Of a DNA stretch of 46,730 nt, positions 1 to 46,730 are shown one piece after another (the first letter of the stretch is position 1; each line of letters begins with the position of its first letter). Under the pieces are notes generated by a model, which saw only the letters and a program-made list of their open reading frames with translations, searched no databases and was not told where the DNA came from. Source of the stretch: Candidatus Beckwithbacteria bacterium. GTDB taxonomy: Bacteria > Patescibacteriota > Microgenomatia > UBA1400 > UBA1449. Position numbers and translations under genes: made by a program. Where the stretch lies: positions 1 to 46,730 of the forward strand of contig JAAZOH010000015.1 of the NCBI GenBank assembly GCA_012797845.1. The letters run 5' to 3'.

Positions 1-236
1 ACGATTAAATTAATGTTCAAAGGCTTGCTTTCTATTATTTTTGCTTCTTTGGTGGAAAAATCAAGCCAACTCTGATCTCTATTTTCTAATGACCTAAAGC
101 ATTTTTGCATCATATTCCGTAGATATGATCTATACTTACCTACCCAAACAGCATCTGGATGAACAAACTTAAACGTTTGCCAGTATTCTTGAAGATAAAG
201 TTTAAATAGTATTTTCCAATCTGAAGAAAAACTCAT
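1..236 (-). CDS. Partial hypothetical protein (C-terminus beyond window)
   Basis: An open frame begins at the ATG read from 236 and runs without a stop to the window edge, giving about 78 residues. The protein starts MSFSSDWKILFKLYLQEYW and is rich in aromatic and basic residues. I do not recognise a family. A minus-strand terminator lies just upstream (261-314), so this gene probably has its own promoter in the AT-rich stretch between them. No clear Shine-Dalgarno is visible. Codon use looks like real coding sequence, but the missing 3' part prevents identification. Confidence 0.5.
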   Translation of the reverse strand, partial: MSFSSDWKILFKLYLQEYWQTFKFVHPDAVWVGKYRSYLRNMMQKCFRSLENRDQSWLDFSTKEAKIIESKPLNINLI

Positions 237-260
237 ATAAAAATATTTTAACTATTTTAC

Positions 261-314
261 AAAAAAAGTCGCGAGAGAGGAAATTATTTTGTTGGGAAAT
301 ATTCCCTCTCTCAC
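261..314 (-). terminator. Rho-independent terminator after the 70-residue gene
   Basis: Arms at 271-280 and 305-314 pair over 10 bp with one G-U. Read on the minus strand, the stem is followed three bases later by seven T (261-267 on plus is all A). It sits about 37 bp after the stop of the small gene at 351-563 and before the gene starting at 236, so it separates the two transcripts. Confidence 0.65.
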
Positions 315-350
315 TTATTTGCAGCTAGCTTTTCTCAGGATACATTGGGG

Positions 351-563
351 TTATCGACGAAATTGGTCGAAGTCAATGTGGCCTGGGAAAATACCATGGC
401 GACGGGGATCAACTCCATAGAGAGTGGAGTGAACATTGATCGGATTACCGTACTGATCCAGGTCGTAAGAAGTCCGACCAATGCCAGAATAATCCTCAAC
501 AATGTGTTGTCCGTCAGGAGTGATATTGAAATGGATCTTATCAGGAAGATTTCCCTCATCCAT
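351..563 (-). CDS. Small hypothetical protein, 70 residues
   Basis: A 70-residue acidic and polar protein starting MDEGNLPDKIHFNITPDG and ending in two arginines. It contains several D-x-Y-G and D-P-R-R type turns and no membrane segment. The start is fixed by an excellent Shine-Dalgarno, AAGGAG, seven bases before the ATG at 563, and the gene is closed by the terminator at 261-314. Its GC content appears clearly higher than that of the surrounding DNA, which could mean high expression, acquisition or an unusually conserved peptide. Overlapping open frames on the opposite strand and in another minus frame lack a ribosome-binding site and are taken as shadows. Function unknown. Confidence 0.65.
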   Translation of the reverse strand: MDEGNLPDKIHFNITPDGQHIVEDYSGIGRTSYDLDQYGNPINVHSTLYGVDPRRHGIFPGHIDFDQFRR

Positions 564-870
564 GACATTTCTCCTTCAAGAGAATGCAATTCGTAATTAC
601 CCAACACTTACGGATTGCCTACAACAAAGTTAGTCTACTTCTATCACCTAACGATTGACCATGCTCAACTTTAAGCCATTAGGATTGATAGCGTAGTTTC
701 CGCCCGCTGCGGAGGAAGAAGTTTGATTCTATTTTTTTGTTTTAAATGTGCAAAAAAGCTCACCCAGCTGCGTTATGTAGAAAAGCAAACATCTTGCGCC
801 GTCCAAAGCCAGAGTTTACTTTTTCTACTTTGCGATATTAATCGTAAAATGAAAAACTAGGATCTGCAAT
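564..870. other. 307-bp gene-free stretch with several potential hairpins
   Basis: No convincing open frame is present. It contains three foldable segments. First, 635-696: CTAC, CTATCA and CCTAA pair with TTAGG, TGATAG and GTAG around a 27-nt loop. Second, 699-713: a five-pair GC-rich hairpin. Third, 777-828: a 14-pair stem with one bulge and a 23-nt loop. Also, on the minus strand AGCT-GGGTG-AGCT is followed by T6 (752-769), a weak terminator candidate for the gene ending at 871. Whether this is a 5' leader of the small gene at 351-563, a 3' UTR or an independent RNA cannot be decided from the sequence. Confidence 0.35.
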
Positions 871-1404
871 TCATATCGGATATGAATCAAGCATGTTTTT
901 CTCTATCAAATCTCTAATATATTCACTTCTGGAAATTCTTTGTTTTTTAGTTACAAAATCCAAAAAAGTATCAATTTTAGGAGAAATAAAAAAAGTAAAT
1001 CGTCTATAAAGATTATGTTTTATCTCACTAAAAGCCCAATCCAAAACCTCTCCTAAATCTTCCTGACTGTATTGAGAAACTACCATTTTATCCCGAGCTG
1101 TTAATAATCGCCTGTCAGTTTCATTTTCATACAAAAAAATGATTGGTTTTGACCGTTCAATCAACCGTCCCAAATCATAGCTGACAGCTATCGAAACTGG
1201 CATACTTCCTTCTAAAACAGCCAATTCACAACATTGCATATGGTGATCTTTTTGACTAAAACAAACTGAACAAGAGGTATTTTGGTCAAGCAACTGTTTT
1301 TTTCCCAAAATAGTATGACCAGATTTTTCAATGAGATTAATGAGCTTTAGTGCCCGCTCCTTACCAGCCAAGCCTGAGAGCGAAGCTGAAAAGTAGACTT
1401 TCAT
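871..1404 (-). CDS. NDT-like domain plus RHH fusion, divergent paralog 1
   Basis: A 177-residue member of the paralogous family found at 3123-6053. Residues 1-130 resemble the nucleoside 2-deoxyribosyltransferase fold: opening strand MKVYFSASLS and a strand-helix around D77 followed by SKPII. Residues 135-171 form a ribbon-helix-helix module (RFTFF strand, then SRSEYIRDLIEKNM). In the family the residue aligned with the NDT catalytic Glu sits in a G-x-E-L/I motif; here it is Asp77 in S-Y-D-L. It also has a unique Cys/His cluster (C45, C48, H54, H55, C58, C59) that could bind metal. The gene is transcribed away from the TrmB pair and shares its control region. It has no obvious Shine-Dalgarno. 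A 19-nt palindrome (869-887) overlaps its stop codon. Enzymatic activity is uncertain; a ligand-responsive DNA-binding role is inferred. Confidence 0.75.
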   Translation of the reverse strand: MKVYFSASLSGLAGKERALKLINLIEKSGHTILGKKQLLDQNTSCSVCFSQKDHHMQCCELAVLEGSMPVSIAVSYDLGRLIERSKPIIFLYENETDRRLLTARDKMVVSQYSQEDLGEVLDWAFSEIKHNLYRRFTFFISPKIDTFLDFVTKKQRISRSEYIRDLIEKNMLDSYPI

Positions 1405-1489
1405 ATTACATATGTATGATATATATCTTCCTCATATCGGTCTAGAAACAACAATTTTTATACTTTAAAAATAGTTTGTATCTTAAAAT

Positions 1490-1519
1490 TTGTATCGGAA
1501 TAATCCGATATTGTATAAT
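1490..1519 (+). promoter_or_regulatory. Promoter of the TrmB pair with palindromic operator
   Basis: The -35 TTGTAT (1490-1495) and -10 TATAAT (1514-1519) are 18 bp apart and lie 20 bp before the ATG at 1539. Between them is the perfect inverted repeat TATCGGA-ATAA-TCCGATA (1493-1510). TrmB-type regulators of Thermococcales bind palindromes of the form TATCAC-N5-GTGATA, so the TATC...GATA frame here fits an operator of this family. Autoregulation by the downstream protein is the simplest inference. A related half site ATATCGG occurs at 1434-1440 on the side of the divergent gene. Confidence 0.6.
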
Positions 1520-1538
1520 CACACTTATATCAACAAAT

Positions 1539-2339
1539 ATGGATGGTATTACTCAGGCTTTACAAAAGCTCAATATCTCTCCCAACGAAACCAGAATCTA
1601 CTTAGCTCTTCTTAAAAATGGTCCAAGTTCTATCACTGAACTGGCTAAATTAGTGTGCATTCCCCGAACCACAACTCATGAAAACAGTGAAAAATTGATC
1701 GAAAAAGGCTTAGTCAGTCGAACAATCATTGGAGCTAGGAAAAAATTGATTGCTGAAAAACCGACTAAATTAGAACTGCTACTAGCTGAAGAAAAAGTAA
1801 AGCTCAAATCCCAAAGTCAGGATATTAGCAGTATTGAAAAAAGCTTGCCTAAACTAATTTCATCTATTCAAAATTCAGTTTCAGATTTAGAAAAAAATAC
1901 TGACTTTGATGTCAAAATTTATAAAGGCAAAAGCCAAATTCAAAAAGTATATTTGGATATCTTAAAAGCTATTGAAATTAGAGCTTATTGTGATTCTAAG
2001 GGAATAAGTGAGTTTTTTCCAGAAAACTATGACTTATTTACCAAAGCGCACAAAGAAAACAAACAAATGATTATGTGGGAAATTATAATTCCTCCAATTG
2101 ATTTTTATAAAATCTACCTCAGCAAACTTGATATGAAAAGATATAAATACAAACTTGCTCCCAAAAACCTTAAACTACCACTTTCAATTGATTATTTGAT
2201 TTATGATCAAAAAGTTGCAGTTATAAATCTAGTTGAAAACCCAACTTGTATTGTTATAAACAATCAACCTTTTTATCAAAACGCTAAATCTTTATTTGAG
2301 TTTATTTGGCAGATGATTCCAGAGTCAACACTATTTTAA
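1539..2339 (+). CDS. TrmB-family transcriptional regulator 1
   Basis: A 266-residue regulator. Residues about 5-75 form a winged helix-turn-helix with recognition helix around IPRTTTHENSEKL, typical of TrmB/sugar-sensing regulators. Residues about 85-130 are a charged coiled coil. Residues about 135-266 match the TrmB C-terminal regulatory domain (DFDVKIYKGKSQIQ opening). An open frame extends further upstream, but the start at ATG 1539 aligns with the paralog that follows and lies properly downstream of the -10 box. It is the first gene of a two-gene operon with 2345-3130. TrmB proteins are common in archaea and occur in some bacteria. The ligand is unknown, and the context suggests it controls the NDT-RHH genes. 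Confidence 0.85.
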   Translation: MDGITQALQKLNISPNETRIYLALLKNGPSSITELAKLVCIPRTTTHENSEKLIEKGLVSRTIIGARKKLIAEKPTKLELLLAEEKVKLKSQSQDISSIEKSLPKLISSIQNSVSDLEKNTDFDVKIYKGKSQIQKVYLDILKAIEIRAYCDSKGISEFFPENYDLFTKAHKENKQMIMWEIIIPPIDFYKIYLSKLDMKRYKYKLAPKNLKLPLSIDYLIYDQKVAVINLVENPTCIVINNQPFYQNAKSLFEFIWQMIPESTLF

Positions 2340-2344
2340 TAAAT

Positions 2345-3130
2345 ATGCAAACTCTAAAAAAACTTGGTTTATCTGACACTGAAATTATTCTCTATCAAAC
2401 CTTGTTCAAAACTGGCCCCATATCAATAACCCAGCTTGCCAAAAAATGTCATATACCCCGCACCACCACATACGAAAATATTGAAAAACTAATTCATAAA
2501 AGATTAGTGAATTACCTTGTAAAAGAGTCTAATAAAAAAGTATTAGCTAAACACCCGATACAATTTGAGAAATTGTTGTTTGACCAAAAAATTCAGCTTA
2601 AAAACCAAACTAAAAAATTAGCTGATTTAGAAAAAGAGCTTCCCAGTATTATTAGCTCCTTATCAGCTCAAACCTTTGATTATGAATCTGATTTTGAAGT
2701 CAAAGTTTTTGAAGGCAAAGATAGTATTCAAAGATCAATTTATCAGGAAGTTTTGAATTCAGAGCTAGTTTTTTCATTCTCAAATTTAGAAAAATATTAT
2801 GAAGTTTTTCCTGATAGTGTTTCTAATTGGGTAGATTCTTATATCACTAATTCGACAAGACAGTACTGGGACATTACGCTAAATACTAATTTTGCAAAAG
2901 AACTAGAGCCGATTATGAAACAAGTCAAACGTTATCATTATAAATTTTTACCACAAAGCAATGCTTTGCTTGCTGGTAATTACGCTGATTATCTGTTTTA
3001 TAATTATAAAATTGCTCTAATAGAACTCGAACCGCGGAAAGTTAGAGCAATCTTAATTTATTCTAAACATCTCTACGATGGTTTTGTAAATTTGCATAAA
3101 ACTATGTGGGAGTTGATACCTACTATTTAG
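2345..3130 (+). CDS. TrmB-family transcriptional regulator 2
   Basis: A 261-residue paralog of the preceding regulator with the same layout: winged helix-turn-helix at about 1-70 (recognition helix IPRTTTYENIEKL), coiled coil at about 80-125 and a TrmB regulatory domain beginning DFEVKVFEGKDSIQ. Start ATG 2345 is five bases after the stop of TrmB 1 and aligns with it; the longer frame upstream overlaps the preceding gene and is rejected. Its 3' end overlaps by 8 bp the 3' end of the convergent NDT-RHH gene at 3123, so expression of the two operons may interfere. The helix-turn-helix is closely similar to that of TrmB 1, so both may recognise related operators or heterodimerise. Confidence 0.85.
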   Translation: MQTLKKLGLSDTEIILYQTLFKTGPISITQLAKKCHIPRTTTYENIEKLIHKRLVNYLVKESNKKVLAKHPIQFEKLLFDQKIQLKNQTKKLADLEKELPSIISSLSAQTFDYESDFEVKVFEGKDSIQRSIYQEVLNSELVFSFSNLEKYYEVFPDSVSNWVDSYITNSTRQYWDITLNTNFAKELEPIMKQVKRYHYKFLPQSNALLAGNYADYLFYNYKIALIELEPRKVRAILIYSKHLYDGFVNLHKTMWELIPTI

Positions 3131-3683
3131 TTTTTTTCATATCTTTTTCAATTAATTCTCGAATATACTCAGACCGAGATTTTCCTTTTTTAACTACTGC
3201 TTCGAGATGGGTAATAATTTTTGGTGGCATTAACATGGTAAATCTTTTATCAATTTGATTTTTTACTTCCTCAATTGCCAATTTCAAAGTTATTTCTAAA
3301 TCTTTGATATCATGAATATCATACCCATAAATTTGTAATTTCTGCATTACCACTCCTTTTAGAGTAAATGGAACAATTCCATGATTTTTTTCATATAACA
3401 CAATGACAGGCTTATTATTTTCCAAGGCCAAATTGAGCTCAAAACCAATACTAACTTCTTCTATGGTCACATCAAATACAATAAAGTCAGCTTTCTTGAT
3501 CCAATTTTGCATTTTTACAAAATATTGCCGAGATTGCCTTGGAGTTTCCGCTTTAATATCTGTAACTTCCCGTTTTAAAAGATGGTATGTAATTGCTTTG
3601 TGGCCTAATTTTTCTAATACATTAAAAATGTTTTTGTAAGCCTGTTTATCTCCATACAATGAAGCAAACATATGAAATTTCAT
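3123..3683 (-). CDS. NDT-like domain plus RHH fusion, paralog 2
   Basis: A 186-residue protein. The N-terminal Rossmann-like NDT domain (about 1-140) has opening strand MKFHMFASLYG, the acidic strand AD66-FIVFD71 and the G80-F-E82-L motif followed by NKPV. Glu82 aligns with the nucleophilic Glu of nucleoside 2-deoxyribosyltransferases. The C-terminal module (147-182) reads as a ribbon-helix-helix: RFTMLMPPKI strand, then SRSEYIRELIEKDM. It is the last gene of a three-gene run whose members overlap by 4 bp (ATGA), indicating translational coupling with 3680-4231. Its end overlaps the convergent TrmB 2 gene. The domain order is the reverse of most RHH regulators, which carry the RHH at the N-terminus. 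Substrate unknown. Confidence 0.8.
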   Translation of the reverse strand: MKFHMFASLYGDKQAYKNIFNVLEKLGHKAITYHLLKREVTDIKAETPRQSRQYFVKMQNWIKKADFIVFDVTIEEVSIGFELNLALENNKPVIVLYEKNHGIVPFTLKGVVMQKLQIYGYDIHDIKDLEITLKLAIEEVKNQIDKRFTMLMPPKIITHLEAVVKKGKSRSEYIRELIEKDMKKTK

Positions 3684-4231
3684 TTCTCTTCCATTTTTTC
3701 TCTAATTAAAGATCGAATATATTCAGACCGATTGATTCCCTTTTGTCCCAACTGATTGAGATAGCTATTAATATCTGCGGGCAAAACCATAGTGAACCGA
3801 GTGTCAACTTGCTCGCTGGCATATTTCAATGCAATGTTAAGAGTTTGTTTGAGCGTATTTTTAGCATAAGCTAAAACTTGAAGCCGATCAAAGTTTATGC
3901 CTTTTAGCACTGTATGGGCTCCACTTTTGGGATTTGGCTGATAGATAACAACTACTGGTTTGCCATATTGCAAAGCAATAGCTATCTCAAAACCAGCTCC
4001 AAACCCTGGATATGTTACATCGACTACCACAATATCACTTTTTCTAATCCAGTTTTGCATTTTCTGGACATACAGTTCTGTTTCTGTTTTTGGTTCTTGA
4101 TGAACATAATTTAAATCCCTAGTCGCTGAATGATTAGTAATAACTTTATAACCCAAATCTTTAATAGTTTTAATGATGCTTTTGTAATACTGTTGATCAC
4201 CTTCTAGTGGACCAATAAAATGAACTTTCAT
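3680..4231 (-). CDS. NDT-like domain plus RHH fusion, paralog 3
   Basis: A 183-residue protein of the same family. Opening strand is MKVHFIGPLEG, the acidic strand SD66-IVVVD71, and Glu82 in G-F-E-I before GKPVVV is at the NDT catalytic position. The RHH module occupies 145-183 (RFTMVLPADI, then NRSEYIRSLIREKM). The gene overlaps both neighbours by 4 bp, so the three genes from 4788 to 3123 are probably translated as one coupled unit. Of the family it looks closest to a canonical NDT core, with a P-L-E-G loop after strand 1 that could contact a base or phosphate. That reading is inference. Confidence 0.8.
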   Translation of the reverse strand: MKVHFIGPLEGDQQYYKSIIKTIKDLGYKVITNHSATRDLNYVHQEPKTETELYVQKMQNWIRKSDIVVVDVTYPGFGAGFEIAIALQYGKPVVVIYQPNPKSGAHTVLKGINFDRLQVLAYAKNTLKQTLNIALKYASEQVDTRFTMVLPADINSYLNQLGQKGINRSEYIRSLIREKMEEK

Positions 4232-4788
4232 ATCTTTTCTTCTTTCATATCCTTGATTATTAGCTGACGAATATATTCTGAACGAGACACTCCTTTTTGG
4301 TTCATCTTATCTAAATATCCTTTTATACTTGGGGTTAATATTAATGTAAACCTAGACTCTAACCACTCTTGTGCATAGACTAAAGCTTCTTTTAAAACAC
4401 TGTCTATATTTTCTAAAGAATATTCTAAAAATTGTAATTTTGATTCAGAATCAGTTGCTCCTGATAAAAAGATTGGATTATAAGCTTTTGTATGAAGCGC
4501 AATCACTGGTTTCCCATTAATAAGGGCATATTGCAATAATTGGCCTATTGCTAAAGAAGATACTGTTATATCAAAAACTGCTACATCTGATACTAGAAGA
4601 CTATTTATTACTGTTTGATAATGCTTTGACCATTCGGATTTAGGGAGATTGAAAAATGATTTATTAAAATTAATAATGAACTGACAAGTATGTTCATGGC
4701 CTAGTTTTTTAATTAACTCTGCAATTTTCTGATAATTTAATTTATATATATTTATCTTTGAAGGAGAGGCAAGAAAAAATACTTTCAT
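4228..4788 (-). CDS. NDT-like domain plus RHH fusion, paralog 4 (catalytic Glu lost)
   Basis: A 186-residue paralog starting MKVFFLASPSK. The fold signature is intact (SD68-VAVFD73, then GKPVIALH), but the residue aligned with the catalytic Glu is Leu84 in G-Q-L-L. Transferase chemistry is therefore unlikely, and a ligand-sensing or structural role is possible. The RHH module is at 146-182 (RFTLILTPSI, then SRSEYIRQLIIKDM). ATG 4788 is preferred over an upstream in-frame TTG (4794) because it aligns with the other family members. The start lies only a few bases beyond a terminator-like hairpin (4793-4819), so the usual ribosome-binding region is in or next to the stem. It overlaps the next gene by 4 bp. 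Confidence 0.78.
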   Translation of the reverse strand: MKVFFLASPSKINIYKLNYQKIAELIKKLGHEHTCQFIINFNKSFFNLPKSEWSKHYQTVINSLLVSDVAVFDITVSSLAIGQLLQYALINGKPVIALHTKAYNPIFLSGATDSESKLQFLEYSLENIDSVLKEALVYAQEWLESRFTLILTPSIKGYLDKMNQKGVSRSEYIRQLIIKDMKEEKI

Positions 4789-4792
4789 ACAC

Positions 4793-4819
4793 AAAACCCC
4801 AGCTAGCAGCTGGGTTTTT
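4793..4819 (-). terminator. Terminator or attenuator inside the NDT-RHH array
   Basis: CCCAGCT (4798-4804), loop AGC and AGCTGGG (4808-4814) form a perfect 7-bp stem. On the minus strand it is followed by G and four T, on the plus strand by five T. It lies between the second and third gene of the minus-strand array and ends only about nine bases before the ATG at 4788. It could terminate the recR/radical SAM/NDT transcript, or act as an attenuator that hides the translation start. Confidence 0.6.
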
Positions 4820-4846
4820 AAATTATATTAGACATAAATATTCCTA

Positions 4847-5428
4847 TTATTTTTCTTTTTCGAATTCTCTATCTATCCTCATATCTTCTTCAATTAACCT
4901 GCGTAAGTAGACTGCTCTTGGCATTTTTTTCTTTTTAGCAATCCAATCAAGATAGTTAACAATTTTTGGCGAAACGAAAAAATTAAATCGCACATCCATT
5001 TGGTTAGTAGCTTCCTCTAGAGCATATTTTAACTCTTTTTCTAAATCATGTTCTTCATAAGGTACTAAAAATAAACGGTCATTTTTAATACCCTCTAAAA
5101 AAGCCGGCTCGCGATCTTCTCTATAAAGAGCTACTACTGGCTTGGATTTTTCTAAGGCAGTTGTTAATTCATGGCCAACATTAGCTGTTGAAGGATATGA
5201 TATTTCTACAACCACTACATCAGCTAAATTGATACTTTTCATGGCCACGGTATACCATTTTTTTCGTTCTTTCGGATCTCTGACTTTGTTAGCATATAGT
5301 TTAATATCATCTAAAATATCTTCGCCATAAAGCGTATGGCCTAATTTTTTGATAGTCTGACAAATTTTTTTATAATTTTCTTCTAGATCCTTACCTTGAG
5401 AGATTGAGGCGGTGAAGTAGATTTTCAT
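4847..5428 (-). CDS. NDT-like domain plus RHH fusion, paralog 5
   Basis: A 193-residue member. The NDT-like core opens MKIYFTASISQG, has AD70-VVVVE and Glu87 in N-V-G-H-E-L before SKPVVALY. The RHH module at 147-183 (RFNFFVSPKI, then PRAVYLRRLIEEDM) differs from the SRSEYIR type of the other group and is nearly identical to that of the adjacent paralog at 5475. A charged tail of about ten residues follows. It is separated by 46 bp from the upstream paralog and by a terminator-like hairpin from the downstream one. No strong Shine-Dalgarno is visible. It probably shares a transcript with the radical SAM gene. Confidence 0.8.
   Translation of the reverse strand: MKIYFTASISQGKDLEENYKKICQTIKKLGHTLYGEDILDDIKLYANKVRDPKERKKWYTVAMKSINLADVVVVEISYPSTANVGHELTTALEKSKPVVALYREDREPAFLEGIKNDRLFLVPYEEHDLEKELKYALEEATNQMDVRFNFFVSPKIVNYLDWIAKKKKMPRAVYLRRLIEEDMRIDREFEKEK
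4925..4990. repeat. 66-bp direct repeat, copy 1 (RHH-coding)
   Basis: This 66-bp stretch encodes part of the RHH module of the 4847 paralog and is identical base for base to 5553-5618. The flanking parts of the two genes are much more diverged. It points to recent gene conversion or module exchange confined to the DNA-binding part. Confidence 0.85.
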
Positions 5429-5474
5429 AGTCTATTTGTTTGTACAATATGCTACAGCAAATGGGAAGAGATTA

Positions 5475-6053
5475 CTATTCTTCATTTAAAAACTCTTTAT
5501 TTTTATTCATATCTTCGTCTATTAATCTACGTAAGTAGACTGCCCGCGGCACTTTTTTCTTTTTAGCAATCCAATCAAGATAGTTAACAATTTTTGGCGA
5601 AACGAAAAAATTAAATCGTACATCTGATTGTGATTTTGCTTCTTCAAGTGCAAATTTTAATTCTCTTCTCAAAGTATTCATTTGATATCGAACCATGATT
5701 AGTTTCTCATCATTGCTTCCCTCTAATAATCTTGGTGTCTTAGCCTGCTCTTCAACTAGAACAATAGTTGGTTTATTTTTTTCTAATGCAAGTGAAATTT
5801 CATGCCCTAAGTTTGTAGAAGATGCCGATGATTCAATAATTACTATGTCACTACTATTAATAAGTTTTACAATTTTTTTATAAAACAAGACAACTTCTTC
5901 ATGAGATTTTAACTTTATAGTTTCTGCCGTATCCTTTAAAACATGATCGCTAATAATTTCAACCCCTATCTCTTCAAGTGTTTTGTATATAAACTTATAA
6001 TTATTTATTAAATTTTTCTTATCGGAGATTGACGCAGAAAAATAAATTTTCAT
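5475..6053 (-). CDS. NDT-like domain plus RHH fusion, paralog 6
   Basis: A 192-residue member, first of the tandem array in transcription order, 15 bp after the radical SAM gene. The core opens MKIYFSASISDKK, has SD69-IVIIE, and Glu85 in G-H-E-I before NKPTIVL. The RHH is at 146-182 (RFNFFVSPKI, then PRAVYLRRLIDEDM). Like its neighbour at 4847 it carries the P-R-A-V-Y-L-R-R recognition helix. No clear Shine-Dalgarno precedes the ATG at 6053, so reinitiation after the radical SAM gene is plausible. Confidence 0.8.
   Translation of the reverse strand: MKIYFSASISDKKNLINNYKFIYKTLEEIGVEIISDHVLKDTAETIKLKSHEEVVLFYKKIVKLINSSDIVIIESSASSTNLGHEISLALEKNKPTIVLVEEQAKTPRLLEGSNDEKLIMVRYQMNTLRRELKFALEEAKSQSDVRFNFFVSPKIVNYLDWIAKKKKVPRAVYLRRLIDEDMNKNKEFLNEE
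5553..5618. repeat. 66-bp direct repeat, copy 2 (RHH-coding)
   Basis: Identical to 4925-4990. It lies in the RHH-coding part of the 5475 paralog. Confidence 0.85.
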
Positions 6054-6068
6054 AAGGCGGTTTTAAAT

Positions 6069-7004
6069 TTAATAATAAGTATCTGAAAAATGTTTTGCAT
6101 AATAATCTTGTTTAAAAGGAAATTTTTTCCATAAGCTAGCAAAATTATCATTTAATAAATTTCCAATATTATATACTAAGTTTGATTTTTCTAAAAAAGG
6201 CGAAGCAATAAGATTTCCATTGGGTAATATGATTAATGATTTTCTTAAGCCATTTTCCCAATTAACTAATTTAATACATAATTCACTATTTTTAGAATTC
6301 AGATTAGGTTTATATTGTCCAAGAACTTGATTAATTGTGTTGATAGCAATTTTCTCTGTGTCAAATATTTCTTTTGCTCTACCTTTATTAAACAATGAAT
6401 AAAAAGTGATTTTATTAACTGCTATTTCTTTTCCAATTTCTATTACATCAACTAGTTCGGAGAGATTACTTTGCATCACAGTACAGACAAGTCCTACTGG
6501 TACTGAATGTTTAGCGCAAAGTTTAATATTTTGTATTACTTTTTTATATGCCCCATTTACACCAACAAAGTTATCATGAAATTTCTCTTTACCATGTAAA
6601 CTAATTCTTAGATTAGCAACTCTACCCTTTAACTTTTTAATAATTTCTTCATTTAGTAAATATCCATTAGTAGATAAGCTAATTATCATTTTCTTATCAG
6701 ATATAATTTGAATAATTTCAGATAAATCTTTCCTCATCAAAGGTTCACCTCCACTTATACTAATTCGTTTTATATCATTGTCTGCTAAATCGTCAATGAT
6801 TTTAACAATATTTTTAGTACTCATATCATTCATCGATCCTACTTCGCTACAGTGTTTACATCTGAAATTACATGCTCGAGTTACTTCAAGACAAACCGAT
6901 AAAGGAATTGGAGATTTTCTACAATATTCTCCAATTAAATATTCATCTAATTGGGAATCATAGTAGATATTCTTTCGAAGAAATTTTAAATTTTGTTTTT
7001 TCAT
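6069..7004 (-). CDS. Radical SAM protein with SPASM-like but Cys-poor C-terminus
   Basis: A 311-residue radical SAM enzyme. The cluster motif is C45-NFR-C49-KH-C52, and GGEP (85-88) is the SAM-binding motif. The TNGYLL and RISLHG segments mark later strands of the partial barrel. The C-terminal part has the outline of a SPASM/Twitch domain (ILPNGN followed by IGNLLND), but the cysteines that bind auxiliary clusters in SPASM enzymes are replaced (A-S-P-F where P-C is usual). Auxiliary clusters are therefore probably lost. It starts three bases after the recR stop, with a GGAGGG ribosome-binding site inside the recR end, and is followed after 15 bp by the NDT-RHH array. Substrate unknown; resemblance to the PqqE/heme-modification group is general only. 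Confidence 0.8.
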   Translation of the reverse strand: MKKQNLKFLRKNIYYDSQLDEYLIGEYCRKSPIPLSVCLEVTRACNFRCKHCSEVGSMNDMSTKNIVKIIDDLADNDIKRISISGGEPLMRKDLSEIIQIISDKKMIISLSTNGYLLNEEIIKKLKGRVANLRISLHGKEKFHDNFVGVNGAYKKVIQNIKLCAKHSVPVGLVCTVMQSNLSELVDVIEIGKEIAVNKITFYSLFNKGRAKEIFDTEKIAINTINQVLGQYKPNLNSKNSELCIKLVNWENGLRKSLIILPNGNLIASPFLEKSNLVYNIGNLLNDNFASLWKKFPFKQDYYAKHFSDTYY

Positions 7005-7007
7005 TAA

Positions 7008-7613
7008 TTAGTATTCCCTCCGTCCTTCAAAAGCCCGCTGTAAGGTAATTTCATCCGCGTACTCAATATCTGCTCCGGTTGGCAATCCCCGACCAATTCT
7101 GGTGACTTGAACATCTAGCTTATGTTTTTGTAAAAGGCGCTGCATATAAAGAGCTGTAGCTTCACCTTCCATGGTTGGATTAGTAGCAATGATAATTTCT
7201 TTAACTTTAATGCCATTATTTAGCCTAGGCAGTAGATCGTGAATATGAAGCTGATCAGGTCCAATATTGTCTAGAGGATTAATAACTCCATGAAGCACAT
7301 GATATACGCCATTAAAGGTCCCACTACGTTCAATAGCCAAAATATCGAGAGGCTGTTCAACAATGCAAATCTGAGCATGGTCGCGATTTTGATCAGCACA
7401 AATCGGACAAGGATCACTTTCGCTAATATTGGCACAAATTGAACATACTTTGGTCTGTTTTTTAAGTGAACTTATCGCCTCGCCAAATTCATCCAAATAT
7501 TCTTGAGGAACATGAAGTAGATAGTACGTTAGCCGCTGGGCTGACTTAGGGCCAATACCTGGTAAGCGCTGAAAAGCGTTAGTGAGTCGTTCAATGCTCT
7601 TGGGAGTTTTCAT
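7008..7613 (-). CDS. recR: Recombination mediator protein RecR
   Basis: A 201-residue protein, the usual length. Residues 10-35 carry the helix-hairpin-helix (RLPGIGPKSAQRL), C57/C60/C69/C72 the zinc finger, and the Toprim domain begins at 81 (ICIVEQPLD; TNPTMEGEATA at 145-155). RecR works with RecF/RecO to load RecA at gaps in DNA. It lies in the classical dnaX-ybaB-recR neighbourhood, here interrupted by a PfkB kinase, and its end contains the ribosome-binding site of the radical SAM gene. Confidence 0.96.
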   Translation of the reverse strand: MKTPKSIERLTNAFQRLPGIGPKSAQRLTYYLLHVPQEYLDEFGEAISSLKKQTKVCSICANISESDPCPICADQNRDHAQICIVEQPLDILAIERSGTFNGVYHVLHGVINPLDNIGPDQLHIHDLLPRLNNGIKVKEIIIATNPTMEGEATALYMQRLLQKHKLDVQVTRIGRGLPTGADIEYADEITLQRAFEGRREY

Positions 7614-7693
7614 GATGACAGATAGTTAATTAAATCTTAATTTTCAAAATCATAACACATTTTCAGTCCTACATAACTGACATCAAGAGAGTT

Positions 7694-8641
7694 TTAACCA
7701 AAATTCTCTTTGAGCCGATTTTGGAATAAATCCAGAGTATAAGAATGAGAAGTAGTTCCATATTCCTCAAGTACATAAGTAGCTGCTATTGCCCCAGCTT
7801 GGCCACATTCTGCCAAAGATTTTTCCTTAAGATACCTTGATAAGAATCCGGCAATATAGGCATCACCTACTCCAGTTGGATCTTTTAAAGCCCGCGGCTT
7901 AGCTACTCCAATCATAGTTTCTTCTTTTCCAGTCTGCTCAATCATGGAGCCACGATCATTGAGCGTGGTAATCATAATTTTAACTTGAGATAAAATTTCT
8001 TCCTTGCTTAAACCAATCTTTTTTTCTAAAAGCGCTAATTCATAATCATTACCTATCAAAATTTCAGCTTTACTAATCCCTTCCAGCAGTTCTTCTTTGG
8101 TCAGTTGGGGAATTTGCTGAGCTGGTGAATAAAGATATCTAATTCCAAGTTCGTGAGCCTGTTTGACAAACTTAGCCATAGCTTTAGTGTCTGTTGGGGC
8201 AATTACCCAAAAAACGTCTGAGGCTTGCAGTTTTTGCTCTTTTAAAATGGGCTCTATTGATAAATCCACATCTTTCTGCATAGCTCCAGGATAAAAACCG
8301 GCAATTTGACAGTCTTTAATATCAGTAATCACTACAAAACTACTGGTATAATCATTTTCCAATTGTTGAATATAAGCAACATTAACGCCATGTTTTTTCA
8401 GAAGTTCAATATATTCTTGGGCATCTTTCCCTAATGTGGCTATACAAATCGGACTTTCTCCTAAAATCCCCAAATTATAGCTGATATTCCCAGCTGTACC
8501 ACCAAAATTTTTTTGCAAATGATTAACTAAAAAAGAAACCGACATGACATGAAGTTTGTCCGGCATAATGTGATCGTTAAATGCCTCGGGAAAATTCATG
8601 ATCTGGTCATGAGCCAGTGACCCAGAAACAATAATTTGCAT
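7694..8641 (-). CDS. PfkB-family carbohydrate/nucleoside kinase
   Basis: A 315-residue ribokinase-fold enzyme. The N-terminal motif GGTAGN (47-52) contacts the sugar. DPTGVGDAYIAGF (254-266) is the PfkB signature 2, with the anion hole and catalytic base Asp260. Length fits ribokinase or adenosine kinase. The NFGGTAGNISYNLG region is typical of adenosine/nucleoside-type members, and given the purine salvage genes elsewhere in the window a nucleoside substrate is plausible but not proven. It is inserted between ybaB and recR in the same direction, with AT-rich spacers of about 70-80 bp on both sides. Confidence 0.88.
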   Translation of the reverse strand: MQIIVSGSLAHDQIMNFPEAFNDHIMPDKLHVMSVSFLVNHLQKNFGGTAGNISYNLGILGESPICIATLGKDAQEYIELLKKHGVNVAYIQQLENDYTSSFVVITDIKDCQIAGFYPGAMQKDVDLSIEPILKEQKLQASDVFWVIAPTDTKAMAKFVKQAHELGIRYLYSPAQQIPQLTKEELLEGISKAEILIGNDYELALLEKKIGLSKEEILSQVKIMITTLNDRGSMIEQTGKEETMIGVAKPRALKDPTGVGDAYIAGFLSRYLKEKSLAECGQAGAIAATYVLEEYGTTSHSYTLDLFQNRLKENFG

Positions 8642-8714
8642 AGACAGGTTTGAAATTTTGAAATTTTAATTTACAAGCAATTAAAAATTGTGAATTTCAA
8701 ATAATAAATTATTA

Positions 8715-9008
8715 CTATTGCCCCATTGCTTTTAGCATGCCAGATAAACCTCCACTCATTTCTTGCATTTTCTTAGCCGCCACTTCCTGAGATTTTTTCA
8801 AGGCTTTATTTATCGTATCAACAAGACGCTGGTTATTGGCTCCGTCAATTTGAAGTTCTTGGATTTTTTGATCACCTGAAACCACAATTCTGATTCCACT
8901 TTCTTCAATTTCAATTTTTTCAGCAGCTAAGGCTTTCTGGATTTGCATAGCCTGTTGGCGCATCTTCATTAGTTCACCACCTTGTTTAACTGTGTCAAAA
9001 ATACCCAT
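8715..9008 (-). CDS. YbaB/EbfC family nucleoid-associated protein
   Basis: A 97-residue protein starting MGIFDTVKQGGELMKMRQQA, with a long N-terminal helix, a central beta-hairpin (IRIVVSGDQKIQELQID) and a C-terminal helix ending in a Gly/Met-rich tail. These proteins are DNA-binding dimers, and the family is characteristically encoded between dnaX and recR, as here. Confidence 0.92.
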   Translation of the reverse strand: MGIFDTVKQGGELMKMRQQAMQIQKALAAEKIEIEESGIRIVVSGDQKIQELQIDGANNQRLVDTINKALKKSQEVAAKKMQEMSGGLSGMLKAMGQ

Positions 9009-9079
9009 AAAATAATGACAAATTACAAATGAAAATTAGAAACTAATTTACTATTTGTTATTTGCGGATTTCAAATTTA

Positions 9080-10603
9080 TTATGTAAATATTTCTTCTGC
9101 CATTTTAGCTAAATTCTGGTCTTTTTTCTCGTCCAGTTCCTGTTTTTCTTGTTTTTCTCCCAAAACATATACTATTCTTGGTTTACTCTGATAAAGCTTA
9201 ATAAAAGCTTCTTCCACAATTTGCAAACTTTTATCAGTTTCCAATCTACCCTTATGAAATTCATAAAAAACTTTAATCTGGACTTCGTTGCCACTAACCT
9301 GGTGTGGCCTGGCACTATGCAACAGCGCTTCAACTGAGTGATTCTGAGGTTTAATGATAGTTAGTAATGTTTCCCACTTACCAACCAGATCATCCAACGA
9401 AAAATTACAATTAACTGCTTTAGTAGTTGCTGGTTCTTGTTTTGATGAGGCTGTCTGTTTTATAGCCACTACTACCTGTTCTTCTGAATTTTGGTCTTTG
9501 ATTTCTGACTTATGTTCTGGCTTTTGCATTTTAATTTCCAACTCTTCTTCAATTTTTAGTTTTTCGCTTTTAGTTTTTAGTTCTTGATGACACCATTCCG
9601 CTACTACTAACTCCAAAGGTAAAGTTGGGACCAAAGCATTCTTAAGTTGCCAACCAGCTCGGAGAAGTAAAGTGATCAATTCCTGTAGTTCTGCTTCAGA
9701 GAATAAAGATTTTTTACCTGAATTAACACCGTAATTTGCCAACAATGATTCTTTTAATTCTATTAGTAAACTTCGGATAACATTCTCCCAATCAGTTCCC
9801 TGATTCTCCTGTTGGGCAATCCAGTCAAAGGCAGAATTAGCTTGACGCTTTTGTAAAAACTGTAAAAATTCACTACTGCTAACTTGAGGAAAAACAGCTA
9901 TTAAAGTCTGCTCATCAATTTTCTTCCCAGCAAAAGACAGTTGCTCCAGCATTTTAGTACTATCGCGAAACCCGCCATCAGCTTTGACAATGATTTTATC
10001 AAGCACTTCATCAGAGATTTGTAGCTCCTCCCCTATAATCACCCGTTGTAACGACCGCTTTAGTTCATCATGGCTGGCTTTTTGAAACTGGACATGAAAG
10101 GATCGAGAAATGATGGTTTCCGGTAGTTTTTGCGGTTCGGTGGTCGCTAAGATAAAAACCACATGCTCCGGCGGTTCTTCTAAAGTTTTTAAAAGCGCAT
10201 TAAAAGCTTCTCTGGTCAGCATGTGTACTTCATCAATCACATACACTTTTTTAGCTAAATTTAAGGGGGCTTGAGCAATGGTCTCGCGTAAAGCTCTAAT
10301 ATCATCAATGCCACGGTTACTGGCTCCATCAATTTCAACTACATCAACAGCCATACCCTTGGTAATTGAGGTACAAGCATCGCACTGATTACAAGGTTCG
10401 ATGCTTCCTTTTTTCTTATTGGTACAATTAATAGATTTGGCTACAATCCGAGCTGCTGAAGTCTTACCTAAACCTCTAGCTCCGGAAAACAAGAAGGCAT
10501 GGGGAATGCTGTCTGATTTTAAAACATCACCTAATTGTTTGCGAACGGTTGCTAAATCCAGTTCGTCAATGGTTTGCGGTCGGTATTTAAGATAAAACGT
10601 CAT
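9080..10603 (-). CDS. dnaX: DNA polymerase III subunit gamma/tau
   Basis: A 507-residue clamp-loader ATPase. Walker A is GARGLGKTS (41-49), zinc cysteines are C60/C71/C74/C77, the Walker B region is IDEVHML (123-129), sensor 1 is ATTEP and the arginine-finger loop is S-R-S (166-168). A Lys/Glu-rich low-complexity linker at about 345-395 precedes a C-terminal tau-like domain (VGKWETLLTIIKPQNHSVEA). The domain layout suggests a tau-length product; no clear slippery frameshift signal was identified. It is the head of the dnaX-ybaB-pfkB-recR run. Confidence 0.96.
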   Translation of the reverse strand: MTFYLKYRPQTIDELDLATVRKQLGDVLKSDSIPHAFLFSGARGLGKTSAARIVAKSINCTNKKKGSIEPCNQCDACTSITKGMAVDVVEIDGASNRGIDDIRALRETIAQAPLNLAKKVYVIDEVHMLTREAFNALLKTLEEPPEHVVFILATTEPQKLPETIISRSFHVQFQKASHDELKRSLQRVIIGEELQISDEVLDKIIVKADGGFRDSTKMLEQLSFAGKKIDEQTLIAVFPQVSSSEFLQFLQKRQANSAFDWIAQQENQGTDWENVIRSLLIELKESLLANYGVNSGKKSLFSEAELQELITLLLRAGWQLKNALVPTLPLELVVAEWCHQELKTKSEKLKIEEELEIKMQKPEHKSEIKDQNSEEQVVVAIKQTASSKQEPATTKAVNCNFSLDDLVGKWETLLTIIKPQNHSVEALLHSARPHQVSGNEVQIKVFYEFHKGRLETDKSLQIVEEAFIKLYQSKPRIVYVLGEKQEKQELDEKKDQNLAKMAEEIFT

Positions 10604-10683
10604 AGAAAAATGAAATCAAAATACTATTTCAAATCCAATGACATACTACAAAATATCTGAGGAAAATACAAACTGGGAATAGT

Positions 10684-11079
10684 TTACTCGTGATGAATTC
10701 CTAAAAGATGAAACATGCCGTGCTCAACTAGTTGAGCCACTTCTTGATCAACAAGAAGTTTGTGTTTATTAGCCTGGCGTCTAGCTTGAGGATAAGAAAT
10801 AAAAATCGTCCCTAAACGCAGGGTTTTATCTGGATAACTCACAAAATTATCTTTTTTGTTTAGTTTTTCATTGAGAGGAAAAGATAGAACATCAGTAGTT
10901 CCAGGTTCATGTAGGTGTTTAACGTGTAGTTGAGTCATCTTGCGATCACCTATGACATTAATTTCTACTTCCACATCAAAACTTATCTTCATTTCGGAAA
11001 GAACCCGAGCCACCACTTCTTTAATTTGGCGGCGGCGAATAGGGTACCTGGAACTAGCGGTAATAAGGACATGAAGCAT
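10684..11079 (-). CDS. ybeY: Endoribonuclease YbeY (16S rRNA maturation)
   Basis: A 131-residue protein. The metal-binding signature H120-G-x-x-H124-x5-H130 lies at the very C-terminus, and the conserved TTDVLSFPL is at 61-69. YbeY takes part in 16S rRNA 3' processing and ribosome quality control. The protein ends one residue after the last His, shorter than the typical 150 or more residues, but all metal ligands remain. It is followed by... rather, it directly follows yqeY in transcription with a 2-bp gap, giving a translation-related run rpsU-yqeY-ybeY. Confidence 0.93.
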   Translation of the reverse strand: MLHVLITASSRYPIRRRQIKEVVARVLSEMKISFDVEVEINVIGDRKMTQLHVKHLHEPGTTDVLSFPLNEKLNKKDNFVSYPDKTLRLGTIFISYPQARRQANKHKLLVDQEVAQLVEHGMFHLLGIHHE

Positions 11080-11081
11080 GT

Positions 11082-11516
11082 TTAACCCAATTTTTCTCTA
11101 ACTACATCACTTACTAATTTGCCATCAGCCTGACCTTTAGTTTTAGCCATGACTTGTTTCATAACATCTCCAAAATTAGCCTGATCACCTAAGGAAGCTA
11201 AGGTCTCATCAACGAGCTGGACAATCTGAGACGTATCCATTTGAGCTGGTAGATAGTTTTTGATAGTTTCGGCTTCATAGCTTTCTTTATCAATCAAATC
11301 CTGACGATTAGCCTTTGTAAACATGGCAATAGACTCTTCTCGTTTTTTGAGTTCACCACGCAAAATTTTGACAGCTATTTCATCAGTTACTTCTGCTCTA
11401 CTATCAATTTCTACTTGTTTTAAAGCCACTTCTAAAGACCGCAAGGCATCAGCCCGTTTTTTATCTCGAGCTTTAACAGCTTCCAAAAAGTTATTTCGTA
11501 TTGTAGTTCTTAGCAT
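11082..11516 (-). CDS. yqeY: GatB/YqeY domain protein
   Basis: A 144-residue YqeY family protein that begins MLRTTIRNNFLEAVKARDK and has the conserved KNYLPAQM and FGDVMKQVMAKTKGQADGK segments. The family is related to the tRNA-binding tail domain of GatB and often lies beside rpsU, as here (3-bp gap). Its exact role is unsettled; interaction with tRNA-dependent amidation is assumed from the domain. Confidence 0.93.
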   Translation of the reverse strand: MLRTTIRNNFLEAVKARDKKRADALRSLEVALKQVEIDSRAEVTDEIAVKILRGELKKREESIAMFTKANRQDLIDKESYEAETIKNYLPAQMDTSQIVQLVDETLASLGDQANFGDVMKQVMAKTKGQADGKLVSDVVREKLG

Positions 11517-11519
11517 AGC

Positions 11520-11723
11520 TTATCCCCTTCTAGCAGCTTGAAGACGGCGTTTGCGCCGTTTCCGGTATTCGTCTTTCTTTTCTTTACGAATGAGGGATGG
11601 TTTTTTGAAAAACTCTTTTTCTTTGAGCTTATTTAAAATATCGTCCTGCTGAACTTTTTTCTTAAACTTCTTGATAACTTGATCGTTTGTATCTTGTGGC
11701 CCAGCAACAACTACGGTTGCCAT
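11520..11723 (-). CDS. rpsU: Ribosomal protein bS21
   Basis: A 67-residue basic protein with a C-terminal KDEYRKRRKRRLQAARRG tail typical of bS21. The ATG at 11723 is chosen over a GTG four codons upstream because GGAGGT lies ten bases before this ATG, and the GTG would fall on the ribosome-binding site. It is first in the rpsU-yqeY-ybeY run. bS21 binds the 30S platform near the anti-Shine-Dalgarno. Confidence 0.94.
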   Translation of the reverse strand: MATVVVAGPQDTNDQVIKKFKKKVQQDDILNKLKEKEFFKKPSLIRKEKKDEYRKRRKRRLQAARRG

Positions 11724-11822
11724 AGCAAAAAACACCTCCTCTCCAGGTATTAATCATGCAAACTTATTTATGAGGCTTATTGTACTAAACAAGCGCTGAA
11801 ATTGCTATGAGGAAAATGGCTA

Positions 11823-12659
11823 CTAATGATTAAATAAACCTATTAGTTCTTCAATTCTTAGTTTAGAAAATTTAGAGTCAGGATTTTTATAGCTGCCGTT
11901 TAAAAGCATTTTTTTGCTAGCATGCAAAAACCAGGTGGCTTCCGGATCAAGCTCTTTAGCTTTTTGACAAGCCTGAGCCAAGTCTACTTCCGAACTGGGA
12001 TTGGCTTTGATCCGCACCATACCATCGGGATCTTTACGAACCACTAAAACATAGCCGAGCTTCTGAGCAATTGGTAAAACTTCGTCATTTTTAGAAACAA
12101 TAGCTAAAGCTTTTCCCCACTGGCTTTGAAACTCTCTGCCCTGAGAATTAATTTCATTTTCGGCGTCAACTTTTAGCTTCATCATCGTATAAATCCCATC
12201 CAGACAAGTTGAACCAAAATCAATAAGACCTTGATCAGTTAACGTATTATTGTGTTTAAGCCCATCAAGAATTTCCCCAAACATAAATTGGTAGCGGTCA
12301 GCCGAAGCTTCCGGCCAACAGCACTCATCAAAATGATCGTCAGCCAAAATCACTTGAACTAGTCGGTCCAAAGCTTCATCTTCCTGTAAATAGTCATATT
12401 TGATTTTAAGCTGTTCCAACACCAGTAAAGCAGCACAAGTGCGCTCTCCAGTCTGGTGATGATCAAATTGGCCCATCCCCGTATCAACATGGATAACGTC
12501 TGGATCACTGTCAGCCGTTTGGTCTTGGTAGGTTTTACCGGCTGAAACAAAAGCTACTCCAGCTTCAATCATCTCTTGATCAAAGCGCCGCAGCAACCAC
12601 ACGCTGCAAATTGCATCTGGATCAGGGTTGGTGTGAGTAATAATCAATTTATCCGACAT
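11823..12659 (-). CDS. DHH-type phosphoesterase-like protein
   Basis: A 278-residue protein. Metal-binding motifs typical of DHH hydrolases are visible: H9-TNPD13-PD15 near the N-terminus, D59 in HVDTG, D66-H67-H68 and D107/D108 in LADDHFDE. The rest has no obvious DHHA1 substrate-binding motif, and the C-terminus (WFLHASKKMLLNGSYKNP) looks lineage-specific. It could act on nucleotides or oligonucleotides such as c-di-AMP or nanoRNA, or on inorganic polyphosphate; the sequence does not decide. ATG 12659 is chosen; the codon before it is only a TTG. Confidence 0.78.
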   Translation of the reverse strand: MSDKLIITHTNPDPDAICSVWLLRRFDQEMIEAGVAFVSAGKTYQDQTADSDPDVIHVDTGMGQFDHHQTGERTCAALLVLEQLKIKYDYLQEDEALDRLVQVILADDHFDECCWPEASADRYQFMFGEILDGLKHNNTLTDQGLIDFGSTCLDGIYTMMKLKVDAENEINSQGREFQSQWGKALAIVSKNDEVLPIAQKLGYVLVVRKDPDGMVRIKANPSSEVDLAQACQKAKELDPEATWFLHASKKMLLNGSYKNPDSKFSKLRIEELIGLFNH

Positions 12660-12709
12660 CAATTAATTTTAAATTTAAACTTTTTAATTTGAATTCAATT
12701 TTTTAAGTT

Positions 12710-13081
12710 TTAATTTTTATTTCTAATACTGGACACTATTTTACTAAATATTAAGATAAATTGTTTATTTTCTTGCCAAAGTTCTCTTAATTCGGTTTTT
12801 ATTTCATCAGAATTTGCAGTACTTGCAATTAGTTCTAGCCAATACAGGGTTTCTTTGGATTCTTTTTTACAGATGTAAATTTTGTTTTGAAAATCTTTTT
12901 TACTTGAAGCTCCATTAGCTTCTCGGTAATTAGCTCCAACACTTGTACCTGATCGTAAACATTGATCTATAAGTGGACAAGAGATAAGATTTTTGGGGAT
13001 TTTTTGTAACAGTTTTATCAATTTTTTAGAAAAATCTAATGTTCTATCTTCCAAATCATAATTGTTTTCAAATTTTTTCAT
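12710..13081 (-). CDS. Four-helix bundle protein (23S rRNA intervening-sequence family)
   Basis: A 123-residue all-helical protein with the family signature around RSGTSVGANYREANGA, followed by KIYICKKESKETLYWLELI. Such proteins were first described inside 23S rRNA intervening sequences and also occur as solitary chromosomal genes; their function is unknown. Here it is solitary, between the DHH protein and proS, with AT-rich spacers carrying AAATTTCAAA-like words on both sides. This setting fits a mobile or independently acquired unit. Confidence 0.9.
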   Translation of the reverse strand: MKKFENNYDLEDRTLDFSKKLIKLLQKIPKNLISCPLIDQCLRSGTSVGANYREANGASSKKDFQNKIYICKKESKETLYWLELIASTANSDEIKTELRELWQENKQFILIFSKIVSSIRNKN

Positions 13082-13119
13082 TTCAAATTCATTTTAAATT
13101 GAAAAGTTAAAATTTCAAA

Positions 13120-14835
13120 TTATTTAAGTCTTTCAATTACTTCTTCCAGGCTCAATAGTTCAACCTCTTTTTCCGTTCTTTTTTTGAGTTCAATCTTATC
13201 TCCAGTTTTAGCAGAAACTACCAAACGAACCGGGCAACCGATCAAATCGGCATCGGCAAATTTTTGGCCTGGGGAAACATCTTCACGGTCATCCCAAAGA
13301 ACCTCAATCCCTGCTTCAATTAGCTTTTGATGTATGCCTTCTGCTTGGATGCTGTTTTCAGCATTTTGAATACTAATAAGATGGACTTGAAATGGAGCCA
13401 CACTTTCCGGCCAAATAATACCCCGCTCATCGTGATGGATTTGCACTACCGCCTGCATACTCCGACCTACTCCAATTCCATAACAACCCATATAGTAATA
13501 AGCCTGACTTCCATCAACTGCCGTGTAGGTAGCATTCATCCGCCTACTGTAATGTTCGCCAAGTTGAAAAATATTACCAACTTCAATGCCTTTTTTCTCT
13601 ACTAGAACTTTTCCATCTGGAGTTTTTAAGCCTGGTTTAGCCAAAGCTATATCAGCTTCTAAATCGTGTTTAAAATCCCGACCATAATTGACGTTAATAG
13701 AATCGGTAGTTTCTTCCTTTTGCCCGCCAATAAAATTTTTAACTGTATAAAGTGACTTATCCACCACATAAATCACTTTTGCCTTCTTGCTTTTGCCTTT
13801 TGACTTAAAGCTGTGTCCCCAAGAATGCACATAGCCAGGTTTAGTCCCAATAGCTGCCAGATCTTCAAGCTTAGCCTCTTCCAGCTGCTCAACTGCATTA
13901 ACAACATGTTCCAGTTTTTTGACGTTAACGTCTAAATCCCCACGAATAACAGCAATGATAATATCGCCAGTAGTGATATTTTTATACACCACATTCTTCA
14001 AAAACCGTTCCTGCGGCAATTGGTAATGTTTTAAATTATCTTCCATGGTATGAACCCACTCAGGCTGGTCAATAATTTCCATGGGTTTTTCAGGATCATC
14101 AGGATTAACTGGTTCCAGTTTAAAAGTCGCTACATCCTGATGGGCACAGTAACTGCTATCTTCAGTCACTAAAAAGGTGCTTTCGCCAATTTCACTTTCA
14201 GCTACATATTCATGACAATATTCGCCGCCAATATAACCATTGTCTGAGGCAACTCTGATTGTTTCCAAACCTATCCGGTTAAAAATTGTTTGGTACGTCT
14301 GCCCCATAGTCTCATAGGTTTTCGCAAATTCCTCAGCATTTTTATCAAAAGAGTATGCATCTTTCATTAAAAATTCTCGAACTCTGAGCAGCCCTCCTCG
14401 AGCCCGCAGCTCATCACGGAATTTTTGAGAAAACTGGTAAATATTGAAAGGTAAATCTTTATAAGAAAGCGGAAATTTACGTACCACATCCACAAACATT
14501 TCTTCAGCCGTCCCACCCAAAGCAAATTTAGCTCCGCGTCTATCCTCGACTAACATCAGTCCAAAATTACCAGCATTATCGCGGTTACTCTCTTGCCACA
14601 GCTCCAGCGGATGTAAAACTGGAGTGATCATCTCCTGAGCGCCAGATTTATCCATCTCTTCTCGAATAATCCCAATGATTTTGTTTCGTACCCGCATCCC
14701 CAAAGGCAACATAAAATAGCGGCCAGCTACGCTTTCGCGAATAAAACCGGCTTGAACTAGTAAACGGTGCGAATCAAGCTTGATATTTTTAGAAACTGAT
14801 TTGACCGTTTTGCCAAAGAGTTGCGAATATTTCAT
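13120..14835 (-). CDS. proS: Prolyl-tRNA synthetase (bacterial type with editing insert)
   Basis: A 571-residue class II synthetase that charges tRNA-Pro. Motif 1 spans about 48-78, motif 2 about 138-162 (QKFRDELRARGGLLRVREF) and motif 3 contains GCYGIGVGRS. Between motifs 2 and 3 (about 220-400) lies the YbaK-like insertion that deacylates Ala-tRNA-Pro in bacterial-type enzymes. The anticodon-binding domain forms the end. Length is in the normal bacterial range. It is followed by a 37-bp AT-rich spacer and the four-helix bundle gene. Confidence 0.96.
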   Translation of the reverse strand: MKYSQLFGKTVKSVSKNIKLDSHRLLVQAGFIRESVAGRYFMLPLGMRVRNKIIGIIREEMDKSGAQEMITPVLHPLELWQESNRDNAGNFGLMLVEDRRGAKFALGGTAEEMFVDVVRKFPLSYKDLPFNIYQFSQKFRDELRARGGLLRVREFLMKDAYSFDKNAEEFAKTYETMGQTYQTIFNRIGLETIRVASDNGYIGGEYCHEYVAESEIGESTFLVTEDSSYCAHQDVATFKLEPVNPDDPEKPMEIIDQPEWVHTMEDNLKHYQLPQERFLKNVVYKNITTGDIIIAVIRGDLDVNVKKLEHVVNAVEQLEEAKLEDLAAIGTKPGYVHSWGHSFKSKGKSKKAKVIYVVDKSLYTVKNFIGGQKEETTDSINVNYGRDFKHDLEADIALAKPGLKTPDGKVLVEKKGIEVGNIFQLGEHYSRRMNATYTAVDGSQAYYYMGCYGIGVGRSMQAVVQIHHDERGIIWPESVAPFQVHLISIQNAENSIQAEGIHQKLIEAGIEVLWDDREDVSPGQKFADADLIGCPVRLVVSAKTGDKIELKKRTEKEVELLSLEEVIERLK

Positions 14836-14883
14836 GTTTTATTTATTGCTCTTTTGCAACTTTTGCCAGCTAAATTTGATGAG

Positions 14884-14956
14884 AAAAACTAAGGGAAAGC
14901 TGAAACTGAACCCGAGCTTGTCGAGGGTAAATTTCAGAAGGGTTTTCCCAGTTTTT
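14884..14956. repeat. Long imperfect palindrome upstream of proS
   Basis: Nested arms AAAAACT/AGTTTTT, GGGAAA/TTTTCCC, CTGAAA/TTTCAG and ACCC/GGGT fold this 73-bp stretch into one long hairpin. The core CCCGAGCTTGTCGAGGG resembles the arm CCCGAGCAACGTCGAGGG of the repeat at 35890-35953. It lies in the gap between rseP and proS and may serve as a transcription or RNA-stability signal. Confidence 0.6.
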
Positions 14957-15007
14957 CGAATCTATAATTTACTGGCTAAGTTGTAACGAGCTGTCTTTTC
15001 TTTTTTA

Positions 15008-15045
15008 TCCTATTTTTTATTTGGACAAACAAAGAAAAAATAGGA
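15008..15045. repeat. AT-rich inverted repeat (AAAAAATAGGA type)
   Basis: TCCTATTTTTT (15008-15018) and AAAAAATAGGA (15035-15045) are perfect complements around a 16-nt loop. The same word family (AAAGAAA-ATAGG) recurs at 23644-23675, near 23750 and near 34545. Just downstream of rseP on the minus strand, it may act as that gene's 3' hairpin. Confidence 0.5.
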
Positions 15046-15060
15046 ATTATTAAAATTACT

Positions 15061-16143
15061 TTATCCTCTTATCAACCGTATCACATCACCAATAGTAACT
15101 AAAACCATTAAGCCAATAAGTACTGCCATTCCCGCCATATTGATATATGCTTCAATAGCTGGTTTGATCTTTCGGCCAATGATGCCTTCGATCATAATAA
15201 AGACAAATCGACCGCCATCTAAAGCCGGTAGCGGTAAGATATTTACCACTGCTAAATTGATCGATAAAATCCCGATAAACTTGATCAGCGGCAAAATCCC
15301 TTGTTCGGCTACTGTTGAGGTAATTTGATAAATTCCCACTGGGCCAGTAACTTCCGGAGTTGCTCCTTTGAAAATACCACTTACCATCGTTCCCAATCCT
15401 TCAAGCATCATTTTAGTCCAAGCATACGTTTCTTGGACTCCTACCCAAACACCCCGAAACGGCATCTGCCAAGCTGGATAAAAAACATTGTCATAATTGG
15501 AAACCAGTACTCCCACTGCTCCTTCTTCTGGTGGATAGGAAGTCCGAGGAGTAACTGGGATTTGTAAGGTTTTATGATCACGTTCTAAAGTAACAGTAAC
15601 TTGAACCCCTTTTTTATCTTTCAGATAATCAACAAAATCTGATGTTTGATCCATAGCAATACCATCAATAGCCAATACTCTATCACCTTCGGAAACCCCA
15701 GCAGCTTGAGCTGGAGAATTGGCAGCTATACCTTGAACTGTAATATAGTCAACTTCTTGAGGAATACCAACGGTTGAGTAAATTAAAGAAAAACAGAAAA
15801 CACCTAAAAGCAAATTCATCGCAACACCAGCTAAAATAACCAGTGACCGCTGTCGTTTGCTTTTGTGATAAAAAGCTCTTTTGGAAAGTTTGGCTGATAG
15901 TTTTTGTTTAGAGTCCATTTGCCCTTCTTCTTCACCAAACATCCGGACAAAACCGCCAAATGGCAACCAGTTTAAAGAGTAAATAGTTTCGCCAATTTTT
16001 TTACCCACTGCTCTTGGCGGATACCCAAACCCAAACTCTTCAACTTTAATACCAACCAGTTTGGCTGCCACAAAATGACCTAGTTCATGAATCAAAACTA
16101 CAATAGAAAGAACAATAAGAAAAATAATGATTGATGGAATCAT
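15061..16143 (-). CDS. rseP: Site-2 protease, RseP/M50 family
   Basis: A 360-residue intramembrane zinc metalloprotease. H19-E20-x-x-H23 lies in the first membrane segment, a PDZ domain covers about 125-200, and the second zinc motif LPALDGG (Asp309) is near the C-terminus, followed by a final membrane helix. It cleaves membrane-anchored substrates such as anti-sigma factors or remnant signal peptides. It lies between frr and proS, a common arrangement around frr-uppS-cdsA-rseP-proS in bacteria, here without uppS and cdsA. Confidence 0.94.
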   Translation of the reverse strand: MIPSIIIFLIVLSIVVLIHELGHFVAAKLVGIKVEEFGFGYPPRAVGKKIGETIYSLNWLPFGGFVRMFGEEEGQMDSKQKLSAKLSKRAFYHKSKRQRSLVILAGVAMNLLLGVFCFSLIYSTVGIPQEVDYITVQGIAANSPAQAAGVSEGDRVLAIDGIAMDQTSDFVDYLKDKKGVQVTVTLERDHKTLQIPVTPRTSYPPEEGAVGVLVSNYDNVFYPAWQMPFRGVWVGVQETYAWTKMMLEGLGTMVSGIFKGATPEVTGPVGIYQITSTVAEQGILPLIKFIGILSINLAVVNILPLPALDGGRFVFIMIEGIIGRKIKPAIEAYINMAGMAVLIGLMVLVTIGDVIRLIRG

Positions 16144-16206
16144 GACAGTTTATAATCAATCGCCAATTACCAATAAATATGATTGGAAAATTGAGAATTG
16201 AGAATC

Positions 16207-16764
16207 TTAGACTTGCATTAATTCTTCTTCTTTGGCTTTGGCTAAGCCATCAATGTTAGCAATAATATCGTCGGTAATTTTCTGTAATTGCTCAATATCA
16301 TTATGAATATCATCTTCACTCACTCCAGCCTGATCTTTTTGAGCTTCAATATCACTTTTAGCTTGTCTGCGTTCATTACGTACCATTGCTCGGTGTGATT
16401 CGGCTTTTTGGTGAACCAGTTTGACAAATTCCTGACGTCTTTCTTCTGTCAGTGGTGGAATATTAATCCGGATAATATCGCCATCAACCACCGGATTGAG
16501 TCTGGCCTCCGAAGCTGCTAATCCCTTTTCCATATCTTTTAGAACACTCTTGTCCCAAGGTGAAATTATAATATGATTGGCATCAGGCGCTGAGATTGAA
16601 GCTAGTTCGCGCACTTCCATCCAAGTGCCGCCATATACACTTACTTTGATATGCTCGACTAGACTGGGTTTTGCCCGACCGGTTTTCATAGTCGCTAAAT
16701 CATCAGTCAAAAGTTGAACAACTTTTTCAGCTTTTTCTTGGAAGCTTGTCAAAATAGGATTCAT
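16207..16764 (-). CDS. frr: Ribosome recycling factor
   Basis: A 185-residue protein of standard length. A long coiled-coil domain is interrupted by domain II (HIKVSVYGGTWMEVRELASIS). The conserved INIPPLTEERRQEFVK segment marks the return helix. It splits post-termination ribosomes with EF-G. It is transcribed toward rseP with a 63-bp spacer and lies on the opposite strand from the 113-residue gene upstream. Confidence 0.96.
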   Translation of the reverse strand: MNPILTSFQEKAEKVVQLLTDDLATMKTGRAKPSLVEHIKVSVYGGTWMEVRELASISAPDANHIIISPWDKSVLKDMEKGLAASEARLNPVVDGDIIRINIPPLTEERRQEFVKLVHQKAESHRAMVRNERRQAKSDIEAQKDQAGVSEDDIHNDIEQLQKITDDIIANIDGLAKAKEEELMQV

Positions 16765-16951
16765 AAGTATAACTAAAAATCAAAGTTGTAAAGTTAGAGC
16801 GATAAATTTTGATTTAAAATATATAAGATGCCAACTTTTAAACTAGACTTTTAAGTTTGGTTTTATCTTATCAGGTTGCTCTGTTTTTGTAAAAAGAATT
16901 TTATGTTATATTTTAAATATTATAAATATTTATTCATGAAAGGTATTTTCT

Positions 16952-17293
16952 ATGAGTGAATTTACATCAGGTGTCCCAGAAATAGAAAGTGTGCCAGCAG
17001 CTCCCCAAATACAAACTTCAGAACAAACTGGAAATGATAGAGATCAGCTTTTTGGACCAGATGGCAAGCCGCAATGGGAAAACGTATTGAAATGGATGAC
17101 AAGTCCCAGCACTTTTAGACAAATGGCAGAAGAAATAAGAGGTGCAATTGAAGATCCGGTCAAAAGAAAAGAAATGACTGAAAGTTTAGCTCACTTTGGA
17201 GCAGATCTGTTTGCACTATTAGGGGAAATAGCTAATGAATTTCCCCTCTCTTCAAAAAAAGAGGATAAGGAAATACCAAATCAACAACAATAA
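16952..17293 (+). CDS. Hypothetical protein, 113 residues
   Basis: A soluble acidic protein. The N-terminal 35 residues are low complexity (Pro/Ala/Gln/Glu); a central amphipathic part follows (QWENVLKWMTSPSTFRQMAEE and MTESLAHFGADLFALLGEI), then a charged Gln-rich tail. No membrane segment or known motif is present. AAAGGT eight bases before the ATG supports the start. It is the only plus-strand gene in this block and is closed by a strong bidirectional terminator at 17325-17357. I do not recognise it. Confidence 0.65.
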   Translation: MSEFTSGVPEIESVPAAPQIQTSEQTGNDRDQLFGPDGKPQWENVLKWMTSPSTFRQMAEEIRGAIEDPVKRKEMTESLAHFGADLFALLGEIANEFPLSSKKEDKEIPNQQQ

Positions 17294-17324
17294 TCTTTTT
17301 TAAACAAAGTCTCTAGGAGAGATA

Positions 17325-17357
17325 ATAATAAGCACACTTTTCTGGTGTGCTTATTAT
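17325..17357. terminator. Bidirectional terminator between convergent genes
   Basis: A perfect 13-bp stem (ATAATAAGCACAC with GTGTGCTTATTAT) around a 7-nt loop. It lies between the convergent ends of the 113-residue gene and tsf. The flanks are AT-rich on both sides rather than pure T-runs. Confidence 0.8.
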
Positions 17358-17377
17358 ATTTATTTAAAAATTAAGTA

Positions 17378-17830
17378 TTAAATTGCCAATCGTTTAAACT
17401 CAATTATTTGAATATTTTCTCCTAGTTTGGCAATAGCTTCTTTGATAAGATCATCAATCGTTTTTTTACTGTCCCGAATATAGCTTTGAGCTAAAAGCTG
17501 CTTAACATCTTTTGGCTCCATCGAAGCAATCTGCATTGCAATTTCAGAAGCCAAGGTTTGAAATTCAGAAGTTTTAGCTACAAAATCGGTTTCACAACCT
17601 AGTTTAACTAAAGCTCCAATTTGACCGCCAGCATGGATATAAGCCGTTACCAAACCATCGCCAGTTTCCCGATCAGCTTTTTTGGCAGCTTTATCTAAAC
17701 CTTTTTTTCTAAGCCAATCTTTAGCTTTGGCAATATCACCATTACTTTCAGTTAGAGCTTGGCGAACTTCCATCACTCCAGCCTTGGTCTGGGCTCGTAA
17801 TTTTTTGATTTGATCAACAGAAATGCTCAT
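17378..17830 (-). CDS. tsf: Elongation factor Ts, short form
   Basis: A 150-residue nucleotide-exchange factor for EF-Tu. The UBA-like N-terminal domain is at 1-45 and the TDFVAK signature at 81-86. About half the length of the E. coli protein: the coiled-coil and second core subdomain are missing, as in other reduced EF-Ts proteins. It follows rpsB with a 91-bp gap that is almost filled by a palindromic repeat (17838-17914). Confidence 0.95.
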   Translation of the reverse strand: MSISVDQIKKLRAQTKAGVMEVRQALTESNGDIAKAKDWLRKKGLDKAAKKADRETGDGLVTAYIHAGGQIGALVKLGCETDFVAKTSEFQTLASEIAMQIASMEPKDVKQLLAQSYIRDSKKTIDDLIKEAIAKLGENIQIIEFKRLAI

Positions 17831-17837
17831 ATGCTCT

Positions 17838-17914
17838 TGTCATCTTGAGTTTTGAGTTTATCGAAGAACGAAAGATCTTATCAATAAGATTTCTCGACTT
17901 CGCTCGAAATGACA
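17838..17914. repeat. TGTCAT...ATGACA palindromic repeat, copy 1
   Basis: Outer arms TGTCATCTTGAG and CTCGAAATGACA enclose an inner hairpin ATCTTAT-CA-ATAAGAT. The 77-bp element shares the right arm CGAAATGACA and the inner ATCTTATCAATAAGATTTCT core with the copy at 35890-35953. It sits between rpsB and tsf, where it could end or attenuate the transcript or protect mRNA. Confidence 0.85.
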
Positions 17915-17921
17915 ATACTAT

Positions 17922-18656
17922 TTATTTTGTAACTTCAATTTTAGCTTTAGCAGCTAGTTCTTTGCCTTCAATCACCGCATTAGTAAAGGCTTCAGTCATA
18001 AGTTTGATTGAGCGCACGGCATCATCATTACAAGGAATTGGATGATCGATTGGTTCAGGATCAACATTGGAATCAACTAGAGCATATAGCTTAGCTCCAT
18101 TGTGTTTAGCTTCGGCTACAGCAGCTTTTTCCCGATTAATATCAATAATAAAAAGTATTTGGGGTGGTTGAGCAAGATCAACTATTCCGCCAAAAAGTCG
18201 TTCCAATCTGGTCACTTCTCGATCCAGCAAAACTCGTTCCTTTTTAGTATATTGTTTAAATTCACCACTTTCGAGACCAGATTTAAGTTTTTTTAACCTA
18301 TCAATACTTTGTTTAACTTGTTGCCAGTTGGTAATAGTTCCTCCAGCCCAACGGGAAACAATATAGGGAACTCCAGCTCGTTTAGCTTCTTCTTTAGCAA
18401 TAGCAGCAGCCTGACGTTTAGTGGCTACATAAGCAATAGTTTTGCCAGCAATCATGTCTTGTTTGACTGCTTCACAAGCTTCCTGTAAAAGCTGTTGGGT
18501 CTTTAAAAGATCAAAAATATGCACTCCATCTCTGGATTGCCAAATGTAAGGAGCCATTTTGGGATACCATCTTTTAGCCTGATGGCCAAAATGAACCCCA
18601 GCTTCCAGCATTTTTTCTAATGAAACCACAGATTTATCAGTCTTGTCTGAAGACAT
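17922..18656 (-). CDS. rpsB: Ribosomal protein uS2
   Basis: A 244-residue uS2 with the N-terminal signature LEAGVHFGHQAKRWYPKMAPYI and the conserved NVDPEPIDHPIPCNDDAVRSI near the end. An AAAGGAG site precedes the ATG. It is first in the rpsB-tsf unit. The promoter at 18873-18901 gives it a leader of about 210 nt. In many bacteria rpsB-tsf is repressed by S2 binding its leader, but no known S2 leader structure was recognised here. Confidence 0.97.
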   Translation of the reverse strand: MSSDKTDKSVVSLEKMLEAGVHFGHQAKRWYPKMAPYIWQSRDGVHIFDLLKTQQLLQEACEAVKQDMIAGKTIAYVATKRQAAAIAKEEAKRAGVPYIVSRWAGGTITNWQQVKQSIDRLKKLKSGLESGEFKQYTKKERVLLDREVTRLERLFGGIVDLAQPPQILFIIDINREKAAVAEAKHNGAKLYALVDSNVDPEPIDHPIPCNDDAVRSIKLMTEAFTNAVIEGKELAAKAKIEVTK

Positions 18657-18733
18657 AGTAAATCTCCTTTAATCCCGAAATAAAATAATAATGTTTGTTC
18701 GGGTTGCCGCCACACCTGACAAAATAACCATTT

Positions 18734-18829
18734 TGTCATTCTGAGCTTGACTGAAAGTCAAGTCGAAGAATCTTGTTAATAAGATTCCTGCCTGCCAGCA
18801 GGCAGGTCTCGACTTCGCTCGAAATGACA
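18734..18829. repeat. TGTCAT...ATGACA palindromic repeat, copy 2, with nested GC-rich palindrome
   Basis: A 96-bp version of the same family: outer arms TGTCATTCTGAG and CTCGAAATGACA, arm pair GTCGAAGAATCTT/AAGATT. A 20-bp element CCTGCCTGCCAGCAGGCAGG (18787-18806) sits in the distal arm, between AAGATT and TCTCGACTTCGCTCG. A variant of that short element occurs alone at 23696-23715. It lies inside the predicted rpsB leader. Confidence 0.85.
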
Positions 18830-18872
18830 CAATGAGTCAAGGAGTTTTCAAGGTGTGTGAGTAATGGATGGA

Positions 18873-18901
18873 ATTATAGCCTAAAAAACGGGGTTTTGCA
18901 A
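18873..18901 (-). promoter_or_regulatory. Promoter of rpsB-tsf
   Basis: On the minus strand TTGCAA, a 17-bp spacer and a perfect TATAAT. It begins just after the stop of the membrane protein gene and 217 bp before the rpsB start. Highly plausible for a ribosomal protein operon. Confidence 0.7.
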
Positions 18902-18905
18902 AAAA

Positions 18906-20792
18906 CTATCTTCCTTTAGCAATAATCCCATTAATGGTATTACGGTAATTATTAATATCTGCTTCAGCTTGTTCTTTATCTTTTTTATCCTGTTCGCACT
19001 GATCTTTAAAAAAATCACTTCCATTACAAGTTATACTCATCGATGCTACTGCTCCATTATACGTTGCAGCAGAGCTATTGAATCGTTGCAGATAATATTG
19101 CAAATCATCATAATCTTGTTGGCTATAACATTTATTACTGGCAAATTCCCCTTCTCGAATATTAAATGGAGTACAACTGGAAACCTGTGAATTTGTATTA
19201 GTCGATTGCTGATTGTTGCTTTTATTACTATTAAGAAACTGGGTTGTTAAATCAGATATAGTTTCATTTACATCACGATATTTTAAATTTTTCCTCATCA
19301 TCAGCATATCTTCATCTAGTTGAGCACTGATAGTAGCAAATTTTTCCTCGTCAACTCCCCACCACTTGATTAAAAACAGTTTTTTTTCATCCTTGCTCAA
19401 TCCTACATATTGTACATCTCTAAATTCTTCTCCTTCAGAATTCGTTCCTTTTACATAAACCAAATCTAATGGTACTTCTCCCCATTTCAGCGAATCTTCA
19501 TGACTGACTTCATAATCTTTATTAGCTAATGCCAAAGCTAGGTAATCTTCTTGTGTTAAAGACTTAGTATTATCAACACAAATAATTTCAAAACCTGGGT
19601 TGATACCACTTTCATCATCTTGTGATTTATAAAATAAAAATGACCCCCAAGCTACTTCATGAGGTAAAACATTTTGATCTAACGTAATAAAGGCTTCTGG
19701 TTTTAAGGGATATTCTTTAAAGATCCATTTTCTGTCTTTTCCTTCATAAGTATCGCTAGTATTAGTTACCGGAACAGATAAACCACATGCTGAGGGTATA
19801 TATGAAGTAATCCTTTCTGCCTCTTTTTGTTCAAGATTTTCAATTTTTTCCTTATTCTGTATGAGTTTCTCGATATCCGGAATCTTGCTTTGAATTGTGT
19901 TATAAAGCAGGATTCCTAATGTAACTGCCATTATCCAACCGAAAATAGCAATAAGCCAAACCCAGATAGTGTTAGTTTTTTTAGTCCAATCAGTTTTTTC
20001 TTTAGCATCCTTGTACAAAGTTACCGAATAGGCCATAAAGTACCAAGACACTAACATATTTCCAAAAATCATAATAAACCTAAACATCAATCCCAAGTTT
20101 TTATTCACAGCTTCCAGCAACAAAGGTAAGAAAATCATTATTCCTAATACAATCCCAACCATAACCAACCAACGTACTAAAATTTCGCCAAAATGTTGGA
20201 TAGTTATTTTCAAACTTCCATTAATTGCTTTAAAAAGACTTTTCCCAGATAGAGCTACTTCATAAGGAACAAACATCAACATCAAGCCAAAAATTAAAAC
20301 AGGAATAATGAACAAAAACAAACCACCTAAAATAATAATTTGAGTTAAGATTAGAGTTGCTATAAGAGGAATCGCTAGACTAAACCCTATTCCAAGTGCT
20401 TTTCCAAAACTTCCTTCTTCTCCCTTTTTATCAATGACAATAATTGAAGCAATTTGTAGAGCTGCTTGAATAATCACAAAAAGCAAGAAACCTAAAACTA
20501 AAGCTATAAAAGGAACGAGCAATGTAGAAAAATTACTTGTTAACAGATTACTAAAATTAAAGGAACTCAAAGAAGAGATTTTAACACCAATACTTATTAT
20601 CACCACTAACCCTATAATTCCAATTGAAATTAGACTTAAAACAAAAGACAGCAGAGATATTAAAAACAAATTCAAAATACTCTTTTTAAAGGTAAGCCAA
20701 GATTCTGATAAAAGCTGTCCAATAGACATGAATTCTTCAGATTTTATAGTATTGTGATTTACGATTTCGCTTTGGATAGAATTTTTTTCCAT
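18906..20792 (-). CDS. Large membrane protein with extracytoplasmic domain, unknown function
   Basis: A 628-residue protein. About six hydrophobic segments lie at roughly 39-70, 90-120, 135-175, 205-226, 236-260 and 276-298; the first part resembles glycerophosphoryl-diester-phosphodiesterase-type membrane domains in general layout only. After the last helix comes a coil (300-325), then a domain of about 200 residues probably outside the membrane, and a Ser/Asn/Gln-rich linker. The C-terminal helical part has four cysteines that could form disulfides. ATG 20792 is chosen over an upstream TTG; a TATAAT lies at 20811-20816 on the minus strand. It is divergent from the conjugation-type ATPase. 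A cell-surface or transport role is possible but not shown. Confidence 0.75.
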   Translation of the reverse strand: MEKNSIQSEIVNHNTIKSEEFMSIGQLLSESWLTFKKSILNLFLISLLSFVLSLISIGIIGLVVIISIGVKISSLSSFNFSNLLTSNFSTLLVPFIALVLGFLLFVIIQAALQIASIIVIDKKGEEGSFGKALGIGFSLAIPLIATLILTQIIILGGLFLFIIPVLIFGLMLMFVPYEVALSGKSLFKAINGSLKITIQHFGEILVRWLVMVGIVLGIMIFLPLLLEAVNKNLGLMFRFIMIFGNMLVSWYFMAYSVTLYKDAKEKTDWTKKTNTIWVWLIAIFGWIMAVTLGILLYNTIQSKIPDIEKLIQNKEKIENLEQKEAERITSYIPSACGLSVPVTNTSDTYEGKDRKWIFKEYPLKPEAFITLDQNVLPHEVAWGSFLFYKSQDDESGINPGFEIICVDNTKSLTQEDYLALALANKDYEVSHEDSLKWGEVPLDLVYVKGTNSEGEEFRDVQYVGLSKDEKKLFLIKWWGVDEEKFATISAQLDEDMLMMRKNLKYRDVNETISDLTTQFLNSNKSNNQQSTNTNSQVSSCTPFNIREGEFASNKCYSQQDYDDLQYYLQRFNSSAATYNGAVASMSITCNGSDFFKDQCEQDKKDKEQAEADINNYRNTINGIIAKGR

Positions 20793-20810
20793 ATATTTCA
20801 AAAATTGATA

Positions 20811-20816
20811 ATTATA
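20811..20816 (-). promoter_or_regulatory. Candidate -10 box for the membrane protein gene
   Basis: Minus-strand TATAAT 19 bp before the ATG at 20792. The -35 region is T-rich without a good match, so support is moderate. Confidence 0.4.
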
Positions 20817-20902
20817 TTATTGTAGACACAAATAAAAATGTAATACAAGAATGATTCGGTCAATAAAGATTTACTTCTCTACACTATCTTTTCCCAACCC
20901 GC

Positions 20903-20908
20903 TATAAT
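20903..20908 (+). promoter_or_regulatory. Candidate -10 box for the conjugation-type ATPase gene
   Basis: TATAAT about 47 bp before the ATG at 20955, with no good -35. A small AAGCA-TAGATG-TGCTT stem followed by T-rich sequence lies between it and the start and could act as a weak attenuator. Confidence 0.4.
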
Positions 20909-20954
20909 TACTAAGTATAAGAAGCATAGATGTGCTTTTTTGAATAACTAACGT

Positions 20955-23465
20955 ATGGCTGCCAATCAAGTACTAGCTCCAGTTTTAACTTTTTTTGAGC
21001 TGCGCGTTCCCAAAACCTCTGAAACTTCACCTGAAGCTATGGCCGCTTGTCTCAAAGCTTTACCTCGGATTAAAAATTCTTTACTCAAACGGTTGTTCGG
21101 AAAATCTCAAGCTTTGTCTTTTGAAATTATTGCTTGGAATCAACGCATTTATTTTATGGCAGCTTGTCCAACTACCTTTGGCTCTTATTTTACTAGTCAG
21201 TTAACTGCACAATATCCTCAAGCTTTGATTTCTCCAGTTGGCGATTTTCTGCCTTTCTTTTTTGGCAAACAAAGCAGTTTTAAAGATCAAATGGATCATG
21301 CCAGTTTTGGCAAAATTAGGCTGGAAAAGCCGTTTTATTTGCCTTTAAAAACGTATGCTGACTTTAAGGATGTTGACCCCCTATCAACCGTTTTAGGAAC
21401 ACTGGCTAAAACTGATCCAACTGACAAAGTTTTGATTCAATACCTTATCAGTGCTCCCAAAGGCAATTGGCAAGTTCATGGCCAAAGTATAGCTAATAAA
21501 ACCTTTTCTACTGGCGAACCAGATAAAGTTATGCCTCATCCCCAAAAAACTCTGATTGAGCAAAAATGCAGTCAAACTGGATTTGGTGTTGATATTAATG
21601 TCTTGGTCCACAGCAAAAATAAATACCAATCAGAACTAGTTTTGACCAATTTAGCTGGAGCCTTTGCTAGCCTGTCTCATGGTGAAGGCAATAGTCTAAA
21701 GCTATCTAGACCAATGTTTTGGGATAAAACCGGCTGGTTTACCAGTATTATGAGTCGTATGCCGACTTATGGTAGTAATGCTCAAGTTTTTACCAGCGAT
21801 GAACTAGCTACCTTATTTCATCTACCTAACCAAAATTTAATCAATATTAAAAATATTGCCTGGGGCGGCACCCTTAAAGGCGAACCCCCCGAAAATTTAG
21901 TTATTGCTGCTGGTTTGACAGATGAACAAAAGCGGGATATCAACTTTTTTGCAAAAACCGAATTCAAAAACAAACCAACGGTGTTTGGGATCAAACGCAT
22001 TGACCGACGTAAACACATCTATGTGATCGGAAAAACTGGTACTGGGAAATCAACCTTGATTGCCAATATGGGTATTAATGACATGCGTAATGGAGAAGGT
22101 TTGGCAGTCATTGATCCTCATGGTGATCTGTGTGAAACTTTGCTCGACTATATTCCTAAGTTTCGACTTAATGATGTAGTTTATCTTGATCCAACTAATG
22201 TTGAGTATCCGTTTCGGATGAATCCTCTAGAAATTACTATTCCTGAGCAGGCCGAGTTGGTAGCTTCTGGGATTGTTTCTATTTTCCATAAACTGTTTGG
22301 CTACTCCTGGGGACCACGGCTAGAGTACATTTTACGCAATACTATACTAACTCTTACAGCTGTACCAAATAGCACGCTTTTGGATGTGCCTAAACTGCTA
22401 ACTAATAGCGCCTATCGTAAACAGATAGTTGAAAAAATTGACGATCAGGTTTTGAAAAACTTCTGGTTGGATGAGTTTGGTCGACTTGATGATCGGGCTC
22501 GGACTGAAGCTGTTTCTCCAATTTTAAATAAAGTTTGTCAGTTTATCACCTCACCCAAAATTAGGACAATTCTGGAGCGGCCCCATTCCAGTCTTGATCT
22601 AGAAGATGTTATGAACAGCGGCAAAATTTTACTGCTTAATTTAGCCCAAGGCCGCCTTGGTGAAGATAATGCCGCCCTCCTTGGTGCCATGTTTATCACT
22701 AAAATCCAGTTAGCTGCCATGAACCGTGTTGGCATTCCCGAAGACAAACGCCGTGATTTTTATCTTTATGTTGATGAGTTTCAAAATTTTGCCACTTCTT
22801 CGTTTATTAAAATCCTATCCGAAGCTCGTAAGTACCGGCTCAATTTAATGGTCGCTAATCAGTATATGGGCCAAGTCGAAGAAGATGTTCAAAAAGCTAT
22901 TTTTGGTAATGTTGGCACCTTGATTTCATTTTTAGTTGGTGCCGCAGATGCTACTATGCTCAACCAAGAATTTGGCAATTTATATGAAGAAGCTGATTTA
23001 GTCGGCTTGGATAATTTTGAAACGATTACCAAAATTTCAATTGATAACCGAACCTCCACTGCTTTTCCAGCCCGAACATTACCACTACCAAACTGTCGCA
23101 ATCAGAATCGGGAAAAAGCCATTCGTCTTTCAGCTGAGCGCTATGGCAAACCTGACAAGCAAAAAGTTGAGCCAGTTCCAGTGCCAGTTCAACCTAACCA
23201 AGCTCCAACTATCAAACCATTAACTAGACCAACTCAACATCGAGATCAGGCTGAAGCAGCAATGGCCAAACTGATCGGTCAAAGTCATAATCTAAATCAG
23301 GTAAATTCACCAACATATGAAACTCAAAAAGCAACTAAAAAATCAAAAAACCGCCATAAACCATATAAAAGAAATCGCAATCAACAGGTAGAAAATAGTC
23401 AAATTCCCCAATCTAAACCTACTCCTAATCGCCCTAGATTTGTAGTAGAAGAAGTGAAAGACTAA
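20955..23465 (+). CDS. Type IV secretion/conjugation-type DNA-binding ATPase (VirD4/TraD-like, DUF87 type)
   Basis: An 836-residue protein. Residues 1-330 form an N-terminal region found with such ATPases in reduced bacteria and lacking obvious membrane helices. The motor domain begins with Walker A GKTGTGKS (359-366) followed by VIDPHGDLCE. Walker B is in FYLYVDEFQNF, and ILSEARKYRLNLMVANQY matches the VirD4/TraG family motif. The last 120 residues are a Pro/Gln/Lys/Arg-rich tail. The family pumps DNA or protein through type IV systems. No other type IV genes are adjacent, so its partners must lie elsewhere or it may act in DNA uptake. No Shine-Dalgarno is visible. Confidence 0.88.
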   Translation: MAANQVLAPVLTFFELRVPKTSETSPEAMAACLKALPRIKNSLLKRLFGKSQALSFEIIAWNQRIYFMAACPTTFGSYFTSQLTAQYPQALISPVGDFLPFFFGKQSSFKDQMDHASFGKIRLEKPFYLPLKTYADFKDVDPLSTVLGTLAKTDPTDKVLIQYLISAPKGNWQVHGQSIANKTFSTGEPDKVMPHPQKTLIEQKCSQTGFGVDINVLVHSKNKYQSELVLTNLAGAFASLSHGEGNSLKLSRPMFWDKTGWFTSIMSRMPTYGSNAQVFTSDELATLFHLPNQNLINIKNIAWGGTLKGEPPENLVIAAGLTDEQKRDINFFAKTEFKNKPTVFGIKRIDRRKHIYVIGKTGTGKSTLIANMGINDMRNGEGLAVIDPHGDLCETLLDYIPKFRLNDVVYLDPTNVEYPFRMNPLEITIPEQAELVASGIVSIFHKLFGYSWGPRLEYILRNTILTLTAVPNSTLLDVPKLLTNSAYRKQIVEKIDDQVLKNFWLDEFGRLDDRARTEAVSPILNKVCQFITSPKIRTILERPHSSLDLEDVMNSGKILLLNLAQGRLGEDNAALLGAMFITKIQLAAMNRVGIPEDKRRDFYLYVDEFQNFATSSFIKILSEARKYRLNLMVANQYMGQVEEDVQKAIFGNVGTLISFLVGAADATMLNQEFGNLYEEADLVGLDNFETITKISIDNRTSTAFPARTLPLPNCRNQNREKAIRLSAERYGKPDKQKVEPVPVPVQPNQAPTIKPLTRPTQHRDQAEAAMAKLIGQSHNLNQVNSPTYETQKATKKSKNRHKPYKRNRNQQVENSQIPQSKPTPNRPRFVVEEVKD

Positions 23466-23643
23466 GATTTTATTCTTGCTTTATAATCGCTTTTTTAAAA
23501 AATAGTCAAGAAACTGTTTTTCGAATTCTTTTTAATAATGTCATCGCAATGTTTGCTGCCTTTCTGAGAAGGCAAGTTCGATGACATAAAATGAGAAAAA
23601 TTGTTTCCTGAACATTTTTTAACCTAAGCGAGAGTTTTCTTTT

Positions 23644-23675
23644 GCCTATTTCTTTGTCGGCACAAAGAAATAGGC
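23644..23675. repeat. Perfect 14-bp inverted repeat
   Basis: GCCTATTTCTTTGT and ACAAAGAAATAGGC around the loop CGGC, followed by TTTTG. It could terminate the upstream plus-strand gene. The left part, with its flank CTTTTGCCTA, is shared with sequence at about 41665-41685 beside topA. Confidence 0.8.
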
Positions 23676-23695
23676 TTTTGTAACTTTGGACAAGC

Positions 23696-23715
23696 CCTGC
23701 TTGCCGGCAGGCAGG
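23696..23715. repeat. Short GC-rich palindrome, solitary copy
   Basis: CCTGCTTGCCGGCAGGCAGG, nearly identical to the element nested in the repeat at 18787-18806. Such short GC-rich palindromes stand out in the AT-rich background. Confidence 0.7.
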
Positions 23716-23796
23716 AAAGAAAAAATAGGAATAGCATTTGGCAAGACAAAGAAAATAGGTTTCAATATTTAGAGAAAAATTCCTGCTTAAAAAAAT

Positions 23797-24570
23797 TTAC
23801 TTTATCTCTTTTATAATCCCTTCTAACAATTTCCTCATTTTTTCACTTTGAGCTTGAGCATTAGCTAAAACTTCCTGATGATTATGTTTAACAAAAGCCA
23901 AATTGGTCACACATGACAAACCCAATACTTTAATTCCTAAATGATTAGCCATAATAGTTTCTGGTACAGTACTCATACCCGCTGCATCTGCCCCTAGCTT
24001 TTCTAAGGCAATCTTATCTGCAAAGCTTTCAAAATTTGGTCCTTTGTAATAGGTGTAAACACCTCGATGATAAGCAATATTAAATTTTTGGCAAACATTA
24101 CAAGCAATATCTTGTAAATTTTTATCAAAAGCTTGAGACAGATCCTGAAAATTAGAACCAGTTAGAGGACTTTGGCAAAAAAGAGTCAGTATATCTTTTA
24201 AAACTATAATGTCGCCAACTTGATAATTTTTATTTAGTCCCCCAACAGCTGAAGTTAAAACAACCATTTTAATCCCTAATTTGGCCAAGGCTTGCAATGG
24301 CCGAGTTACTTCTTCGCTACTATAACCTTCATAGGTATGAAAACGGCCAGCCATAATCCAAACCGACCTATTATTAAGTTTGCCTAAAAGTAAAGCGCCT
24401 TTGTGACCTAGCACTCCAGCTCCTTCACCAAAAACTCGAGCAAAATCAAACTGCTTCTCAACTTTCATTCCTTCAACCACACTATTCCACCCAGAACCTA
24501 AAACCATTAAAACATGAGCTTTGTCCTGATAAGCTTGCAATTTAGCAATGATTTCATCAACTTGAAACAT
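23797..24570 (-). CDS. Purine nucleoside phosphorylase (PNP/MTAP family)
   Basis: A 257-residue phosphorylase that splits purine nucleosides into base and ribose 1-phosphate. Visible motifs are GSG (25-27), GRFHTYEGYS (75-84, phosphate/ribose contacts), TSAVGGLN, GPNFES (177-182), GMSTVPE (198-204) and T-N223. Asn223 is at the position that selects 6-oxopurines in trimeric PNPs. ATG 24570 is chosen: GGGAG from the guaA end precedes it by nine bases, and an upstream GTG would overlap guaA. It is the last gene of a three-gene salvage operon with guaA and a phosphoribosyltransferase. Confidence 0.92.
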   Translation of the reverse strand: MFQVDEIIAKLQAYQDKAHVLMVLGSGWNSVVEGMKVEKQFDFARVFGEGAGVLGHKGALLLGKLNNRSVWIMAGRFHTYEGYSSEEVTRPLQALAKLGIKMVVLTSAVGGLNKNYQVGDIIVLKDILTLFCQSPLTGSNFQDLSQAFDKNLQDIACNVCQKFNIAYHRGVYTYYKGPNFESFADKIALEKLGADAAGMSTVPETIMANHLGIKVLGLSCVTNLAFVKHNHQEVLANAQAQSEKMRKLLEGIIKEIK

Positions 24571-24575
24571 AAAAA

Positions 24576-26108
24576 TTACTCCCACTCCATAGTAGCTGGA
24601 GGTTTAGTGGTAATATCATATACAACTCGAGACACATCGGGCACTTCATTTACTATTCTAGAAGAAATTTTTTGCAACAGTTCATATGGTAAATGAGCCC
24701 AACCAGCTGTCATAATATCATTACTATCATAAACTCTTAATCCAACTATTTCTCCATAAACTCTACCATCACCCTTAACTGCTGTACTCATCGTTCCAGT
24801 CATAATAGGAAAAGATTGAAAAATCTTGTTATACCAACCACTTGATTTTATAATTTCTAAAACAATTTTGTCAGCTTGTTGTTGCTTAGCTAATCTTTCC
24901 TCCGTCACCTCTCCCAAAATCCTAATCGCTTGGCCTGGGCCTGGAAAAGGCTGTTTCATCAAAATATCTTCTGGTAAACCTAGCTGTCTACCTAATTCTC
25001 TAACTTCATCTTTGTAAAAATTGCGTAAAGGTTCAAGTAAGTCCAAATTCATTTTTTTTGGCAAACCACCAACATTATGATGGCTTTTTATTTTACTGGC
25101 ATTTTTACTACCCTTACTTTCAATAACATCAGAGTAAATCGTTCCTTGAACCAAAAATTTTGTATTTTTTATTTTTTTAGCTTCTTGTTGAAATAAATCT
25201 ATATACAAATTACCAATAATGATTCTCTTTTTCTCTGGATCAGTTACTTTTTTTAATTTACTTAAAAATTCTTTTTTTGAATCTAATATAACTGGCTTTA
25301 TTTTCAATAATTTTTCAAAAATATATTTGACTTCCTCAGTAGTTCCTTCACGCATCAAACCATTATCACAATAAATAGGAATAAATTTTTTGCCCATTGC
25401 TTTAGCCACAATCGTGCTAGCAACCGTCGAATCAACTCCTCCAGAGACCGCAGCAATTGCTTTGGCATTTTCTCCTTTTTGATCAACTATATCTTTTACT
25501 TGCTTGATAATGTCATTAACATTGATTTTTCTTTTAGAAACTTTTAAACCACAGATAATTTCTACAAAATTTTGTAAAATTCTTTTACCTTCTTGGGTAT
25601 GTTCTACTTCTGGATGAAATTGGACTCCAAAAATTTTTCTTTCAAAATCACCTACCCCAGCTGCCTTTACTGTCGGAGTAGATACATGATAATCAAAACC
25701 AACAGGCAATTTAACCACTTCATCACCATGAGACATCCAAACTTTAAGTTCTCTGGCTTTTATATTTTCAAATAAAGGACTTCTATGATTTATTTTAACT
25801 TCAGTCGGACCATATTCTTTATGACCTTGAATTACTTTACCTTTAAGTAATCTTGCAGTTTGTTGCCAACCATAGCATATTCCTAAAATTGGAATTTTAA
25901 ATGTAAATATTATGGGATCGATACTAGGAGAACCTTTTTCATAAACACTTGCTGGACCACCAGACAAGATAATACCTGCAGGTTTATATTTAGAAATTCC
26001 AGCTAAAGCATTATCCGAATCAACTATCCTAACTTCTACCCCTAAATCCCTAATCCTCCTACCAATTAAATGAGTTGTTTGTGAACCAAAATCAACAATT
26101 AAAATCAT
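24576..26108 (-). CDS. guaA: GMP synthase (glutamine-hydrolysing)
   Basis: A 510-residue enzyme converting XMP to GMP. The class I glutamine amidotransferase domain has nucleophile Cys78 (GICYGWQ) and the His-Glu pair in FHPEVEHT. The ATP-pyrophosphatase domain has SGGVDS, and the C-terminal dimerisation domain ends TTKPPATMEWE, the standard GuaA end. It overlaps the phosphoribosyltransferase gene by 4 bp upstream and lies 5 bp before the phosphorylase. This order suggests salvage of xanthine or guanine followed by amination of XMP. Confidence 0.97.
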   Translation of the reverse strand: MILIVDFGSQTTHLIGRRIRDLGVEVRIVDSDNALAGISKYKPAGIILSGGPASVYEKGSPSIDPIIFTFKIPILGICYGWQQTARLLKGKVIQGHKEYGPTEVKINHRSPLFENIKARELKVWMSHGDEVVKLPVGFDYHVSTPTVKAAGVGDFERKIFGVQFHPEVEHTQEGKRILQNFVEIICGLKVSKRKINVNDIIKQVKDIVDQKGENAKAIAAVSGGVDSTVASTIVAKAMGKKFIPIYCDNGLMREGTTEEVKYIFEKLLKIKPVILDSKKEFLSKLKKVTDPEKKRIIIGNLYIDLFQQEAKKIKNTKFLVQGTIYSDVIESKGSKNASKIKSHHNVGGLPKKMNLDLLEPLRNFYKDEVRELGRQLGLPEDILMKQPFPGPGQAIRILGEVTEERLAKQQQADKIVLEIIKSSGWYNKIFQSFPIMTGTMSTAVKGDGRVYGEIVGLRVYDSNDIMTAGWAHLPYELLQKISSRIVNEVPDVSRVVYDITTKPPATMEWE

Positions 26109-26710
26109 ATTTTTAGATAGTAATTAATAATTTCATCTTTGAAATTAAATTTCTTAAACCTTTTAATAATTTCTTGTTTGTTAAGTCCCTGTTTTGCCCA
26201 TTTTAGCCCAAGTTGTTCAATCGTTTCCCGAGCTTCGAAAGGGAAAACAATCCATGAATTCACTTCTTGAGCATAATAATCTGGAGTCAAACTACAATGG
26301 TTACGATAAAACAAACTGGCCGTATACACTTTTTTGACAGCAAAATCCCGTAAGTGGTCTTTAGTAAAAACTAAAGACTTGCCGGTATCGGCAATATCAT
26401 CAAACAATAAAACTGTCTCGTTACGAATTACAGGAGGAATATCTTGATAAATATCTGGTTTATCCATCATCTTACCAATCCCTGAATAAAACTTAATACC
26501 AATACTAGCAACATAATCAATTCCTAAAAAATCAATTAGACTACAGGTTTGTGGCCAACCACCTTTAGCTAACGTCACAATACGATCAATTCTGAGCTTA
26601 TCTTTCAAAATTTTTTGAGCAAGTATAAAGCTCAAATCTTCAAGTTGGCTCCAGCTCGGAGCAATATAGGTAATTGATTCATTGGAAAATTGAATGGGTG
26701 TAAGTTTCAT
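26105..26710 (-). CDS. Purine phosphoribosyltransferase (xanthine/guanine type)
   Basis: A 201-residue type I phosphoribosyltransferase. The PRPP-binding loop is LLFDDIADTGKS (DD at 104-105), and the pyrophosphate loop region is TLAKGGWPQ. The family transfers a purine base to PRPP to make IMP, XMP or GMP. A base specificity of xanthine or guanine is suggested by its 4-bp overlap with guaA; the sequence alone does not settle it. A C-terminal helical extension (about 150-201) follows the core. Confidence 0.85.
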   Translation of the reverse strand: MKLTPIQFSNESITYIAPSWSQLEDLSFILAQKILKDKLRIDRIVTLAKGGWPQTCSLIDFLGIDYVASIGIKFYSGIGKMMDKPDIYQDIPPVIRNETVLLFDDIADTGKSLVFTKDHLRDFAVKKVYTASLFYRNHCSLTPDYYAQEVNSWIVFPFEARETIEQLGLKWAKQGLNKQEIIKRFKKFNFKDEIINYYLKI

Positions 26711-26755
26711 GGTTTAAATTATAAACTAAAAACTTTTCCAATATTATGTTTTCAG

Positions 26756-27367
26756 TTAAAAATTAGGCAACTTATTAATAATTTTTTTAATCAAATTATG
26801 TATGTCTGTTTTTTCGTAGATATTGATAGTAATAACTTTTACATTAGAATTTTTAACTACAAAATCCAGACTGGATTGCAAACTGGTTAAATAATCTTTA
26901 CTATGATTTTTTATTTCAAATTCTCTTCCTCTTTTTTTGATTCGTTTGAGAAGAAAATTAACCGGTGCTTTTAAATAAATGAGGATTCCTTGGTTGCTAA
27001 TATTTTTAGTTAAAAATGTATAAATTTCCTGATATAAACTCCACTCTTCATCTGTAAAATAACCGCTTTTAATTCTGCTGTGAGCATACACATAGCTCAT
27101 AACAATTCCGCTATCAATAATTATATTTTGATCATTGAGTTCAGAATTTAGTTTAGATAATAACTTAGCACGTTCTTTTAGAAACCATAAATCACTAGTA
27201 AACGACCAACGCTTACGATCCTGTAAAGCTAATGGGAAAAATGGATTAGTTTTATAAAATTCATCAGCTGGGATAAGTTTGGCATGAAGCTTTTTTGCCA
27301 AAAGTTCGCACACAGTACTCTTGCCAGAACCTACATTACCTATCACTGTTATTGGTTTATAAGTCAT
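26756..27367 (-). CDS. Deoxynucleoside kinase family protein
   Basis: A 203-residue P-loop kinase. Walker A is GNVGSGKST (10-18), ADEF at 34-37 is at the position of the nucleoside-contacting acid, and the LID is KRIKKRGREFE. The helix DRKRWSFTSDLWFLKER and the IDSGIVMSYVYAHSR segment match the dCK/dGK/TK2 family layout. The usual E-R-S before the base-stacking helix is D-S-G here, so specificity is uncertain. It fits a salvage lifestyle, phosphorylating imported deoxynucleosides. Confidence 0.82.
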   Translation of the reverse strand: MTYKPITVIGNVGSGKSTVCELLAKKLHAKLIPADEFYKTNPFFPLALQDRKRWSFTSDLWFLKERAKLLSKLNSELNDQNIIIDSGIVMSYVYAHSRIKSGYFTDEEWSLYQEIYTFLTKNISNQGILIYLKAPVNFLLKRIKKRGREFEIKNHSKDYLTSLQSSLDFVVKNSNVKVITINIYEKTDIHNLIKKIINKLPNF

Positions 27368-27428
27368 TTATTTTAAATATAAACTATAAATATCCTACTA
27401 AAATAAAAATTCAATCCAAGGTTGTTTT

Positions 27429-28190
27429 CTATGAAAAAAGTCCCATTTCTTCCAAAAGCGGAGGAGCAAAGCCATTAATATATGCAAAAACTGTATTCAA
27501 ACCATCTTCAGACAATGAAATATGTGATTTTCGTTGCCATTTTGGCTCACTAGCTCTATTTTGCTCAAATCCTGTAGCACAACTCATAGAGACCTCGAAT
27601 CCATCTTCATAAAATTCAATTCTTGTTGGTTCATGCATAATGGGAAGTGAACCTGGAATATTGTGTAGTTTTTTATCAAAATACTCTTCCACATAAACTT
27701 GCGCCCTACCTTCTGATATTTCTGCAATATTCATTTTTGTTTCAACTATACCAATTTTCCAATTTACACCATCCCAATATACTAAAACTCCTTTTTGGAT
27801 AATTTCTTTTCCTGACTGAGCCATTATTTGTTTTACTGCTTCTTCTTTGTTTGCAGGTTTTTCCAATACTGTTACAGTTCCATTATTTCTAATTACTTTT
27901 AAAGTATCTGAGGTTATAACATGACTATCCGGAAACTCATGATGAGCAGCTACTGCCTTTTGCCAGGCTAAAACTTCAGGTATATAACCATATTCATAAA
28001 ATGGCCCATGTTCATATGCTGCTTGCCAATCTGCTTCACTAAAAGTATCAGGAAATAGAGTAGTTCTTACCACTCCTACTCCTAGCAAGCATAATAAGTC
28101 AGCTTTTTGATTATTACCTGCTATAAACAAAATACTATTATTTTCTTGCAATGGTTCGAAGATCTCCTTTGAAGAAGGGTTTTCTGTCAT
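27429..28190 (-). CDS. Maf-like nucleotide pyrophosphatase
   Basis: A 253-residue protein. The order of motifs follows the Maf/YhdE fold: FIAGNNQKADLLCLLGV at 23-39 (in place of the usual S-x-S-x-R start), AWQKAV and the ITSDTLKV strand with its conserved S-D-T, then EKPANKEEAVKQIMAQSGKE and a VLVYW strand. Maf proteins hydrolyse non-canonical or canonical NTPs to NMPs. The N-terminal active-site loop is unusual, and about 50 extra C-terminal residues are present, so a divergent activity is possible. Upstream is a DUF523 gene with a 9-bp gap. Confidence 0.7.
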   Translation of the reverse strand: MTENPSSKEIFEPLQENNSILFIAGNNQKADLLCLLGVGVVRTTLFPDTFSEADWQAAYEHGPFYEYGYIPEVLAWQKAVAAHHEFPDSHVITSDTLKVIRNNGTVTVLEKPANKEEAVKQIMAQSGKEIIQKGVLVYWDGVNWKIGIVETKMNIAEISEGRAQVYVEEYFDKKLHNIPGSLPIMHEPTRIEFYEDGFEVSMSCATGFEQNRASEPKWQRKSHISLSEDGLNTVFAYINGFAPPLLEEMGLFS

Positions 28191-28199
28191 GTTTAAACG

Positions 28200-28637
28200 T
28201 TAAATTCTAACTACTTTGATTCCATTCTGTTTTAATAAAGCGGCAAATACTCCATCGCCATTTTTAAGACCCTTGCCATTATAAATCTCACCACTCCCAC
28301 ATGAAGGGCTTTTTTCGCGTAAATAAGCTACTGATACATTATTTTCTCTAGCTATTCTAAGAGCATTTTTTGCTCCCTTGATAAATTGTTGCGAGTAATC
28401 AATACCATCTTCCCCCATCACCTTGGCTTTTTTTTGCAAGACATCATACCCATCTCCACCTACAATTTGACAAGGACTTCTTGGAATAGGAAAACCACCC
28501 AATAATTCCGGACAAACAATAATTAGTTCTTTTTTTTCTAAAAGTTTAATTATTTTTTCATTTAGCTTATTACTACCATCATAACGACAATTTACTCCCA
28601 CTAAGCAAGCACTAACAAGAATATTTTTTCTTTTCAT
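28200..28637 (-). CDS. DUF523 family protein
   Basis: A 145-residue protein with the family's cysteine motifs: ACLVGVNCRYDG (C11, C17), CPELLGGFPIPRSPC and EKSPSCGSG. The spread of conserved Cys suggests a metal or iron-sulfur site. ATG 28637 is chosen because the longer frame overlaps the preceding PP-loop gene; with this start the gap is four bases. The two are probably co-transcribed. Biochemical function is not established. Confidence 0.88.
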   Translation of the reverse strand: MKRKNILVSACLVGVNCRYDGSNKLNEKIIKLLEKKELIIVCPELLGGFPIPRSPCQIVGGDGYDVLQKKAKVMGEDGIDYSQQFIKGAKNALRIARENNVSVAYLREKSPSCGSGEIYNGKGLKNGDGVFAALLKQNGIKVVRI

Positions 28638-28641
28638 AAGG

Positions 28642-29727
28642 TTATTGAGGGAAAACACCACTCATAAAATTTGAATCTTGTTTTAAAGACATTATTACCG
28701 CCGCATGATCCACGTCAGTTCTCTTAGGAATTTCTGTTGATAATGATATTTCTCCCGGATACATCTTTTTTAATTTACCACGCACAAAACCAGCGTGGTT
28801 TTGATGATCCATAGATATTGGATTTGTTCGTGCTGCCGCACAAGGCATTTCTTGTTTATGATGATCTGTTGGCAAACCTAATGCGGCAAGTAATAATGTA
28901 GTATCCGGAGGTAAAGTAATGACATGATTTAATGGTGAACCAATTACAATACCAGGATAATTATCTCTAAACCAAGTTTGCATTTCAGCTTGTTGAGCCT
29001 CTGATTGTTCTGGCCATTGCTGCATTGCTTGTAAATCTGTATAACCCAAAGCAACAGCTCCTGCACCTAATTGCTTTGCAGCTTGGGCCAAATGTGCTTC
29101 CATAGTAATTTTACAAGAAGAACACAATCCTGGATGGCCTAGTTTATCTCTATCTTCTAAAGAAGACCTAACTACGTGTTCACTATAAGGTCCAGAAAGA
29201 TCCATATAATAATGATCTGTGTTTAAATCGATGTTTGTTTGTATACCTAAGCTTCGAATTTGCTCTACTATTTTTTCTGCCTGTTCTCTTGGCGCTTGTA
29301 AATTACCTGCAAATCCAGTTAAAGCAGTGACTAAAATAATCCGTCTACTATTATCAAACTCTAAGCTATTCAAAAGAAGTGTTAAAGCAAAAATTGAACT
29401 TGAATCTCGTCCCCCAGAATATGGAATCAAAATCGGTCCTTCGCTTTCTCTATAGAATTCTCTTAAAGCATCAAAGGCCTGGTTAAAAAGTTCTTCAGAC
29501 CTCATTAGCAATGCTTTTGGATTATCAACTAGTTCTTCGGTTTGTAAAATTAATGACTCTGGTAAATTTTTTACTCTTAAACCATCAAGATAATCTTGTG
29601 AAGCCAGAAATTCTAATGCTAGAATCATTGATGTAGCTACATCAAATCCGCCAGTAACTATATCTACTTGTGGATCAGCAATAGTGATTTGATCTGAACC
29701 TTGGCTTACTAATTGCTCATTTCCCAT
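28642..29727 (-). CDS. PP-loop ATP-pyrophosphatase superfamily protein
   Basis: A 361-residue protein. The PP-loop SGGRDSS is at 104-110 (preceded by IPY), and a C202-x-x-C205 pair follows in the middle. An N-terminal helical domain of about 95 residues precedes the nucleotide-binding domain. These enzymes adenylate a substrate for thiolation, amidation or ring closure (relatives: QueC, TilS, GuaA, NadE). The CxxC could bind zinc or take part in sulfur transfer. ATG 29727 is supported by AAGGA eight bases upstream. It heads a unit with DUF523 and Maf-like genes and follows a cluster of hairpins. Confidence 0.75.
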   Translation of the reverse strand: MGNEQLVSQGSDQITIADPQVDIVTGGFDVATSMILALEFLASQDYLDGLRVKNLPESLILQTEELVDNPKALLMRSEELFNQAFDALREFYRESEGPILIPYSGGRDSSSIFALTLLLNSLEFDNSRRIILVTALTGFAGNLQAPREQAEKIVEQIRSLGIQTNIDLNTDHYYMDLSGPYSEHVVRSSLEDRDKLGHPGLCSSCKITMEAHLAQAAKQLGAGAVALGYTDLQAMQQWPEQSEAQQAEMQTWFRDNYPGIVIGSPLNHVITLPPDTTLLLAALGLPTDHHKQEMPCAAARTNPISMDHQNHAGFVRGKLKKMYPGEISLSTEIPKRTDVDHAAVIMSLKQDSNFMSGVFPQ

Positions 29728-29743
29728 AAATATTTCCTTATAC

Positions 29744-29771
29744 ACAAAACTCGGCACTTTAAAGCCGAGTT
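29744..29771. terminator. Terminator hairpin just upstream of the PP-loop gene
   Basis: AACTCGGC (29748-29755) and GCCGAGTT (29764-29771) pair perfectly over 8 bp. On the minus strand TTTTGTG follows, on the plus strand CTATTATTTTTT. It ends about 17 bases before the PP-loop start codon. Confidence 0.65.
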
Positions 29772-29853
29772 CTATTATTTTTTATGTTTGCCAAAGCAAG
29801 TTGTTGATGACTACCAAGTAGCCAAATAGTTTTTAATGCTTTGGTTTTGACTA

Positions 29854-29882
29854 CAAAAAAACCCGCCAAAATCCTGCGGGTT
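29854..29882 (-). terminator. Strong minus-strand terminator
   Basis: AACCCGC (29860-29866) with GCGGGTT (29876-29882). On the minus strand the stem runs into seven T. It ends the guanylate-kinase-like transcript. Confidence 0.8.
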
Positions 29883-29883
29883 A

Positions 29884-29919
29884 CAAAAAAAGCTTGGTAA
29901 TAATCTTTAAAGTTACCAA
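29884..29919 (-). terminator. First of tandem minus-strand terminators
   Basis: TTGGTAA (29894-29900) with TTACCAA (29913-29919); on the minus strand GC and seven T follow. It lies 66 bp after the guanylate-kinase-like gene and directly before the second terminator. Confidence 0.65.
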
Positions 29920-29984
29920 CCATAAGTAATTGTTACACACCTAATATGCTTTGTCAAGCGTTAATTTAAAATACCTTTAAAAGC

Positions 29985-30758
29985 CTAGATTATTAATTCA
30001 CCTTGCCAAAGATTAGCAATATGAGTAATAGCCTGCACTGTTTCGTTTAAATATCCATATTTATTGATTACTGCATAACTAGTTGTAGGCATTCTAGAGA
30101 TATCAGAGCTAAACTCTGCAAGCCTCCTAGCAATCATTTCATTTGCTCCAGCATTAAAACCTTCTCTATTTCTTAGGCAAGAAATTAAACTGTTTTTACT
30201 TTCTGGAAGGATAAAAAATTCTAATAAAAGATAATTAGAAAAAAGATTTTCTCTATTTTGCCATTTAGTCATTAAAGTTTCTGCTCCTTTAGGATCAACT
30301 CTTATAATAGGAATTCCATGAGCTTTTCTGAAATTCCGCCAAGGTAACCCATAATAATTCCCCCCATATGAAACATATTCGATCAATTTACCTTCTTCAA
30401 CCATTGCAATAAATTCAGTTGGACCAGGGATATAAAAATAAGGTCTTACTTTTCCTAATCCTTTTTCTTCATCTCTTGGTTTTCTAGAAGTAGCAGTTTT
30501 AACTCTGGAAAAAGGAGGGTTTGTATCTAGAGACAAAAGTTTATTAACAACCGCATCTTTACCAACGCCAGATGGTCCTGTGATAATCAATGCTAAATTT
30601 TGAGCAGTTCTTGCTCTGTCTTCAAGTTGACTATTACGTTCTAAATTAGCATACAAAATATTATTTTGTCCTACCTGTACAAATCTATATCTTGAAAGTA
30701 TTTCAATAGCATTACTAAAATCTGGTTCTCTATCCCTGATTTCTTTCGAAGTAGACAT
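29985..30758 (-). CDS. Guanylate-kinase-like P-loop kinase
   Basis: A 257-residue protein, about 50 residues longer than usual guanylate kinases because of an N-terminal helical extension (1-55). The P-loop is GPSGVGKD (61-68): the usual Ser/Thr after Lys is Asp, as also in PhnN (ribose 1,5-bisphosphokinase) proteins. The following TSRKPRDEEKG and the segment LIEYVSYGGNYYGLP match the GMP-binding region of guanylate kinase better. GMP to GDP is the likeliest reaction, with PhnN-like activity as the alternative. A TATAAT at 30768-30773 (minus) lies about ten bases before the ATG, so the mRNA would be nearly leaderless. Confidence 0.75.
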   Translation of the reverse strand: MSTSKEIRDREPDFSNAIEILSRYRFVQVGQNNILYANLERNSQLEDRARTAQNLALIITGPSGVGKDAVVNKLLSLDTNPPFSRVKTATSRKPRDEEKGLGKVRPYFYIPGPTEFIAMVEEGKLIEYVSYGGNYYGLPWRNFRKAHGIPIIRVDPKGAETLMTKWQNRENLFSNYLLLEFFILPESKNSLISCLRNREGFNAGANEMIARRLAEFSSDISRMPTTSYAVINKYGYLNETVQAITHIANLWQGELII

Positions 30759-30767
30759 AGCCTCGAT

Positions 30768-30773
30768 ATTATA
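30768..30773 (-). promoter_or_regulatory. Candidate -10 box of the guanylate-kinase-like gene
   Basis: Minus-strand TATAAT immediately upstream of the start codon; the -35 (TTTAAG) is weak. Confidence 0.35.
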
Positions 30774-30874
30774 ACTAAAAAATAATTTCCTTAAATAAGA
30801 GATTTAAATTGCAAATAAAAATTAGGAGTTAAATAATTTTTATTTTTACCAATGTTTTTTAGATAGTTATAACC

Positions 30875-30973
30875 ATGACTTTAAGTCAGGTTCTGGAAAT
30901 AGTAACTGATCGCGATTTTGAAGCTTCTGGAAAACTTAAAGAATATCTAGATACAGAAAGCAGCTCTAGATAA
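30875..30973 (+). CDS. Possible 32-residue peptide gene
   Basis: An ATG-initiated frame encoding MTLSQVLEIVTDRDFEASG and a short acidic helix-forming end. It lies alone on the plus strand between the minus-strand guanylate-kinase-like and tmk genes and overlaps the tmk 3' end by 8 bp. No ribosome-binding site is visible. The composition is peptide-like, but at this length chance cannot be excluded. Confidence 0.2.
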   Translation: MTLSQVLEIVTDRDFEASGKLKEYLDTESSSR

Positions 30974-31604
30974 CTCTCCTTTTTTTCAATTCTTCTGTAA
31001 TTTGCGTATATACTCGTTCAATACTTTGCATTGAATCGATAATTACCCACTTGCCACTTTTATCATTTTTAGCAATTTCTAAATATGCTTGCCGGGCTTT
31101 TTCATGAAATTCTTTGGTTTCATTATCAAGTCTGTTCATCTCTCCTGATTGTGCCCTTCGAGCTAAGCCAATTTCCACAGGTACATCGAGTAAGAAAACA
31201 AGGTCGGGATAGGTTTTTTGAGTAGATAAATCATTTAGTTTTTCAATCATCTTGGCACCAAAACCTCGCACAATACCCTGATAAATAACCGAAGTATAAG
31301 GGCCACGATCACACAAAATTACTTTACCTTCGCTAAGAGCTGGGATGATAAGCTCAGCAAATATTTGCGCCCGTGCAGCTTGGAATAATAAGACCTCTGT
31401 TGCCATACTCATATTAGTGCTTTGTGTATCCAATACTACCTCTCTAATTTGCTCGGAAATTCTTGTTCCGCCAGGCTCACGAGTCGTAATAATACTTTTA
31501 CCTAATTTGCTCATGTACTCAGCTAGTTTAGTAACTTGAGTAGTTTTGCCACCACCCTCACCACCTTCAAATGAAATTAAATAGCCTTTTTTCTGTTTCA
31601 CCAT
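30966..31604 (-). CDS. tmk: Thymidylate kinase
   Basis: A 212-residue kinase making dTDP from dTMP. The P-loop is in FEGGEGGGKTT (12-22), TREPGGT is the dTMP-binding DR(E)P-type segment, ILCDRGPYTSVIYQG follows, and the LID segment is RRAQSGEMNR. Length is normal. It supplies the step after the thymidylate synthases encoded 5 kb to the right. Confidence 0.95.
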   Translation of the reverse strand: MVKQKKGYLISFEGGEGGGKTTQVTKLAEYMSKLGKSIITTREPGGTRISEQIREVVLDTQSTNMSMATEVLLFQAARAQIFAELIIPALSEGKVILCDRGPYTSVIYQGIVRGFGAKMIEKLNDLSTQKTYPDLVFLLDVPVEIGLARRAQSGEMNRLDNETKEFHEKARQAYLEIAKNDKSGKWVIIDSMQSIERVYTQITEELKKRRVI

Positions 31605-31654
31605 AATTTTGTGATCAATTTTATAACATCAAGATTTTATACTAAAAAAATTAT

Positions 31655-32659
31655 TTACTGAAGGTGTTTATCAAAAAACTCTACATCTTTTTCTACCACT
31701 TCTCCCCAACTTCCTACCATATTATGATCGGCTCCTACCCAAACAAAATAAGTCACATCTTTATCTAAACCTTTCAACTGATCCACTAGAGTATTTGACC
31801 AATACACTGGGACTTCTTCATCCTTATCACCCTGATGAATTTGTAATGGCGCTTGGATTTGATCAAAATACTGGGTAATGGAAAAGTCAGTAACATCATA
31901 ATCCTGTTCAAAGTAAGCTAGTTCTTGGCGTAAGTATTTGCCTTCATCATCAAACTCATCAGTGTAATAAAGTACCGAGTATGGAAATGGTTTGCTAACC
32001 GGTGCCCATAAGGTAGTTGGGTAGTTTTTACCAGAAATTTCTAAAACTGAAAGCGCAATTTGACCACCATTGCTGTGCGCCCAAATTCCAATTTTAGTAG
32101 GATCTGCCATACCAATAGAGCCTACTGAAGCAATTAAATTCAGCACGTCAACTGGATTATGAAAGCGGTTAAACCACACATCGTCTTTACCTTTATCTGA
32201 ACTGCCATAATCTAAAAAGTCAGGTGCTAACGTAATATAGCCATTTTGGGCAAAGATGGCAGCTGCTTTTTCTGTCCCAATTCCGGGCCGATACATTTCC
32301 TGATCAACATAACCTCTGATCATAATAATGACTGGCCGTTTTTTACTCTCAGGAGTTACTGGAAAATTAGCAATACCAGAAATGGTATAACTGTCTGATT
32401 GGTAGGTAAAAAGTTGAGAAATATAAGCGCTATTTTCAGTCACTGTTTCCCCAAGCTTAATTTGACTAGCCTGATATTTTCTTTTAGCTAAGTTAGTAAA
32501 TGTATATGTAAGTAGTGGTTTAGGAGTTGGTTGAGGGGTTGAATTTAATCCTCCTGGAGAAAGAAGAGATTTTTCGCTATTAGATTTAGAGAGAAAATAA
32601 ACTCCACAACAACTTATAACTAAAATAAAGATTGCACAGCCTATTACTAAAAGTTTCAT
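31655..32659 (-). CDS. Membrane-anchored alpha/beta hydrolase (prolyl-oligopeptidase/dienelactone type)
   Basis: A 334-residue protein. An N-terminal hydrophobic segment (3-24) with two Cys is a signal anchor or lipoprotein-like signal, followed by a Pro/Thr-rich linker. The hydrolase domain has nucleophile Ser196 in A-H-S-N-G-G, Asp278 in HQGDKD and His312 in GADHNM. It probably acts outside the cytoplasmic membrane as an esterase or peptidase; substrate unknown. Confidence 0.85.
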   Translation of the reverse strand: MKLLVIGCAIFILVISCCGVYFLSKSNSEKSLLSPGGLNSTPQPTPKPLLTYTFTNLAKRKYQASQIKLGETVTENSAYISQLFTYQSDSYTISGIANFPVTPESKKRPVIIMIRGYVDQEMYRPGIGTEKAAAIFAQNGYITLAPDFLDYGSSDKGKDDVWFNRFHNPVDVLNLIASVGSIGMADPTKIGIWAHSNGGQIALSVLEISGKNYPTTLWAPVSKPFPYSVLYYTDEFDDEGKYLRQELAYFEQDYDVTDFSITQYFDQIQAPLQIHQGDKDEEVPVYWSNTLVDQLKGLDKDVTYFVWVGADHNMVGSWGEVVEKDVEFFDKHLQ

Positions 32660-32678
32660 AGACCTATTATAAACCGAT

Positions 32679-33119
32679 TTAAAATTCGGTCCTTTTTTTA
32701 GTTAAAACAAATAAATCAGGATTATTAAAGGAAGATGGGATTTGATTAGATCCTTCAACTAAAAACAGCGCAGCATTCACACTATTATTTGCAAAAAGGT
32801 GTACAGCTTTTACTTTCTTTTCCTTAAAATATGAAAAGAGAGAGGTTACAATTTCAGCTTCATATCCTTCAGAAATTAAATCATCTGTAATTTCTTTAAC
32901 AGAATTTTTATCCTGGGAAAAATCTACCACCATCAATTCGCCTGAATATTTTGAATTGAGCAGTGAATCATGAGCTCTTTGTACAAAAGCCTCGATATCA
33001 TCAGGAATTTCTCCACTAACATTAATCCATAAATGGCCTGTTTCCCAATTTGTATGTTTTCCTATTGGAAAAATTGCAGTAGCATTGGAATCAGTAATTG
33101 CACTTCTTTCTTTACTCAT
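32679..33119 (-). CDS. Hypothetical protein, 146 residues
   Basis: A soluble protein without recognised motifs. Predicted strands such as GELMVVDFSQD and KAVHLFANN alternate with helices, suggesting a small alpha/beta fold. It lies 19 bp before the hydrolase gene on the same strand. I do not recognise it. Confidence 0.6.
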   Translation of the reverse strand: MSKERSAITDSNATAIFPIGKHTNWETGHLWINVSGEIPDDIEAFVQRAHDSLLNSKYSGELMVVDFSQDKNSVKEITDDLISEGYEAEIVTSLFSYFKEKKVKAVHLFANNSVNAALFLVEGSNQIPSSFNNPDLFVLTKKRTEF

Positions 33120-33246
33120 AAAAATATATTATTTTGCTTTCGGAAAAACGTTATTTTACACCAAACACCAAAAAATTACTTTATTCAAGAACCTAAAATA
33201 TACAAAATGGAAATTAAATGTCTATGAAGATTGAGTGAAAGAAAGA

Positions 33247-33750
33247 TTAAATTACTCGATACTCTAAAAGCATAGTCCCTCTTTCGTTAAGTTTTTTAGA
33301 GCTTAATAATTTTAATTTGCAGTCAAGTTGGTCGTTAAACAGCTTTACCCCCTGACCAAACAAGTGCGGTTCGACTGTCAAGTACATATGGTCAACTAAG
33401 CCACTTTTCATAAACAAAGAGTAAATCGAAGCTCCACCGCAGATAGCTATTTTTTTATAGCCTTGTTTTTTAAAATCAGATAGCAAAGCCTGAGGTTTTT
33501 GATTGGTATAGACGAGATTATCATAATTACTTTTTAAGGGTTTTGAGGTGTAGATAATATTAAGCCGATCTTTGAGAGGTTTTCCGATGGTTTGATAGGT
33601 AGTTTTTCCCATAATAACTACCCCAGCTTCTTTTGTTTTTTTGATAAAAAAAGTTCGGTCTTCTGGTGATGTCCAATCAAAAGAAGATTGCCCAGCTTCT
33701 CGAGCAATAAAACCATCAAGAGTGATAGCAGCGATTAAAAAAATTTTCAT
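33247..33750 (-). CDS. Dihydrofolate reductase family protein
   Basis: A 167-residue protein of the FolA/RibD-C fold. Visible motifs are IAAITLDGFIA at the start, an acidic pair in SPEDRTFF (30-31) at the folate-contacting position, VIMGKTTYQTIGKPL for NADPH binding and AICGGASIYSLFM. Length and motifs fit dihydrofolate reductase. The adjacent ligase, glyA and thyA support regeneration of tetrahydrofolate for thymidylate synthesis. It lies 2 bp after the ligase gene. Confidence 0.87.
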   Translation of the reverse strand: MKIFLIAAITLDGFIAREAGQSSFDWTSPEDRTFFIKKTKEAGVVIMGKTTYQTIGKPLKDRLNIIYTSKPLKSNYDNLVYTNQKPQALLSDFKKQGYKKIAICGGASIYSLFMKSGLVDHMYLTVEPHLFGQGVKLFNDQLDCKLKLLSSKKLNERGTMLLEYRVI

Positions 33751-33752
33751 AA

Positions 33753-34505
33753 CTATCCTAGTTTATCACCTTTTTGCCATGGAATAGCGGTTAACATTGG
33801 TGCATATACATCTTCATCAAGAGAAATAAGAAGCTCATCCAGCTCTTTTTTACTGGGCACTCTATCCTGCCACTCAACCTGGCTAGGACTATTAATAATA
33901 GCCAAGGGTGTTTGTTCGGCTACTTCCCCCATTTCAAAAGTGGCTGCAACTGCCAAAGCTTCAGCCACATTAACTTGCACCATAGTCAGAGTATATCCAA
34001 ATAAATCTTTGTCCCCCCGACATTCACGCAGTGCTTTAAAACCGCAATGAGCCAAACAGGTTCCTGTCACTCCCCAACGCAGCGGTGTAGTTTTGCTATC
34101 AGTTACAATCACTCCAACTTGCTTTACATGATAATGGTCTCTCAAAAATTGCCAAATTCGGTTGGTTTCTTGCTGTAAATTTTTAGGCCACAAAACTAGC
34201 TGATTTTGAGCATTAGAACTATCAATTCCGGCATTGACACACAGCGTGTTGTTTTTGATTGCTAACATTAATTTATAACTGGAATAAGGACCGTAATACA
34301 ATTCGGCTTCTTTTTTTACCCAAGCAATTTTATCTTTTTTTTTAGTAGCAGCAATGGGAACTAGTTGGTTTTGGGCATAGCTGATAATTTTGGAAGTAAC
34401 TGCCAAAACACTTTGTTCCGGAATTTGAGCAATAGACTGCTCAATAATTTGCAGTAAATCATCACCTGGTTTAACCAGCTTAGTTTTAATAGCCTTAACC
34501 CGCAT
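33753..34505 (-). CDS. CofE-like gamma-glutamate ligase, probably folate-related
   Basis: A 250-residue protein of the coenzyme F420-0:L-glutamate ligase family: VKPGDDLLQIIEQ start, LAVTSKIISYAQ, NAGIDSSNA and IVTDSKTTPLRWG motifs. F420 biosynthesis genes are not present here; the gene sits 2 bp before dihydrofolate reductase and 62 bp after glyA. A role in adding glutamate to folate is therefore more likely than F420 synthesis. That assignment is inference from context. Confidence 0.82.
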   Translation of the reverse strand: MRVKAIKTKLVKPGDDLLQIIEQSIAQIPEQSVLAVTSKIISYAQNQLVPIAATKKKDKIAWVKKEAELYYGPYSSYKLMLAIKNNTLCVNAGIDSSNAQNQLVLWPKNLQQETNRIWQFLRDHYHVKQVGVIVTDSKTTPLRWGVTGTCLAHCGFKALRECRGDKDLFGYTLTMVQVNVAEALAVAATFEMGEVAEQTPLAIINSPSQVEWQDRVPSKKELDELLISLDEDVYAPMLTAIPWQKGDKLG

Positions 34506-34567
34506 ATCTAATTAATTTTTGTTTTATTTTGCTTTGCTGTCAAAGAAAATAGGCTTAATATACATTT

Positions 34568-35881
34568 CTACCATTTAAACAGCGGATACTTACTGGCCAA
34601 CTCTTTGACCTCTTTGCGAACTTTTACCAGGTATTGATCTCTATTCATTTTAGCTCGGAATTTTTTGATAAATTCGTTCCGCTCTTCTTTTTTCTCTGGC
34701 AAAGGATAATCTTTGACGTGGTCAATAATTTGGGCAATCCATTTGGCAATTTGTTTCATTTGCATCCCTCGCATACCACGAGTGGTCACCAAAGGTGTTC
34801 CAATTCGTACACCCGATGGATAAAAAGGTGAGCAAGGTTCATTGGGAATAGAATTAAAATTGGAATAAATCCCAGCTAGGTCCATAGCATAAGCTACTTG
34901 TTTACCAAGTCCTAATCCTAGTGGTGACAAGTCAATTAAAATCAGGTGGTTATCCGTACCATCACCAACTAGTTTTAAACCTTCATCTTTTAAAGCTGTA
35001 GCTAAAGTCTGGGCATTTTTGACAATCCAATGGCCATAGCTTTTAAACTTAGGACTCATCGCTTCACGAGCTGCAATAGCAATTCCGGCAGTAGTGGCAT
35101 TGTGTGGCCCGCCTTGTAGACCGGGAATAATGGCCATATCAATTTTGTGACCCAGCTCGGAATCTTGTTTCAGTCCCCGTTTAGTTACCAAAATCATAGC
35201 TCCTCGCGGCCCCCTAAAGGTTTTGTGAGTCGTGCTCATAATGACATCGCAATATGGAACTGGCGAAGGATGTTCACCGGTTACTACCAAACCAGTAATG
35301 TGGGAAATATCAGCCATCAGCCAAGCTCCAACCTGGTCAGCCACCTGTCTAAATTTTTTAAAATCTAAAACAAATGGGTATGCAGTTGTACCGGCAATGA
35401 TTAGTTTGGGTTTAGCTTTTTTAGCTAAAGCTAGCATTTGGTCAAAATCAATTCGGGCGTTTTTGTCTAAACCATACTGCACTGATTTGAAATACTTGCC
35501 TGAAAAAGTCACATTAGGATGGCCGTGAGTCAAATGCCCTCCTCCAGCTAAATTAAGACCCATGATCGTATCTCCTGGTTCAAGCAGAGCAAATTCGATG
35601 GCTGAGTTGGCCGGACTACCAGAATATGGTTGTACATTAACGTAGGGCACGCCAAAGAGTTTTTTGAGTCGGTTCTGAGCTAAGGTTTCGATCTGATCAA
35701 TAATTTGGTTACCTTCGTAGTAACGTCGACCAGGATAACCTTCAGAGTATTTTGAGCTTAAAACCGAAGATAACACTTGAGAAACCTCTGGAGAAATATG
35801 ATTTTCCGAAGGAATCAAGCCTATCATTTCTTTTTGGCGTTTAGCTTCTTGCTTAATCAGGTCAAAGATTTTGTCCGACAT
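34568..35881 (-). CDS. glyA: Serine hydroxymethyltransferase
   Basis: A 437-residue PLP enzyme making glycine and methylene-tetrahydrofolate from serine. Residues LIPSENHISPEV near the start, SEGYPGRRYYEGN (46-58), and the PLP Lys220 in STTHKTFRGPRG are clear. The frame stays open a further 14 codons upstream, but those codons come from the palindromic repeat at 35890-35953. ATG 35881 gives the family-typical start. It is divergent from thyA, to which its product is delivered. Confidence 0.96.
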   Translation of the reverse strand: MSDKIFDLIKQEAKRQKEMIGLIPSENHISPEVSQVLSSVLSSKYSEGYPGRRYYEGNQIIDQIETLAQNRLKKLFGVPYVNVQPYSGSPANSAIEFALLEPGDTIMGLNLAGGGHLTHGHPNVTFSGKYFKSVQYGLDKNARIDFDQMLALAKKAKPKLIIAGTTAYPFVLDFKKFRQVADQVGAWLMADISHITGLVVTGEHPSPVPYCDVIMSTTHKTFRGPRGAMILVTKRGLKQDSELGHKIDMAIIPGLQGGPHNATTAGIAIAAREAMSPKFKSYGHWIVKNAQTLATALKDEGLKLVGDGTDNHLILIDLSPLGLGLGKQVAYAMDLAGIYSNFNSIPNEPCSPFYPSGVRIGTPLVTTRGMRGMQMKQIAKWIAQIIDHVKDYPLPEKKEERNEFIKKFRAKMNRDQYLVKVRKEVKELASKYPLFKW

Positions 35882-35889
35882 GGTTTTTT

Positions 35890-35953
35890 TGTCATCCCGA
35901 GCAACGTCGAGGGATCTTATCAATAAGATTTCTCCACTTCGGTCGAAATGACA
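35890..35953. repeat. TGTCAT...ATGACA palindromic repeat, copy 3
   Basis: A 64-bp compact copy: outer arms TGTCATCCCGAG and GGTCGAAATGACA, inner ATCTTAT-CA-ATAAGAT. It ends nine bases from the glyA start codon, inside the divergent glyA-thyA control region, so it will be in the glyA leader. Confidence 0.85.
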
Positions 35954-36096
35954 AGGTATTCACTTTTAACTTGAGCCAATATGGCACAAGCATCATAATT
36001 TTGCAATTGTTAATTTACACAGCAACTCTTTTCCTCTTGCTCTTATCTTGCTAACTTGTTACATTTAGGCCGTTACAAATTTTTACAAAAAAACTT

Positions 36097-37053
36097 ATGT
36101 CCAGACCACGCCACCCTGAATATCAATATCTCGATCTATTAGACGACATTATGAAACATGGAGTTGAGAAGATTAGTCACTCAACTGGCATGGGTTTGCG
36201 CAGTGTTTTTGGCCGCCAAATTCGTTTTGATCTATCTAAAGGTTTTCCACTTTTAACCACTAAAAAAGTCTATTTAAAAGGGATTATTCATGAACTGCTT
36301 TGGTTTATTTCTGGCAGTTCTAATATTACCTACATGACTCGGAACAATGTCCATATTTGGGATGATTGGGCGTATAAAAATTACAAAGTGGCTATGGAAC
36401 TAGGTAAGGTCAAAAAAATGGAGATGCCGGAATTTGTCCAAAAAATAGTTGATGATGATGCTTTTGCTAAAAAATGGGGCGAGATTGGCCCAGTTTATGG
36501 TGCTCAATGGCGGCGTTGGCCAACTGGCGACGGTCGACATATTGATCAACTCAAATGGGCTATTGATAAAATTAAAGAAAAGCCTCATAAAAAGCACTAC
36601 ATCATTTCAGCCTGGAATGCAGCTTATATCTATGAAATGGCTAAAACCCGCGAAGATTCTATGGTAATTGCCCCCTGTCATACGTTTTTCCATATCAATA
36701 TTGATGAGAGCAACCATAAGCTATCTTTACAAATGTATCAGCGCAGCGCTGACTCTTTTTTGGGAGTACCATTTAATATTGCCAGTTATGCTCTACTAAC
36801 TATGATGCTGGCTCAAGTTACTGGTTATAAGCCCGGAGATTTTGTCCATACCTTTGGCGATATTCATGTCTACCACAATCATTTTAAACAAGTTCGGCAA
36901 CAGTTGAAGCGTAAACCTCGCAAACTACCCATTATGAGAATCAACCCTAAAATCAAAGATATTGATAAATTTACCTACGAAGATTTTGAAATTGTGGGCT
37001 ATAACCCTCACCCAGCTATCAAAGGCGAGATTACCGTGGTAGGTGGGTTTTAA
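36097..37053 (+). CDS. thyA: Thymidylate synthase (ThyA)
   Basis: A 318-residue enzyme converting dUMP to dTMP with methylene-tetrahydrofolate. Catalytic Cys194 is in APCHTFF, and QRSADSFLGVPFNIASY (Asn227) and GDIHVYHNH complete the active site. It is longer than the 264-residue E. coli form because of an insert around 98-125, as in some other ThyA proteins. The usual Q-F after the catalytic loop is H-I. The gene meets a second TS-family gene tail to tail with only two bases between stops. No Shine-Dalgarno is visible. Confidence 0.95.
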   Translation: MSRPRHPEYQYLDLLDDIMKHGVEKISHSTGMGLRSVFGRQIRFDLSKGFPLLTTKKVYLKGIIHELLWFISGSSNITYMTRNNVHIWDDWAYKNYKVAMELGKVKKMEMPEFVQKIVDDDAFAKKWGEIGPVYGAQWRRWPTGDGRHIDQLKWAIDKIKEKPHKKHYIISAWNAAYIYEMAKTREDSMVIAPCHTFFHINIDESNHKLSLQMYQRSADSFLGVPFNIASYALLTMMLAQVTGYKPGDFVHTFGDIHVYHNHFKQVRQQLKRKPRKLPIMRINPKIKDIDKFTYEDFEIVGYNPHPAIKGEITVVGGF

Positions 37054-37055
37054 TT

Positions 37056-38570
37056 TTACAAATCCGCTGTATTTGGTGCTGGATCCTGGTGATATGGCAA
37101 ATTATGTTGTAAACAATACTGCGCCCGCTGGAGTTCAGTTCCAATATACATGGCATGATCAGCCATAGAAATATAGCCCCAATCACTAATTTTCCATACT
37201 AGCTCAAGGGCTTTTTTGCCTTGCCAGCTTTTAATAGCCGGTCCCCCATCTGGCTCATATAAGGTAACGTTGATCAGCTTAGCTTTTTGATCAATTTCAA
37301 TGACGACATTTCCTTTGGGATCAAAAGTAAAATGGACAGCGGGTGTAAAGCCCAGTTCTTGCTCATAAAAATCACTCAAAATCTCTTCGACCATCTTAAA
37401 GTCGTCACTATACATATGAGCCGAATGGGTAATGAGCGTGAGTTTGCCTAGTTTGTAGCCACCGCTTTGGGCAATTTCTTCCTGCAATTTACGCAAACCA
37501 AAAGCATTGCGCGGCCAGCCATGAACCATATCTTGAGAGCGAAAATGAGCGGTGAGGAAAAATTTATGATCCTGGACACTACCTAAAATCATCACCAAAC
37601 ATGGTGTATCACCAGTGTCTGAATGTGACCAGTCCAACTCCACATCCGTGGTTAAAGCAATCATTTTTTTAGAATCCGGGCGTTTTTTGAGAAGCTCTTT
37701 GATTTTATCAATTTGATTGACCCCAAAATGCTCCATCATCCGATGACCGTAGTTGTAAGCTGTGCCTGGGATTTTACGAGCTGAAGTCATCTCTGGCAGA
37801 TAAGCAATCAGCTCTTCCTTGCTAAACGGTAAGTAAGCCGGAAAATAAGGCTCGCTCATGTCTTCATCTGACACTACGGCTACCATATTTAAAACTTCCC
37901 GCAGCTGGTTTTGCTGAGCATAGCGAGTGTGTTTATAACGGCCATATTTGTAAATTTCGTTTAAAACTTTTAGCCAAGTTTGAGCGACAGTTTTACCTTC
38001 TACTCGAAAACCAACTTGTTCTGATGGTAAAACTTGAACTTTAGGCTCACTGGGTGGGAAAATTTGCGCCTTAGCAGCAAAGGGTGGTTTTTGTTTGATT
38101 TGTTTAAGCTTGGTAATCAATTCTTTGGCAGTTTTACCTCTAAAATCAATCACTTCTACGCTTTTGCGAAAAAGTGCAATCGCTTCGTTGCTAATTTCTA
38201 CTTCGATCTCCCCTCGTCCATTTTTGATTTTGCGCTTACTATCCACTCCCTCTTTCATAAATTGCAGCAAGGCATGACCCGATAAAGACAGCTCAGCCCC
38301 CCAGAGGATAATAGTCCGAATTCGAGGATTAGCTAGTACGTTACGGATAATAGCATTGACTCCCTGACCAGAGTAAAGATTACCAATCACACAATAAAGT
38401 TTGGGGTTTTTGATAAGTTGCTCAACTACCTTTCGCTCCGTCCATAACGTACACACTGCCACCGATGAATTAATATCGCCTTTGACTAAAATGTCTTTAT
38501 ATAAAATTGGCCAGTGGGATAAATCCACTGGCAATGGGGTGGTTTTGATTTTGGATTGAGATTCAAACAT
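37056..38570 (-). CDS. Thymidylate-synthase-family protein fused to MtrA-like (DUF4346-type) domain
   Basis: A 504-residue two-domain protein. Residues about 20-150 resemble the DUF4346/tetrahydromethanopterin S-methyltransferase subunit A type (VAVCTLW, CVIGNLYSGQGVNAIIRNV, TIILWGAELS...SGHAL). Residues about 195-480 follow the thymidylate synthase core: Cys324 in D-T-P-C, HFRSQD (343-347) and GWPRNAFGL (Asn355), then SAHMYSDD for the His-x-Tyr motif. This resembles archaeal-type TS relatives rather than ThyA. It may use another one-carbon donor or act on another pyrimidine nucleotide, for instance as a dCMP/dUMP hydroxymethylase. Its start overlaps the end of the kinase-like gene by 8 bp. 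Confidence 0.78.
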   Translation of the reverse strand: MFESQSKIKTTPLPVDLSHWPILYKDILVKGDINSSVAVCTLWTERKVVEQLIKNPKLYCVIGNLYSGQGVNAIIRNVLANPRIRTIILWGAELSLSGHALLQFMKEGVDSKRKIKNGRGEIEVEISNEAIALFRKSVEVIDFRGKTAKELITKLKQIKQKPPFAAKAQIFPPSEPKVQVLPSEQVGFRVEGKTVAQTWLKVLNEIYKYGRYKHTRYAQQNQLREVLNMVAVVSDEDMSEPYFPAYLPFSKEELIAYLPEMTSARKIPGTAYNYGHRMMEHFGVNQIDKIKELLKKRPDSKKMIALTTDVELDWSHSDTGDTPCLVMILGSVQDHKFFLTAHFRSQDMVHGWPRNAFGLRKLQEEIAQSGGYKLGKLTLITHSAHMYSDDFKMVEEILSDFYEQELGFTPAVHFTFDPKGNVVIEIDQKAKLINVTLYEPDGGPAIKSWQGKKALELVWKISDWGYISMADHAMYIGTELQRAQYCLQHNLPYHQDPAPNTADL

Positions 38571-39132
38571 TACAATATTCCTGTCTTAAATAATTCATAT
38601 CATCAGATATTGTTCTATCAAAGAAAGATTCGGCTCTTTCTCCTTCAACTACTTCACATTCTGCAAAAAACAACCTTCCTTCTGTTGATAAAAGCAAATT
38701 TGATTCAGTATAAACATCAGGATGGGGAATTAATCCCTTTTTTCTAGATAAAAGAAGTGCGTTTTCTAATAAATCAATATCTTCTGTTCTTAAAGGTTTT
38801 TTGGGACAAAATTGACTCAAAAGTTTTCCTCGAATCCATTCAATAGCAAGCCCCATTACTTGATCATTTCTATCTTTAATCAAAAAGGCTGGAGCTGGTG
38901 TATAAACACCTAATTCTGAACGCCTAAATCTCAAATAAGCTTCGTATTCTTTTTTTGCAACTGCTTCTCTGTCTGGAATTACTGTCCCATTTTCATTAAC
39001 TTTTCTTATTAACTTTGCAGCAAAAAAAGCTCTGCCATCAGTAATCTTACAGACAGATTTTTCTGAGCCAGCTCTATCCTCTGTAACTCTTTCAACAATT
39101 TCAAACTGAGCAATATTAGCCATCTCAACCAT
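38563..39132 (-). CDS. Small atypical protein-kinase-like protein
   Basis: A 189-residue protein with a compact kinase-like core. Lys40 in FFAAKLI and Glu62 in AKKEYEAY could form the N-lobe ion pair. H137-P-D139-x5-N145 matches the catalytic loop of RIO/aminoglycoside-phosphotransferase-like kinases, and E158/E160 in FFAECE lie where the metal-binding D-F-G Asp is expected. No glycine-rich loop is obvious. It overlaps the TS-family gene by 8 bp and follows nrdJ by 30 bp, so it may regulate or modify a component of dNTP synthesis. An internal ATG at 39123 is an alternative start. Confidence 0.6.
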   Translation of the reverse strand: MVEMANIAQFEIVERVTEDRAGSEKSVCKITDGRAFFAAKLIRKVNENGTVIPDREAVAKKEYEAYLRFRRSELGVYTPAPAFLIKDRNDQVMGLAIEWIRGKLLSQFCPKKPLRTEDIDLLENALLLSRKKGLIPHPDVYTESNLLLSTEGRLFFAECEVVEGERAESFFDRTISDDMNYLRQEYCNV

Positions 39133-39162
39133 ATTTGAAAAGAAGTTATTTATTCAGATTTA

Positions 39163-41409
39163 TTACAAACTACACGCCGAAAAAGCACAGGACGGACAGG
39201 TTTTACAACCTTCATGAATTTGTAAAGTAGCTCCGCATTGTGGACATTTTTCAGCTGCTCTACTTTTCATTTTACCAGTTATATCTGGTATTTTTATTTT
39301 AGGTTTATTAAGCTGGGTTTTGCTTTTTGATTTGACATTGCCCACATTGAGAACTTGTACTGAACGAGAAGCATCACGATACACCGTAATACCTTTACAG
39401 CCTAATTTCCAAGCCAGTTTGTATGCTGAAGCCACATCTTCAACTGAAGCGTCATGGCGTAGATTAATAGTCTTGGAGACTGCGTTATCAACTCCTTTTT
39501 GCCAAGCTGACTGCATTTTAATATGATCTTCCCAGGCTAAATCATGAGCGGTGACAAAAATATCCTGGATTCGCTTAGGAATTTCGGAAATGTGCTGAAT
39601 GGATCCTGCTTCCATAATTTCTTCGACCAAGCCATTATCTGCCAGTTTAATTTTTTGCAGTTGTTTCAGTAAATCTGGATTAATTTCCGGCAGCTTATAA
39701 CCACCCATTGCTTCTTTGTAAAAAGCTAAAGCAAAATGCGGCTCAATGCCATACGAACAGCCGGCAATCATGGCAATAGAGCCAGTAGGCGCAATGGTAG
39801 TAATGGTGGCATTGCGTTGAGGTTTAAGCTTTTTCGAAGCTAAAGCACTGCCTTTCCAATTGGGAAAAGCGCCTTTTTCTTGAGCTAGTTTTTGAGAGGT
39901 TTTGACGCCTTCTTCGTGAATAAATGCAGAAATTTTCTCAGCTAGTTTTAACGCTTCAGAACTGTTGTATGGGATTTCCAGACGAACCAGTAAGTCAGCC
40001 CAACCCATAACCCCTAAGCCAATTTTACGGTTAGCTTTAACTACATCATCAATTTTTTTGAGTGGATAGGTACAAATAGCTACTACATCATCCAGCATCC
40101 GCACAGCAGTTTGTACAGTTTGGCTTAACTTATCCCAATCAACTTCTACATTTGAGTGAGAATGCAAATTGGTATTTTTAGGGAGTTTAATAGTTCGAGA
40201 TGGTTTTTCTTTAGGTCGGTATTTTAAGTGAGCAGCTAAGTTGATACTGCCTAAATTGCAAGCCTCATAAGGTAGTAATGGTTGCTCGCCACACAGATTG
40301 ACTGATTCGATCGGTCCAACTTGAGGTGTGGGATTATCCTGATTGATTTTGTCTAAAAAGACCATGCCCGGATCACCATTTTTCCAAGCCATAGTTGTAG
40401 CCAGATCAAAAATTGAGCGGGCATCAACTTGATTGACTACTTCACCATCACGGGGGTTAATCAGATCCCAAACCTTATCTTTTTCCACCGCTTGCATAAA
40501 TTTAGAAGTTACTCCCAAAGAAAAATTGATATGCGGCAAAGCACTTTCCTCTTCTTTACAAGTTAAAAATTCAAAAATATCAGGATGAGAAACCGGCATC
40601 ACGATCATATTACCTGATCGCCGACCCCCAGCTTGCAAGAGCATATCAGAAGCATGATTTAAAATGTGCATAACTGCCACTGGTCCGGCTGCCCGGCCAG
40701 TTGTAGTCGCCACTTTATCACCTTTGGGCCTAATCCGGCCCAAGGAAAAACCCACTCCCCCACCATTTTTTTTCAAAATTGAAGATTCTTTAACCACTTC
40801 AAAAATCCCTTCTACACTATCCGGCATGGGCAAGACAAAACAGTTAGCTAGTTGGTTATTGATCGTGCCAGCATTAGCTAGCGTCCGTCCACCTGGCAAA
40901 AAGCGCATTTGGGTCATGAGCTCAAAAAAGGCTTGTTGATGTTCTTTGCGCGTTTTAGCTGGTTCAGCTTTAGCCAAAGCTTTAGCCACCCGCTCAAACA
41001 TTTCTTTAGGAGTTTCGATAATATTGCCGTCGTCGTCACGTTGCAGATATTTATTGCTGATTACTACTAATTGGTTGTAAGACAAACCTAGATCATTGGT
41101 CACTCCCAAACCTCGACCAGCTCGAGCTTCCTGGCGCTGGCGTTCGCGGGCAATAATGTAGGCTTTAGCAATATCGTAGTAGCTATGTTCTATTAAGGTT
41201 CGTTCCACGCAATCACCGATATCATCACTACCAATCACGGTTTCTTTGCTATATTTACTTTTTAAATCTTTACCAACTAATTTAGCAACTTTATCAGCCA
41301 AAACCTCATCAATTTTACTGATGTTTTCTTGAGCTCTAATAATGGAACGAACGATTTTACCTTGAGAAAATGGTTGAAGATTACCTGATCGTTTTGAGAC
41401 TTGCCACAT
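39163..41409 (-). CDS. nrdJ: Adenosylcobalamin-dependent (class II) ribonucleotide reductase
   Basis: A 748-residue enzyme reducing ribonucleotides. The N-terminal ATP-cone (1-90) provides allosteric control. FLPGGRTLANAG (170-181), C190 in ANCFVLP, and the active-site N371-x-C373-x-E375 followed by C384 are the catalytic signature; PTGSIAMIAGCSYGIEP is also present. The last 30 residues hold CPQCG and CKTCPSC, a zinc-ribbon plus redox-active Cys tail. No small subunit or glycyl-radical activase lies nearby, which fits class II. AAGGA precedes the ATG, and a promoter is at 41452-41481. Confidence 0.93.
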   Translation of the reverse strand: MWQVSKRSGNLQPFSQGKIVRSIIRAQENISKIDEVLADKVAKLVGKDLKSKYSKETVIGSDDIGDCVERTLIEHSYYDIAKAYIIARERQRQEARAGRGLGVTNDLGLSYNQLVVISNKYLQRDDDGNIIETPKEMFERVAKALAKAEPAKTRKEHQQAFFELMTQMRFLPGGRTLANAGTINNQLANCFVLPMPDSVEGIFEVVKESSILKKNGGGVGFSLGRIRPKGDKVATTTGRAAGPVAVMHILNHASDMLLQAGGRRSGNMIVMPVSHPDIFEFLTCKEEESALPHINFSLGVTSKFMQAVEKDKVWDLINPRDGEVVNQVDARSIFDLATTMAWKNGDPGMVFLDKINQDNPTPQVGPIESVNLCGEQPLLPYEACNLGSINLAAHLKYRPKEKPSRTIKLPKNTNLHSHSNVEVDWDKLSQTVQTAVRMLDDVVAICTYPLKKIDDVVKANRKIGLGVMGWADLLVRLEIPYNSSEALKLAEKISAFIHEEGVKTSQKLAQEKGAFPNWKGSALASKKLKPQRNATITTIAPTGSIAMIAGCSYGIEPHFALAFYKEAMGGYKLPEINPDLLKQLQKIKLADNGLVEEIMEAGSIQHISEIPKRIQDIFVTAHDLAWEDHIKMQSAWQKGVDNAVSKTINLRHDASVEDVASAYKLAWKLGCKGITVYRDASRSVQVLNVGNVKSKSKTQLNKPKIKIPDITGKMKSRAAEKCPQCGATLQIHEGCKTCPSCAFSACSL

Positions 41410-41451
41410 GATTTTCCTTACTTAAAAATTAGTTGAGAAACGAGTGTTACT

Positions 41452-41481
41452 TTTATACTACTTTGACTGACCCAAATTCAA
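41452..41481 (-). promoter_or_regulatory. Promoter of nrdJ
   Basis: On the minus strand TTGAAT, an 18-bp spacer and TATAAA, 43 bp before the nrdJ start. No NrdR box or cobalamin riboswitch was recognised near it. Confidence 0.5.
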
Positions 41482-41575
41482 GACTTGAAATTTTATTTTT
41501 GCTTTCTGTTTTATCTTTGTCCACTTTTTTAAAACGCAGCTATCAAGAAGCTGTTTTGTGAATACCTTAATAAAG

Positions 41576-41644
41576 TGTCTTCTGTATTCCTCTGAGGGAA
41601 ACTTAGAAGACAATAGTTATGAACAAAATAGTCTTCTTGAAGAC
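41576..41644. repeat. Cluster of GTCTTC/GAAGAC inverted repeats
   Basis: TGTCTTCT (41576-41583) pairs with AGAAGACA (41605-41612), and GTCTTCTTGAAGAC (41631-41644) is itself a palindrome able to pair with either. Alternative hairpins are therefore possible. It lies in the 263-bp gap downstream of topA and upstream of nrdJ and could be an end-of-transcript structure for topA. Confidence 0.5.
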
Positions 41645-41672
41645 CGTTTTCCAAAGTGGTAGTTTCTTTTGC

Positions 41673-43631
41673 CTACTTCTTTGGCTTAGTCCAGCTAGCC
41701 CACTTACATTTGGGATAGGCACTACAGCCATAAAACTGTCGACCTTTTTTAGTTCGCCTCACAATAATGTCACCTTTACCACAATCCGGACATTTCATGC
41801 CTTCAACTTTTTCTACAAAGTTTTTAGTGTACTTACAGTCCGGAAATCTGGAACAGGATAAAAATTTACCAAAACGGCCCACTCGAATGACTAAATCGCC
41901 TTCTTTACATTCAGGACATTTCTCACCGGTTTTTTCGACTGCAATCTTAACTCGTTCAGCATTTTTTTCTACATCTTTAATTTTGGAAGATAATGGTTTG
42001 TAAAACTCATCTACCACCGGATACCATTTGCGTTTACCTTGGGCAATCTCGTCCAGTTCTTCTTCGATTTTAGCCGTAAAATCATAGTCCATCACTTGGT
42101 CAAAATTTTTAACTAAAAATTCAGTCACCGCCATACCTACGCTAGTAGGATAAAATTTCTTTTCCAGCTTTTCGACATAACGCCGATTTAGAATCGTAGA
42201 AATAGTGGGTGCATACGTTGATGGCCGGCCAATCCCTCGCTGCTCTAAAGCTTTAATAAGCGTGCTTTCGGTGTATCTGGCTGGTGGCTGAGTAAATTTC
42301 TGTTGAGATAGCACTTCCATTAAATCTGCTTGTTCACCCTCACTAAGATCAGGTAATAAATTACCTTCTATATATTTGCCATAGATTTTACGCCAACCAT
42401 CAAAAATTTGGATTTCCCCTACTGCCCGCAACTGGTAGTTTTTACCAGCTTGAACTAATACGGTCGTCTTAGAAACTTTAGCCGGAGCCATTTGACTGGC
42501 TAAAAAGCGGTTTAAAATCATTTGGTAGAGTTTTTTACCAGTAGCGCCACATTTTTTTTCAATCAAATCTAAAGACCGATCAACTTTGGTAGGCCGAATA
42601 GCTTCGTGGGCCTCTTGAGCTAGTTTAGAAGTAGTTTTATAACCTCTGGGGCCAGTGTAGTACTGGTCACCAAACTCTTTGGGAATATAGTCTCCAGCCA
42701 TGGCTAAAGCTTGTTGAGATAAAGACAGTGAGTCAGTACGATGGTAGGTAATATAGCCTCGTTCATAAAGCTGTTGAGCCTGGCGCATAGTATTGCGGGA
42801 TGACCAACCAAATAAGTTGGCCGCACTTCGCTGCAGCGTTGAGGTGATAAATGGTGGTAGTGGATTTTGAGACAGTTCTTTTTTGGCAACTGAGGCAATT
42901 TGGTAGCTGGCTTTTTTAAGATCAGCTACAATTTTTTTAGCATCTTTAGTATTACCAACTTTTGCTAGTTTATTGCTGATTTTATAAAGATCAACGATAA
43001 ATTCGCCAGCTTTACCTTTAATCTTCTGACTTTTAAGTTTGGCGCCAATCTCCCAATATTCCTCTGGTTTAAAAGCTTCGATTTCTTTTTCCCGCTCATA
43101 AATCAATTTCACTGCCACTGATTGCACCCGGCCAGCTGATAAACCCCGTCGGACTTTTTTCCAAAGTACTGGTGAAAGTTTGTAACCTACCAACCGGTCT
43201 AAAACTCTACGTGCCTGCTGAGCATCAACCAAGGCCATATTGACTGAGCCGGTATTTTCGAGGGCATGCAAAATAGCATCTTTGGTAATTTCATGAAAGG
43301 TAGCTCGCACAAATTTAGATTTACCAACTTTAGCTTGTTTTTCCAGCAGCCATTGCACATGATAACCAATAGCCTCCCCTTCACGGTCCGGGTCAGTAGC
43401 AATAATAATGTGATCGGCTTTTTTAGCAGCAGCTGAAAGCTGTTTAATAACCTTTTCTTTACCTTCAGAAATTTCGTAGGTCGGCTCGTATTTGTTTTTG
43501 GTATCCACACCAATTTTAGATTTGGGTAAATCACGAACGTGCCCCATAGAAGCTTCGACCTTATACTTATCGCCTAAGTAGCGGCCTAGGGTTCGGGCTT
43601 TGGTTGGTGATTCGACAATAATAAGTTGCAT
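41673..43631 (-). CDS. topA: DNA topoisomerase I
   Basis: A 652-residue type IA topoisomerase relaxing negative supercoils. The Toprim domain opens LIIVESPTKARTL with DPDRE (80-84), and the active-site Tyr296 lies in GYITYHRTDS. Two C-terminal tetracysteine zinc fingers follow (CPECKEGD..., CPDCGKGD...), fewer than the three of E. coli. The protein ends WTKPKK. An extended -10 promoter lies about 20 bp upstream. Confidence 0.96.
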   Translation of the reverse strand: MQLIIVESPTKARTLGRYLGDKYKVEASMGHVRDLPKSKIGVDTKNKYEPTYEISEGKEKVIKQLSAAAKKADHIIIATDPDREGEAIGYHVQWLLEKQAKVGKSKFVRATFHEITKDAILHALENTGSVNMALVDAQQARRVLDRLVGYKLSPVLWKKVRRGLSAGRVQSVAVKLIYEREKEIEAFKPEEYWEIGAKLKSQKIKGKAGEFIVDLYKISNKLAKVGNTKDAKKIVADLKKASYQIASVAKKELSQNPLPPFITSTLQRSAANLFGWSSRNTMRQAQQLYERGYITYHRTDSLSLSQQALAMAGDYIPKEFGDQYYTGPRGYKTTSKLAQEAHEAIRPTKVDRSLDLIEKKCGATGKKLYQMILNRFLASQMAPAKVSKTTVLVQAGKNYQLRAVGEIQIFDGWRKIYGKYIEGNLLPDLSEGEQADLMEVLSQQKFTQPPARYTESTLIKALEQRGIGRPSTYAPTISTILNRRYVEKLEKKFYPTSVGMAVTEFLVKNFDQVMDYDFTAKIEEELDEIAQGKRKWYPVVDEFYKPLSSKIKDVEKNAERVKIAVEKTGEKCPECKEGDLVIRVGRFGKFLSCSRFPDCKYTKNFVEKVEGMKCPDCGKGDIIVRRTKKGRQFYGCSAYPKCKWASWTKPKK

Positions 43632-43648
43632 AAAAAAAGACGTTGTTG

Positions 43649-43657
43649 ATTATAACA
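43649..43657 (-). promoter_or_regulatory. Extended -10 promoter of topA
   Basis: Minus-strand TGTTATAAT is a perfect TG-n-TATAAT extended -10. Transcription would begin roughly ten bases before the topA ATG at 43631, giving a very short leader without a Shine-Dalgarno. Confidence 0.6.
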
Positions 43658-43746
43658 AATTTTTATTTTACTAAATCTAGGTCACATAAGGCTAGATGTA
43701 ATGTTGTTACTATAAACTAAAACTATCAACTTCAAAATAGGAAAAA

Positions 43747-44859
43747 TTAAATTGCCATGTAGTTTCCATCTCCCAAGTTTCTTACCAACCCACGCAACTC
43801 TAATAAGGTCAGCGCTGTTGTAATTTGAATAATAGGAATTTGAGTTGAGCGGCAAATATCATCAATATGCTGAGTACCGGAAAGCAAATATTGCCATATT
43901 TTTTGTTGAGCCGGATTTTCAAATGTTGGGTCATTGTTACCATTTAAAGCACTGGCTGATGTCTGAGCCGTATTGTTGGCAGCATCAATTTGCAGCTCAG
44001 CTAAAATATCTTTAGCATTCATAACTAGCTTGGCTCCCATTTGGATCAGTTCTCCTGGACCTTCAGACATCGGATTAGTAATTGGTCCAGGCACAGCAAA
44101 GACTTCCCGGTTTTGTTCTAAAGCCAGTGAAGCCGTAATCTTAGTACCAGATTTGACAGAACCTTCAGTGACCAATACTCCCAATGATAGTCCGGAAACA
44201 ATCCGGTTACGGGCCGGGAAATTGCCAGGCACTGGTTTAGTTTGGGGTGGATATTCTGATACCAACGCGCCGTTTCTAATAATTTCTTCGGCTAAACCGC
44301 GATGTTCTGGTGGATAAATACTATCTAGGCCTGAACCCAAAACTGCAATTGTCCGCCCACCATGTTCTAAGCAACTGCGGTGAGCAATACCATCCACTCC
44401 CCTAGCTAAACCAGAAACAATCGTAAAGCCAAAACTGACTAAATTTGAGACTAATTTCTGAGTAACTTCTCGACCATATGGAGTGACTTTTCTGGTTCCA
44501 ACTACGGCTAAGGCTTTATTATCTTGAGCTTGTAATAAACCTTTTATAAAAAGACCAATGGGAGGATTGGGGATTTGGCTCAAAAGATAGGGGTAATTTT
44601 CATCACTTTGACTAATGTAATTAATTTGCAATCTGGACAATTCTTTTTTTGTTTCATCTAAATTAAAAGTTTGTTGATGCGTTATAACAGCTTTAATTAA
44701 GCTGGGTTGAAAATTATAAGCCTGCCAAGTTTTACTGTCTGCTTGCCAGGCTGATTGTAATGAATCAAAAACTTTTTTAATCAGTTGTAAACGGATTGGC
44801 CCAATTCCTTCACAGTAATGAAAAGCTAAATGGTAATCAGATTCGTTCCATGTTTCCAT
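43747..44859 (-). CDS. dprA: DNA processing protein DprA
   Basis: A 370-residue protein that loads RecA onto incoming single-stranded DNA in natural transformation. An N-terminal helical domain (1-80) precedes the Rossmann-like core (VVGTRKVTPYGRE, SGLARGVDGIAHR, VLGSGLDSIYPPEHR, ARNRIVSGLS). A C-terminal winged helix (about 305-370, IWQYLLSGTQHIDDICRST) follows. An 11-bp palindrome TGACACTGTCA (44870-44880) lies just upstream of the start. Its presence, with the conjugation-type ATPase, is consistent with DNA uptake. Confidence 0.95.
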   Translation of the reverse strand: METWNESDYHLAFHYCEGIGPIRLQLIKKVFDSLQSAWQADSKTWQAYNFQPSLIKAVITHQQTFNLDETKKELSRLQINYISQSDENYPYLLSQIPNPPIGLFIKGLLQAQDNKALAVVGTRKVTPYGREVTQKLVSNLVSFGFTIVSGLARGVDGIAHRSCLEHGGRTIAVLGSGLDSIYPPEHRGLAEEIIRNGALVSEYPPQTKPVPGNFPARNRIVSGLSLGVLVTEGSVKSGTKITASLALEQNREVFAVPGPITNPMSEGPGELIQMGAKLVMNAKDILAELQIDAANNTAQTSASALNGNNDPTFENPAQQKIWQYLLSGTQHIDDICRSTQIPIIQITTALTLLELRGLVRNLGDGNYMAI

Positions 44860-44912
44860 GATTCTATTGTGACACTGTCATCTAAGCTAAAGCAATATAA
44901 TATTTACTATTA

Positions 44913-46532
44913 TTACTTTCTTACTTCCTCAAACCATTTAGTCAAAACTGCCTTAGCAATAGGCGCTGCTTTGTCTGAGCCTTGCCCCGCTTCTTCCAAT
45001 AAAACGGTCACCACAATTTCTGGTTTTTCTACTGGCGCAAAAGTGGTAAACCAAGCATGAGTTTTGACATATTCACCTTTGTCATTAGTAGCTCCGGTTT
45101 CAGCAGTGCCTGTTTTACAAGCCACTGGAATTCGCAACATTTGGGCCGAACCACTAGCTTCTTTTATAAAATTAATTCCGTCTTCTTTAATTTTGGAATT
45201 TGGGTTTTTAACTCTGAAATTAAAAAGCGGATATCCTGTCCCTCCTGGTTCACAAGCCTTTTGCAAACCAGTTATTACTTGGTTGATGTGTTCAGAACTA
45301 ACTGGAGCTTGTTTACAAGCCTGATATTGCAAATTTTGCCAAGAAAAATTACTTTTGGGTCGGTCGACAGTAGCAGCAATTAATTTAGGTTGACATAGGT
45401 AGCCCCGGCTAGCTACCATAGCCATCATCTGTTGAACCTGAATAGGAGTAACTTGCAAATTTCCCTGGCCAATGGCAGTAATATACGTGTCACCCAAATA
45501 CCAGCCTTCATTTTTAGCTTGCTGCTTCCATTGTGGATCTGGGACCAAACCCCGTTCTTCCCCATCCAAACCAATCATAGTTTTATGACCGAAACCTAAC
45601 TTAAGCGCCCAGCTGGCGAGTTGATCTGCTCCTAATTCTTCCCCAACTTTGTAAAAATAAATATCATTTGAGCGCTGTAATCCTTTAATTAAATTGACCC
45701 ATCCTTCTTTTTGACCATATTGATCAAAGTACCAGTTACCATAGCGAAATGCTCCTACTCGAATTTCTCCAGTATCTTCTACTTCCCAACTCGCATCTAT
45801 TTTGCCAGTTTCTAAAGCACCCAAAGCTGTGACAATTTTAAAAGTCGAGCCTGGTGGATACAAACCAGCAATACCACGATCAAAAAGAGGCCGATCCTGA
45901 TTATTTAAGATAACTGATTGATCTTGTTTAGAGCCATACATCAGCACATTAGGATCAAATGAAGGAGTTGAAACCATCGCTAAAACTTTACCATCAGGAG
46001 TTGAAGCAATTACTGTCCCTCGATAATTATTTTTAGTTAAAGCTTCATAAGCAGTTTTTTGCAAAGTTATACTTAAATTAAGCTGTAAATTTCGGCCAGC
46101 AATAGGTTCAACTTTGGAAAAAGATCTGATTTTTGTGCCATCAGCTGCATATTCTTCAACTAAGCCTCCATCACTACCTCGTAGCAAACCATCTTCTTCT
46201 CGCTCCAGTCCCATCTTGCCCACTTTTTTACCAATATCCAATCCAAATAATTCCAATTCTTTACTGTCAGCCTCAGCCACATAACCCAAAACGTGAGCAA
46301 ATAATTCAGGATATAGATAGGTTCTCTTACCATCTTGGGTTTTAACTAAGGCTTGACCAGTTTGATCAAAAAATAAACCTCTATCAGCTTCCAGTGAAAC
46401 GATCCGAAATCGATTTTGCTGGGCTCGTTTCCACTGCTCTTTTCCTAAAACGACTTGTAGTCGAAAAGATTGAGCCAATAAAACTAAGCAAAAACCAATA
46501 AGTAGTAGCCAAGAAAAAACGACTAACTTCAT
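44913..46532 (-). CDS. mrdA: Penicillin-binding protein 2 (peptidoglycan transpeptidase)
   Basis: A 539-residue class B penicillin-binding protein with a single N-terminal membrane helix (about 3-22). A short dimerisation region follows, then the transpeptidase domain: S229-T-F-K, S288-N-D290 (S-x-D as in PBP2 rather than S-x-N) and K-T-G in VACKTGTAE. It is about 90 residues shorter than E. coli PBP2. It cross-links peptidoglycan during elongation. Upstream lies the end of another minus-strand gene 56 bp away, compatible with a cell-shape operon. Confidence 0.9.
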   Translation of the reverse strand: MKLVVFSWLLLIGFCLVLLAQSFRLQVVLGKEQWKRAQQNRFRIVSLEADRGLFFDQTGQALVKTQDGKRTYLYPELFAHVLGYVAEADSKELELFGLDIGKKVGKMGLEREEDGLLRGSDGGLVEEYAADGTKIRSFSKVEPIAGRNLQLNLSITLQKTAYEALTKNNYRGTVIASTPDGKVLAMVSTPSFDPNVLMYGSKQDQSVILNNQDRPLFDRGIAGLYPPGSTFKIVTALGALETGKIDASWEVEDTGEIRVGAFRYGNWYFDQYGQKEGWVNLIKGLQRSNDIYFYKVGEELGADQLASWALKLGFGHKTMIGLDGEERGLVPDPQWKQQAKNEGWYLGDTYITAIGQGNLQVTPIQVQQMMAMVASRGYLCQPKLIAATVDRPKSNFSWQNLQYQACKQAPVSSEHINQVITGLQKACEPGGTGYPLFNFRVKNPNSKIKEDGINFIKEASGSAQMLRIPVACKTGTAETGATNDKGEYVKTHAWFTTFAPVEKPEIVVTVLLEEAGQGSDKAAPIAKAVLTKWFEEVRK

Positions 46533-46588
46533 AGCTCAAACTATACTTTAGAAGATAAAAATTCACAAACAAAATTGAGTGTTTAATA

Positions 46589-46729
46589 TTATGGAGCCAC
46601 TTCCCGCCATGAGTAATCAAAGTCTTTAAGATCTTGCAAGGCCGTTGAGTTTGCAAGGTTATAGATCAATTGTGGATTATAAGTTATCACTTCTGATGGG
46701 GTATCAACATTGTCTAAAAGTAAATTGCG
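46589..46729 (-). CDS. Partial gene, C-terminal 46 residues only
   Basis: A minus-strand frame enters from the right edge and ends at the TAA at 46589-46591. The visible end, reading NLLLDNVDTPSEVITYNPQ and finishing WREVAP, has no recognisable motif. Its place directly before the PBP2 gene would suit mreC or another cell-shape gene, but this is only positional. The N-terminal part lies outside the window. Confidence 0.5.
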   Translation of the reverse strand, partial: RNLLLDNVDTPSEVITYNPQLIYNLANSTALQDLKDFDYSWREVAP

Positions 46730-46730
46730 T

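Follow-up and report, generated by a model that had tools for sequence, protein, structure and literature searches.

What might a bacterium gain from six versions of a protein that looks like a nucleotide-processing enzyme carrying a DNA-binding tail? The question is raised by positions 871-6053 of a 46,730-nt stretch of the 1.28-Mb genome of a Candidatus Beckwithbacteria (the whole stretch is referred to here as the window). Six intact open reading frames of 177 to 193 amino acids lie there, all on the minus strand, and each encodes a domain similar to the nucleoside 5'-monophosphate N-hydrolase DNPH1/Rcl, followed by a ribbon-helix-helix (RHH) module. The features of the region are the following:

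871-1404, minus strand: copy 1, 177 aa, DNPH1-like domain plus RHH (RHH at ca. 892-1008)
1476-2339, plus strand: TrmB-family wHTH regulator 1, likely ATG at 1539, divergent from copy 1 (Pfam TrmB, 4e-12)
2306-3130, plus strand: TrmB-family wHTH regulator 2, likely ATG at 2345 (Pfam TrmB, 6e-10)
3123-3683, minus strand: copy 2, 186 aa (RHH at ca. 3138-3251)
3680-4231, minus strand: copy 3, 183 aa, overlapping each neighbor by 4 nt (RHH at ca. 3689-3805)
4228-4794, minus strand: copy 4, 188 aa (RHH at ca. 4246-4359)
4798-4814, no strand: putative bidirectional terminator-like hairpin between copies 4-3-2 and copies 6-5, from a consensus match only
4847-5428, minus strand: copy 5, 193 aa (RHH at 4880-4996, RFNFFVSP...PRAVYLRRLIEEDM)
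5475-6053, minus strand: copy 6, 192 aa (RHH at 5508-5624)
6069-7004, minus strand: radical SAM protein whose tail weakly resembles SPASM, 15 nt upstream of copy 6 (Pfam Radical_SAM, 1.4e-23)
7008-7613, minus strand: recR, in a conserved upstream group with ybaB and dnaX
8715-9008: ybaB, part of the same conserved dnaX-ybaB-recR group
9080-10603: dnaX, part of the same group

A sequence-only reading of this DNA had the two TrmB regulators flanking the array, which is wrong, as both are found inside it (1539-2339 and 2345-3130, plus strand), between copy 1 and copies 2 to 6. They are two of only four TrmB matches in the genome. A tblastn search of the whole 1.28 Mb with copy 2 recovered exactly these six homologues (E values of 1e-14 to 1e-120), the highest full-length copy number among the approximately 430 genomes searched. 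In this sense the description of a six-copy expanded family was correct, but the word expansion is misleading, since copies 2 and 3 (support of 95) are the only ones that pair locally in the tree. Two others cluster with genes from other genomes, copy 1 with the L122/L135 members (97) and copy 4 with the L118/L112 member (95), and copies 5 and 6 fall into no resolved group. The copies represent subfamilies that are old and separate. The same fusion, sought in other CPR genomes, recurs across the Patescibacteria, mainly in the Microgenomates (25 of 53 genomes of the same order and about 40 of 380 phylum-wide), and its domain order is common to 106 full-length members.

The presence of a C-terminal RHH in all six copies is well backed. 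Alignment of the family C terminus to CopG-type RHHs of CPR by hhalign gave a probability of 93.8%, spanning the strand and both helices (0.7% for the negative control), and the matches among PHROGs were CopG-like and Arc-like repressors. One member, the L118/L112 relative of copy 4, passed the Pfam RHH_1 cutoff (29.7 versus 20.5 bits), and the others gave weak matches to RHH_3 or RHH_1. The AF2 models have a short extended segment (residues 143 to 151) followed by two helices of 12 to 15 residues (152 to 163 and 168 to 182). Foldseek found no useful fold match for the isolated monomeric RHH fragment because the RHH sheet forms only in the dimer. In a set of members selected without the RHH motif, identity was 0.55 in the RHH versus 0.31 in the N-domain; the former exceeded the latter in 356 of 378 pairs and in all 15 pairs within the window. 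The Arg and the Phe of the RHH strand were found in 84 of 84 members and the Asn in 79. Within the protein, conservation is thus strongest in the RHH.

The N-terminal half had been described as similar to nucleoside 2-deoxyribosyltransferases (NDTs). The order of core and RHH is confirmed by sequence profiles, and the core also by AlphaFold and Foldseek, which recover a Rossmann core, but one of the DNPH1 type rather than that of an NDT proper. The N-domain family profile matched DNPH1/Rcl with an E value of 5.3e-22, and copy 3 alone did so at 8e-15, whereas NDT chains reached only 2e-4 to 0.15 against the same profile. In the Foldseek search with the N-domain (the AF2 model of copy 3 has a pLDDT of 89.6), DNPH1 accounted for all 50 of the top matches listed. 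The Pfam NDT family, PF05014, was matched by 24 of 28 members at E values up to 0.1 (the best being 3e-8), and all six window copies fell under its cutoff. The N-domain is clearly closer to DNPH1 than to NDT. The G-x-E motif before KP, presented as a hallmark of the six copies, is found in only four, copy 4 having GQL and copy 1 SYD.

Human DNPH1 coordinates the phosphate through S98, in a pocket that is absent from NDTs (PMC10603095). Among the 106 full-length members, D80 is kept in 96, S98 in 93, and G102 in 102, and the three are strongly conserved even in members that lack the nucleophile. This residue, E104, is kept in 47 and lost in 59. H56 is found in 29 (51% of the nucleophile-positive members and 8% of the nucleophile-negative ones), and the position of E55, which in DNPH1 acts with H56 in base leaving and water activation, is mostly occupied by D. 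The second phosphate ligand of DNPH1, S128', contributed by the partner subunit, could not be aligned in 102 of the 106. The nucleophile state has changed at least 11 times in the tree, and one clade of 39 members (support of 99) has lost it throughout while keeping the RHH. Catalysis would thus seem to be dispensable in this family, and DNA binding would not. Within the window, copy 6 is the only one that keeps Y24, H56, D80, S98, and E104 (with D at E55) and is the best candidate for an active hydrolase. Copy 5 keeps Y24, D80, S98, and E104, with H56 replaced by D. Both copy 2 and copy 3 have H at Y24; the former has E at S98 and keeps D80, H56, and E104, and the latter has G at S98 and keeps E104. 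The nucleophile of copy 4 is gone (SLAIGQLL), and the pocket of copy 1 is the most degenerate (S98 to V, G102 to S, E104 to D, and D80 to E). A metal site considered for copy 1 (CSVC...HHMQCC) was discarded, as it is absent from the two relatives of this copy.

Do these proteins act mainly as enzymes? They could be DNPH1-type sanitizers of the nucleotide pool that hydrolyze dNMPs carrying damage or modifications, and the RHH would then provide autoregulation or a tether to DNA or the replisome near dnaX and recR. The homology of the N-domain points in this direction, as do the full or near-full catalytic sets of copies 5 and 6, the only ones in the window with the Y24-D80-E104 triad (22 of 84 members), and the presence of recR and dnaX among the neighbors, together with a Ham1 (dITPase-like) protein in a single case. 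However, a nucleophile missing from more than half of the members, including the whole 39-member clade that retains the RHH, and an N-domain that is the less conserved half make this unlikely. A nucleotide-binding pocket, often without its catalytic residue, joined to a tail that grips DNA is probably, therefore, a nucleotide-responsive gene switch. This is the best-supported reading because conservation peaks in the RHH, the nucleophile has been repeatedly lost, and the other pocket residues are mostly kept. We consider, with a probability of about 60%, that the array codes for paralogous RHH regulators of the one-component type, which respond to nucleotides and derive their sensor from the DNPH1 fold, some of them perhaps still hydrolyzing their ligand. 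The sequence-only reading had already offered nucleoside- or nucleotide-responsive DNA-binding proteins as one of its two options.

Such regulators would work as homodimers, the RHH strand of each subunit pairing with that of its partner and the pair binding DNA. The ligand held by the DNPH1/Rcl-fold domain would be small and phosphorylated, the likeliest candidate being a (deoxy)nucleoside 5'-monophosphate or a modified form of it, and its binding would shift the two RHH halves relative to each other and thereby alter the affinity for DNA. Since the RHH is nearly the same among the paralogs and the pocket is varied, they would read different ligands. Copy 6, and possibly copies 5, 2, and 3, may also hydrolyze the ligand, thereby switching off their own signal, as "trigger enzymes" do, and members without the nucleophile (copy 4 and probably copy 1) may be pure sensors. 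Likely targets would be the operon to which they belong and the neighboring dnaX-ybaB-recR or methyltransferase genes.

The neighborhoods were compared across genomes. In many of them the family gene follows the housekeeping genes ybeY-dnaX-ybaB-recR, and recR is within two genes at 16 loci (p = 4e-10), with dnaX-ybaB-recR as the upstream group. Methyltransferases, the commonest coupled upstream gene, are adjacent at 22 loci (22/175 versus 6/1081, p = 8e-15), and in relatives the radical SAM slot is taken by methyltransferases or P-loop kinases. The suggested linkage to radical SAM genes was modest (5 loci, p = 0.006), and that to TrmB was weak (3 of about 84 loci, p = 0.04), so that TrmB was discarded as a general partner of the system. 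Because neighborhoods differ between clades, they do not point to one regulated pathway. No operator motif common to the family emerged when the upstream regions were scanned for palindromes and 7-mers. A TGAGACAA element upstream of the gene in a few Shapirobacteria may be a promoter, and a TTTTTGAGACAAT element found 14 to 15 nt before three Shapirobacteria-type starts resembles a promoter or a clade-specific site.

These neighbors also bear on two other explanations. The proteins might be regulators whose pocket has been repurposed, either to sense something other than a nucleotide, such as a metabolite produced by the neighboring methyltransferase, radical SAM enzyme, or kinase, or to work without any ligand. 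The frequency of methyltransferases and the use of one slot by radical SAM proteins and P-loop kinases would fit, and S98 and S128' are absent from some copies; given the loss of S98, copies 1, 2, and 3 may indeed bind something other than a nucleotide. The family-wide conservation of D80, S98, and G102, also without the nucleophile, speaks against it, and we regard this explanation as quite unlikely for the array. The second one is a conflict or defense module, either an NDT-fold effector that carries an antitoxin-like RHH, which was the other option of the sequence-only reading, or a protein that senses the nucleotide chemistry of phages. Superfamily relations to NDT, SLOG, and TIR-like proteins appear at weak E values, neighbors are variable, paralogs are several, and the adjoining radical SAM protein matches the PADLOC pVip models at 3.7e-21. 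Yet this protein is matched better by SPASM families of heme synthesis (2e-37), and its identification as a viperin was rejected. The loci contain neither a toxin partner nor any recurrent small partner gene, the PADLOC matches of the six proteins have marginal E values of 0.007 to 0.05 or are missing, searches of 50,697 phage and 72,556 plasmid records yielded no family member, and the housekeeping contexts are stable. A conflict role is, accordingly, very improbable.

Extending the nucleotide-responsive reading beyond this genome, one can tentatively imagine that transcription factors of this kind form a nucleotide-sensing family throughout the Patescibacteria, with a DNPH1-type domain that is often a pseudoenzyme. 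They would link the state of the pool of (modified) deoxynucleotides to the dnaX-ybaB-recR replication and repair genes, as well as to methyltransferases acting on small molecules, and parallel paralogs would each read a different nucleotide while sharing one DNA code. Patescibacteria are believed to rely on nucleotide salvage and, to our knowledge, regulation in these microbes is almost unexplored. A protein with a nucleotide pocket and an RHH in about half of the genomes sampled in the order would provide a testable sensor of nucleotide supply, and the repeated loss of the catalytic Glu with retention of the DNA-binding half would be a clean natural example of how an enzyme turns into a transcription factor. 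We found no published description of this fusion, spread over the Patescibacteria, in the open-access literature, which omits most subscription journals.

Compared with known systems, the N-domain has the fold and sequence of DNPH1/Rcl (and of MilB, a CMP/hm-CMP hydrolase), with D80 and S98 mostly kept and less than half of the members having the complete catalytic set. The differences are the C-terminal RHH, the loss of the nucleophile in more than half of the members, and the lack of a recognizable helical extension carrying S128'. The NDTs (PF05014) belong to a superfamily common to both; they have no phosphate pocket, unlike DNPH1 (PMC10603095), and nothing here indicates transferase activity. 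With the Arc/MetJ/CopG regulators the family shares a strand-helix-helix of ca. 40 residues, here with R-S/A-x-Y-hydrophobic-R in the second helix. The RFNFF strand resembles QFNLR of Arc. In contrast to those regulators, the RHH is C-terminal and borne by a metabolic-enzyme fold. The TrmB proteins, two of whose genes lie within the array, are one-component regulators as well, of unrelated fold. A parallel in principle is PutA, an autogenous repressor that combines an RHH with proline dehydrogenase (PMC5293562). In both cases an RHH is fused to an enzyme fold that senses, or here would sense, its own substrate, and the 106 full-length members carry the two parts in one chain, as expected of trigger enzymes. 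We know of no widespread loss of catalysis in PutA. Its RHH is N-terminal and its enzyme is unrelated to DNPH1, so that what the two systems share is the principle.

Each of the six genes encodes an N-terminal DNPH1/Rcl-like domain followed by a ribbon-helix-helix (RHH), and the best-supported reading is of a one-component regulator that acts as a dimer, with a ligand pocket of DNPH1 type and a DNA-binding RHH tail. The window is the entire 46,730-base contig 15 of a 1.28-Mb genome in 46 contigs. As the sequence-only reading had counted, there are six homologous minus-strand ORFs (products of 177 to 193 aa); tblastn with copy 2 recovered all of them, and nothing else full-length across the genome. 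A stand-alone DNPH1/NDT-like ORF without RHH is found in the same genome (G000:C38:75202-75444, 127-aa frame).

871-1404, minus strand, copy 1
3123-3683, minus strand, copy 2
3680-4231, minus strand, copy 3
4228-4794, minus strand, copy 4
4798-4814, bidirectional terminator-like hairpin, between copies 4-3-2 and copies 6-5
4847-5428, minus strand, copy 5
5475-6053, minus strand, copy 6

Overlaps of 4 nt link copies 4-3-2, and copies 6 and 5 are co-directional with, and follow, radical SAM, recR, pfkB-like, ybaB and dnaX genes. The two TrmB genes, previously described as flanking the array, are on the plus strand between copies 1 and 2 and therefore inside it. Upstream of the first lies an inverted repeat, TATCGGAATAATCCGATA (window 1490-1515), which may be an operator for TrmB or for an RHH protein; further copies of the ATATCGG half-site lie close by. 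Identity of the other copies to copy 1 is 21 to 32%. In the tree, copies 2 and 3 are a mutual pair (supported branch, 95), copy 4 pairs with a gene of genome G020 (supported, 95), copy 1 groups with genes of G026 and G214 (supported, 97), and copies 5 and 6 fall, with weak support, near genes from other genomes. The copy number stands, and the six look less like the product of a recent burst than like old subfamilies brought together.

The same fusion was found in other CPR genomes, with full-length members in 25 of 53 genomes of the order (counted from the search table). Phylum-wide, 89 of 380 genomes match the profile at all, ca. 40 with a match extending into the RHH (table count), and the remainder carry mostly stand-alone DNPH1/NDT domains. 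RHH-region peptide patterns searched against 84,980 species gave 64 loci. One lies on a contig labelled Woesearchaeota that is probably misbinned; every other locus comes from Patescibacteria or from a MAG whose title says only “bacterium”. The phage and plasmid records searched held no family match. One 184-aa protein (L069:2454-3008) matches the profile in its RHH part only and may carry this tail on a diverged or different N-domain.

The C-terminal RHH proposed earlier was borne out. In hhalign, the family tail matched seven CPR CopG-type RHHs with 93.8% probability, spanning the strand and both helices (winged-helix control, 0.7%), and PHROGs labelled the tails CopG-like and Arc-like repressors. 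Singly, the window copies gave Pfam RHH matches below the cut-off; the G020 relative of copy 4 exceeds the curated RHH_1 cut-off (29.7 bits). A fold search with a monomeric RHH model gave no informative match. Another RHH-enzyme fusion occurs within the order, with an RHH over the RHH_1 cut-off N-terminal to an NDP-sugar nucleotidyltransferase-like enzyme (L114, G008:C9:54109-54213; L117, G020:C20:23002-23115).

Pairwise identity averages 0.31 for the N-domain and 0.55 for the RHH across 28 members gathered with copy 3 and not via the RHH motif; 356 of 378 pairs, and every one of the 15 window-copy pairs, are more alike in the RHH. The 84 members of pattern-selected loci, a set biased to conserved RHHs, give 0.29 and 0.54; in their RHH strand, Arg and Phe are invariant (84/84) and Asn nearly so (79/84). 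Catalytic positions were read against rat Rcl (human DNPH1 numbering) in a single MAFFT alignment of 106 full-length members. D80 is retained in 96, S98 in 93, G102 in 102, Y24 in 61, the nucleophile E104 in 47 and H56 in 29. Members without E104 keep S28 (83%), S98 (90%) and D80 (92%); R30 is present in 58% of them versus 2% of E104-positive members, and H56 in 8% versus 51%. E104 state changed at least 11 times on a quick tree with many weak forks, whose supported branches alone force 3 changes, and a clade of 39 members (supported, 99) lacks it throughout. Within the window, the catalytic set is complete in copy 6 and short of H56 alone in copy 5. Copies 2 and 3 still have E104 but neither Y24 nor S98, copy 4 is without E104, and little of the set survives in copy 1. 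Repeated loss of E104 beside a conserved RHH argues that the family can dispense with catalysis but not with the RHH, which favours regulation rather than metabolism as its common function.

In many relatives a DNPH1-like domain is also joined to thymidylate kinase (ca. 370 aa; L031:841-1944, L034, L035). The nucleophile Glu is absent from these N-domains too (GTALLM/GTAFLM), which suggests a dTMP kinase carrying a pseudoenzyme as nucleotide sensor. Two thymidylate synthase types stand side by side in the window, a protein with MtrA-like, thymidylate synthase and pterin-binding DUF4346 domains (37056-38570) and a standard ThyA (36097-37053).

Radical SAM and TrmB genes, whose association the sequence-only reading had proposed to score, occur near family genes in 5 and 3 loci. 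In 16 loci recR is within two genes of a member, and never more than four away there (p=4e-10, relatedness of loci ignored); the recurrent order is ybeY-dnaX-ybaB-recR-(variable gene)-family gene. Methyltransferases occupy 22 of 175 adjacent versus 6 of 1,081 distant slots (p=8e-15, counts including one duplicate contig and phylogenetically non-independent loci), and the coupled gene directly upstream is a class I methyltransferase in at least 14 of the 59 scanned. Loci from the pattern scan are biased by the RHH pattern used to find them. Shapiro- and Roizmanbacteria clades have different fixed contexts (Mur ligase/Ddl, pth), and part of the neighbour signal is therefore shared descent. The window radical SAM protein (6069-7004), encoded between copy 6 and recR, is nearest to AhbC/NirJ-type heme enzymes, far under cut-offs; in relatives, its slot holds methyltransferases or P-loop kinases.

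Palindrome and 7-mer scans of upstream regions found no operator for the family. An element, TTTTTGAGACAAT, lies 14 to 15 nt ahead of family start codons at L059:1977, L067:7921 and L068:6926, two of these loci being named Shapirobacteria; it could be a leaderless promoter or an operator.

The N-domain had been called NDT-like. In a PDB sequence search, copy 3 matched rat Rcl/DNPH1 with an E-value of 8e-15, against 0.14 for NDT; a profile of 28 members gave 5e-22 for DNPH1 and 2e-4 or worse for NDT. The AlphaFold model of copy 3 (mean pLDDT, 89.6) had DNPH1 as all 50 of the Foldseek matches listed. The earlier term is therefore valid for the superfamily, and DNPH1-like is the closer one. The distinction is important because DNPH1 holds nucleoside 5'-monophosphates via S98, the phosphate serine, and S128', a pocket absent from NDTs (PMC10603095). 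In the proposed regulator, such a pocket would hold the ligand and the RHH tail would bind DNA as a dimer, and some members may destroy their own ligand; that the protein dimerises, what class of ligand it takes and which DNA it targets are inferred from the parent families. Among known systems, the family N-domain is like DNPH1 in both sequence and fold, and NDTs share its superfamily at a greater distance.
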